Shown here one piece after another: positions 1 to 49,798 of a DNA stretch of 49,798 bases. Where the stretch lies: assembly GCA_028700655.1 (NCBI GenBank), contig JAQVSG010000007.1:1-49798 (forward strand), in the 5' to 3' direction. The notes beneath the pieces are model-generated. The model made no database searches and had not been told where the DNA came from. It worked only from the letters and a program-made list of their open reading frames with translations. Source of the stretch: Caldisericia bacterium. GTDB lineage: Bacteria; Caldisericota; Caldisericia; UBA6126. A program made the position numbers and the translations under genes. Every line of letters begins with the position of its first letter. The stretch's first letter is position 1.

Positions 1-1133
1 GTGGAAGGGAGTTCAAAAAGGCAAAAAGCATCGCTAGTATGAATTCCATAGTGAACAAGAGTGTAGTCTGCTGGATGGATTTGAATATCAATCGGTGTCA
101 ATCGCACTGAAGACTCTACAGCCTTTTGTGAGGAGGGTTCCAGCACTCTATAAACAAATTCTTGAAAAAAGGAGTACCCATATTTTGATTGATTGCTATA
201 TAGACCATCTAGTAAGACTTGATCTGAATGCAATTCGTTTCCTTGAAAAGAAATCAGTGCCCGTCCAACGTCATAATCCGCCGATTCAACAATACTATTG
301 GGTTCATACACTCGCTCATTTTCAATAACAACCGGAGTACATCGAATGTCTCCTGCCTGAACAAAGGCTGCATTTGGAGAAGTACACCGATAAATATCTT
401 CCCAAGGATCATATTGAGAATTTCTAACGACTCTATCGGTGTGTTTTTCAAAAGACTGGAAAGGGATCAGGGACAATTCATGGTCCCAGTCTTGTTTTAT
501 TACAGCTGTATTGATGTCATAATCAAGTCGGTCCAAGAGTGCAACAACAAAGGTTCGTCCTTGGATTTGTATCATTGTATTTTTGTTTTGCAGTATTTGT
601 TCAATGGAATATGGACCCAATGTATTATTCCCTGGATCTGGATCCACCGAATAGCGAATTCGACCATCCAACACATTGGCCTGGTCACATCCTCCTTCTA
701 CGAAAAGAGGATTTTTGGGATCATTTTGAGGTTTGTAAATGCAATTTTGAAAAACTCCATCAGGATCGAGCCATATGTTTCCATGATCGTCCAGCACTAT
801 ATAATATTTTTGTTGTCCTTGTGTATAGCCACGATCCGGAATGACATTCAAATAAAAACAGGTGTAATACACTGGGTTGGTGATTGTACCATTTCGTGTG
901 GTTATCGGGTATTCTACGCTCCCCCATGCTTTCGAATCGTATTTCTGCCAAGGGAAGAACACGCCCTTCTCAAGGAGATTATGTTCATAATCATACCCCA
1001 CTGTATACCATTTTTGGATACTCTGAGTCCAAGAATACAGGGTTTTTGTAGAAGAATAAGAAGTCCTAGTAACCGGATACCAATAACCGAAGAAAATTAG
1101 AAAACACACAAACCATATGCTTATTTTTTTCAT
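1..1133 (-). CDS. Partial exported/secreted protein of unknown function (C-terminus beyond left edge)
   Basis: Manual minus-strand translation from ATG at 1133 is open to the window edge: MKKISIWFVCFLIFFGYWYPVTRTSYSSTKTLYSWTQSIQKWYTVGYDYEHN...; signal-peptide-like N-terminus. Not in the ORF track because no stop lies in the window; the + strand ORFs here are antisense shadows. Confidence 0.8.
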   Translation of the reverse strand, partial: MKKISIWFVCFLIFFGYWYPVTRTSYSSTKTLYSWTQSIQKWYTVGYDYEHNLLEKGVFFPWQKYDSKAWGSVEYPITTRNGTITNPVYYTCFYLNVIPDRGYTQGQQKYYIVLDDHGNIWLDPDGVFQNCIYKPQNDPKNPLFVEGGCDQANVLDGRIRYSVDPDPGNNTLGPYSIEQILQNKNTMIQIQGRTFVVALLDRLDYDINTAVIKQDWDHELSLIPFQSFEKHTDRVVRNSQYDPWEDIYRCTSPNAAFVQAGDIRCTPVVIENERVYEPNSIVESADYDVGRALISFQGNELHSDQVLLDGLYSNQSKYGYSFFQEFVYRVLEPSSQKAVESSVRLTPIDIQIHPADYTLVHYGIHTSDAFCLFELPS

Positions 1134-1208
1134 GTAGTACACCCTCAAAAAAAATCTATGTTAATTGTACTACCGATTGTCGAAACGAAAGGTTACAGTT
1201 TGCTCAAT

Positions 1209-2636
1209 TTATTCCACAGGAAGCCAATATTTCATAACAAAACCATTCCATCTATTCTCTCCAGACTCTTCAAGTATATAAGATACATGCTTAGATGGTA
1301 TGGAAGAAGACATAGTTCTGCCTGCAATATAGACCTGGTTTGGGTGACCAGACCAAACCATACTATCAATGGAATCTCGATCATCTCCTCCCAGATAACT
1401 TGCATAAAGAAGAGAATGATCTGATTCATCAAGACAAAGTATAAATCCGTCTGACCAACCGCCTGCAAATTTTCTTTGAAGAGCATTGGAGGTAAGAGGA
1501 AACTGGTTTTCAGAAAAAGTCCTGCCCGTAATCGCAGGAATCGTGTCAATAAAGGTGATACTTTCAGGATACTCGGTTTTATCTCCACCAAAAAAACTAG
1601 AAAATAGCAAGGTTTTTGTTTTCAAATTAAAAATACTTACAAAACCATCTGATAATCCATTCATGTTAAGTTGAATGGCAGTAGGTGTAATGGGATAGTT
1701 GGATGAATAGGTTCGTCCTGTCAAGTATACGGTATTATCCGGAGCAACCTCCATGTCACTAGCAAAATCGTTTCGGCTTCCACCAAGATATGTTGAATAC
1801 AAGGGTGACCCGCTACTGGATAATGAAATCAAAAATAAATCCCATTCACCCCCATTAAAGGCCTGATTGTAAGAATTATCTGTAAGAAAAAAGTCCCGGG
1901 AAGAAGTTCTGCCAAATAAAACAGGTTCGTCTTCAACCAAACATAATGCTGCACAATATTCTTCTCCGGATCCTCCAAGATACGTTGCGTATTCCAGAGT
2001 GTAAAAAGAGAGATTGAGTTTCATATAAAAAGTGTCTGTATTTCCATACAATCGCTTCTGAAAGGCATCCGTGGTAATGGGAAAATCCTCAGACCATGTA
2101 GTCCCAACAATGTATAGGTCATCTCCTTGTTTTTTGAAAGAAGTGCATATATCTGTGGAGGATCCTCCAATATAAGAACTATATTGGAGATGGCCACTCA
2201 AATCAAAAATAGCGATGAAACCATCCCCCCACCCTGGTGGTTCTAGGAGCAAAGCATCTTCAGTAATAGGCAAGTCAATGGATCGAGTACTCCCACAGAT
2301 GAACAATTGATCCTGAGAACAAAAAGCATCGGTTATATATTCATTGCCAGAACCCCCAAATTGGACTTCAAACAACTGTTTCGAAAAATCTTCATTCAAT
2401 TTCCGGATGAAAATATTGCTTTGTTTATCGACCGATTTATTGTCAATAAAAGTGCCCAAGATAAAATGGGATCCTGTGTGATCAGATAGCGAAATCACTT
2501 TGGCATCTTCATCAAGAATTGTATCTAGATGGATTGTGGAATAGGGAAGGAATACGAAACCAGATGAAAACAGCATGAAAACACACAAGCTGATCAACAA
2601 AAAAATAGTTTTTGGATCGCGATGTTGTATCATCAA
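1209..2636 (-). CDS. Exported SBBP-repeat beta-propeller protein
   Basis: 475 aa; repeated 'YSTYLGGSxxDxxxxMxxxxDxxVYLTGRTxSxxYPITPTAxQ' units (about six) typical of SBBP repeats; N-terminal hydrophobic segment. Confidence 0.85.
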   Translation of the reverse strand: MMIQHRDPKTIFLLISLCVFMLFSSGFVFLPYSTIHLDTILDEDAKVISLSDHTGSHFILGTFIDNKSVDKQSNIFIRKLNEDFSKQLFEVQFGGSGNEYITDAFCSQDQLFICGSTRSIDLPITEDALLLEPPGWGDGFIAIFDLSGHLQYSSYIGGSSTDICTSFKKQGDDLYIVGTTWSEDFPITTDAFQKRLYGNTDTFYMKLNLSFYTLEYATYLGGSGEEYCAALCLVEDEPVLFGRTSSRDFFLTDNSYNQAFNGGEWDLFLISLSSSGSPLYSTYLGGSRNDFASDMEVAPDNTVYLTGRTYSSNYPITPTAIQLNMNGLSDGFVSIFNLKTKTLLFSSFFGGDKTEYPESITFIDTIPAITGRTFSENQFPLTSNALQRKFAGGWSDGFILCLDESDHSLLYASYLGGDDRDSIDSMVWSGHPNQVYIAGRTMSSSIPSKHVSYILEESGENRWNGFVMKYWLPVE

Positions 2637-2719
2637 TTCCTCCTGTTCATATTATACTCTAACCGATAATGGTTTCAAGAAAAGCTGTATTTTTTGAGGA
2701 TATTTCGTACAATCAAAGC

Positions 2720-3946
2720 ATGAAAAGAAAGTTTTCTGAAGTGGCCATGAAAGAGACAAATCATAAGTGGGATGAAGCTGTTTCACGAATGTACCCATTG
2801 TATTCTCGACTGGATGATATCCGTTCTCCCTTTTTTCGTGATTACACGCGTATTATTCACTCTCGAGGGTATCGAAGACTGAAACATAAAACACAAGTTT
2901 TTTATGCCACTGACAACGATCATATCTGCACTCGAATAGAACATGTACAACATGTCGAAGCAGTAAGCAATATAATTAGTGATTTTCTGGGTTTACACAC
3001 CGAATTGGCCCGGGCAATTGCTTTAGGACATGACATTGGACACCCTCCCTTTGGACATGCAGGAGAAAAGATCCTTTCTCAATATTTGCCATCAAATTGT
3101 AACCATTCTCCTTTTTGGCACGAAAAAAATGGTCTTCGTTTTGTGGATCACTTTGAGACTCTTCCTGGCCCCAATGGGCTTAAAGAAGGATTAAACCTAA
3201 CCTATGCTGTCCGCGATGGAATTGTATGTCACTGTGGAGAAACAAATGATCGTTTTCTTATGCCTCGCAATGAAGCATTAGCACTGGATAAAATTCAAAA
3301 CCCGGGTGGGGTGTATCCTTTTACATGGGAAGGTTGTGTGGTTCGTATTGCGGATACCATTTCCTATGTGGGACGAGATATTGAAGATGCTCTTTCTCTG
3401 GGAATACTGAATCCAAACCAAATGAAAATCCTGCAAGCAATATACAATCGCTTTTCCGAAAATAATACCCATGAAACCCTAAACAATACTGTTCTCATCC
3501 ACAATTTGATTCTAAATTTATGCCAGAGTAGCACTCCAGAAAATGGTCTTCATTTTTCCGATCCTTACTATTACTTACTTCAAGAATTACGTGATTTTAG
3601 TAAACAACATATTTACGAGCATCCTCGATTAAAAGTGTACAAAAACTATGCTCAATTAATGATTACATCCATCTTTGAATATTTGAAAGAAGAGCAATAC
3701 AGGATTGTATCTGACATACAAACCTGGGAATCAACCAACTCGTTTCCTTTGTTGAGCAGTTATTTTTCAAAATGGCTGCTGACATATTCCAATATTTCTT
3801 TGCCAGAGAAAGAAAAATCTTTCTCTCCGCAATTTTTTGTTTATACTATTCCACAAGATTTTTCATTAGCTATTGTTGAGTTTATATCCGGCATGACGGA
3901 TCATTTTATTATGAAAATTTTCGAAGAAATGACACGATTTGAATAA
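2720..3946 (+). CDS. Deoxyguanosinetriphosphate triphosphohydrolase-like HD-domain protein
   Basis: 'SRGYRRLKHKTQVF', 'TRIEHVQHVEAVS' and HD motif 'ALGHDIGHPPFGHAGE' characteristic of the dGTPase family; internal ATG at 2720 preferred to 2669. Confidence 0.9.
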   Translation: MKRKFSEVAMKETNHKWDEAVSRMYPLYSRLDDIRSPFFRDYTRIIHSRGYRRLKHKTQVFYATDNDHICTRIEHVQHVEAVSNIISDFLGLHTELARAIALGHDIGHPPFGHAGEKILSQYLPSNCNHSPFWHEKNGLRFVDHFETLPGPNGLKEGLNLTYAVRDGIVCHCGETNDRFLMPRNEALALDKIQNPGGVYPFTWEGCVVRIADTISYVGRDIEDALSLGILNPNQMKILQAIYNRFSENNTHETLNNTVLIHNLILNLCQSSTPENGLHFSDPYYYLLQELRDFSKQHIYEHPRLKVYKNYAQLMITSIFEYLKEEQYRIVSDIQTWESTNSFPLLSSYFSKWLLTYSNISLPEKEKSFSPQFFVYTIPQDFSLAIVEFISGMTDHFIMKIFEEMTRFE

Positions 3947-3958
3947 GGAGAACACCCT

Positions 3959-4783
3959 ATGAGATTAGCACTAAAGTGGATGTCTATAGTATGTATCGTA
4001 CTTTCATTAAGTTCTTGCTCGATTGGTACATTGTTTCAATCAAAGCCATCGGATTCCTCATCAACGGAAGCACCCTCCCAAAAAGAATCCTCTACCACTG
4101 AAATGGCAAGGTTTTCATTAAAAGTGGGCTCTCCGATAATCTATGTAAACGACATCCCTCTGGAATTTGACATTGCTGTCCAAGAAATTGATGGGCGAAC
4201 CATGATTCCTTTGTCTTTCTTCAAAGATTTTTGTCAAATGCAAGATCTTTATTATGAAGCCTCCAACGAAACCATTTCCTTTTCTATGCCCGTTCAAAAA
4301 ACAATCATACCCACAGAAAGCAACCCAATGAGTTTGGAAACTCCTGGAACCCCAGGAATATGGTATGAAGTCACTTTTGAAGATGAGTTTACGGGAAAAA
4401 CAACGCTGGCTATGATGATTGATAATGTAAACGTTGACAAAGAAGCAGCAAAAATCGTCGCACAACACAACCCTTTTGCACAACAAGCCAGTGAGACCGA
4501 GCAATACACTACTTTTGATCTGCACATTAAATTGGTTTCTCTGGAATCCACGGATCATTACCCTCTTGATGACACCAATATACATTTTACAGACCCAACA
4601 GGAAAAACACTATTAGAAGAACAAGTTCTTCGGTTGCAAGATCAACCTGTGGGTGAGGTATTGCAGACAAATCAACTTGCGACCATTCCTTATGCAATTC
4701 TGAATCCTGTTGCAACACCGGCCATCTTTTCATTTATTGGCAAAGATAAGGAAGCCATTTTCATTACGATTCGAAACCCATAG
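3959..4783 (+). CDS. Lipoprotein with copper amine oxidase N-terminal (stalk)-like domain
   Basis: Lipobox 'LSLSSCS'; 'IIYVNDIPLEFDIAVQEIDGRTMIPLSFFKDF' resembles PF07833. Confidence 0.6.
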   Translation: MRLALKWMSIVCIVLSLSSCSIGTLFQSKPSDSSSTEAPSQKESSTTEMARFSLKVGSPIIYVNDIPLEFDIAVQEIDGRTMIPLSFFKDFCQMQDLYYEASNETISFSMPVQKTIIPTESNPMSLETPGTPGIWYEVTFEDEFTGKTTLAMMIDNVNVDKEAAKIVAQHNPFAQQASETEQYTTFDLHIKLVSLESTDHYPLDDTNIHFTDPTGKTLLEEQVLRLQDQPVGEVLQTNQLATIPYAILNPVATPAIFSFIGKDKEAIFITIRNP

Positions 4784-4784
4784 C

Positions 4785-5465
4785 ATGAAACATCAGTATT
4801 TCGATCAAAACAAGGAACCAGTCCCTTCTGTTACTACCATTATTGCGCAACTTGATAAACCCTACTTACTAAAATGGGCAAACACCATTGGACTGAAAGG
4901 GTATTCGTACGAAGGTATTCGTAATAAAGCAGCAGACACTGGAACTTTGGCACATACAATGGTAGAAAACTTGATTAAAGGAAAAGAAGAAGATTTTTCT
5001 GCCCATCCCCTGTTTGTTCCTGCCAACCGATCTTATGCAGCATTTCAACAATGGTTTTCCCTACATGATGTTCAATTTCTAGGGTCTGAAATTTCTCTTG
5101 TCAATCATGAGCTTGGATATGGTGGAACCATAGATATTATTGCTAGAGTCAATGGGAAAATCTGCATTGTTGACATTAAAACGTCAAACCAATTATGCAC
5201 AGAGTACCACTATCAGGTGGCCGCATATGCACTCTTATTAGAAACTGCCACATTGAACGACAAGGGGGAAACAAGAATATTCCCCACCTACTCTCCAGAT
5301 AATGCTTTACTTTTACGATTGGACAAGCGAGATGGGACTTTTCAGGAAAAATGGTTATCCCGAGATGAACTTCAGTTACCACAAGAAATTTTTACATCGC
5401 TCATATCTGTTTTCCAGCTTCGTAAAAGCTATAAGAATGCTTTGTTATTGCAAAACAAACTCTAG
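4785..5465 (+). CDS. PD-(D/E)XK superfamily (RecB-like) nuclease
   Basis: 'GGTIDIIARVNGKICIVDIKTSNQ' (D...DXK) followed by 'YQVAAYALLLE' (QxxxY); ATG at 4785 follows the preceding stop. Confidence 0.75.
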   Translation: MKHQYFDQNKEPVPSVTTIIAQLDKPYLLKWANTIGLKGYSYEGIRNKAADTGTLAHTMVENLIKGKEEDFSAHPLFVPANRSYAAFQQWFSLHDVQFLGSEISLVNHELGYGGTIDIIARVNGKICIVDIKTSNQLCTEYHYQVAAYALLLETATLNDKGETRIFPTYSPDNALLLRLDKRDGTFQEKWLSRDELQLPQEIFTSLISVFQLRKSYKNALLLQNKL

Positions 5466-6323
5466 TTTTTTCCCAAATAACTGCAATTTATCGTTTAATT
5501 CTTGATGCAAAACAGGGTCTTTTGAGAAAGCGCTTCGAAAGAACAATCGAACAATCTCTGAAACATCAGACAGCTTAAGAGTATGGTTTTGAGAAGCAGT
5601 CTTTAATCGTTCTGCATACATTTTTTGGTTTTTGTTGTCTTTCGATAGCTTGTACAGATCTTGTTTTGCGCGAATAAAATTTCCAACGTTGATGTTTTGC
5701 TCAATTCGTTTCTCTAACACTCTATCAAGATCTTCTCGGATACTCTGATCACTTTGATCATGCATCAATGCTTGTTCAAAAAAACTGACGGCGGAAGTAA
5801 TATGTCCTTTTTCTTCTTCCTCAATACCTTTCTTTTGGTAATCCATGGCCAAAGAATGATCTTGTTTTACAAAATTTCTTTGGACTGAAGAAAACAAAAG
5901 GGGTTTCAAGAAAAAAAGAATCACGCCAATAAGAAATCCAATAATGACTATCGCTATAACAATTGTATAAACTCTGGAGGGTTCTTTGGGAGGTGAACCT
6001 GCACTCTGTTTTTCTCTTTCAAGAGTAGTATATGTAGAATTGGACATACCCAATATGCTAAGAATCCAAATTTTGGACTTTTGGGCAATAGTATTTGGAA
6101 GATCGATTTCAAACCCAATTTCGAAATTGAATACAAACTGCATTCTGCTTGTGCTATCGGCAGAATCGTCGGTCTCTAATAATATATCTTGAAGAATTCG
6201 GATGGGTATTTCAATTTGAGGCTCTTTTTCGGGATCTGTATAAATCAAATACCCTTTATGGATCACAAAAAACCCATACTCTCCATTGTTCCCAAGAGAA
6301 TATACGTTTGATACTCCTGTCAT
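5445..6323 (-). CDS. Single-pass membrane protein with TPR-like C-terminal repeats
   Basis: TM segment 'VYTIVIAIVIIGFLIGVILFFLKPLLF' then 'GIEEEEKGHITSAVSFFEQALMHDQ' TPR-like helices; ATGA start/stop overlap with upstream gene. Confidence 0.65.
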   Translation of the reverse strand: MTGVSNVYSLGNNGEYGFFVIHKGYLIYTDPEKEPQIEIPIRILQDILLETDDSADSTSRMQFVFNFEIGFEIDLPNTIAQKSKIWILSILGMSNSTYTTLEREKQSAGSPPKEPSRVYTIVIAIVIIGFLIGVILFFLKPLLFSSVQRNFVKQDHSLAMDYQKKGIEEEEKGHITSAVSFFEQALMHDQSDQSIREDLDRVLEKRIEQNINVGNFIRAKQDLYKLSKDNKNQKMYAERLKTASQNHTLKLSDVSEIVRLFFRSAFSKDPVLHQELNDKLQLFGKKLEFVLQ

Positions 6324-6859
6324 GGCTCTTCCCATTGGATAGAAATAAACTTTCCTTGAGGATACCAGATCACTTTAGCATCTAGTGCCTCTCCCACAAA
6401 CAAAATGGGGATATAGGTTCTTTGATGAAGTATAAAAGGAGATACTTGATGATTTTCTTCATCAATCCAACATACTTTTCCTTGGACATGGGCCGTAGGA
6501 CTATGAATTTGGAGAACAATCTCAGTGGAGGAATGCTCTTGGTATATCTGGATCTTTTTTTCTTCTGGTATCCATTCTATCGATGCTCCCATATGTTCAA
6601 ATACTCCTCGTAGTGGTATCATGGCGCGTTTCCATGAGGGAACAATGAGAGGGGTTGCATCGGATAGAGGATCTATTTTCATTGAAACTCCATCAACACT
6701 CATAAAAGGATTATCAATTTGCAGGTCAATGGAATGTACTTTATTTGTCAAAGAAGGGAGTGCCTGGGTAGAACTCAATAAGAAACCGAAAAAGACAATA
6801 CAACCTACAATACTACCAAGTATTCTCGGATAATTAGTATGCTTTTTCTGGGTCTTCAT
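6320..6859 (-). CDS. Exported copper amine oxidase N-terminal-like (stalk) domain protein
   Basis: 'NPFMSVDGVSMKIDP...RAMIPLRGVFEHMGASIEW...RTYIPILFVGEALDAKVIW' two PF07833-like units; signal peptide. Confidence 0.75.
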   Translation of the reverse strand: MKTQKKHTNYPRILGSIVGCIVFFGFLLSSTQALPSLTNKVHSIDLQIDNPFMSVDGVSMKIDPLSDATPLIVPSWKRAMIPLRGVFEHMGASIEWIPEEKKIQIYQEHSSTEIVLQIHSPTAHVQGKVCWIDEENHQVSPFILHQRTYIPILFVGEALDAKVIWYPQGKFISIQWEEP

Positions 6860-7757
6860 CTCTCACTTTCCTTTGTATACGCAAGCCCGTTGGGGTAATT
6901 GCCAATCCCCCTCGCGATGTTTCTTTTAGGCTCGCTGGTAAATCGTCTCCAATTTGTTTCATAGCAGACACCACTTCGTCAAACGGAATCGGTGAGGTCA
7001 AACCAGCCAATGCCATTTGAGCACAAGCAATCGCATTTACACTACCAACAATGTTTCGATGTACACATGGAAATTCAACCAAACCGGCGACAGGGTCGCA
7101 TACTAAGCCTAATAAATTTGACATTGCCAAAGCAGCTGCATTTTCAATTTTGTCCAAAGAAACTTCAAATAGAGCCACAATAGCAGATGCAGTTATCGCG
7201 CTAGCAGAGCCCACTTCGGCTTGACATCCATGTTGAGAACCGGACAAAGAAGCATTAATTTGAATTAATTCTCCCATTCCACCAGCAATAAACAAAGATT
7301 GTATTTGCTTATCTTCTGGAATGGAAAACTTATCACATATAGTAAGAAATGCTCCTGGCATAACTCCGCACGCTCCGGCAGTAGGAGTTGCCACAATCCG
7401 ACCCATGCATGCATTCAACTCCGATACAGCCAGGGTATTTGCAATAACAGTATTAAACCATTCTCCCATTAAATGAATAGTATTAGGCATGTTATTCAGG
7501 AAAGTATGACATCCACCATTAATGAGTCCGCTTGGTGTTCTGTTTACTTTGGCTTTCCCTTTGGCAATAGATTCTTTCATCACAATCAAAGTACTCTGCA
7601 TTCGTTTATAAACTTCTGTTTTTGGGAGCAACCTATTTCTTGATTCATATTCCATAAAAAAGTCTGTCAACCCTTTAAAGGGATAGCTTTTTAGATAATG
7701 TCGGATGTCTTGAGTAGAACGAATACGGATCCGATTTGGGATTTCTTTAATACTCAT
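6834..7757 (-). CDS. sdaAA: L-serine dehydratase, iron-sulfur-dependent, alpha subunit
   Basis: 'ATPTAGACGVMPGAFLT', 'GCQAEVGSASAITASAIV', 'GLVCDPVAGLVEFPCVHRN' conserved SdaAA motifs. Confidence 0.93.
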   Translation of the reverse strand: MSIKEIPNRIRIRSTQDIRHYLKSYPFKGLTDFFMEYESRNRLLPKTEVYKRMQSTLIVMKESIAKGKAKVNRTPSGLINGGCHTFLNNMPNTIHLMGEWFNTVIANTLAVSELNACMGRIVATPTAGACGVMPGAFLTICDKFSIPEDKQIQSLFIAGGMGELIQINASLSGSQHGCQAEVGSASAITASAIVALFEVSLDKIENAAALAMSNLLGLVCDPVAGLVEFPCVHRNIVGSVNAIACAQMALAGLTSPIPFDEVVSAMKQIGDDLPASLKETSRGGLAITPTGLRIQRKVRDEDPEKAY

Positions 7758-8418
7758 TATTCAGCTTCCTTATTGAAATAACCCTATGAATATCTGAATG
7801 TCTCTTTAATTCTTCTATGGCGTCCTGGGGACACTCTTCATCTAGCTTTAGCATAGCCATGGCAGTCCCAATAAGAGCGTTACGAGAGCTTTTCATATAA
7901 GCAACATTGACTTTATACTTTCCAAGAACCCCCCCAATAAAGCCTATCATACCTGTAATATCTTGGTAGTTGAGAAGCAAAATGGCATGATCTCCACCAA
8001 ATTCAACATCATCATCTTGCACTTGTGTTATTTTCGCTTTTCCAGCTCCAATAGAAACACCTCGAATTAAAAAAGAATGATTCGATCCTCGGTTAAAGAC
8101 TATTCGTACTTCATTTGGGTGGTGATCCCGCTTATAGCTTTTACGGAAATTGTAAGAAAGATGCCTCTTCTTGGCAATCTCAAAAGCATGAGGAATCCTT
8201 TCGTCATCCATTTTAAAACCTAAAAGCCCTGCAACAATAGCCCGATCTGTTCCGTGTCCAAACCCTGTACTGGCAAAAGAGTTATACAGTTTTATTTCCA
8301 CAGAGTGAAACGGACTTCCATAACATAAAGCAGCCATATACCCAATGCGATTTGCACCAGCAGTATGAGAACTTGACGGACCTATCATTACAGGACCAAT
8401 GATGTCAAATATCGCCAT
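7747..8418 (-). CDS. sdaAB: L-serine dehydratase, iron-sulfur-dependent, beta subunit
   Basis: 'IIGPVMIGPSSSHTAGANRIG' signature, C-terminal ACT-like region; overlaps sdaAA. Confidence 0.92.
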   Translation of the reverse strand: MAIFDIIGPVMIGPSSSHTAGANRIGYMAALCYGSPFHSVEIKLYNSFASTGFGHGTDRAIVAGLLGFKMDDERIPHAFEIAKKRHLSYNFRKSYKRDHHPNEVRIVFNRGSNHSFLIRGVSIGAGKAKITQVQDDDVEFGGDHAILLLNYQDITGMIGFIGGVLGKYKVNVAYMKSSRNALIGTAMAMLKLDEECPQDAIEELKRHSDIHRVISIRKLNNEY

Positions 8419-8962
8419 GCAGGATAGACTCTCTTTCTTGTGTGATATCTTTCAGCTCTTGCTCAATTTCTTTAATTAACTCTTGAAGTTCTTTGTCAGA
8501 TGGATTGCTTTGAAGCTCTTCTTCCAATTCTTCCAAATAGGTAGAAAGAGATTCATAGGACCTTTGCAAATCATTCAATCGAAGCAGCTCATCGTAATTA
8601 GGTAACTTTTCCACATCTCCCAGAGCAGGCTTAGGAAGTTCTATCTCAACAGGTGTATTGGGAATCGTATGAGTATCTGTTTTGCGGCTATTGGGTGTTT
8701 CGGTGTATTTCTCAGAAGGAACTTTGGATGCAGTATCCCCGGGGAAAGAGCTTGGGTTTTCTTCTGTGGAATTATTTTCACCTTGCGGATCGGATTTTTC
8801 TACAGACAGAGACGATTCCGAATCGTTGTTTGTAAGCGATGTGTTTTTTTGTATTTTACGAAGAAAAAAGAATCCGAACACAAGCAAGAAAACCAACAAT
8901 AAAACTAAAAAAACCCATCCAACCATACTATACTTTTTGTGTACACTTTGTTTTGTAATCAT
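8405..8962 (-). CDS. Single-pass membrane protein, low-complexity Ser/Glu linker plus C-terminal coiled coil
   Basis: TM 'MVGWVFLVLLLVFLLVFGFFFL', then S/E/P-rich linker and 'LNDLQRSYESLSTYLEELEEELQ' helix; overlaps sdaAB start by 14 nt. Confidence 0.6.
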   Translation of the reverse strand: MITKQSVHKKYSMVGWVFLVLLLVFLLVFGFFFLRKIQKNTSLTNNDSESSLSVEKSDPQGENNSTEENPSSFPGDTASKVPSEKYTETPNSRKTDTHTIPNTPVEIELPKPALGDVEKLPNYDELLRLNDLQRSYESLSTYLEELEEELQSNPSDKELQELIKEIEQELKDITQERESILHGDI

Positions 8963-9015
8963 TCTTCCATTATAGTAAATGTGATGGAATAATAAACGAT
9001 GAACTTGGAGGATAT

Positions 9016-10086
9016 ATGGTGAATTTTTCAGAACTCATCCAAAAAACCTATTTTAACAACCCCATAAGTAATTACCTGGGGGCTTTTCTTACGTTGGTAA
9101 TTGGTTTGTTAATCACTCGAATTGTCATTCGAAGAATTCTAATTTGTTGGTTTACAAAAAAAGTAAAATCAACAGCTGCACAATGGGATGATGTTGTTTG
9201 TGATATGATCAAAAAAACAGTCGTACCTTTGTGTGAATTGTTCGTTGTCTATGTCTCTCTTCAGTGTATTGAATTTACACCTACCTTTTCTATATGGGTG
9301 AATCGGTTATTCTTCTTGTTTGCCGTTGTCATTATTACAAAATCAACCAGCTCATTCATAAAAAACTGGATTTACCATCTTCTCAAAAAACAATACTCTA
9401 CATCGTCTTCCCATGAAAACTTTAAAGGTTTGATTCAAATCATAACCGTATTTGTATGGATCATATCAAGCCTCATAGTCCTTGACTACTTCGGAGTTGA
9501 TGTTACAGCGTTAATTGCTTCCGTAGGAATACTAGGATTGGCAGGTGCTATGGCCGCAAGAGGCATTGTGGAAGACATTATCTGCTATTTTACAATCATT
9601 TTAGACAAACCGTTCGAAGTAGGAGATTTTATATCTTTCTCCAACCAAAGCGGTACATTAAAATCAATCGGGCTTGCTAGTTCTCGCATTCAAAGTTTGA
9701 GCGGAGAAGAAATAGTTCTTTCCAATTCTCAGCTTATCAACAACTTGATTCAAAACTTCAAAAAAATGGAAGAAAGACGAACGTCGTTTTCGATTGGTAT
9801 TTTGTATGAAACTTCTTCCGCCTTGGTAAAAGAAGTTCCCACTATCATTCAATCCATCATTGAAGAGAAAACCAACGTTCGTTTTGGGCGTTGTCATTTT
9901 AAAAATTTTGGTGATTTCAGTTTAAACTTTGAAACTGTTTACTATGTTTTAAACAATGACTACGATGAATATATGAGCATTCAGCAGTCCATTAATATAT
10001 CCATTTTTGAATCGTTTGAAGAAAAAGGAATTGGTTTTGCATACCCTACCCAACTGGTATACACGAAACCTCAATCCACTGAATAA
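9016..10086 (+). CDS. MscS-family small-conductance mechanosensitive channel
   Basis: 'GVDVTALIASVGILGLAGAMAARGIVEDIICYFTIILDKPFEVGDFI' pore helix plus beta domain. Confidence 0.92.
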   Translation: MVNFSELIQKTYFNNPISNYLGAFLTLVIGLLITRIVIRRILICWFTKKVKSTAAQWDDVVCDMIKKTVVPLCELFVVYVSLQCIEFTPTFSIWVNRLFFLFAVVIITKSTSSFIKNWIYHLLKKQYSTSSSHENFKGLIQIITVFVWIISSLIVLDYFGVDVTALIASVGILGLAGAMAARGIVEDIICYFTIILDKPFEVGDFISFSNQSGTLKSIGLASSRIQSLSGEEIVLSNSQLINNLIQNFKKMEERRTSFSIGILYETSSALVKEVPTIIQSIIEEKTNVRFGRCHFKNFGDFSLNFETVYYVLNNDYDEYMSIQQSINISIFESFEEKGIGFAYPTQLVYTKPQSTE

Positions 10087-11117
10087 CTTTGGATCCTCTG
10101 CAGTAAAACTTGATAGATCTCCTCTGTTTTTCCTGTTTTTTCGACCTTCCCTTTTTGAAACAAAACTGCTTTACTGCCTGAACCAGCCATCCCTATGTCG
10201 GCGTTTGCTGCTTCCCCAGGACCGTTCACTTCACAACCCATCATGGCAACATGCACCGATTTTTGGATTAAAAGGGTATCCTTTTCTAATCTTTCTACAT
10301 AGGACTTCACATCCCATTTGCATCGGCCACAAGTTGGACAACTTGTAATACGAACGCCTGCATACAATCCAAATGTTTGCAATAAATATCGTGCTGCAAG
10401 AACTTCATTTCGTAATTCTCCTGTTAATGAAACACGAATCGTATTGCCAATTTTCCTTTCCAAAAGTGGCTGCAATCCAATCGCTGTTTTTATAATACCA
10501 GGAACCAAAGAGCCTGCTTCAGTCAAGCCAATATGAAGAGGATATGGAAACGTATCAAAAGCCCATTGATTCAGGTATTGGTTTATGCGAATTTCGGAGT
10601 TTTTCACAGATAGAACGATTTGGTCGAAATGTTCTTCCTGAAGAAAATGGATCTCTTTTTGCAACAGAAGTTGCATATTAGAGAGTGCCTCTTCTTCAGT
10701 TTGAACGTTGTGCATTGACCCTCCGTTTAATCCAATACGGATGGGTACAGAATATTCTTTTGCTAAATGTACTATTTTTTTTTGTTCTTCTTTACTCTTA
10801 ATATTAGAAGGATTGAGCCGAAGTTTGTGAACCCCCTTCTTAATGCATTCTGTAGCAATAGAAGGATGAAAATGAACATCTGCTACAATCGGCATTTTGC
10901 TATTGGCCAAAAGAAAAGGAATTGTTTCAACCGCCTCCATATCGGGAAAAGCAACACGAAGAATTTGGCATCCAACGTCCTGAAGTTCCTGGATTTGCTT
11001 CAATGCAACCGATTTTTGAGCAGGGTGGCAGCTTAGCATGCTTTGAATTGCAATAGGATAATCCCCTCCAATACTAATATCACCGATATGAATTACATTT
11101 TTTTTGTTCATGTTCAC
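10071..11117 (-). CDS. ispG: 4-hydroxy-3-methylbut-2-en-1-yl diphosphate synthase
   Basis: 'PIAIQSMLSCHPA', 'LRVAFPDMEAVETIPFL', Fe-S motifs 'SCPTCGRC' and 'GCEVNGPGEA'; short (348 aa) bacterial form. Confidence 0.95.
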   Translation of the reverse strand: MNMNKKNVIHIGDISIGGDYPIAIQSMLSCHPAQKSVALKQIQELQDVGCQILRVAFPDMEAVETIPFLLANSKMPIVADVHFHPSIATECIKKGVHKLRLNPSNIKSKEEQKKIVHLAKEYSVPIRIGLNGGSMHNVQTEEEALSNMQLLLQKEIHFLQEEHFDQIVLSVKNSEIRINQYLNQWAFDTFPYPLHIGLTEAGSLVPGIIKTAIGLQPLLERKIGNTIRVSLTGELRNEVLAARYLLQTFGLYAGVRITSCPTCGRCKWDVKSYVERLEKDTLLIQKSVHVAMMGCEVNGPGEAANADIGMAGSGSKAVLFQKGKVEKTGKTEEIYQVLLQRIQSYSVD

Positions 11118-11160
11118 ATTTTATGATTGAAAGATAGAAAAACAAATTCATACTAAAGGC

Positions 11161-11613
11161 ATGAATCTATTGTATGTATTTATTTTAGCAATGACCCCAA
11201 TTGGAGAATTACGATTGTCGATTCCAAGTGGTATTGGAGCAGGCTTAGGATGGGAGATGGTGTTTCTTGTTTCCCTCGTAGGCAATTTTATTCCCGCCAT
11301 TATACTTATATACACACTGCCCTTACTAGAACCGTTGCGACACCGAACCGACTTCTTCCTTTGGGAATGGTTTGATAAAGCTCTTGTGTATGCAGAGAGA
11401 AAACAAGATCTGGTTCATGCCTATGGATGGATTGGTCTTCTGCTTTTGGTCGCCATACCTCTCCCTGGAACAGGGGCTTATACAGGATCGATCGTTTCTT
11501 TTTTACTTCGAATGCATAAGAATACTTCGTTGTTCTTCATCTTGTTGGGACTTTTTATAGCAGGCGTGATAGTTACGCTTGCAAGCAAGGGCATTATCCA
11601 TTTTTTAGTATAA
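11161..11613 (+). CDS. Small multidrug export-type membrane protein (COG2426-like)
   Basis: 'PIGELRLSIPSGIGAGLGW...NFIPAIILIY...AIPLPGTGAYTGSIVSFLL' matches family motifs. Confidence 0.8.
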   Translation: MNLLYVFILAMTPIGELRLSIPSGIGAGLGWEMVFLVSLVGNFIPAIILIYTLPLLEPLRHRTDFFLWEWFDKALVYAERKQDLVHAYGWIGLLLLVAIPLPGTGAYTGSIVSFLLRMHKNTSLFFILLGLFIAGVIVTLASKGIIHFLV

Positions 11614-11637
11614 TTCCCTAAAGCTAAGGAGGATGAA

Positions 11638-12759
11638 ATGAAAAGAATTGTTTTTTTTGTACTTCTTTTTGCTCTTACTTGTAGTATGCCCCTGCATAGT
11701 TTCGCTCTGGCATCTGATAAACCTGATACAATGGAAATTAACAAAGATTCCTTCTACGCCGGAGAGATCTATCAAATTCCTTCCATCGAAGTGGAACACA
11801 ATCTTTTTCTCATTGGTTCCACCGTAAAAAACAATGCGAACACAGGAAAAGACGTATTTGCCTTGGGCAACAATTACACGCAATCAGGTACCACAAAGGG
11901 GAATGCCTTTCTCTGTGGAAATAAAATTTGGATTGAGGGCGCTATTCAAGGAGATGTTTTTGTCATAGGCAACATTGTCGAGATTTCACCAGAGAGTACC
12001 ATTGAAGGAAATCTTTTTGTCGTTTGTAGTACCTTAACAATGGAAGGTATCGTAGACGGTTTAGTTCAGTTTTCAGGAGACACCATTCGTTTTATTGGCA
12101 AATCCAGTGGGGCCGATATGAATGCCAACACGATCATCATTGAAGATGGTGCCCAGATTCATCAACTTCGATACAACAGCAATGCATCGCTATCGGTTTC
12201 AGACAATGCTGAAATTGTAACAATAGATATGAAGCCAATGCCCACGAAGCCGGTAGAAATAGAAACCCCTCCTCCTAGAAAGTCATTTCCTGTTCGTTCC
12301 AAGGTATTCGCGTTGCTTTCTTCCTTGCTACTAGCTTTCCTAGTGTTCTATTTGTTTCATACTAGCAGTAAAAAAGCGTTAGATACACTGAAAAACCACT
12401 TTTGGACGTCTCTAGGAATAGGTCTTTTATTTCTCATAGCTCTACCGGTTTGCCTATTAGTACTATTTGTTATTGGTTTTGGGTGGAAAGTTGCTCTTTC
12501 TTTGCTTTTCGGAGCTACAGCAATGTGGATGTTTTCTCATGCACTTGCAGGGATTGCAACAGGGTATTTTGTATTCCAATGGATCGCTAAAAAGGAACGA
12601 TTTGATTGGTTAAACATATGTATTGGTGTGGTTACCCTATTTTTCATTCAATGGATTCCGGTTGTGGGTAGAATCTTTAGCTTCCTGCTTACTACCCTCT
12701 CATTTGGTGCGTTTCTACAAGTTTTATGGAAACAAAACCGTATGGGGAATAAAGAATAG
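11638..12759 (+). CDS. Membrane protein with bactofilin-like (polymer-forming cytoskeletal) beta-helix repeat domain
   Basis: Signal peptide; repeats 'GDVFVIGNIVEISPESTIEGNLFVVCSTLTMEGIVDGLVQFSGDTIRFIGK'; four or more C-terminal TM helices. Confidence 0.75.
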   Translation: MKRIVFFVLLFALTCSMPLHSFALASDKPDTMEINKDSFYAGEIYQIPSIEVEHNLFLIGSTVKNNANTGKDVFALGNNYTQSGTTKGNAFLCGNKIWIEGAIQGDVFVIGNIVEISPESTIEGNLFVVCSTLTMEGIVDGLVQFSGDTIRFIGKSSGADMNANTIIIEDGAQIHQLRYNSNASLSVSDNAEIVTIDMKPMPTKPVEIETPPPRKSFPVRSKVFALLSSLLLAFLVFYLFHTSSKKALDTLKNHFWTSLGIGLLFLIALPVCLLVLFVIGFGWKVALSLLFGATAMWMFSHALAGIATGYFVFQWIAKKERFDWLNICIGVVTLFFIQWIPVVGRIFSFLLTTLSFGAFLQVLWKQNRMGNKE

Positions 12760-12822
12760 TTTTCTTGTCGATAAAACGGGTACAAAGGACTACAGGTCGT
12801 AATGATGAGTTTGAAAAAGAAC

Positions 12823-12908
12823 TGCCGAAGGGGGGACTCGAACCCTCACGGAGAGTGAACTCCTGCAGATTTTGAGTCTGCCGCGTCTACCAGTTTCGCC
12901 ACTTCGGC
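12823..12908 (-). tRNA. tRNA-Leu (anticodon CAA)
   Basis: Minus strand GCCGAAGTGGCGAAACTGGTAGACGCGGCAGACTCAAAATCTGCAGGAGTTCACTCTCCGTGAGGGTTCGAGTCCCCCCTTCGGCA: 7-bp acceptor stem, CTCAAAA anticodon loop, long variable arm, GGTTCGAGTCC T-arm; CCA not encoded. Confidence 0.95.
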
Positions 12909-12974
12909 ATCGTTTATCGAAATCGATATTGTATTGTACATTAAAATTTGAAAATTTAAACCCTCAGCGCAAGA

Positions 12975-13832
12975 CTATTGCATACAAATGTATAAAAACA
13001 AAGGTTCAATGGAGTGATACGTTTTGTCAATATCAGAGCGCACTCCATGGCCAGCTTCGGGGTCAATTTTCATGGTGCATGGAATGCCTACAAGAGAACA
13101 CTTTTCTTCAAGCGCATAGGCCATTGAAACTGGCACAATGGGATCCATTGCACCATGAATAATGCAAGGGGAACACTCATTTTCATCAACATCCACGTCG
13201 TAAGTAATTAATCCCAATTCAAAATCTGCGGAGTGTGTGGGCAAAATACCCCCCCATAAAGATATAATACCTTTTAATCTTTCTTTGTTGTCCCACTCCC
13301 GATCGTCATAAGCAACATGACAGGAAGTTATGGCGCCAGCAGAAGAGCCTCCAACAAGGATTGTGTTTTCGTCAATACCATATATAGAGGCATTTTTTAT
13401 AAGCCAATCGATGGCATCACGTGAATCATCAACGGCTGCTTCAATAATGTTGTCCATTGTAAAAGGGTAGGGAAGATCCTGAGCCAACCTGTAGTTAATG
13501 GTACATGTTACATATCCTAGCTGAGCAAATTCAAGACAACGCTTCCGCATGTTTTCCTTGGATCCGCTAACAAATCCTCCTCCATGAATCCACACCAACA
13601 AAGGTCTTTTCTCGGTTGGTTCTTCAATGGGAGAAATGATGTCCATTTCTAATTGCAGGGTCGATCGATTTGATGTTTCAATACTTTTGTAAACAACATC
13701 GTAGTCCATTTTTAATTGGTCGGTCTGAAAGATTTCTTCCAAGTACCGTACCTTTTTATCTTGACTAAAAGAAGTAAATGTAGGAACAATACACAAAAGG
13801 CTAATCAGAAAGACAATGCATATTCTTTTCAT
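12975..13832 (-). CDS. Exported alpha/beta hydrolase (esterase/lipase-like)
   Basis: 'WIHGGGFVSGS' oxyanion motif, 'GGSSAGA' nucleophile elbow, C-terminal 'AGHG'; signal peptide. Confidence 0.85.
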   Translation of the reverse strand: MKRICIVFLISLLCIVPTFTSFSQDKKVRYLEEIFQTDQLKMDYDVVYKSIETSNRSTLQLEMDIISPIEEPTEKRPLLVWIHGGGFVSGSKENMRKRCLEFAQLGYVTCTINYRLAQDLPYPFTMDNIIEAAVDDSRDAIDWLIKNASIYGIDENTILVGGSSAGAITSCHVAYDDREWDNKERLKGIISLWGGILPTHSADFELGLITYDVDVDENECSPCIIHGAMDPIVPVSMAYALEEKCSLVGIPCTMKIDPEAGHGVRSDIDKTYHSIEPLFLYICMQ

Positions 13833-13854
13833 ACTTGATATCCTCCCTCAAAGA

Positions 13855-13883
13855 TCTGCCACAGTGGCAAGAACTGTGGCAGA
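13855..13883. terminator. Intergenic hairpin between pruA and the esterase (terminator or attenuator candidate)
   Basis: TCTGCCACAG-TGGCAAGAA-CTGTGGCAGA: perfect 10-bp stem, 9-nt loop; no clear U-tract. Confidence 0.4.
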
Positions 13884-13902
13884 TACTGTAGTAGGGTTGC
13901 TT

Positions 13903-15531
13903 TTATTCTTCGTCCATAAAGGGGTATACAAAGTCTTTGGCAGGGGTAAAACACTCTTTGGTATTACGAATGCTAGTCCAGCGAAGGAGGTTAAATTCAC
14001 TCCCTGCTTTATCGTTGGTTCCAGAGCTTCTACCTCCACCAAATGGTTGGTGCCCAACAACAGCCCCTGTTGTTTTGTCATTGATATAAAAATTCCCGGC
14101 AGCATGTCGAAGAACATGTTCTGCCAGGATAACGGCTTCACGATCTTGGGCAAAGACACCTCCGGTTAATCCATACGCAGAGGTTGTATTACACAATTCA
14201 AGAGTATCTTCATACTTTTCATCTTCATAGATGTAAAAAGTAATGACGGGTCCGAATATTTCTTCTTCCATCGTTTTAAAGTGTGGATCGGTCGTTAGAA
14301 TAATGGTTGGCTCTATAAAATATCCCTTGCTATCATCACAAGTACCACCCCAAATTATTTGAGCATCTTTATGGTCTTTGGCATACTGAATATACCCTTT
14401 AATCTTGTCAAAAGAAGGTTTATCGATAACAGCATTGATAAAAGCAGAGAAATCTCGAACATCGCCCATTTTAACACGGCTCAGTTGTTCTTGAAGTTCT
14501 TTCCAAATAGCATTCCACTGTGATTTTGGCAAATATGCTCTTGAATTGGCAGAGCACTTTTGCCCTTGGTATTCAAAAGCACCTCGCACAATAGCTGTGG
14601 AAACTTCCCTAGGGCACGCTGAGGAATGTACAACCAGAAAATCTTTTCCTCCTGTTTCTCCAACAATGCGAGGGTATGATTTATACTTGGATAGATTTTC
14701 AGAAGATCGTTTCCATAGCATTTGGAATACCTCTGTAGATCCAGTAAAGTGAACACCTGCAAAATGTGGACTATCCAAAACAATGTCTGTGATGGCAGAA
14801 GAAGGGCCAGGAATAAAATTGATAACGCCTTTGGGAAGACCTGCTTCAAATAGAATTTTCATGAATACATAATTGGAATACACAGCGGTTCTCGCTGGTT
14901 TCCATAGAGAAACATTCCCCATAATCGCAGGAGCTGTTGGAAGATTGCCTCCAATAGAAGTAAAATTGAACGGTGTGATGGCATAAATAAACCCTTCCAA
15001 GGGTCGATACTCCAGGCGATTCCATATGCCCCTGGAATTGTTTGGTTGTGTTTGATAAATCTTTTGCATGAAGTGTACGTTGTATCGTAAGAAATCCGCT
15101 AACTCTGCAACACAATCAATTTCAGCCTGGTATGCATTCTTGCTTTGACACAACATTGTGGCTGCATTCATTTCCGCTCGATACGGTCCTGCTAAAAGTT
15201 CAGCAGCTCGTAGAAAAATAGCAGCTCTTTCTTCCCATGGCATGATAGACCACTTTAACCAAGCTTCTTGCGAAGATTCGATGGCATCTTGAATTTCGCG
15301 CTCACCTGCTTGATGGAACTCTGCCAGGATATGTTGATGATCGTGAGGACATATACATGAAGCCATATGGCCGGTTTTAACTTCTTTACCGTCAATAATT
15401 AATGGAATCTCTATTTTTGTCTGAATCATTTCGTCAAGCTTCTTCTTTAATTGAATTCTCTCGGGAGAATTCGGGGCATACGATAAAATAGGCTCATTGA
15501 TAGGAGCCGGAATTTTATAGTTCGAATTCAT
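13903..15531 (-). CDS. pruA: L-glutamate gamma-semialdehyde (1-pyrroline-5-carboxylate) dehydrogenase
   Basis: 'ITPFNFTSIGGNLPTAPAIMGN', 'GETGGKDFLVVH', 'FEYQGQKCSANSRAY', 'QPFGGGRSSGTNDKAGS' P5CDH motifs; ATG at 15531 with GGAGGT upstream. Confidence 0.92.
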   Translation of the reverse strand: MNSNYKIPAPINEPILSYAPNSPERIQLKKKLDEMIQTKIEIPLIIDGKEVKTGHMASCICPHDHQHILAEFHQAGEREIQDAIESSQEAWLKWSIMPWEERAAIFLRAAELLAGPYRAEMNAATMLCQSKNAYQAEIDCVAELADFLRYNVHFMQKIYQTQPNNSRGIWNRLEYRPLEGFIYAITPFNFTSIGGNLPTAPAIMGNVSLWKPARTAVYSNYVFMKILFEAGLPKGVINFIPGPSSAITDIVLDSPHFAGVHFTGSTEVFQMLWKRSSENLSKYKSYPRIVGETGGKDFLVVHSSACPREVSTAIVRGAFEYQGQKCSANSRAYLPKSQWNAIWKELQEQLSRVKMGDVRDFSAFINAVIDKPSFDKIKGYIQYAKDHKDAQIIWGGTCDDSKGYFIEPTIILTTDPHFKTMEEEIFGPVITFYIYEDEKYEDTLELCNTTSAYGLTGGVFAQDREAVILAEHVLRHAAGNFYINDKTTGAVVGHQPFGGGRSSGTNDKAGSEFNLLRWTSIRNTKECFTPAKDFVYPFMDEE

Positions 15532-15609
15532 ACCTACCTCCAGTAATTTTTTGTGTACCATTATTATATCAAACTAGCCGATAAAAAAATGACAAAAGAC
15601 CGGAACTAT

Positions 15610-16506
15610 TTATCGTTTTTTCCCCTGATTAACTGTCCATAAACTGAGCACAATCAAAAGAGATCCAACCCATTGCAACGGAGACATTGTCTCGTGCAAT
15701 AGAAAGTATCCTCCCACAACTCCTGCTACAGGAATGAAATTTACATAGGTGGATACAACAGTAACTCCAATGACTTTCACGGTATAGTTGTAGAAAAAAA
15801 ATGCCAACACAGAACAGACAATAGATAAGAATAGAAAATGGCTCCAAAGATGTCGAGGAACAGTCACTAAATATCCTTTCTCAAGAATTGCGAAAGGAAG
15901 CAACAGAAAAAATCCATAAATACTTTGCCATGCAGTCGCATGCAATGTATCCATTCGCGAGTGCAGATGAGATGCTAAGAAAGTAAATAACACCCAACAA
16001 CCCACTGCACCCAACATTAATAAATTGCCTTTTAATGGATCCGGGGCTGCACTTGATGAACCTTGTGCAGAAACAATAAAGTACGCTCCCAAAAAAGAGA
16101 TTCCAATAGAAAGGATCTGCCACAAACGAAGATGTATACGGTGGAGTATACTAGTCGTCAAAGCAGTAACAATGGGGATAAGAGCTATAATAATAGAAGC
16201 ATTGGATGCAGTTGTATACCCAATGCCTCGAGCTTCAAACCAAAAATACAAAGCAACCCCCGACATACCACTAAAAAAAAGCAGAAGGTGATCCATCCAA
16301 GAAAGTTGTTTTTTTCTTTTAAGAAAAATCAAAACGACCGAGAAAATACAGGCAACAATACCATATCTAATAGTAGTCATCGTCATGGGAGGGATCCCTG
16401 CTAACAAAATGGCTTTCATACTTACAAATGACAAGCCCCACGAAGTAACCGAAAACAAAACAAGAAGATTCGCAAAAATACGAATCCGGGGATTCAATTC
16501 TTTCAT
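15610..16506 (-). CDS. EamA/DMT-family permease
   Basis: About 10 TM segments, duplicated EamA-like halves ('SWGLSFVSMKAILLAGIPPMTMTTIRY'). Confidence 0.85.
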   Translation of the reverse strand: MKELNPRIRIFANLLVLFSVTSWGLSFVSMKAILLAGIPPMTMTTIRYGIVACIFSVVLIFLKRKKQLSWMDHLLLFFSGMSGVALYFWFEARGIGYTTASNASIIIALIPIVTALTTSILHRIHLRLWQILSIGISFLGAYFIVSAQGSSSAAPDPLKGNLLMLGAVGCWVLFTFLASHLHSRMDTLHATAWQSIYGFFLLLPFAILEKGYLVTVPRHLWSHFLFLSIVCSVLAFFFYNYTVKVIGVTVVSTYVNFIPVAGVVGGYFLLHETMSPLQWVGSLLIVLSLWTVNQGKKR

Positions 16507-16518
16507 GAAGTGGAAACT

Positions 16519-17085
16519 TTAATGTTTAAGCAATTCGGTCTTCTTTAAAGCCTTTTCTATAATCATTGCTAAAACTCCCCCGCTAATGGCGGTAAACAAC
16601 TGTGTAACACCAAATGCCTGTGCTACAGGTTGAGGAAGTTGTAGGATGAAAGCAATGGTTACCGCAAAAACGCCGTATTTTAATGCAGACCCAAAGACGA
16701 CCCCCAATAGTGTTTTATACAATTGTGGAGTTCGACTTCTAAACAAAGAAAAAACAATCACTAACACTGTATTCCCTATCATAATCACGGGGACCATCTC
16801 AGGTCTCCCCATGATACCAACGGCCACTGCTATCAAGGGCGTAATGAGGCCAAGAGAAACGCCTCCCCAAACCCCCAAAAGCATACAAGCCATAAATAGC
16901 ATAAGGTTGACAACAGGACCGGTAATAGGTTGCGGAAGCTGCAGCATTTGGAAACCAATAGTGATGGCAATTAAAATGGCCAATCGTACCATCCATTGAA
17001 CAGGATAACGTATTTTTGAAGTTTTTTGTGTACTCAATTTCCACCTCAGTTCAAATAGGATATTATTATTATATAATGTTTTCAT
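16519..17085 (-). CDS. Multi-pass membrane protein, possibly ECF transporter S component-like
   Basis: Five to six TM helices; 'GPVVNLMLFMACMLLGVWGGVSLGLITPLIA' resembles S-component folds; internal ATG at 17085 preferred. Confidence 0.5.
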   Translation of the reverse strand: MKTLYNNNILFELRWKLSTQKTSKIRYPVQWMVRLAILIAITIGFQMLQLPQPITGPVVNLMLFMACMLLGVWGGVSLGLITPLIAVAVGIMGRPEMVPVIMIGNTVLVIVFSLFRSRTPQLYKTLLGVVFGSALKYGVFAVTIAFILQLPQPVAQAFGVTQLFTAISGGVLAMIIEKALKKTELLKH

Positions 17086-17141
17086 GTTAGAAAGGATGCA
17101 AACGCGAACCCACGAAAAAAAAATAAGGAATAGGAAAACCA

Positions 17142-18404
17142 ATGTCTAAGAATATCCGATTCATTCACTGTAGCGATCTTCATTTAGAAGCACCATTCAA
17201 AGGTGTGCAACTAGAGAACGAAGAGATTTGGAAACAATTGGAAGGATCTACTTTTAAATCGTTTGAAAAGGTAGTTCAAACCGCTATAGCTCAACAGGTA
17301 GATTTTGTTGTTATTGCAGGTGATATATACAACTCTTCCATGAAAAGCATTCGAGCACAACTCTTTTTTTTGAATCAAATGCGATTGTTAGCTCACCACC
17401 AGATTCCCTGTTTATTTGTACATGGCAACCATGATTCTTTGGATAGTTGGATGATAAAAGCAGAATTTCCTACTTCGATCTTTCAATTCTCTCCCTTTGT
17501 CTCGTGTAAAAGCTTGTATCGTGATAACGAGGACACCCCTTATGTGAATATTATCGGATACAGTTACCCTTCACGAGACATTCAAAAAAATATCGCCAAA
17601 GAAATCGCTGCATTTTCACAATCACTAGACCCAAACACCTATAACGTAGGACTTCTTCATTGCAATGTTGGTGGAGACCCTACCACAGAAAATTATGCCC
17701 CCTGCTCATTGCAAGATCTTCTTGCCTCCAATATTCACTATTGGGCTTTGGGTCATGTACACACTAGAAAAATTCTACACGACGATCATCCAGCGGTAGT
17801 ATATCCAGGAAACATCCAAGGGTTGCACATCAACGATACTCAAAAAAAGGGATTCTACATAGTAAATGTTCATGATGGGGAAACAGAATGCAGCTTTATA
17901 GAAACCAGCTCTTTTCTCTGGTTTCACCCAACCATACAAGTGCAAGAAAAACATATCGATTCCTTGATTGAATCTATGATACAAGAAATGGTAGATCAAA
18001 CCCAAGACTCTCCCGGAATATTCCGTTTTGAATTGGAAGGGCACACCCCTCTTCACCAGGAACTACAGAATCACAACCAAGAAATGGAAGAAACCATTCG
18101 CGAAAACATAGAACAAGAAAATTGTTATTTGGAGTCTATTCGCATACGAACAAAACCCTATTTAGATATGGACGCAATTCGAAAACGAAATGATTTTAGT
18201 AGTTTGTTTTTAAAAAAAACAGAGGACCTTTTGCATACAGAAAACCCCACAGAAAAGATGAAAGAATTGATGGATGAAGCTCTTATGCAAAAACTTTTCC
18301 GCATGATACCAGGAAAAGACACTCAAATTCCGTGGAACCGTATTATTTCCCAAGCACAAGGCCTTGGTTTAGAATTGTTATCGGAAGACCAAAATGAAGA
18401 TTAA
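17142..18404 (+). CDS. SbcD/YhaO-like DNA repair metallophosphoesterase
   Basis: 'FIHCSDLHLEAPFKG', 'VVIAGDIYN', 'FVHGNHDS', 'ALGHVHTRKIL', 'VVYPGNIQGLHINDTQKKGFYIV'. Confidence 0.88.
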   Translation: MSKNIRFIHCSDLHLEAPFKGVQLENEEIWKQLEGSTFKSFEKVVQTAIAQQVDFVVIAGDIYNSSMKSIRAQLFFLNQMRLLAHHQIPCLFVHGNHDSLDSWMIKAEFPTSIFQFSPFVSCKSLYRDNEDTPYVNIIGYSYPSRDIQKNIAKEIAAFSQSLDPNTYNVGLLHCNVGGDPTTENYAPCSLQDLLASNIHYWALGHVHTRKILHDDHPAVVYPGNIQGLHINDTQKKGFYIVNVHDGETECSFIETSSFLWFHPTIQVQEKHIDSLIESMIQEMVDQTQDSPGIFRFELEGHTPLHQELQNHNQEMEETIRENIEQENCYLESIRIRTKPYLDMDAIRKRNDFSSLFLKKTEDLLHTENPTEKMKELMDEALMQKLFRMIPGKDTQIPWNRIISQAQGLGLELLSEDQNED

Positions 18405-21400
18405 ATCCATGTACATTGACCAGTTTGGTGGATACGAGAAAACAAGAATGAATCTTTCCCCGGGTTTTTCTCTATTTTATGGGCATAACGAAAGCGGAAA
18501 AACGACTTTACGACAATTCTTTCAGCAGGCATTGTTTGGTTTCCCAAAAAAAGCGTCCAAAACCGATACCTTATACCCTCCTTTTAACGGTGGTAAACCA
18601 TCAGGCACAATGCACATCATCACTGCCTCTGACAAAGAATATCAAATTCAAAGACAAGATCAAAAAGTATCGGTTCTTTTCCCAGATCAAACATTGTCCA
18701 ACAAAGAAATTGATCACTCTTTATGGAACGGGATTGACAAAGAAACCTTCCGACAAGTTTTTTGCATGGACGTTAAAGACTGGAATGGACTGTCATTACT
18801 GAATAAAGAAGAAATGCAGAATCGGTTTTTGTCGGCTAGCTTTGGAGTTCGATCACTTTCCTACGCATTAAACCAACTTCAAAAAAAATACAAAGAGATT
18901 TTAATCCCCCACGGCAGAACACAGTTATTGAATACTTTACATAAGGAACTCAAAGAGGTTAAGAAAAAAATTCGCGATAGAGAACAAATGAGTGCCGAGT
19001 ATATCCAATGGAACGATGAAGTAGAATCTCTCAATCATAGCATTCAAGAGATCCAAAAGGACATCGAAACCCTCCAAAAAGAATACGAACAAAGAGCTCT
19101 TTGGAATGATATGAAAAACGATTGGGCATCGTACCAGACAAAAAGTAAGGAGATAGAAAAGTTCCCTCTTCTTTTCAATTCTGTTGAGTTTCCTCAAAGC
19201 AAACTGGAAAAAGCAAAAGAATGGGAAAATGAGATACAAATTCTCACTGAATCGCAGGAAAAGATTAACAAAGAACGATCTACCCTTCAGCAGCAACAAG
19301 AATCTATCTCTATCCCATCTTCTATCCTAAATTTAGCATCTTCTATTCGTCAACTTATCGAGCAAAAAAAACAATATGCCCAAGCAATTGAAGATTTTCC
19401 TATCATACGGTTTGAGAAAAGAAACAAAAAAGAACAAATACGCCAGCTTCTTGCCAAAATTGACCCTCAGTGGAACGAAGATACTCTTCAGAAGAATACT
19501 CCGCAAACAGCAGAAGAAGAATTGCATATTCATCATTTGAGAAAAGATTACAACAATCTTCTGCAACAACTCCAAAATATTGAAAATTCGAAAAGTAAAA
19601 ATGAAGAAGATCAATCCGTTTTGCAACAAAAACTACAAAAAATAGAGAGACACATTCAAGAAGAAAAATCCAAAGTTCTGACAAATCAGGAATATGCTTC
19701 GATTGTCACTCATTATGAACAGTGCAAAGAATTCCAAAAACAGCTTTCTTTTTTGCAGCAAAAAGAATGGGAATCCAGTGTTCAATCTCACGTTCCTGTA
19801 TTGCCACCAAAGCATATCCTAATCATACTCTATTCTTTGCTATTGGTGAGTCTGTCGAGTGTGGCTCTCTTCCAGACTGTTGCAATCGTTCGATATATTG
19901 CATATAGTGCGGGCTTGGGTAGTCTTCTTTCTCTTTTCTACCTCTTGGGCTTTAAGCAGCAAGGAACTTCAAAAAGCGAAACAATGGCATTGAAAGAAAA
20001 AATAGAGGCCTATTGTAAAAAACACCAAATTCCCCTGCATTCTTTTGAAAATTCTGATATCAAAACCCTTTTAACAACATGGGAAGAAACAATTCAAAAT
20101 CATCGAGATCGAATACAAGCTGTTACAAGATGGAACGAAAGTATTATCGACATTCAATCCGATCTATTGCGGCTTGATTCTCAGGTGGAAAAGATCAACA
20201 ATCAACTGGCAGATACAAAACAAAAAGTAACCAACATCGCTCAAAAATGGGACACATGGAAACATACGCATCAGCTCTTAAATCAAATAGAAATTCATGA
20301 TGCAGAACTTTTATTTTCATTAATCAAAGATGCTCAAGGCAAATGGGCTTCATTGGGGCAATACGTAGAGAGACAAGCCTTGCTTAAGGCCACCATTGGC
20401 GATGTACAACGTCAATTAAAAGCTGTTCTTGACAGCCTTGGAGAAAACATATCCAAAGAATCCTTATCCGCAGAATATATCACTTCATTACAAAAACGAT
20501 TGGCTGATGCAGAAGAAGCAGCCCATCGCAAAAAAGAACTCGAGATACACATTGCACAATTACAACGCAATCAAACAGACATACAGGAACGCCTGCATAT
20601 AAAAGTGGAACAATACCATTCCCTTTTGCAGTCATGTCAGGTCTCTGATATGGAGGATTTAGAAATACAAACAAAAAAATACCAGTCCTTCCAAAGAGTA
20701 AAGGAGGAACAAGAATTGCTGTTCCACCGACTGTATGGCAAAGTAGGGAATGAAGAAAAATGGAACATTACGCTGCAAACTCTTTCCAAAATTGATTTTC
20801 AAGAAAATGAAGGAAGCTTGCAGCGTTGCAAAGCCAGTATCTCATCATTAGAAAACCAAGCCAATGATGCCATTGAAAAACGTGGCAAATTACAACAGAA
20901 AAAAGAAGATGTGTATTCCAACACAGAGATGGAGTATCTTCAGCAACAAAAAGAATCTCTTGAAAACAGCTTGCAAGAAAAAGCCGAAGAGTGGTTAACA
21001 TATATGGTTGCGTACAATCTTATCCAAAAAACGAAATCTGTTTTTGAAGAAAAACAGCAACCTGGTGTCATTCGATATGCTAGTGATTGGATTTATGAAA
21101 TCACAGATCATCGATACAGATTAATGAAAACAAGCGATTCTGAAAACAGCCAAGAAAGTTTTGTACTCTACGATACAACCGATAAAAGAAAAACAGAAAA
21201 TGAGTGGAGTGATGGTTTAGCAGATCAGGTTTATCTAGCAATCCGAATTGGCCTCATCCATGAATTATCCGAGCACGGAGAGACATTGCCTGTATTTCTT
21301 GATGACATTTTTGTGCGTTTCGATGCAGAAAGACAAAAGAGAGCAGCAGCTCTCTTGTTTGAAATGTCAAAGAAACACCAAATCTTTTATTTCACTTGCC

Positions 21401-21549
21401 ACAATTCCATTTTGAAACTGTTTCAAACAGTTTCTCAAGAAATACAAAATGGTTCCCCTTCGTTTTATTCTATCAATCATTTTGATCTGCAACCACTTTC
21501 CATGGAGGGTAGTAATGAAAATACAGTGGCCGCATTGTTCAACCCATAA
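18394..21549 (+). CDS. SbcC/YhaN-like AAA ATPase with long coiled coils
   Basis: 'MKIKSMYIDQFGGYEKTRMNLSPGFSLFYGHNESGKTTL' Walker A; long coiled coil; 'EWSDGLADQVYLAIRIGLIHELSE...LPVFLDDIFVRFD' signature/Walker B. Confidence 0.88.
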   Translation: MKIKSMYIDQFGGYEKTRMNLSPGFSLFYGHNESGKTTLRQFFQQALFGFPKKASKTDTLYPPFNGGKPSGTMHIITASDKEYQIQRQDQKVSVLFPDQTLSNKEIDHSLWNGIDKETFRQVFCMDVKDWNGLSLLNKEEMQNRFLSASFGVRSLSYALNQLQKKYKEILIPHGRTQLLNTLHKELKEVKKKIRDREQMSAEYIQWNDEVESLNHSIQEIQKDIETLQKEYEQRALWNDMKNDWASYQTKSKEIEKFPLLFNSVEFPQSKLEKAKEWENEIQILTESQEKINKERSTLQQQQESISIPSSILNLASSIRQLIEQKKQYAQAIEDFPIIRFEKRNKKEQIRQLLAKIDPQWNEDTLQKNTPQTAEEELHIHHLRKDYNNLLQQLQNIENSKSKNEEDQSVLQQKLQKIERHIQEEKSKVLTNQEYASIVTHYEQCKEFQKQLSFLQQKEWESSVQSHVPVLPPKHILIILYSLLLVSLSSVALFQTVAIVRYIAYSAGLGSLLSLFYLLGFKQQGTSKSETMALKEKIEAYCKKHQIPLHSFENSDIKTLLTTWEETIQNHRDRIQAVTRWNESIIDIQSDLLRLDSQVEKINNQLADTKQKVTNIAQKWDTWKHTHQLLNQIEIHDAELLFSLIKDAQGKWASLGQYVERQALLKATIGDVQRQLKAVLDSLGENISKESLSAEYITSLQKRLADAEEAAHRKKELEIHIAQLQRNQTDIQERLHIKVEQYHSLLQSCQVSDMEDLEIQTKKYQSFQRVKEEQELLFHRLYGKVGNEEKWNITLQTLSKIDFQENEGSLQRCKASISSLENQANDAIEKRGKLQQKKEDVYSNTEMEYLQQQKESLENSLQEKAEEWLTYMVAYNLIQKTKSVFEEKQQPGVIRYASDWIYEITDHRYRLMKTSDSENSQESFVLYDTTDKRKTENEWSDGLADQVYLAIRIGLIHELSEHGETLPVFLDDIFVRFDAERQKRAAALLFEMSKKHQIFYFTCHNSILKLFQTVSQEIQNGSPSFYSINHFDLQPLSMEGSNENTVAALFNP

Positions 21550-22573
21550 AAGTTTTGCAAGCGATAACAATTCAGGCATACATCCTGCCATACTGGATGC
21601 AATACAACGGGCCAATCATGGGCATTTTGTGGCGTATGGTGACGATCCATATACACAAGAAGCATTGCGTGTTTTTAAACAAATTTTTGGCGCCTCTACA
21701 GAGACATTCTTTGTATATAATGGAACGGGCGCAAATGTAACCGGCTTGTCAACGATTACAAAAACGTTTCACTCCATTCTCACCACAGACACTGCTCACA
21801 TTGTGTGCGATGAATGTGGAAGTCCTGAAAAAATGACAGGTTGCTCTCTTAAACAACTCCCCAATACATTAGGAAAACTCTCTCCAAGACAACTCTATAG
21901 ATTCTTAGAATACAAAGGCATAGAACACCATTCCCAACCAAAGGTCGTTTCCATTACCCAAGCAACCGAACTAGGAACAGTGTATACTCCGGAAGAAATA
22001 AAGGAAATCTGCGATTTTGCACACCAAAACAATATGTACGTACACCTAGATGGGGCAAGAATTGCCAACGCTGCAGCTACACTCCATCTTCCCTTGAAAG
22101 CGATGACCATGGATTGTGGCGTAGACGTACTCTCTTTTGGGGGTACCAAGAATGGGATGGCGTATGGCGAGGCATTGGTTTTTGCATCCCCAGATCTAGC
22201 AGCAGATGCCTTGTTTGTCCGCAAACAACATGCCCAGTTGGCTTCCAAAATGCGGTTTATATCTGCCCAGTTTTTGGCCTATTTTGACCAAGACTTATGG
22301 CTTCAAAATGCAACCTGTGCCAATCGTATGGCACACTATTTGAAATCCGCTATCCAGAGCCAACTTCCGGAAGTGAGAATTGCAAAACCTGTGGAGTCCA
22401 ATGCTGTTTTTGTCTATCTTCCCAAAAACAAAGCTCCCCTCCTGCAAAAAGAATCCTTCTTTTACCCCTGGGATCAAGACTCGTCAGAATATCGGTGGAT
22501 GACTTCTTTTGATACGACCGAGCAAGATATTGAAGAATTCGTATCCCGAATGAAAAAAATACTTTCTAGCTAA
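21515..22573 (+). CDS. Low-specificity L-threonine aldolase-family PLP enzyme
   Basis: 'FASDNNSGIHPAILDAI', 'VHLDGARIANAAATL', 'VDVLSFGGTKNGMAYGEALVF' (Lys-PLP). Confidence 0.88.
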   Translation: MKIQWPHCSTHKSFASDNNSGIHPAILDAIQRANHGHFVAYGDDPYTQEALRVFKQIFGASTETFFVYNGTGANVTGLSTITKTFHSILTTDTAHIVCDECGSPEKMTGCSLKQLPNTLGKLSPRQLYRFLEYKGIEHHSQPKVVSITQATELGTVYTPEEIKEICDFAHQNNMYVHLDGARIANAAATLHLPLKAMTMDCGVDVLSFGGTKNGMAYGEALVFASPDLAADALFVRKQHAQLASKMRFISAQFLAYFDQDLWLQNATCANRMAHYLKSAIQSQLPEVRIAKPVESNAVFVYLPKNKAPLLQKESFFYPWDQDSSEYRWMTSFDTTEQDIEEFVSRMKKILSS

Positions 22574-22605
22574 GACAAAACTATCAATCGTGTTACAATA
22601 GTGTC

Positions 22606-24675
22606 ATGAAAACTATCTATTCTTATTTACTATGTTTCATTCTGTTTTCATCCTTTTTTTCTTTTGTTTCTTGTCAAAAATCTAACTCTGGTATCGATGA
22701 TAATGCGTTTCGTGGTTCCTCAATTACAGCTCAAGTCTCACAGCTTACTATCCCGTTCTCTTCCCAAATCTCCAAAAATGCTCGAGTCTTTATTCCAAAA
22801 AGCATACCCGGATCCTATCTTGTTTTTTGTGAATTTGACGGGAACCCTGGCGAAGAAGGAGTCATCTTTCTTGACGATCCCGATTACCCCAGTCACATAC
22901 AACTAAATCTATACTCTGAAGAGGGGAACGAATGGGTAAAAAAAGGGTGGAGCTTAATTCAGGGGGAAGAGCTCGATTGGGTCTATTTACACAAACAATT
23001 TGTATATGTTGGTATTCAACTTTCCAATCAAAAAAAAATCCTCTATATCTATCTTATTGATACTATTAGCGAGGAGTGGACTCTAAGCCGTGTAAATTCA
23101 ATTTATTATGATAAGTTACACATTCAAAATTATCCCGGCGCTTATGGCAACGACGACAAGCCTGAAATTGCTCGATGGATAATGGATTCGGATGGCTCCG
23201 AAACAATACAGCTGTTCCGCCTCGGTAGCTGGGAATACAATTTCGATTTTGTTTTTGCCGAAGATTCCTATGCATTCTTTTTTCCTGATATCGTATCCGA
23301 GTATCAAGAAAAAGTACGATCAAATAGTTCAAATCTTGCCCTTGCTATTCAACTCATTGAATATGAAACATATGCACAACAAAGCGAAGTAGCCCTTCAA
23401 AAGATCAAACGTCTGCTACAATCTACGGCAGGTACTCTCACAATGGAGCAGAAACACCTTCTTATTTCCTTGCAATGTAAATGCTTACTCCAATTGAAAC
23501 AGTTTGAAGAAGCTCAATTGATTCTTCAAAACTGGATCCCCGATATTCCAGAAGAACCTTTTTCTTTAAAAATGACAAAGAAAAGAGCCTACATAGACTT
23601 GCAGGAAGCACTTCTACATCAGAAAGAATACACGGCATCAAAAAGTGTTTGGGATTTAATGCCCAAAATATCCTCCGATGAATACAAAACCAACAATTAT
23701 CCCATTGCATTGAATCCCGCATTAGACTCTTCACCAAAAGCAGACTACATGGAGCGTTATCACAAGATTCAAGACTATTTCGCAAACAGAGAGTTTCATC
23801 AACTGCTTCTCAAATGGAAATCCTTTCAAGAGTGGGGACTGTCAGAAACTCCCGTCATTGTTGTATCAGAACCAACACTGCCTTCTTTCTTATCAGAATC
23901 CTACGAGGGGATGGTTTTGTTTCAGGTAGATCAAATGGGTACCGTTATTGCATGGGCAGATAAGAAAACCATCAAAATAACACCTTTTTTCTTTGTTGAT
24001 TCCTTTTCTCACGAACAAACGATGGATTCTAAACCAGATCGGTTTTATGCAAATGCAGACAAAGTAGGGCTCGTTCTGTTAGAACACCCTTCCAAAGATT
24101 TATTCTTACGGGCTTATCAATATCTCCTACTTAGAAATGGATCGTGGCAATTACAGTGGACATCTCCTTTTTATCCCAATGGATCCATTCATGTAAACGA
24201 ACCCAGTTTTGAAATGGTTACAACCAAAGGGCAAATATTGTTTGATCCCACAGGGAAGAGCTATCTTTTTGGAGAATGCAACTCGTCCACCTATCATCGT
24301 TATTACGAGGAAATATGGATCCTTGAAAACGACACCTACACTCTTATGAACTCAAGTATCGTCCAGTCCCCCTATCAAACTCTTGTTGATTACCTTTATT
24401 ACTTGTATAATAACCATCTTGAAAAAGCGAAAGAGCTTGTTACAGACCCCGCATTAATATCGCAAACGCAGGAGTTAGAGATTGTAGGAAACACAGGGTT
24501 TTATTCCTGCCCAAAATGGGTTCAAAACTCCAAAGGAGAAGACGTGATAACATTTCGAGTGAAAGATAGAGAAACCGTTGCTTTTTATTTTATCCAAAAA
24601 CAAGGGATGTATATTATTTCCCAAGTTGAAGAAGACCCTGATCTGTCTACTCTTCACCCTCAAACCTCCCAGTAG
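22606..24675 (+). CDS. Large lipoprotein of unknown function
   Basis: Lipobox 'FFSFVSCQKS'; 689 aa, no confidently recognised domain. Confidence 0.7.
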   Translation: MKTIYSYLLCFILFSSFFSFVSCQKSNSGIDDNAFRGSSITAQVSQLTIPFSSQISKNARVFIPKSIPGSYLVFCEFDGNPGEEGVIFLDDPDYPSHIQLNLYSEEGNEWVKKGWSLIQGEELDWVYLHKQFVYVGIQLSNQKKILYIYLIDTISEEWTLSRVNSIYYDKLHIQNYPGAYGNDDKPEIARWIMDSDGSETIQLFRLGSWEYNFDFVFAEDSYAFFFPDIVSEYQEKVRSNSSNLALAIQLIEYETYAQQSEVALQKIKRLLQSTAGTLTMEQKHLLISLQCKCLLQLKQFEEAQLILQNWIPDIPEEPFSLKMTKKRAYIDLQEALLHQKEYTASKSVWDLMPKISSDEYKTNNYPIALNPALDSSPKADYMERYHKIQDYFANREFHQLLLKWKSFQEWGLSETPVIVVSEPTLPSFLSESYEGMVLFQVDQMGTVIAWADKKTIKITPFFFVDSFSHEQTMDSKPDRFYANADKVGLVLLEHPSKDLFLRAYQYLLLRNGSWQLQWTSPFYPNGSIHVNEPSFEMVTTKGQILFDPTGKSYLFGECNSSTYHRYYEEIWILENDTYTLMNSSIVQSPYQTLVDYLYYLYNNHLEKAKELVTDPALISQTQELEIVGNTGFYSCPKWVQNSKGEDVITFRVKDRETVAFYFIQKQGMYIISQVEEDPDLSTLHPQTSQ

Positions 24676-24688
24676 AAACCTCCCTGCA

Positions 24689-25459
24689 ATGAAAACCCCT
24701 CACAACGACGTAGACTTTAATGCATTGCATGACCTTTTTTCCTTTGTACTTCACCCCACAATCGAAAAAAAATCTCTTCCGCTTTCATTTGGTAGAAAGA
24801 TTGAAGCTGTTTTCCAATATATGTCAGTCAATCTTATTTTACAGCTCCTTCTTGGTTCAGCAATAACGTTCTTTTTGTATTATATAGACTCTCAATTCGG
24901 GGCAACCACTACCAATGCGCTAACAGACTTTGTAAAATCCAGTTCTTATCTCTCTCTTCTCATGCTAGGAGGCATAGTATTACCCTTTTTAGAGGAAGTT
25001 GGTTTTCGGTTGCCTTTACACTTTCATCCACTATCATTAGGAATTTCTCTAGCATACATACTGGTTCTGTTGTATTCACTTGTTTTCCCCCAACCTTCTT
25101 CTTTGGGAACCAACATCCTTGTCGTAATAGCCATTTCTTTGCTCATTGGTGGCCTTTGTGCCTTGCTTTTTTATGGCAAAAGAGATTCCATTGCCTTGTT
25201 TTGGCATCGGCAGTTTCGATGGATTTACTACAGTTTCGCGATTCTTTTTGGCTGTATGCATATATCGAATTTCTCTTCTCCTAGTATTTGGGTGTATCTT
25301 TTTACACCCCTACTTATTTTGCCTCAGTTTCTCTCAGGTCTAGTTTTAGGCTACGTTCGTTTGCAATTTGGTTTCTTTTGGGGTTTTGCCTTTCACGCAC
25401 TATGGAATAGTGCACTTCTATCTTTAGCCTACGTAGTCTATACATTGATTCCCGTGTAA
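24689..25459 (+). CDS. CPBP-family intramembrane metalloprotease
   Basis: 'FLEEVGFRLPL' (EExxxR), 'ILFGCMHISNF', 'GFAFHALWNS' motifs with multiple TMs; ATG at 24689. Confidence 0.8.
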   Translation: MKTPHNDVDFNALHDLFSFVLHPTIEKKSLPLSFGRKIEAVFQYMSVNLILQLLLGSAITFFLYYIDSQFGATTTNALTDFVKSSSYLSLLMLGGIVLPFLEEVGFRLPLHFHPLSLGISLAYILVLLYSLVFPQPSSLGTNILVVIAISLLIGGLCALLFYGKRDSIALFWHRQFRWIYYSFAILFGCMHISNFSSPSIWVYLFTPLLILPQFLSGLVLGYVRLQFGFFWGFAFHALWNSALLSLAYVVYTLIPV

Positions 25460-25495
25460 AGATATCTTCAACCGCTAGTTTTTAGGAGTACCATT

Positions 25496-26260
25496 GTGGA
25501 GCTAAGCATTACAAGCTATATCATGTTGTGTATATTTGGGTTTATTGCTGCGTGGGTAGACAGCATTGCTGGAGGAGGTGGAATCATTACAATCCCCGCC
25601 TACTTAGCCGCAGGAATTCCTCCACAATTCACTCTTGGTACCAATAAATTATCAGCTAGTTTTTCCTCTTTTACCAGTTCGTTACGATATTTTTGCTCCC
25701 AAAAAACAAATCTCCGCCTTATGCTCATTCTAGCGCCTTTTACTTTAGTAGGGTCCATTGTAGGAGTAAGAACCATTTTATTAATTAACAATACATTATT
25801 ACATATTGTGTTGAGTATTGGAATCTTAACAGTTGGCTTGTATTCGATATTTCATCCTTCACTCGGGTCCATAGATTCTTCTTTGCAACATCCTACAAAA
25901 AAAAGTCTTTGGCTTGGGATGCTCTTGTCTCTGGCTTTAGGGTTTTATGATGGGTTTTTCGGTCCAGGTACAGGTTCATTTTTGATGTTTACATTCATAA
26001 AACTGTTTGGCTATGATTATCTTCGTTCCAGCGCAAATGCGCGTTTCCTTAATTTTATTAGCAACATTACTTCGTTGATTACATTCATTGTGTATGGAAA
26101 AGTACTCTTCATTGTTGGTATCCCTGTTGGTATTTGCATGATTGGCGGTTCTTGGTTAGGATCTCATATGGCAATAAAAAATGGGAACAAAATCGTGAAA
26201 CCCATTTTTGTAATTGTAACGATCGCCGTTGCTGTTAAACTAATTATAGACTTACTCTAA
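25496..26260 (+). CDS. TSUP (TauE/SafE)-family transporter
   Basis: 'AAWVDSIAGGGGIITIPAYLAAGIPPQFTLGTNKLSASF', 'GFYDGFFGPGTGSFLMF'. Confidence 0.92.
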   Translation: MELSITSYIMLCIFGFIAAWVDSIAGGGGIITIPAYLAAGIPPQFTLGTNKLSASFSSFTSSLRYFCSQKTNLRLMLILAPFTLVGSIVGVRTILLINNTLLHIVLSIGILTVGLYSIFHPSLGSIDSSLQHPTKKSLWLGMLLSLALGFYDGFFGPGTGSFLMFTFIKLFGYDYLRSSANARFLNFISNITSLITFIVYGKVLFIVGIPVGICMIGGSWLGSHMAIKNGNKIVKPIFVIVTIAVAVKLIIDLL

Positions 26261-26296
26261 AGTGCTTTTCCGCGAACTGAACACAAAGGAGTAGAA

Positions 26297-27349
26297 ATGA
26301 AACAACTTCTCGGCAATACTATTTGGATCATTCTGTTATCTATAGTTGTCATTGTATTTGTAGTGATATATGGATTGGAACGTTCCCATATGTACTCTAG
26401 CGTTGATTCAATACCTTTTTTAGCCTATACGGAGGAAAATGGTACAAAATCATACAAAGTTCACGAATGGAATGTTGCAAATGGCATTGTTATCTTTGGA
26501 AACGATCCAATATGTACTGTACCATCTACCCAGGACAACTTCATCTGGAATGGAGATACAGATTTTATTTTTGTGAATACTCCTCCCGAAGCAGACTCTT
26601 CCATCCATATGGAAACCTCTGCTAACACGACTTTTATCCGTCAAAAGTCTCTTCTAGCTATACAAAGAGTTTTACGCCCTGATTTACATATTCAGCTTTC
26701 CATTACAGACAATGGAAATCATACGCAAGCAACAGCAGAATATTTTGGTTACAAACGTGACAAGTACAGCCTTAGACCAGACCTAGGAGAGTACTCCAAT
26801 GCAGTCCTTATAAGACCCTTGGATGCCATTGAAATAGAAGCTACCACATATGTATATTTTCAATTTGCTTGGCTTGACAATAGTACAACGCTAAAATTTG
26901 GTGTTATTGAAGGGAAACTTACTAGTAATCTCCTTGATTGGAGAGTAATCACAGATGACATCGGATTTCAAGAAACGGGCAAAGGAAGCAATGTTGTTGT
27001 TTGCCAAGGAAAATTATGGTTCTCGTTACTGGATGGATCAATATATTCTGTTTCTGTTAAAAAAGGAACTCTTGAGAGAAAAGAGAAATTGGAAGAAGCA
27101 TTCGCACTAGGTTCGGAAAACAACACCCAATCCGAATTGTACCGTTTCCAAAATGCTCTTATCATCAGACATTCTCTGCCAGAATCCCCGATAAGTACAA
27201 TTCTTGTTATAGAAAATGATAGAATATCAAATCGTATTGAAGTAGATCAAGATTTCGTTTCTATTTTTCATGCCGAAAAAAAATCAATGTATTATCAGTT
27301 TGAGGCAGGAATGAAAGACTCACAACAATGGACTTTCCCTATCTCATAA
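26297..27349 (+). CDS. Membrane-anchored/exported protein of unknown function
   Basis: N-terminal TM 'TIWIILLSIVVIVFVVIYGL', beta-rich ectodomain. Confidence 0.6.
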   Translation: MKQLLGNTIWIILLSIVVIVFVVIYGLERSHMYSSVDSIPFLAYTEENGTKSYKVHEWNVANGIVIFGNDPICTVPSTQDNFIWNGDTDFIFVNTPPEADSSIHMETSANTTFIRQKSLLAIQRVLRPDLHIQLSITDNGNHTQATAEYFGYKRDKYSLRPDLGEYSNAVLIRPLDAIEIEATTYVYFQFAWLDNSTTLKFGVIEGKLTSNLLDWRVITDDIGFQETGKGSNVVVCQGKLWFSLLDGSIYSVSVKKGTLERKEKLEEAFALGSENNTQSELYRFQNALIIRHSLPESPISTILVIENDRISNRIEVDQDFVSIFHAEKKSMYYQFEAGMKDSQQWTFPIS

Positions 27350-27361
27350 GGAGGTAAAACC

Positions 27362-28648
27362 ATGCAAATCAGATTGTTTGCTACGTTCGTCGTTATACTT
27401 TTATTTTGCTTTTCACTTTCTCATTGTTCATTTATAAAATCAAACCCTCAAGTAGTGGCTGATCTTACCAATATCCAAACAACAGAAACCGGATGGTATG
27501 TGACTCTGAGCAATACCCCTATAGATAACATCAGCATTACCAATGATCACGCTTTTGGATCAACCGACTATGGATTGTTGCATTTCTTTCCATTGCGAAA
27601 CGATCCCACTGGAGAATTGTTGTTTCCTGTCGCCAGCGAGCGATGCTTAAATCATTTTGTCGGCAGTGGTACAGATACAAATGGCACACCGATGAGTCGC
27701 TATTTTTTTATCGATAAACATTCTCTAAAAAGCAAAGATCTATATTGTTCAAAAGATGAAAAAGAGGTTGTCTCAAAAAATGTGCATTCTCTTTCTTTGT
27801 CAAAATATCCAACTTTTTCGGATGGATCTATAAAACTCCGTTTTAATTCTGATGTTTCCTCTCAAACTACCGCCCTGGCAGCCTATACAGATCTCCTCTT
27901 TATAACAAAGGATCGGGCTATTCGAAGCCTTTCGTTAGACAACCCTGTCTATCAAAGTTATTTGGTTGGTTCCTCCTATTATTATTTGTCAAAAAGTAAC
28001 AATCCTCCCTTTATTCAGTTTCACTCGCTTAAAACATTGTCTCCCTCTAGCTCTTGGAGTTTTCAACCAAAAGAATCCTCTTTTGATACATCAGAAACCC
28101 TTATCGATGCGTCTTTTAGCAAAATTTTACAGCGTTTTTTTGTGTGTTTTCGATTTGAATCTTCAAACAGTCGATCCATAACCATTCAATCGTTTGATAC
28201 CGACGGTTCACAACGACAAGAAAGAGTACTCACAAATAGTGTCCAAGGATCCATGCCTACTTCTTCTATTCATAGTTTTTTTGTAGATAAAAAGATTCTT
28301 CTTGTTGGGGAATTGTTCCAAAAAGGAGAAATTGTATGCATCGATACCACCGATTTTCAAGTAGTCTGGACATTCACAGAAGAACATGGGAGAAGTCCTT
28401 TGGACATGATTGTAGACACAACACACCAAACCCTATATGTGCTACTCTCAAATGGCCAGCTTACGTCGTTTGATTTGGAAACGGGTAGGTTAATGCAGAC
28501 AAATCACATCGGCCCAGAACTAGAAGACATTGTGTATTCAAAAGGATCCATCCACCTGTTTCAAGAGGGGATCACAGGCTGCCTAAATAATACAATTGCC
28601 AGACCTTTTCGTAGTATGTTTTTTTATCAATCTTTAATGTCAGAGTGA
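27362..28648 (+). CDS. Lipoprotein, PQQ/beta-propeller-like
   Basis: Lipobox 'CFSLSHCSF'; C-terminal 'DFQVVWTFTEEHGRSPLDMIVDTTHQTLYVLLSNGQLTSFDLETGRLMQ' blade-like repeats. Confidence 0.6.
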   Translation: MQIRLFATFVVILLFCFSLSHCSFIKSNPQVVADLTNIQTTETGWYVTLSNTPIDNISITNDHAFGSTDYGLLHFFPLRNDPTGELLFPVASERCLNHFVGSGTDTNGTPMSRYFFIDKHSLKSKDLYCSKDEKEVVSKNVHSLSLSKYPTFSDGSIKLRFNSDVSSQTTALAAYTDLLFITKDRAIRSLSLDNPVYQSYLVGSSYYYLSKSNNPPFIQFHSLKTLSPSSSWSFQPKESSFDTSETLIDASFSKILQRFFVCFRFESSNSRSITIQSFDTDGSQRQERVLTNSVQGSMPTSSIHSFFVDKKILLVGELFQKGEIVCIDTTDFQVVWTFTEEHGRSPLDMIVDTTHQTLYVLLSNGQLTSFDLETGRLMQTNHIGPELEDIVYSKGSIHLFQEGITGCLNNTIARPFRSMFFYQSLMSE

Positions 28649-29532
28649 TGTAGATGATAGACAGAGATATCGGGTGAATTAAAAAAACGAAAGGGTATCA
28701 CGGTAGCACCTAAGCCTCTGTTAACAAACATTTTTGTCGACCCTTCTTGGTATTCTCCGTCAATATAGGTGGGAAAAAATCCTTGATTGGGAGCATATAT
28801 TCCTCCAATGCAAGGAAATCGTATCTGCCCTCCATGGGTATGACCGGCAAAAATAACATCCACATCAGCATTTTTATATTGGTTAAAAAACTCAGGTCTA
28901 TGAGCCAATAACAAGGAAAATAATTCTCGTCCGTGTTCTTGTCGAATTTGTTTTAAAATGGAAGCATAATTGGCCGCATCAGTCGCAAGAGCATCCCGTA
29001 CTCCCATTAACAAAATATGATTTTTATTTTTTGTAAGCAAAACCCCTGCATTGTCCAGTATAGTAATCTTTGCATCTTCCAAATCTTCCATTAACTGAAT
29101 GTAAACATCATGTGGCAAAGCTTCTTCATGATTGCCAGTAACAAAATAAACAGGATACCGATCTGCCAAATGCTCCATTAAAATAAGTCCTTGCGTGTTC
29201 ACGTCGTAACGTCTTTCTATCAAATCACCGGTAAAAACAACAATGGAAGGATCTACGCTATCGATTTGCTTCAATATCATTTCTTGTTGGTGCCCGAAAG
29301 ATGCATCGTGAAGATCAGAAATGTGTAAAATAGTAAATTCATTAAAAGCGGTAGGTATGTTCGAAGATTGTATATCATAATGTGTGATTTTCGGTGTATG
29401 AAAAAAAAGAAGTTCCATACCTACAACTCCTGCTATCAACATGATAAAAATCGGAAGCCATAAGGATTTTAGCATATTTTTTATCGTATCCCTATGTCGG
29501 TTGCTGTAAAAAATCATAGAATTATTTTGCAA
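28627..29532 (-). CDS. Membrane-anchored metallophosphoesterase (YkuE-like)
   Basis: 'ILHISDLHDASFG', 'VVFTGDLIE', 'FVTGNHEE', 'FAGHTHGGQIRFP'. Confidence 0.88.
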   Translation of the reverse strand: MQNNSMIFYSNRHRDTIKNMLKSLWLPIFIMLIAGVVGMELLFFHTPKITHYDIQSSNIPTAFNEFTILHISDLHDASFGHQQEMILKQIDSVDPSIVVFTGDLIERRYDVNTQGLILMEHLADRYPVYFVTGNHEEALPHDVYIQLMEDLEDAKITILDNAGVLLTKNKNHILLMGVRDALATDAANYASILKQIRQEHGRELFSLLLAHRPEFFNQYKNADVDVIFAGHTHGGQIRFPCIGGIYAPNQGFFPTYIDGEYQEGSTKMFVNRGLGATVIPFRFFNSPDISVYHLHHSDIKD

Positions 29533-29881
29533 ACATCATTCGCAGAGCTGCAAAAATCATAATGACACCGAATATTCTCTTCAACCAAAGGGTAGGAATC
29601 CTCATAGCACTTTTTGCACCCAAAAGGGTGCCTAGGAAAAAACCGGATACAACAAATAGACCAATTAGAACTTCCACATGGCCATGTTTGAAATACTCCA
29701 GTGCACCCAATAAACCTATGGGCAACACCATAAGGGCAAGGGTAGTACCCTGCGCTGTAAGCTGAGGATGTCCCATCAGCATTAACAAAGGAATAATTAC
29801 AATCCCCCCGCCAATTCCCAAAAGGCCACTAAGAACTCCTCCGGTAAATCCAATACATATGTATATAAACCAGTTTTGCAT
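29522..29881 (-). CDS. Half-size TSUP (TauE/SafE)-family membrane protein
   Basis: 119 aa, 'GFTGGVLSGLLGIGGGIVIIPLLMLMGHPQLTAQGTTLALM'. Confidence 0.8.
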   Translation of the reverse strand: MQNWFIYICIGFTGGVLSGLLGIGGGIVIIPLLMLMGHPQLTAQGTTLALMVLPIGLLGALEYFKHGHVEVLIGLFVVSGFFLGTLLGAKSAMRIPTLWLKRIFGVIMIFAALRMMFAK

Positions 29882-29884
29882 TTT

Positions 29885-30259
29885 TTATCCACCTTTTTTC
29901 CACAGTCAAATTTCCAACTGTGGGAATTCTTTCTATAGTTTACCTCTATAGAAGTTGGCATTTCAATCTTGCTCAAATCCCATTATACATAATGTTTGAG
30001 AAATTTCTCTTTCAAAAGTGAACTGTAAACAATGGATAAAAAGAAAATTCCAAGGTTTTCCGCAAAATTGTCCACGTGTTTTCCACAATTATTTTCAACA
30101 ATGACTTGAAAAAGGAAAAAAAGCTTTCAAGGTTGGTTTTCTTTAGAAAAAAATGAAAAAAAGGTTTTTTGTCTTCATTCTTTGTAGCCATCCCACAATT
30201 TACAGTAGCAATGGGGTTCACACAAGTTTATCTTAAAAATGTTAGCAGCTCTATACACA
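29885..30259. promoter_or_regulatory. Cluster of DnaA-box-like 9-mers in AT-rich intergenic DNA (candidate oriC or DnaA-binding region)
   Basis: TTATCCACC 29885-29893; TTTTCCACA 29896-29904 and 30079-30087; TTGTCCACG 30068-30076; TTATCCATT on - strand 30031-30039; CTATACACA 30251-30259; inverted repeats 29900-29923 and 29931-29953. Confidence 0.45.
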
Positions 30260-30314
30260 AGGGGCATCTTTGTGATAATTAGAGAATGCAGTTTCTACTT
30301 ATACCTTTGTATAG
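30251..30314. other. Long-range inverted repeat / possible structured RNA
   Basis: CTATACACAAGG (30251-30262) pairs with CCTTTGTATAG (30304-30314): 11 bp with one bulged C. Confidence 0.3.
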
Positions 30315-30421
30315 TTTGACGGCATAAGCCTTTTGAAGCAATCCCTTATATTTTTTTTTGAAACAATATAGTGGGTTGTTTTTTAAAAAACAGTTTTCTG
30401 TTTTTGTGTATACTATTCAAT

Positions 30422-31060
30422 ATGAAACCACTGTTTGAATGCCAATCCATCACTTTTTTAGATATCATTAAGCCCTCGACATTGACGATTTATGATTCTC
30501 TCATTACTTCAATAAATGGTGCTTCTGGTTCTGGAAAAAGTACACTTTTATCGTTTTTAAATGGCACGAAAAGTCCTTCTTCGGGTTTGATTTACTACAA
30601 GGGTCAAGATATACTGGACATAGACATTGTCAAACACCGAAGAAACGTAGTTCTTGTAGAACAAAAACCGGTGTTGTTTCCTGGTACAGTTTACTCAAAC
30701 CTTATCATTGGTTTGCAGATTCAACACAAGAAGATTCCTCCAGAAAACCTGTTAAAGAATTATCTTGACGACTTCCATCTTTCTTTTTCACTACAAGAAT
30801 CTATATATTCTCTTTCTGGTGGTGAAGCACAAAGAGTCTGTATAATTCGTTGTTTGCTTTTACAGCCAGAGGTTCTACTACTTGACGAACCCACTTCTTC
30901 TTTAGATGAAAATACTGCAGATCATGTACTCCACTATTTAATACAAGTCCACCAACGCTCTTCCATGAATATAATATTCTCTTCACATTCTGAAAAATTG
31001 TCCTCAAAAGCAGACAACATTATTCAAATCGCAGAAAAACGTATGGGGAGTTCCTTATGA
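30422..31060 (+). CDS. ABC transporter ATP-binding protein, FetA/YbbL-like
   Basis: Walker A 'GASGSGKST', signature 'LSGGEAQR', Walker B 'VLLLDEPTSSLD'; next to FetB-like permease; ATG at 30422. Confidence 0.85.
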   Translation: MKPLFECQSITFLDIIKPSTLTIYDSLITSINGASGSGKSTLLSFLNGTKSPSSGLIYYKGQDILDIDIVKHRRNVVLVEQKPVLFPGTVYSNLIIGLQIQHKKIPPENLLKNYLDDFHLSFSLQESIYSLSGGEAQRVCIIRCLLLQPEVLLLDEPTSSLDENTADHVLHYLIQVHQRSSMNIIFSSHSEKLSSKADNIIQIAEKRMGSSL

Positions 31061-31827
31061 GTGATATTGCAATAACTCGATTGATTTTTGCCTATGTTTT
31101 TGTTTGGATGCTCTATCTTTTCATGAGAAATAGGAAGATTCAACAAGACAAGCTACTTTTATTAGCCTCCTTCAGAATGACAATTCAACTTGTTTTGGCG
31201 GGCTATGTTTTAGGTATCATTTTGCAAGTAGACAATCCGATCATCACAATCAGTACCATTTTTCTTATGGAAATCTTCGCCATACTAAACATCAAAAAAA
31301 TCGCGCAACAAAAACTCTCTCTTCCTATCTTGAAAAGTGTTACTTTGAGTTTAACCACAGGGACACTGCTAGTTCTATTCTTCTTTTTATTGGTTGTGGT
31401 CAATCCTCCCTCCTTGTTTGATCCACGATATTGGATTCCTCTTGCCGGAATGATCATTGGGAATGCCATGACAGGAATTTCTATAGGGTTAAAAACCCTC
31501 CTAGACAATGTTGAATCTAAAAAAGACCAGATACAGACATCCCTTCACCTTGGTGCAGAACCGAAAGATGCTATTGGAGATATACTCAATAAAAGTTTTG
31601 AAGCAGCTATCCTTCCAACGTTAAACTCTATGTTGGGAATGGGCATCATTTTTTTACCAGGAATGATGAGTGGACAAATCATTGCTGGATCGTCTCCTAT
31701 CACCGCGATACGGTACCAGATAGGTATTATGCTAGGGATCACCGGCAGTGTTTCTTTGAGTATTTTCATTTTCTCTAGTACCGTATGGAGGAGTTTTTTT
31801 AATGAAAAGAAACAGTTTATCTCTTGA
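31057..31827 (+). CDS. FetB/YbbM (UPF0014)-family permease
   Basis: 'RYWIPLAGMIIGNAMTGISIGLKTLLDNV', 'LNSMLGMGIIFLPGMMSGQIIAGSSPITAIRYQIGIM'. Confidence 0.9.
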   Translation: MSDIAITRLIFAYVFVWMLYLFMRNRKIQQDKLLLLASFRMTIQLVLAGYVLGIILQVDNPIITISTIFLMEIFAILNIKKIAQQKLSLPILKSVTLSLTTGTLLVLFFFLLVVVNPPSLFDPRYWIPLAGMIIGNAMTGISIGLKTLLDNVESKKDQIQTSLHLGAEPKDAIGDILNKSFEAAILPTLNSMLGMGIIFLPGMMSGQIIAGSSPITAIRYQIGIMLGITGSVSLSIFIFSSTVWRSFFNEKKQFIS

Positions 31828-31910
31828 ATCGTATTAACCACGGTACCGTTTTGTGTTATCATTAAAGAACAGTATCTCCGTAGTTCATTATTTTGCGCAT
31901 GGAGGATTCT

Positions 31911-33455
31911 ATGAAGGAAGTACTAAAAGATTTAAACATCGAGGACATAAACTATGGCGTTTGTCTCGGACATGAAAGTCATTGGATACAAACACATGGT
32001 GAAAAAATAACAAGCTACTCGCCTATTGATGGGAGTCCTTTAGCTTCTGTCATCCAAGCAACAAAAGAAGAATACAACCAAGCAGTTCATAATGCTCAAA
32101 TTGCTTTTCAGCAGTGGCGAATGATACCTGCACCTCAACGAGGATTGATCGTTCGCGATATAGGGATAGAACTTCGGAAATACAAGGAGCCTCTAGGAAT
32201 GCTGATTTCTCTTGAGATGGGGAAAATTTACCAAGAAGGATTGGGAGAAGTCCAAGAAATGATCGATATTTCTGACTTTGCTCTTGGGCAAAGCCGCATG
32301 CTCTACGGTTCAACGATGCACAGCGAAAGACCCTATCATCGTATGTATGACCAGTATCACCCCTATGGAGTCGTAGGTATCATCACTTCGTTTAACTTTC
32401 CTGTAGCCGTTTGGGCATGGAATGCATTAATCGCTCTCATATGCGGGGATACATGTGTCTGGAAACCGAGTTCAAAAACTCCACTGTGTGCCATTGCGGT
32501 TCAAAAAATTATAAATACTGTTTTTGCAAAACACCAGTTAAAAGGACTGAATAATCTCGTTATCGGGCCGGGTTCCACCATTGGTGAATTCTGTATTCAA
32601 GACACTCGCATCCCTTTGATTAGCGCTACCGGTAGTACAAAAATGGGAAAAAGAATCGGAGAAGTTGTTGGAAAACGTTTGGGTAGATCTATTTTAGAAC
32701 TTGGTGGTAACAATGCCATTATTATCACCGAAGAAGCCAATCTCGAATTGGCTCTTCATGCAACACTATTTGGAGCCATCGGAACAGCGGGACAACGTTG
32801 CACATCAACACGCAGAATCATCATTCAGAAAAGCGTTCGTCAAAAGTTTATGGAATCGTTAATCCATGCTTACGAACAAATACATATTGGAAACCCTCTT
32901 CACTCAACCATAAACATGGGACCCTTGGTTGATGATAAAGCCCGAGGACAAATGGACAAGGCGATTACACAGCTACAACAAGAAGGTGGTTCTGTTCTCT
33001 ATGGGGGTCAATCTCTTTCGATTGCAGATTGTCCTCATGGGTTCTATGTTACTCCCTGTATTGCTGAAACATCCGGGAATAGTCCCGTGGTAAAAAACGA
33101 AACATTCGCTCCCCTTCTTTATATAATGAGTTTTGATACCTTTGATGAAGCTATACAACTCCACAATGATGTTCCCCAAGGCCTAAGCTCTTCTATCTTT
33201 ACAAACAATCTGCAGCAAGCTGAATATTTTCTCTCTGCAAAAGGTTCCGACTGTGGTATTGCAAATGTTAATATTGGAACAAGTGGAGCCGAAATTGGTG
33301 GTGCATTTGGTGGAGAAAAAGATACTGGCGGTGGCCGTGAATCTGGGTCAGATGCCTGGAAGTCCTATATGCGAAGACAGACAAATACAATTAATTTTGG
33401 AAATGAATTGCCTTTAGCACAAGGAATCCAATTTCACATCCAGAAGAAACAATAA
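31911..33455 (+). CDS. ALDH7-type aldehyde dehydrogenase (alpha-aminoadipic semialdehyde dehydrogenase-like)
   Basis: 'GIITSFNFPVAVWAWNALIALICGDTCVWKPSSKTPL', 'ELGGNNAIIITEEA', 'GTAGQRCTSTRR', 'GAEIGGAFGGEKDTGGGRESGSDAWKSYMRRQTNTINFG'. Confidence 0.92.
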   Translation: MKEVLKDLNIEDINYGVCLGHESHWIQTHGEKITSYSPIDGSPLASVIQATKEEYNQAVHNAQIAFQQWRMIPAPQRGLIVRDIGIELRKYKEPLGMLISLEMGKIYQEGLGEVQEMIDISDFALGQSRMLYGSTMHSERPYHRMYDQYHPYGVVGIITSFNFPVAVWAWNALIALICGDTCVWKPSSKTPLCAIAVQKIINTVFAKHQLKGLNNLVIGPGSTIGEFCIQDTRIPLISATGSTKMGKRIGEVVGKRLGRSILELGGNNAIIITEEANLELALHATLFGAIGTAGQRCTSTRRIIIQKSVRQKFMESLIHAYEQIHIGNPLHSTINMGPLVDDKARGQMDKAITQLQQEGGSVLYGGQSLSIADCPHGFYVTPCIAETSGNSPVVKNETFAPLLYIMSFDTFDEAIQLHNDVPQGLSSSIFTNNLQQAEYFLSAKGSDCGIANVNIGTSGAEIGGAFGGEKDTGGGRESGSDAWKSYMRRQTNTINFGNELPLAQGIQFHIQKKQ

Positions 33456-33460
33456 CAAGA

Positions 33461-35230
33461 ATGCTCTTGACTAAAAAGCCAACTGTCGCTGTTATCGTCT
33501 CTGATACATACGAGCAGGAATCCATATCAAAACTACTTTCTCCCATTACCGATTCGATCCTCTTTTTGCAAGATATCCATACCCATCTTTTTGACAGAGA
33601 ACCCCCCGAAATTATTATTGTTTGCCCCCATAGCAATGCTCCTTACTTCACCGATCAAATACACTTTTTCAGAAATGACAACCTTCTCAATAAAACTCCT
33701 ATCATTGTGGTAGAAAAGGAAATTCAATCTGCCAAAGTACAATCTTACATAGAGGCAGGATGCGATTTTGTTCTTCCTTACAAACAACTTCATCAACTCC
33801 CTATCGTCGTGGACATTTTTTCAGATCTTTCTCAATACCGTATGCTACAAAGTCTTTCTCATTGGAAACAAATATTCAATCGGTTTCATCAACCCATTTT
33901 CATATGTGACGAAAACGTCTCTATTTTTCTTGCGAACGAAAGGGCGAGTAGTCTTTTGCAAAACCAACAGCAAACCATGCAAGGGCTTTCACTTCAGGAT
34001 TACCTTCTCCCAAAACAAGCAAGAGATATCCAAAAAAAAGTGTGGGAGTGTATCAAAAGAAAAACTTCGTATCAGAATCTGCAAATCTCTCTTAGAACTT
34101 TCTCTCACGAGTTTATTCCTTGTTCATTATCAATTCAATGGTTGGGAGCAGTAACCAAGTCCAAAACCGGGGTATTATTACTGTTTCAAGAAAACTCCGA
34201 GATAGAATCCATAAAGCTGAAATCATTTTTACTACAATCTGTTTTGGATAAGAGCTCTAGTTCCATTTTGATTACCAATGCACAAGGCACGATATTTTAT
34301 GCAAACCCTAGCCTCCTTAAAAGAATTCACCAAGCTCCCTCCAATGTTTTAAGCAGATCCTCCGAAGAACTTTCTGAAGAGTATCACTTACACAAAAGAG
34401 AAGATGCTTTGCCCTATATCACATTGGGTTTCACTTATTTCCATGAAAACGATTATTTAGATCCCAACGGCAACCATGTTCATGAAAGAGAAAAGATTCT
34501 TCCTATCTTATATAACGCCGAAAAAAAAGAAGGTTTTCTAATTCGAATCACCGAATATATGAAACAGAATCCAAAGCAGAACGAAAAACACAATCAATGG
34601 TTTCAAGAACTTTTAGAGAAAGCTTCTGCACAAATTTCTTCTCTGCACAACAGTGCAAACCTTCCAAACAAACCTCTAGGGTTGCAGGGACATGAGCAAA
34701 TGCGACTGTTTCATAAAACCCTTCGCAGTCTAAAAATTGTGCAAGAGTTCTATGATACAAAAACAGCTTCCCATTTTTCTTTTGACTGCGTATCTTTAAA
34801 CGAACTCATTGTGGATGTTGCAAATCTTTTCCCAGAGTATTCACACCTCATTACTTTTCGTTTACAAAACAACATATCCAAGATTTTGATACAAAAAGAC
34901 AAACTTCATTTTGTACTCATGACTTTGTTAGAAACGATTTTTGAGCAGTTCAATGAACCCGACATAAATCTGAACACATCCACTCATCAGAAAAACATAC
35001 TCTTTGTCTTACGAGTCTTACCAAAAGAACCTTCTATTGAAGACCCCAGATCGTATTTATTGACCATGTTCGAGGAAGAGCTTTGGATTGTGAAACAGAT
35101 TCTAACGACACTGTCTATGGAATTCAAAATCCACAATGAATTCCACGGTGGTTTTTCATTTTTCTTTACAATACCTTCTATTAATGACAATATGGGCTAC
35201 AAAGAACCAGGGATATCAGAACTATTATAG
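33461..35230 (+). CDS. PAS-domain protein with degenerate receiver-like and histidine-kinase-like ends
   Basis: N-terminal receiver-like fold lacking the phospho-Asp ('PEIIIVCPHSNAP'); two PAS-like regions ('FICDENVSIFLANERASSLL', 'ILITNAQGTIFYANPSLLKRI'); C-terminal region without clear N/G boxes. Confidence 0.55.
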   Translation: MLLTKKPTVAVIVSDTYEQESISKLLSPITDSILFLQDIHTHLFDREPPEIIIVCPHSNAPYFTDQIHFFRNDNLLNKTPIIVVEKEIQSAKVQSYIEAGCDFVLPYKQLHQLPIVVDIFSDLSQYRMLQSLSHWKQIFNRFHQPIFICDENVSIFLANERASSLLQNQQQTMQGLSLQDYLLPKQARDIQKKVWECIKRKTSYQNLQISLRTFSHEFIPCSLSIQWLGAVTKSKTGVLLLFQENSEIESIKLKSFLLQSVLDKSSSSILITNAQGTIFYANPSLLKRIHQAPSNVLSRSSEELSEEYHLHKREDALPYITLGFTYFHENDYLDPNGNHVHEREKILPILYNAEKKEGFLIRITEYMKQNPKQNEKHNQWFQELLEKASAQISSLHNSANLPNKPLGLQGHEQMRLFHKTLRSLKIVQEFYDTKTASHFSFDCVSLNELIVDVANLFPEYSHLITFRLQNNISKILIQKDKLHFVLMTLLETIFEQFNEPDINLNTSTHQKNILFVLRVLPKEPSIEDPRSYLLTMFEEELWIVKQILTTLSMEFKIHNEFHGGFSFFFTIPSINDNMGYKEPGISELL

Positions 35231-35627
35231 CTCCTAGGGCGAACCCTCCTAAAACTTCCACCATATTGTGCCCTATCAATTCTTTCATCGGAAAATGAAC
35301 AACGGGATCGTTTGGCTTCCTATTCAGAATGTGATCATTAATGTATTTTGCATGCTTTCCAACCTCTTGACGAACACCTGTTGCATCAGCAACCACAATG
35401 GAACTAAGAATAAAACAAATGGCAAAGTAATTCGAAGAAAGCCCACAGTCAATGGCAATACGAATTGTGAGAGCGGACACAGTAGCTGTATGAGAGCTAG
35501 GAAATTTACCATTGACAAATAGTAACGATATATCCCATTTCCCCGTTTGCATTCTTTCAATGATTGGTTTCAAACCTTGAGCACATATATTCGCGATGAC
35601 GGCTACCCAAAAAGAACAACTAAACAT
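35181..35627 (-). CDS. Divergent PAP2-family (YuiD/PF02681-like) membrane protein
   Basis: 'GKFPSSHTATVSALTIRIA', 'VVADATGVRQEVGKHAKYIN', 'LIGHNMVEVLGGFALG'. Confidence 0.88.
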   Translation of the reverse strand: MFSCSFWVAVIANICAQGLKPIIERMQTGKWDISLLFVNGKFPSSHTATVSALTIRIAIDCGLSSNYFAICFILSSIVVADATGVRQEVGKHAKYINDHILNRKPNDPVVHFPMKELIGHNMVEVLGGFALGAIIVLISLVLCSPYCH

Positions 35628-35645
35628 ACTGCAACCACCCTCCCA

Positions 35646-36227
35646 TTAGAAATACGGGATAAATCTGAAAGCCGATAAAAATAGTAATAAGCTAATACAT
35701 CCATATAGAAATCTTTCATACGATACTACCCATTGAGATGATTGTCGAAAACGAGACATAAAATAGGTTTTCGAAGTGTGCAACAAGGAATAGGTTTGAA
35801 CCCTTACGTAGGCTGTTTTTGTAAGGTAGATATAAAAGGCTTTCATAGGAACATCCTCTGCTATATCGGGGAGAAACGATTTTTCTGAGGGCCGGTAAGA
35901 ATATCTCTGTTCTTCTAAAAAATCTATCAAGTACTCGCCAAACTCTTCTTCTGAAACACCCTGAATAAAATATTCTCTTCGAACGACTAGTAGTATGTAG
36001 ACATATAAAGCAATAGAAACAAAAAGAATCACAATATGCCAGAACTGGATTTCAATTTCATGGGAAAAGAAAAAAGAAAAAATGTGAAGCAGTAAGACCC
36101 ATGTAATCATAGTAAAAAACGTGCTTGATTGCAGGATGCGCACAGTTACTGACCTAGAAAAAGCCAATACTGCAAACCAACAGCTGCTACCAAGAAAAAA
36201 CGAAAGAAAAAGGATATTGACAATCAC
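35646..36227 (-). CDS. Multi-pass membrane protein of unknown function
   Basis: 193 aa with several TM segments; 4-nt overlap with DUF169 gene. Confidence 0.6.
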   Translation of the reverse strand: MIVNILFLSFFLGSSCWFAVLAFSRSVTVRILQSSTFFTMITWVLLLHIFSFFFSHEIEIQFWHIVILFVSIALYVYILLVVRREYFIQGVSEEEFGEYLIDFLEEQRYSYRPSEKSFLPDIAEDVPMKAFYIYLTKTAYVRVQTYSLLHTSKTYFMSRFRQSSQWVVSYERFLYGCISLLLFLSAFRFIPYF

Positions 36228-36979
36228 AGTAGATCTGCTTCTTTAATCGTATAAGCCATGGGCATGAGAGATTCAAAGTCAGATTGGGGAGGAATAGGAT
36301 AAATCGGCCCAAGCCTTCGAAGTTCTATAAGAGACGTATGAATCCTTTGTAAATCATCGATAGGGGCGGCAAAAACTAATTCTGAATGCTGTGTAGATGC
36401 AAAACGTCGATCCCCCGCACAGGGAAAACCAACAATAGGCTGGTTCATACCCTTTGCATACGCCGTTGCAGAACAAAGAGCTCCTTCGGCCACCGTATCT
36501 CCTGCCGTTTTCCTTCCGTCAAGATATGAATTTGCATGAATTAAACCAAGCATTTGAGCAGGATTCGCATAGATCACAAAAACATCAATTGGTTGTATAG
36601 CTCCCAGGGGACCAACTTCAACAGCTTCAAATTGTTTTGCTATATCTCCAAGTTTGTATGTATTTTCAAAGAATACTCTACCTGCTTCTGCATTCTTTGT
36701 GTATTTACCAGCGGCTGCACTTCCATTTTGAAAGCACTGAGGCGTTTTCATAAGACCTAAAGCAGAAGCACCTAGGGAACAAACCATTTTTTCTGGTACT
36801 CCGGTAGAGGTTCTATTTTGATATCTCGCATTAGCGACAAGTTGGCAAAAGTTCAGTTTTTTGGAAACCATCCCAGATTTTGCTTCCTTTTTGGATGTCA
36901 AAAACCGAACACCAATCGGTTCCGTGTCCAATTTTAGAATGGTTTTAAAATCATTTGATATGTCTGTAAAATGCAGCAT
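36224..36979 (-). CDS. DUF169-family protein
   Basis: 'LKLDTEPIGVRFL', 'FCQLVANAR', 'CSLGASALGL', 'GVVAEGALCSATAYA'-type Cys motifs ('VAEGALCSATAYAKGMNQPIVGFPCAGDRRFA'). Confidence 0.8.
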   Translation of the reverse strand: MLHFTDISNDFKTILKLDTEPIGVRFLTSKKEAKSGMVSKKLNFCQLVANARYQNRTSTGVPEKMVCSLGASALGLMKTPQCFQNGSAAAGKYTKNAEAGRVFFENTYKLGDIAKQFEAVEVGPLGAIQPIDVFVIYANPAQMLGLIHANSYLDGRKTAGDTVAEGALCSATAYAKGMNQPIVGFPCAGDRRFASTQHSELVFAAPIDDLQRIHTSLIELRRLGPIYPIPPQSDFESLMPMAYTIKEADLL

Positions 36980-36989
36980 AAATACACTC

Positions 36990-38237
36990 CTATGTACAGG
37001 TTACATGAGCTCGGAATGCAAACACATCTTGGCAGAACAAAGGGTAAAGAATGTGTCCTGAGCATCCCATATAATCATCACCAAACATTTTCATCGTATT
37101 GCTACGGATCGTCATCGGTGGGACTCGTCCTAAAAGCTGAGTACCATCGGTTAGATAGGCAACTTTCGTTTGACATGAAAATTCTCCGGTTTGAGAATAC
37201 CTAATTTCCCTTGCATTCATAACTACTATTCCCGTGTTTCCTTGCAGCACATCAGCCAGGGAATCATGTGTTTGATGCAATTGAAAATGGGTCATTCCTG
37301 GAAAAGGGTCTCGGTTGTATGCCCCTACGGCATTGGAGGTAAGGGGATATTGGTATTTTTTTGCAATTCTTTTATCTGTATAAGGAGCAACAAGCACACC
37401 CTCTTGAATTAATGGACGTTGAAAAGGAGACAAAGGCCCTTCTTCTAGGCGCAATACGGTACCTTCCATGTCAAAAAAGGGAGTAATAAGATTTTCAATA
37501 TCATGGGAAGAATAAAGAGTGAAAGAAGGATGAAATAGAAGACGATTTAACTTCCCAGAAAATCGTGATGTACCGTTTCCCATTCTCTCACCGTGAAGGT
37601 GATGAAACAAATCGGTAAAGGGTGACCGGTTTGCAGAAGGAAAAATAACAGGGAGGCAGGGGCTATCTTTTACGACTACTTCTTTACCCCATGCCGTACC
37701 CATTGTGCGTACAACACTCGCAAAAATGTCTCGTGAAAATCGACGACCTCGATAGAAAAAGGGGACAGGTGTATTTGTTTCCGGATTTGTGAAATACATA
37801 TTAATCATGATGTAATGGTCTTTATATCGGAGTTTTAAGTTCATTTCATTTGTTAAAGACTCTTCTCTATCAATCAAACTCATCTGTCCATGAAAAATAC
37901 AATGGGGTAATTGGTTTTTTAAGGCCTCAACGAAAGAAACCATAGCTTGTTTATAGTCCTTTTCGCTTGAAATCTCATAGTTATAAATGATATTTTGCTG
38001 TAGCCCACTTGTGCAATCCACAGAATAGGGGGTACTTTTTGCACTGTGAAGAGCTTTTTTTTCTAACTCAATCAATGAAAAATCTTTTTTCGCCGTTCCA
38101 GCCACTCCTAGTAATCCAGTTACATAAAGACGCAAACCGGTAACATCTTCGGTACGTAAGTAATCAGACTCAATTTTGTCATTTTTAAACTTAATATTTT
38201 GGTCTTTAATACTTTTTTTATAGAATTCTTTAATCAT
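36990..38237 (-). CDS. TldD/PmbA-family protein (PmbA/TldE-like)
   Basis: N-terminal 'DKIESDYLRTEDVTGLRLYV' and 'GNGTSRFSGKLNRLLFHPSFTLYSSHD' align by eye with PmbA core; no HExxxH. Confidence 0.65.
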   Translation of the reverse strand: MIKEFYKKSIKDQNIKFKNDKIESDYLRTEDVTGLRLYVTGLLGVAGTAKKDFSLIELEKKALHSAKSTPYSVDCTSGLQQNIIYNYEISSEKDYKQAMVSFVEALKNQLPHCIFHGQMSLIDREESLTNEMNLKLRYKDHYIMINMYFTNPETNTPVPFFYRGRRFSRDIFASVVRTMGTAWGKEVVVKDSPCLPVIFPSANRSPFTDLFHHLHGERMGNGTSRFSGKLNRLLFHPSFTLYSSHDIENLITPFFDMEGTVLRLEEGPLSPFQRPLIQEGVLVAPYTDKRIAKKYQYPLTSNAVGAYNRDPFPGMTHFQLHQTHDSLADVLQGNTGIVVMNAREIRYSQTGEFSCQTKVAYLTDGTQLLGRVPPMTIRSNTMKMFGDDYMGCSGHILYPLFCQDVFAFRAHVTCT

Positions 38238-38259
38238 GATCCCCTCACATTAAACGTCA

Positions 38260-38637
38260 CTAGACTCTTCGGGTAGAATTACCAATGCGCACATAGGTAT
38301 CCCCCTTCCATGTAACAACAGAGGCATGGGGCTTTTGAACAAATATTGACTCTATTTGAATCACCCACACAGATCGCAACCCAACACGTATTACTTCATC
38401 TTGGATACAAGCATCGGACCAACTAGAGATCGCCTCACAATACATTTCGATGTCTCTTTTTGAAGGCTTATATCCGGTGATCTGTCCATTGTCATCAACA
38501 CCAACAAGAAGATTCCCACCATATGTATTTAAAAAAGCACAAATCGTTTTGTACATCCCTTCGCACGGAATTTGTTTGAATTCAATTTTGTTGCATTCAC
38601 CATAATAAATTAATGATTGGAGTTGTTTACATTTCAT
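38260..38637 (-). CDS. AlbA_2 (Schlafen-type divergent AAA_4) domain protein
   Basis: 'EFKQIPCEGMYKTICAFLNTYGGNLLVGVDDNGQITGYKPSKRDIE'. Confidence 0.75.
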   Translation of the reverse strand: MKCKQLQSLIYYGECNKIEFKQIPCEGMYKTICAFLNTYGGNLLVGVDDNGQITGYKPSKRDIEMYCEAISSWSDACIQDEVIRVGLRSVWVIQIESIFVQKPHASVVTWKGDTYVRIGNSTRRV

Positions 38638-38708
38638 TTTTAATCATCATATTTGTTTTAAAGTCTTATGTAAACTATATTACTATTTTTCATGAAAAAG
38701 GCGACATT

Positions 38709-40214
38709 ATGTTAATATGCGGAGCTCAACTCTACAATCCGGTTACAATGCATTATGACAACTTCGACGTGCGCATACAAAAAAATACAATCTCGGATTT
38801 ACAACCATGGGAACAAAGTACCCCTGAAGAAAACGAAACCATTCTTCCCTTACATGGTGCCTTTCTGTATCCCGGTTTTATTGACAGTCACTGTCATTTA
38901 ATGGGAACCGGTGAAAAATATCTCAGCCCTTCTTTATTGGGTATCCGTTCAGAACAAACATTAAAACAAATTCTTCAAAACCAACTTTGCCTCCAACAAA
39001 GCATAGTATTGCGAGGCTGGGATGAGGAGAAACTAGGTTTTGTACCCAATCGACACTTCTTAGATGCCCTTCCTTTAGAATACCCCGTTGTTCTTGTCCG
39101 AAAATGCGGGCATATTGCCACCGTGAACACCGTAGCTGTTCAGCTTTTACATTTGTACACCCTTGACGGCATTGATGGAACATCAATAAAAGAAGGAGTT
39201 GTTCGCGAAACGGCCCTTGTGAAAATGAAAAAAATGTTACCCCAAAATGTTTCTCTTGAGTCCAACTATATAGTAGAAGGGGCAAAACGGTTCCTTCGAC
39301 ATGGAGTTACGTCTGTTCATAGTGAAGATTGGAATCCTTCTCGCTTAGAATGCTTCTTTCAATCAAATCCACTGCATATACCCTGTAGATTGTTCGAAAA
39401 AGTATCCATCCAAAACATAGAAGAATTGACATATTGGATTCAACACAAAAGCGAAATTCAACACAAGATTGCAAGCAGTTTCATTCATACAGATCGTATG
39501 ATTAAGATCTACATGGATGGATCTGTTTGTGGAGAAACAGCCTACCTTAGTACCCCCTACCTTAAATCCCATCAAAACGGTGTATGCTACCATTCGGTAG
39601 AAACACTACGCCAAATGATCCTCCTTGCGAATCAGAACAATCTACAAGTATGCATCCATACGATAGGAGATAAAGCACTAGAAAACGTTTTAAAAAGCTT
39701 TGCCGCCAACCCGTTTTCTTTTCTTCGTCATCGAATCATTCATGCCCAGTTTGCATCACGCAAACAAATACTTGATATCCAAGATAAACAACTGGAATTA
39801 AGCATCCAGCCATGTTTTTATAGGGCTGACCTTGAAACTGTTACAAAAATTCTCGATCCATTTTATCTACAAGATAATGGGTATCCCTTCAAGAGCTATG
39901 TCGAACATGATCTTTTGTTTTCACTGTCCACAGATTCGCCCGTCGAATCAGAAAACCCATTTCACAACATCGCGTATGCAGAAGAATTTATGTCTCGAAA
40001 AAAAGCGTTTTATGCATATACTGTTGCTGGAGCCCGTCAAGTATTCCAAGAAAAAGTACTTGGGATGATAGCGGTGGGATATACGGCAGATTTTTTTGTT
40101 TTAAACAAAGACCTTTTCAAAATGACGAAAAAAGAACTAGTTTCAACCATTCCTAATAAAGTTTTTTTAGATGGTAAAGAAATGATAGGAGATATTCATG
40201 CTAAAACAATATGA
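38709..40214 (+). CDS. YtcJ-like amidohydrolase
   Basis: 'LYPGFIDSHCHLMGTGE', 'VLRGWDEEKLG', 'IHTIGDKALENVL', 'RHRIIHAQF', 'LSTDSPVESENPFHNI'. Confidence 0.85.
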   Translation: MLICGAQLYNPVTMHYDNFDVRIQKNTISDLQPWEQSTPEENETILPLHGAFLYPGFIDSHCHLMGTGEKYLSPSLLGIRSEQTLKQILQNQLCLQQSIVLRGWDEEKLGFVPNRHFLDALPLEYPVVLVRKCGHIATVNTVAVQLLHLYTLDGIDGTSIKEGVVRETALVKMKKMLPQNVSLESNYIVEGAKRFLRHGVTSVHSEDWNPSRLECFFQSNPLHIPCRLFEKVSIQNIEELTYWIQHKSEIQHKIASSFIHTDRMIKIYMDGSVCGETAYLSTPYLKSHQNGVCYHSVETLRQMILLANQNNLQVCIHTIGDKALENVLKSFAANPFSFLRHRIIHAQFASRKQILDIQDKQLELSIQPCFYRADLETVTKILDPFYLQDNGYPFKSYVEHDLLFSLSTDSPVESENPFHNIAYAEEFMSRKKAFYAYTVAGARQVFQEKVLGMIAVGYTADFFVLNKDLFKMTKKELVSTIPNKVFLDGKEMIGDIHAKTI

Positions 40215-42069
40215 CGTTATCGTAGTAGGAGCAGGACATGCAGGATGTGAAGCTGCATTGGCCGCAGCAAGAATGGGTTGCAGTACTCTTTTGCTAACTA
40301 TCAATATTGATACTGTAGCCTGGATGCCGTGTAACCCAGCCATTGGCGGAAGTGGGAAAAGTCAAATTATTGCAGAAGTGGATGCTCTTGGTGGTGAAAT
40401 AGCGTTAAACGCAGAAAGATCTCTATCTCAAATTCGAGTACTCAATACTTCCCGTGGTTTAGCGTTGCGATCGAAAAGAGTGCAGTGTGACAAAGTGGCC
40501 TATAGCAAAAATATGAAATTTGTTTTAGAAAAAGAACCCAATTTGCATCTCTATCAAACTATTGTTAATGAGTTACTCATAGACCACGACAAATGTATTG
40601 GGGTCTTGGACATCTACAACGAAAAAATCTATGGAAAAACGGTGATATTAACAACCGGGACACATTTGGGTGGGAAAATTCACGTGGGATGGATATCCTA
40701 TGATGCGGGGAGAGGAGGCGAGTTAAAAGGAGGAGTTTTATCAGAAAACTTAAAAAAAATTGGTCTCGATGTTCGAAGGTTTAATACCGGCACTACTCCC
40801 AGAATCGATAAGAAAACAATACAATATGAACTTCTTCAGGAGCAACCAGGAGAAGAAATACCAATCTCTCTTTCTTTCATAACACCAAGAAAAGTATGGT
40901 CTCCGCAGCTATCGTCTTATTTGGGATGGACAAACGAAAAGACAATTGAAGTTACAAAAAAGTATTTACAATACTCTCCTTCTAAATCTGGTAATATGAT
41001 AAAAACAGGTCCCAAATCTTGCCCATCCATTGAAGAAAAGGTACAGTGGTTCCCTAACAATTATCGACACTCACTTTTTTTTGAACAAGAAGGTTTTCAC
41101 ACCGATGAAGTGTACATTGCTGGACTTAATATGAGCATATATCCCCATTGTCAATTAGAAATACTCCGGACCATTAAAGGATTGGAAAATGTAAGGTTGT
41201 TTCGCCCTGCCTATGCTATTGCATACGATTGGGTTCATACATCAGAAATCACAACCAGCTTAGAAACGATACGGTACAAAAACCTGTATCTTGCGGGTCA
41301 AATTAATGGCAGTACGGGCTATGATGAAGCATCTGCCCAAGGTATTGTAGCGGGTATAAATGCAGCCCTTTCTGTACAAAACAAAGAACCTATGTTACTC
41401 GAAAGAAACGACTCCTATATTGGAGTTATGCTTGACGACATGATTCATAAACCCCTGAATGAACCGTACCGAATTACTCCGTCTCATGTTGAATATAGAA
41501 TGCTAAACAGAGAAGACAACGCAGACCAAAGAATGACCCCTCTAGGGCGTAAGATAGGCCTCGTAACCGATAAACGATGGAGCATTTTCGAAGAAAAAAT
41601 GATGGCTTTAGAAAAAGGAAGACAATTCCTGGTTACCAACAAAATTGCACCCAATAAAACCATGGTTTCGTTTTTAAAAGAAAATTCGCTACCAGAAATT
41701 ACCCAGAGTTATTCTTATTTTGAATTGTTAAAGCGAACAGATTGGGATGAGAAAATGATGAGTATGCTCAGTGATACCTTTTCTTCTTTGCCCGTAGATG
41801 TCAAAGAAGAATTAATGATTGAAAGTAAATATGAAGGATATCTAGTTAGAGAAAAGAACGAACGTAAACAAATGGAAAAATATGAGAATCACGCACTTCC
41901 ATCAGATATTGACTACAGCGAATTTGAGATGTTGTCTAAAACGTGTATAGCGGCTTTAAACGAATACAAGCCGACAAAAATAAAGGATCTTCATTCATTA
42001 CCCGGCGTTAAACCTTCCGATATGATGATTCTGATTTCTTTGTTAAAAAAGAAAAAACTTATCCTCTAA
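40198..42069 (+). CDS. mnmG: tRNA uridine-5-carboxymethylaminomethyl(34) synthesis enzyme MnmG (GidA)
   Basis: '[23 protein letters not shown]', '[25 protein letters not shown]', '[12 protein letters not shown]', '[23 protein letters not shown]'. Confidence 0.96.
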   Translation: [623 protein letters not shown]

Positions 42070-42082
42070 AATACCTTTGTTC

Positions 42083-42134
42083 AGAGGGTTCTCGGTAATA
42101 TGTTTCACGTGAAACATATTACCGAGAACCCTCT
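42083..42134. repeat. Perfect 52-bp palindrome with parS at its centre; probable mnmG terminator hairpin
   Basis: AGAGGGTTCTCGGTAATATGTTTCAC|GTGAAACATATTACCGAGAACCCTCT, all 26 pairs checked; followed on + strand by TTTTAGTTTTTT. Confidence 0.95.
42101..42116. promoter_or_regulatory. parS: parS ParB-binding site
   Basis: TGTTTCACGTGAAACA, exact match to the widely conserved chromosomal parS consensus. Confidence 0.9.
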
Positions 42135-42916
42135 TTTAGTTTTTTAACATCCGTTTCTGAAAGAATGATTTCTTTCATTTTTTGGATTCCACTTTTAATC
42201 AACTTGGATACGTGATATTGTTGCAGATGTAGCAATTCTGCGATTTCTTTGTTTGTTAACTCAAACTTATATCGTAAAATAATGCTTTTTTGTTCATTTT
42301 CTGGCAGTTTCATTAAGGCTCTATCAAGGGAGTTTAATTTGATCTTTTCATCAACGAGATCTCTATTTTGTTGTATCGTATCTCCTACAAGAATTTTCTC
42401 AGAATCAACGGTGATTGGCTCATCTATGGAGACTGGAAATTTTGCATATGCAGCCACCATGGCGTCAATAATTTGTTTCTCCGAATATTTGGATAATGCA
42501 GCAACTTCTTTGGTTGTAGGAGCAACACCATATTGGTCAATATACATATCAATGACTCGCATAACGTCCTTGTATACTTCTAAATGCTTCCGAGTAATAC
42601 GGATTGTATCAATGTTATCTCTGAGAAAATGTTTGATTTCTCCGTTCACAATAATAGTAGCATAGGTCACAAAAGAAGCTTCTCGGTTTTCATCATACCG
42701 CTCGGCGGCTTTTATAAGACCAATATTCCCTACGGATTTTAACTCTTCAAGGATTGTTGGGTGATCATCTCGGTATTTCTTTGCTACATAATCTACGATC
42801 CAAAGATGATCTGTAACAAGCTTATTACGCTTATCAATATCGATTTTATCGTAACGTCCCTTTTTTCGATAGGGAATCAATTGTTTGTTTGAATAATCTT
42901 GATCTTTTTCTTCCAT
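42119..42916 (-). CDS. RNA polymerase sigma factor, group 3 (SigB/SigF/SigG-like)
   Basis: 'NKLVTDHLWIVDYVAKKY', 'GNIGLIKAAERYDENREASFVTYATIIVNGEIKHFLRDN', region 4 'LPENEQKSIILRYKFELTNKEIAELLHLQQYHVSKLIKSGIQKM'. Confidence 0.9.
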   Translation of the reverse strand: MEEKDQDYSNKQLIPYRKKGRYDKIDIDKRNKLVTDHLWIVDYVAKKYRDDHPTILEELKSVGNIGLIKAAERYDENREASFVTYATIIVNGEIKHFLRDNIDTIRITRKHLEVYKDVMRVIDMYIDQYGVAPTTKEVAALSKYSEKQIIDAMVAAYAKFPVSIDEPITVDSEKILVGDTIQQNRDLVDEKIKLNSLDRALMKLPENEQKSIILRYKFELTNKEIAELLHLQQYHVSKLIKSGIQKMKEIILSETDVKKLKEGSR

Positions 42917-42921
42917 AGGTT

Positions 42922-45492
42922 TTATTTTTTTGGATACTCTAAAGTAATTTCTCGTTCTTCAGCATTCCAGTTAATTTCGATGTCTAAGTTTTCAGCAACA
43001 AATCGAAGAGGTATCATTGTTCTTTCATTCTCGATAAAAGGGGCAATGTTTTGATTATCGGGATCAATTTGCACATTTTTTCCATTTCTTTTAGCGATAG
43101 GATTTTTTAACTGAAGCTCAATTTTATTTTCTTTAAACAGTAAAACAATAGAACGTGTAGAAGAGTCCCATTCAACAGAACCTTCAAAAGATTCAACAAC
43201 ACTACGTATAGGTAAAAACGTTCTATTCTCTACAATAATGGGAGTTGTCGTTCTGCCAGGGTCTACTTCGACAATCTTTCCATTCACGGTCATCAAGGGT
43301 TCGTTAATCTTCAAAACAATCTGCCCAATAATGGTAAACGAATAGGGTTTTGACCATTGTGTATCCCCGGCAAAAGACTCAGCACGTACAGTCCAAAAAT
43401 AGGTTTCATATCTGGTCAATACATCTGCTGGAATGATGAATTGATCCCCCGAAATATGATCCTTTTGAAAAACAATTTCTTGGTTTGAATTCGTAATTTT
43501 TAAAGAAAATGTGTACGGTATGGTAACATCGGTTGTTTCTGTCCAAAGAAGGGTAGGTCTGAGAGTTATGATTCTCTCATTATTCTTAGGACTCATTGGT
43601 ATGGGAACATTGGGAATATGTATATTGCGATAAAGCCCTTTTTGATCGGTTCCTGCAAAATAGGATTCGGTAGCTGGGTTCTTTAGAATGCTACGTACAC
43701 GCAATCCCTCGATCCCATCCCCGAAGAGTTCCCAATTCTCATCCATGTCTTTTTTTCTGTAAATACCAGTTTCAGTGCCAACAAGGATCTCTTCCTGATC
43801 TACGCCGTTCATTTCGATACAGTAAACAACGAGTGACCCGAGTCCTTCATTACATGATTTCCATGAATTCCCATTGTCTTTTGAACAAAAAACACCGCTT
43901 CCAATAGTAGTGCAAAATAAAACATTGGGATCAAGTGGGTGGTACATGACAGAAGTAATATGTTTATTGTCGATGCCTTTCCCAGAAAAGAACCATTCTT
44001 CACCGCCATTTTTTGAGGAATACAATCCGGTTTCGTCAGTAGCAATGAAAACTTCATTTTCATTGCGGGGATTTATTTCTATATCGATGACATTGCCTAT
44101 AGGATTATCAAAAGATCCAATGGGCAATTGCTTCCAATACTTTCCAGAGTTTTCGGTTTTATAAATTCCATTGTTGGCGCCAAGGTATATTGTGGTTGTT
44201 TTAGAAGGAAGTGAATAAAGTGAATATGCATATTTTGTAAATACATTAGGGGTTTCCATGGATGCCCAAGAGAGTCCCGCATCAACACTTTTAAACAAGC
44301 CTCCATTGAAGGTTCCTATAATGTACTCAGTGTCGCTGGTTCTTGTGATACACATTATATATGGATTCTTTAAACCATCGTTTGAAGGCTTCCAGGATTT
44401 TCCATTGTCGAAAGAACGATGTACACCTCCGCCCCAAGTCCCAAAAAGAATAGTCTCTCCTTTTAGGTCTTGTTCTAAACAACGTATGTGTAGGTTGGTA
44501 ATCTGATCATTGTGCGATGTCCATTTCATTGTGGCTTCGGGTAACATATGGATACCACTACCGTTAGTACCTACAATCCAGGTGTCATTTTGTTCGTCGA
44601 AAATACCGGTTGTAATATTGGTATTTAGAAGCTTATTTCCTGCTGCGTTCCATTGAGATAGGTTTTCGTTGTAGGTATAAAGTCCTTCGTAGGTTCCACA
44701 AAAAATACTTCCATTGTTGATTTGCTCTACAAAGGAAATATACAAATTTTGTAAACCTTTGCTTTCACTGTTCCACGTATGCCCACCGTCCTTTGAAATG
44801 TAAATTCCTTTTTCTGGGGTACCGGCATAGAGAATTTTGTCATTGTATTGGTCTACACAAAGACTAATAATCCGCCCGTATATTTTTTCATTCAGTATCT
44901 CTTTCCATTCAACACCATAGTCGTTGGAAAAAAAGATTCGACCGTTTCCAGCGGAAACGTAAATAAGACTCTGATTGGAAGGACTTACAGCAACCGTATA
45001 AACAGGAATTTTTAGGGTGGCATCTTGAATCCAATGTAAGCCTTGGTCATAAGATTTATACAATCCTTGATCAGAACAAACAAACAACACATCATTATCT
45101 CTGGAGGAGGAGACAACCATTTTCGTGGCCCTAATTTTCTTATCGGATAAGGTTTTTGATACTTTGTTCCAAGCATTAGAAGGGTCTTGCATTAATAAGA
45201 AGTTATCGGTACCACAGAATAGTGTGTTATTCCATTCATATACAAAATAAACATAGTCGGGGATATTATTATCTTCAATAGGGTCCCAATGATCGGATCC
45301 TAAGGAATAGATACCATCGCCCATGGTTGAACAGTATAAATTGTACTGAGTCCCTTGACATATGGAACTAATAACCCCGCCATAAACAGGAAGTTTGATC
45401 CATTTATAATTTTTCTCGAGACCGTTTACGTGATTAACAGATAGGGTACACAATATCATGAATAGGGTGAAGATAGATGTAAGTTTTTTCAT
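42922..45492 (-). CDS. Large exported BNR/sortilin-like beta-propeller protein with C-terminal stalk (copper amine oxidase N-like) domains
   Basis: Repeated 'GTxxGIYxSxDxGxxWxxxxxGL' motifs; C-terminal 'LMTVNGKIVEVDPGRTTTPIIVENRTFLPIRSVVESFEGSVEWD' and 'NERTMIPLRFVAENLDIEINWNAEEREITLEYPKK'. Confidence 0.85.
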   Translation of the reverse strand: MKKLTSIFTLFMILCTLSVNHVNGLEKNYKWIKLPVYGGVISSICQGTQYNLYCSTMGDGIYSLGSDHWDPIEDNNIPDYVYFVYEWNNTLFCGTDNFLLMQDPSNAWNKVSKTLSDKKIRATKMVVSSSRDNDVLFVCSDQGLYKSYDQGLHWIQDATLKIPVYTVAVSPSNQSLIYVSAGNGRIFFSNDYGVEWKEILNEKIYGRIISLCVDQYNDKILYAGTPEKGIYISKDGGHTWNSESKGLQNLYISFVEQINNGSIFCGTYEGLYTYNENLSQWNAAGNKLLNTNITTGIFDEQNDTWIVGTNGSGIHMLPEATMKWTSHNDQITNLHIRCLEQDLKGETILFGTWGGGVHRSFDNGKSWKPSNDGLKNPYIMCITRTSDTEYIIGTFNGGLFKSVDAGLSWASMETPNVFTKYAYSLYSLPSKTTTIYLGANNGIYKTENSGKYWKQLPIGSFDNPIGNVIDIEINPRNENEVFIATDETGLYSSKNGGEEWFFSGKGIDNKHITSVMYHPLDPNVLFCTTIGSGVFCSKDNGNSWKSCNEGLGSLVVYCIEMNGVDQEEILVGTETGIYRKKDMDENWELFGDGIEGLRVRSILKNPATESYFAGTDQKGLYRNIHIPNVPIPMSPKNNERIITLRPTLLWTETTDVTIPYTFSLKITNSNQEIVFQKDHISGDQFIIPADVLTRYETYFWTVRAESFAGDTQWSKPYSFTIIGQIVLKINEPLMTVNGKIVEVDPGRTTTPIIVENRTFLPIRSVVESFEGSVEWDSSTRSIVLLFKENKIELQLKNPIAKRNGKNVQIDPDNQNIAPFIENERTMIPLRFVAENLDIEINWNAEEREITLEYPKK

Positions 45493-45627
45493 TCGAACTC
45501 CTTTATACAAATTTTACAATATGGATATTGTAACAATCTATAGATACAATCAACAAATACCTATTATTACAGACATTGTTTAACGGTTGGAGAAGAAAAG
45601 CAACGTTTCTAATAACGTACTTCTATT

Positions 45628-47115
45628 CTACCGCCTTTTGTAAGCAATGTCCAAATCTTTGGCTGCTTTTGTATCATTTGTTCTTCGTATTGGAGTATTC
45701 GTGGGAGCACTTTTTAAAAGCGCAGGGTTTTCTTTAGATTCCCTCACAATGGTTTTCATGGCGGTTATGAACCGATCCATCTCTTCTTTTGTTTCAGTCT
45801 CTGTGGGTTCAATCATCAATGCTTCTGGAATGATAAGAGGAAAATAATTCGTAGGAGGATGAAATCCATAATCCATTAATCTCTTAGAAATATCAAGGGC
45901 TGTAATGCCGTTTTCGAGTTTTGAAGCAGACAATACACATTCATGCATACAAGGGAGTGCAATGGGAGAATACAAAAAGTCTTTGAGCATAGCCTTGATG
46001 TAATTGGCATTCAGTACAGCATTTTCTCCAACTTCATGAATGTGTTCTTCACCAAGGGTAAGTATGTAGGCATATGCTTTCACTAGAACGGAAAAACTTG
46101 AATCTGTTAAACGAATGCGACCGATGGATTTATCCATACGATTCATTCTGTACAGTTTCTCTTCAATATCCATATCGGGTAGTTCAATAGAATCATCCTC
46201 AATGCCAATTATTGGTTCAGGTAAATACGAAATCAAATGTTCTTTTACGCCGACGGGTCCGGCTCCAGGTCCCCCTCCCCCATGGGGAGTTGAAAAAGTC
46301 TTATGGATGTTAAGGTGCACTATATCGAAACCCATATCTCCAGGTCTAGCGATGCCAAGTATAGCATTGAGATTGGCTCCATCATAATATAACAAACTTC
46401 CATTCTCATGAAGAAGAGCGGCAATTTCTTTAATATTTGATTCAAACATACCTGTTGTATTGGGGTTTGTTAACATGATACCGGCAACTTTATCGGATAA
46501 TTTTTCACGCAACGAATCCAAATCTACTTCTCCAGTAGCTGTGGACTTAATTTCCTCTACATCAAAACCGGCTGCAACGGCAGAAGCGGGATTGGTTCCA
46601 TGCGCCGATTCTGGAATCAAAATAATAGTCCTAGTATCGGCTTCACCTTTATCTTCAAAATATTTCCGAATCAGCAAAATACCGGTAAATTCACCGTGAG
46701 CTCCTGCTGCTGGTGATAAAGTAAAAGCATCCATACCTGTAATTTCGCAAAGCATATCTTCCAAATCAAACAAAAGAAAAAGATTGCCAGAAACAGTATT
46801 GTCAGCTTGCAACGGATGGGTCTTTTGGAAACCATCATATTGCGCAACATGTTCATTCATTTTTGGGTTGTACTTCATGGTACAACTCCCTAAAGGGTAC
46901 ATTCCGTCTTCCACTCCATAGTTCAATTTTGATAGATTAAAAAAGTGCCTGGCTACTTCTACTTCTGATACATTGGGTAAAAACAACTCTTTTCGGACCC
47001 AATCATTGGGAAGTGATTCGTTCACATAATCCTGTGTTATTTCTGTATAAGGTAACTTGTATCCGGTTTTTTCTTCGTGTGACAACGCATACAATAGTTC
47101 GATATTTTTTTTCAT
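45628..47115 (-). CDS. gcvPB: Glycine dehydrogenase (aminomethyl-transferring) subunit 2
   Basis: 'YPLGSCTMKYNPKMNE', 'LSPAAGAHGEFTGILLIRKY', 'NPNTTGMFE', 'HLNIHKTFSTPHGGGGPGAGPVGV' (PLP-Lys). Confidence 0.96.
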   Translation of the reverse strand: MKKNIELLYALSHEEKTGYKLPYTEITQDYVNESLPNDWVRKELFLPNVSEVEVARHFFNLSKLNYGVEDGMYPLGSCTMKYNPKMNEHVAQYDGFQKTHPLQADNTVSGNLFLLFDLEDMLCEITGMDAFTLSPAAGAHGEFTGILLIRKYFEDKGEADTRTIILIPESAHGTNPASAVAAGFDVEEIKSTATGEVDLDSLREKLSDKVAGIMLTNPNTTGMFESNIKEIAALLHENGSLLYYDGANLNAILGIARPGDMGFDIVHLNIHKTFSTPHGGGGPGAGPVGVKEHLISYLPEPIIGIEDDSIELPDMDIEEKLYRMNRMDKSIGRIRLTDSSFSVLVKAYAYILTLGEEHIHEVGENAVLNANYIKAMLKDFLYSPIALPCMHECVLSASKLENGITALDISKRLMDYGFHPPTNYFPLIIPEALMIEPTETETKEEMDRFITAMKTIVRESKENPALLKSAPTNTPIRRTNDTKAAKDLDIAYKRR

Positions 47116-48464
47116 TACTTTAATACCTCTTTCAATGCATCTCTTAAAAGATCAATTTCTGCTTTTGAATTCATTTCAGTGAAAGAAAGAATCACAGAAT
47201 TTTTGAGATAAGAAAAATAATCGGCAAAGTTGTTTTTGGAAATAAGCATGTCTCGTTGTAGTAGTTCATCTCGTACATAATCAAGAGGTTTGTTGAATTG
47301 TACAAGAAATTCATTGAAAAAAGGTTTTTTATAAGGAATCGTAATCCCTTCTACATCATTTAGTTCTTGAAAAGCATAGTGAGCGTGATTAAAGTTGCGT
47401 TTAGCTAGATCTCGAAGACCTTTTTGGCCTACGGTGGACAAAAAGACAGTCGCTTGGAGTGCGCATAGGGCATTATTGGTACAAATATTAGAAGTTGCCT
47501 TGTTTCGGCGAATATCTTGTTCTCTTGCACGGAGCGTCATAACATAGCAGGGTTGGTTGTCTACGTCAACAGTTTTTCCTATAATGCGACCCGGCATTTT
47601 ACGAATATATTTCTCAGCTACACACATATACCCAAGACCAGGACCCCCAAATTGTGGATACATTCCGAATGATTGAGCCTCTCCGCAAACAACATCAAAA
47701 TCGTATTCACCAGGAGGTTGCAGTAAACCCAAGGAAAACGATTCTAGAACGACGGCAATAGAAGCAATTTTTCGCTCTTTCAAAATAGAGGATATCTCTG
47801 CAAGGTCCTCTATAATTCCAAACGTATTAGGAGACTGTACAATACAGCATCCTATATCGTCAGATACTAACTTTTGTAGCGCTTCATGATTGATACTACC
47901 ATCGTCTGAGGGAACTTCTACTAGGTTAATATTACGAGGTAAAGCATATGTATAGAGCACTTTCTTCAAATAAGGATGGAGTAAAGAACTAACTAAAGCA
48001 GTCTTCTTTCTATTGGCAGCCAAAACCATGATCATAGCTTCGGCGGCGGCAGAAGCTCCATCATACATGGAGGCGTTGGATGCATCCATTTTCGTAAGAT
48101 GTACCATGTAGGACTGGAATTCATATATTGCTTCAAGGGTTCCTTGGCTAAGTTCAGGTTGATAAGGTGTATAAGCAGTATAAAAGGAGGGCATTGAAGT
48201 GACAGATTGTACAATAGAGGGAACATAATGATACCAAGCAATTTCGCCAATAAAACAAGAAGCATCGTCGAAAGAAACATTTTGTTTCGATAACTCGGAC
48301 AAAAACTGAGTTACATCTTGCTCTGACATAGCTTCGCCGATGCCAGGGGGTTCTTGCAATAGATACTCGCTTGGGATGGATCGGAAGAGCTCCTCTACAT
48401 TTTCTATTCCAATAGAATCCATCATATTTTTTTTATCGCTCGATGTAGTTGGTATAAATCTCAT
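47115..48464 (-). CDS. gcvPA: Glycine dehydrogenase (aminomethyl-transferring) subunit 1
   Basis: 'MRFIPTTSSDKKNMMDSIGIENVEELFRSIP', 'TPYQPELSQGTLEAIYEFQ', 'MTLRAREQDIRRNKATSNICTN'. Confidence 0.96.
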   Translation of the reverse strand: MRFIPTTSSDKKNMMDSIGIENVEELFRSIPSEYLLQEPPGIGEAMSEQDVTQFLSELSKQNVSFDDASCFIGEIAWYHYVPSIVQSVTSMPSFYTAYTPYQPELSQGTLEAIYEFQSYMVHLTKMDASNASMYDGASAAAEAMIMVLAANRKKTALVSSLLHPYLKKVLYTYALPRNINLVEVPSDDGSINHEALQKLVSDDIGCCIVQSPNTFGIIEDLAEISSILKERKIASIAVVLESFSLGLLQPPGEYDFDVVCGEAQSFGMYPQFGGPGLGYMCVAEKYIRKMPGRIIGKTVDVDNQPCYVMTLRAREQDIRRNKATSNICTNNALCALQATVFLSTVGQKGLRDLAKRNFNHAHYAFQELNDVEGITIPYKKPFFNEFLVQFNKPLDYVRDELLQRDMLISKNNFADYFSYLKNSVILSFTEMNSKAEIDLLRDALKEVLK

Positions 48465-48506
48465 GGTTACCTCGATATCTTGTAGCTTAGTAAAGTATAC
48501 AAAAAA

Positions 48507-48890
48507 TTAGTCTTCTTTAGCAGCCTTATATTCTTCAGCCGTCATTAATTCTTTAATTTCTTCTTCAGAGGATAACTCAATCTTACAAATCCAGCCCCCA
48601 TCATAAGGTTCTTTGTTAATAATGGAAGACTCTTCTTCTACTTCGCTGTTGAAAGAAATAATTTTTCCAGAAACAGGAGAATAAATATCTGAAGCAGATT
48701 TAACAGATTCAACGGTTGTTAGAACATCTTCTTTTTTAACATCTTGATCTTCGTCACATGGCTCTACATAAACGATATCACCAAGATGTTCTTGGGCATA
48801 ATCGGTCAATCCGATAGTTGCAATGCCGTCATCAACTTTCACCCATTCATCGGTGTGAGTGTAAAACAAATCTTCACGAATCTTACTCAT
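48507..48890 (-). CDS. gcvH: Glycine cleavage system H protein
   Basis: 'HTDEWVKVDDGIATIGLTDYAQEHLGDIVYVE', lipoyl motif 'TTVESVKSASDIYSPVSG'. Confidence 0.96.
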   Translation of the reverse strand: MSKIREDLFYTHTDEWVKVDDGIATIGLTDYAQEHLGDIVYVEPCDEDQDVKKEDVLTTVESVKSASDIYSPVSGKIISFNSEVEEESSIINKEPYDGGWICKIELSSEEEIKELMTAEEYKAAKED

Positions 48891-49114
48891 AACGTTCCTC
48901 CGTTTGTTTTGGTTGCATTATACATCATGAAAATCAAAAAAAAACAATACAATCTTACAATCTTTGTAAGAATATTGTTCTATCATGGTATTTTTCCAAT
49001 ATTATTCAAGAATTATTTTTCATTTTTTTGGGAACAGACATATATTTTCGATATTGAAAAGGTTTCCTATAATAACAAAAAGGTATTTGTTCATTTTAGA
49101 GAATGGAGAACTCA

Positions 49115-49798
49115 ATGCTACATACAAAAAAATACCGCTGGATGTACTCTTTTGTTATCGTATTTTTGATGGCTTCAACAGGATACAAACCGGCACAAGG
49201 TTTCGAATATCCCTCACAATATATCGTGGGTACCGAAGAAAGAAGAACCCAATCTTATACTATTTCTTTTCATGAGGAAGATTTTCAATACCATTTTAAC
49301 AAGGGAATGGTGGAGCTGGATGTAAAAGATTTTTCGCCCTTATTGATTCCAGGTCAACCAACCCTTTTATACAAATCTATTACACAATCCATTTCATACA
49401 ATATAGATGTGTACATTGAAAAAATAAGCTGGAGCCCTTTGAAAATGGACAATGGGTCCTATATACCTGCTCATATTTTAAAGAGCTCACCAGATATGTA
49501 TGCAACAGATGGCACTACAAGAGAAAAACATGGCAAATTGCCGGGCCATGTAGTTGATTATATAATTACTGGAACGCCCCAGAACCCCTTGTGTACAATT
49601 TTGATATATCCGATTCAAATTCGATCTGGCTTTGTTTTTTTCGTTCAAGAGTGTACATTTTTGATCGTTCCCAATTTGGAAGATCCCATAACCCTTGGCA
49701 AAACAGGTAAGGAAGAAGAAATAATCATTTACCCAGATGCATGGACATCTTCGGTAAAAAAGTTGCAACATTTGCATCAGACATGGGGTATTGATAGT
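49115..49798 (+). CDS. Partial exported protein, probable C25 (gingipain-like) cysteine peptidase propeptide and start of catalytic domain
   Basis: Manual translation from ATG 49115, open to edge: MLHTKKYRWMYSFVIVFLMASTGYKPAQG... 'FSPLLIPGQPTLLYKSI' resembles C25 propeptides and 'EEIIIYPDAWTSSVKKLQHLHQTWGID' resembles the start of C25 catalytic domains. Not in the ORF track. Confidence 0.55.
   Translation, partial: MLHTKKYRWMYSFVIVFLMASTGYKPAQGFEYPSQYIVGTEERRTQSYTISFHEEDFQYHFNKGMVELDVKDFSPLLIPGQPTLLYKSITQSISYNIDVYIEKISWSPLKMDNGSYIPAHILKSSPDMYATDGTTREKHGKLPGHVVDYIITGTPQNPLCTILIYPIQIRSGFVFFVQECTFLIVPNLEDPITLGKTGKEEEIIIYPDAWTSSVKKLQHLHQTWGIDS

What the first reader, a model, noticed from the sequence alone, without database searches (positions are those of the whole stretch)
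42101..42116. Consensus chromosomal parS between mnmG and a sigma factor, without parAB alongside
TGTTTCACGTGAAACA matches the broadly conserved ParB-binding parS consensus exactly. mnmG is often found near oriC and parAB in bacteria, so finding parS directly 3' of mnmG implies this window is origin-proximal although no parA, parB, noc, rsmG or mnmE gene is present. The site could be an isolated ParB loading point in a rearranged origin region.
Basis: partly seen in the sequence, partly recalled or inferred. Interest (0 to 1): 0.8.

Follow-up and report, generated by a model that had tools for sequence, protein, structure and literature searches.

The report
parS centromere inside a terminator-like hairpin
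This bacterium's apparently only chromosome-segregation site (parS) is genuine and lies about 20 kb from its replication origin, and it forms the exact centre of an unusually long perfect DNA palindrome that probably also ends transcription of the neighbouring gene.

Summary
The 16-mer at 42101-42116 is real, exact and unique in the genome at up to 2 mismatches. It is a genuine chromosomal parS. The genome encodes a canonical parA-parB pair beside dnaA. These look missing only because the contig ends: the window's right end overlaps the next contig by 345 bp (99.1%), which puts parA 19 kb and dnaA about 22 kb to the right. In this order and in one other family of the same class (Caldisericia), all 9 genomes with parS carry exactly one exact copy, always at the 3' end of mnmG. 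There is no sign of an origin rearrangement.

The same-genus relative has a 62-bp version. Eight of the 18 shared outer pairs differ between the two, all compensated on both sides. Other relatives have 42, 34 and 24 bp. In 141 control parS sites from viral contigs the extension never exceeds 6 bp per arm. Best reading: parS is the apex of a hairpin that also acts as the intrinsic terminator of mnmG. Main rival: template-switch growth of the parS palindrome with no added function. The parS is a new member of a known kind; the fusion is a new variant, experimentally untested.

The parts
42101..42116 (.). parS, TGTTTCACGTGAAACA, exact consensus; the only copy found in the genome
42083..42134 (.). 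Perfect loopless 52-bp palindrome (26-nt arms) centred exactly on parS; predicted hairpin of about -41 kcal/mol on either strand (z about -12); terminator-like
42135..42146 (+). T-rich tract (9 T of 12) directly after the hairpin in the mnmG direction: intrinsic-terminator tail
40198..42069 (+). mnmG (gidA), 623 aa; its stop codon is 13 bp before the palindrome
42119..42916 (-). SigB/F/G-like sigma-70 factor, 265 aa, convergent with mnmG; its last codons (E-G-S-R-stop) lie in the right arm of the palindrome
49454..49798 (.). Right end of the window: 345-bp overlap (99.1% identity) with contig G000:C29, which carries parA-parB-dnaA 19-22 kb from parS

Best explanation
This is the bacterium's probably single ParB-loading centromere, about 20 kb from dnaA and the presumed origin. 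ParB encoded beside dnaA is expected to bind the 16-bp parS, load as a CTP clamp and recruit ParA (and SMC, if present). In this lineage the parS dyad has been built into the apex of a long hairpin. When RNA polymerase finishes mnmG it transcribes the palindrome, the RNA folds into a 24-pair hairpin followed by a U-rich tract, and transcription ends. One stretch of DNA would thus be both a centromere (as a duplex) and a terminator (as RNA), and would limit transcription running through the ParB-loading site. Shown by computation: the sequence, its uniqueness, conserved position, ParB/ParA/dnaA nearby, palindrome, compensated arm changes, T-tract. Inferred: ParB binding, termination, and any benefit of combining the two.
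For: parS: exact and unique. ParB on G000:C29 scores TIGR00180 at 160 bits against a 58 cutoff and aligns with solved ParB/Spo0J. It has R, N, G and R at the positions equivalent to Caulobacter R173, N178, G201 and R204, not the Noc residues Q/K/K/R (PMC7383237). parA and dnaA adjoin it. The position at the mnmG 3' end is conserved in 9/9 parS-bearing genomes of families f1, f2 and f6. Family f4 (5 genomes, 87-100% complete) has neither a ParB-family match nor an exact parS. Terminator: predicted hairpin of -41 kcal/mol; T-rich tail only on the mnmG-direction side in G000 (9/12), G001, G003 and G004 (8/12 each), against 2-3/12 on the other side. Other long hairpins in a 231-kb sample also sit at narrow convergent junctions (L219:510-545, L215:3122-3150, L220:692-717). 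In f6, where parS lies inside mnmG codons, neither arm extension nor T-tract is present. Arms covary: 8/18 outer pairs changed on both sides, 0 broken, between G000 and G001.
Against: All 63 extra pairs in G000, G001, G002 and G005 are Watson-Crick with no G-U and no mismatch; perfection beyond what RNA needs also fits DNA-level homogenisation. G002 and G005 lack a clear T-tract (5-6/12). G005 has parS but no ParB was found in its 85%-complete assembly. No transcript, termination or ParB-binding data exist for this group.
Confidence: 0.62

Rival explanations
1. Genuine parS whose flanks became palindromic by mutation alone. The 16-bp parS dyad seeds template switching during replication (quasipalindrome correction), which copies one arm onto the other and keeps both arms identical. 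The extension has no selected function.
For: The palindrome is loopless, exactly centred on parS, and every extra pair is Watson-Crick. Arm sequences are lineage-specific but stay perfect. Template switching is known to homogenise inverted-repeat arms (PMC7202029, PMC8604942; abstracts). Other short loopless palindromes exist in the genome, e.g. 26 bp at L211:294-319.
Against: 141 distinct parS sites in viral contigs extend at most 6 bp per arm, so parS does not generally seed such growth. The T-tract lies on the mnmG side in four genomes, which mutation alone does not predict. f6 parS sites show no extension.
Confidence: 0.27
2. The palindrome acts as DNA: it can extrude a cruciform under negative supercoiling, which removes the duplex parS and so gates ParB loading, or the arms add ParB contacts.
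For: A perfect loopless 52-62 bp palindrome is the kind of sequence able to extrude (general knowledge). Perfect palindromy persists while the arm sequence changes.
Against: Arms differ between species, so sequence-specific extra contacts are unlikely. G003 and G004 have only 24 bp and f6 only 18-20 bp, so it is not generally needed for parS function.
Confidence: 0.06
3. Ordinary terminator hairpin whose apex matches parS by chance; ParB does not use it.
For: Terminator-like anatomy.
Against: The exact 16-mer is conserved at the same locus over 43-72% MnmG identity, including in f6 where there is no long hairpin, and a parS-type ParB is present.
Confidence: 0.02
4. One reading: an isolated ParB-loading point left in a rearranged origin, far from parAB.
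For: No parAB in the window.
Against: Contig overlap and conserved synteny place parA, parB and dnaA 19-22 kb away.
Confidence: 0.03

Closest known systems
Chromosomal parS of ParABS systems
   Same: Exact 16-bp consensus, near dnaA/parAB, and a canonical ParB with parS-type specificity residues. Single-parS chromosomes are known, e.g. Xanthomonas campestris (PMC7333895).
   Different: Embedded at the centre of a 34-62 bp perfect palindrome in four relatives, at a convergent gene junction. I found no description of this in the papers searched.
Intrinsic (rho-independent) transcription terminator at a convergent gene junction
   Same: Stable hairpin just after the mnmG stop codon, followed by a T-rich tract, between convergent genes.
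   Different: Stem of 24 predicted pairs is far longer than the other terminator-like hairpins in the sample (7-13 pairs). The apex is fixed by parS. The T-tract is clear on one side only.
Quasipalindrome correction by template switching
   Same: Produces perfect homogenised inverted repeats.
   Different: Described as a mutation process; growth around a centromere dyad was not found in the papers seen.
Noc binding site (NBS)
   Same: 16-bp site bound by a ParB paralogue.
   Different: The sequence is parS, and the ParB carries R173/G201 equivalents, not the Noc residues.

Membership tests
Chromosomal parS / ParABS | Match to the parS consensus | tested here: met
   0 mismatches, unique in the genome
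Chromosomal parS / ParABS | Genome encodes a ParB with parS-type DNA-binding residues | tested here: met
   TIGR00180 over cutoff; R, N, G, R at the equivalents of R173, N178, G201, R204
Chromosomal parS / ParABS | ParA encoded beside ParB | tested here: met
   ParA-superfamily ATPase at C29:11706-12476, directly before parB; dnaA follows parB convergently
Chromosomal parS / ParABS | Near the replication origin | tested here: met
   dnaA about 22 kb away across a contig overlap; synteny conserved. The origin itself was not located.
Chromosomal parS / ParABS | Conserved in relatives | tested here: met
   9/9 parS-bearing genomes of f1, f2 and f6 have it at the mnmG 3' end
Chromosomal parS / ParABS | ParB binds and spreads from the site in cells | not testable with these tools
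   needs ChIP-seq or EMSA
Intrinsic terminator | Stable hairpin shortly after a stop codon | tested here: met
   -41.3 kcal/mol, 13 bp after the mnmG stop
Intrinsic terminator | U-rich tract directly after the stem | tested here: met
   9/12 T in the mnmG direction; only 2/12 in the sigma-gene direction, so a bidirectional reading is not supported by tails
Intrinsic terminator | Hairpin and tract conserved in relatives | tested here: inconclusive
   Hairpin plus T-tract in G001 and, with a short stem, G003/G004; T-tract unclear in G002 and G005
Intrinsic terminator | Transcription ends there | not testable with these tools
   needs 3'-end RNA data or in vitro transcription

The most novel reading that the evidence does not exclude
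The parS palindrome is a supercoiling-gated centromere. Cruciform extrusion of the long perfect palindrome would remove the duplex parS, so ParB loading would depend on local superhelicity and on transcription from the convergent genes.
Probability: 0.05. Interest if true: 0.75.

Novelty: new variant of a known kind. Interest (0 to 1): 0.4.

Why it matters
If the dual role holds, a bacterial centromere and a transcription terminator share the same bases. That would be a direct way to limit RNA polymerase traffic over a sole ParB-loading site, and a natural test of how transcription affects ParB loading. It also gives a clean case of a single parS held at one gene end (mnmG 3') across families, lying in the last codons of the gene in one family and in the intergenic space in others.

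Tried and rejected
Isolated parS in a rearranged origin: rejected by the contig overlap and synteny. Noc site: rejected by sequence and by ParB residues. Known RNA family: Rfam gave only sub-threshold hits of the kind any long hairpin gives. A shared GAGGG...CCCTC stem base among this genome's terminators: 3 hits against 1+1 in the control, not convincing. Palindromic extension as a general property of parS: not seen in 141 viral-contig sites. A conserved substitute palindrome near parB in family f5: none convincing. Assembly artefact: not tested directly, but palindromes with different arms in four separate genomes argue against it.

Full report
Observation. The 16-mer is exact at 42101-42116, single in the window at up to 3 mismatches and single in the genome at up to 2 mismatches (1,948,888 bases, 145 contigs, 88.6% complete, so a second copy in the missing part cannot be excluded). 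mnmG ends at 42069 and the convergent sigma gene ends at 42119.

parS is the exact centre of a perfect palindrome, 42083-42134, with 26-nt arms and no loop. It is the longest perfect inverted repeat in the window and in 231 kb of sampled genome. In the same sample, 6-bp dyads fall off steeply and end at arm 13, apart from this one at 26. The strand folds at -41 kcal/mol, z about -12.

Relatives. The same-genus relative G001 has a 62-bp palindrome at the same place, G002 42 bp, G005 34 bp, G003 and G004 24 bp, and family f6 18-20 bp. The G000 and G001 arms align without gaps over 52 columns: 8 of the 18 pairs outside parS differ, all 8 on both sides, none broken. Slid pairings fall to 40-51% paired cells. 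Only two rows are compared, so this shows linked change of the arms but not its cause. As a control, 141 distinct parS sites from IMG/VR contigs extend by 0-6 bp per arm, against 18, 23, 13, 9, 4 and 4 in G000, G001, G002, G005, G003 and G004.

Position. In all nine genomes with an exact parS in f1, f2 and f6 the site is at the mnmG 3' end. In f1 and f2 it begins 6-36 nt from the stop codon. In f6 it lies within the last codons, encoding ...YVSRET. The two f6 genomes without parS (G021, G025; 74% and 69% complete) also lack a detectable mnmG. Family f4 has mnmG but no ParB-family match and no exact parS. In f3, where the site is exact (G006) or has one mismatch (G014, G030), it lies within about 2 kb of parB and is not extended.

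ParABS. ParB sits on contig C29 with parA before it and dnaA after it. The window's last 345 bases match C29's first 345 at 99.1%, so parA begins about 19.0 kb, and dnaA ends about 22 kb, right of parS. G002 and G003 hold the same gene order on single contigs. ParB aligns with T. thermophilus Spo0J and other ParB structures. Its helix-turn-helix has R, N, G and R at the positions equivalent to Caulobacter R173, N178, G201 and R204 (PMC7383237). G001 has S in place of the G, and G003 also has S there, although the paper calls that G absolutely conserved.

Function of the extension. For a terminator: position just past the mnmG stop, strong hairpin, T-rich tail on the mnmG side in four of six f1/f2 genomes, absence of both where parS is inside coding sequence, and similar if shorter hairpins at other narrow convergent junctions in this genome. 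Against, or neutral: no G-U pair among 63 extra pairs, and unclear tails in G002 and G005. Template switching explains perfection and arm turnover without function (PMC7202029, PMC8604942, abstracts), but does not explain the T-tract or why control parS sites do not grow. The two are compatible: template switching may have made the palindrome and selection for termination kept it. I give 0.62 to a functional parS-terminator composite, 0.27 to mutation alone, 0.06 to a DNA-level role.

Novelty. A single, origin-proximal parS is known (PMC7333895). The papers searched gave no description of a parS forming the apex of a terminator hairpin, but the library lacks most subscription journals. I file the parS as a new member and the composite as a new variant.

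Noticed in passing
L044 (G000:C29) 13117-13216: Four DnaA-box-like 9-mers within 100 bp in the 3' part of parB, beside the convergent dnaA; possible origin overlapping parB. The cluster is not repeated in G001-G003.
   Followed up: partly
L010, L011, L012 (family f6), at 1501-1516: In family f6 parS is written inside the last codons of mnmG (YVSRET), so a centromere fixes the C-terminal sequence of a tRNA-modifying enzyme.
   Followed up: partly
L225-L235 (family f5, including G020 with a 1,558,103-bp single contig): Family f5 has ParB but no exact parS genome-wide and no close match near parB, apart from TGTTCCAYRTGGAACA in genus g14; its ParB matches TIGR00180 in two pieces and may use another site.
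   Followed up: partly
L182, L184, L189, L190, L198 (family f4): Five genomes, three of them listed as 100% complete, lack both ParB-family matches and exact parS: probable loss of ParABS.
   Followed up: no
L044 9477-11519: Arsenic-type gene cluster (ArsR-like regulator, arsenate-reductase-like, arsenite-methyltransferase-like, transporter fragment) lies between plsX and parA in G000 but not in G002 or G003; named by eye from the translations, not by profile search.
   Followed up: no
L046 and L034, ParB proteins: The ParB of G001 and G003 has S where G201 is said to be absolutely conserved in ParB, although both genomes keep an exact parS.
   Followed up: no
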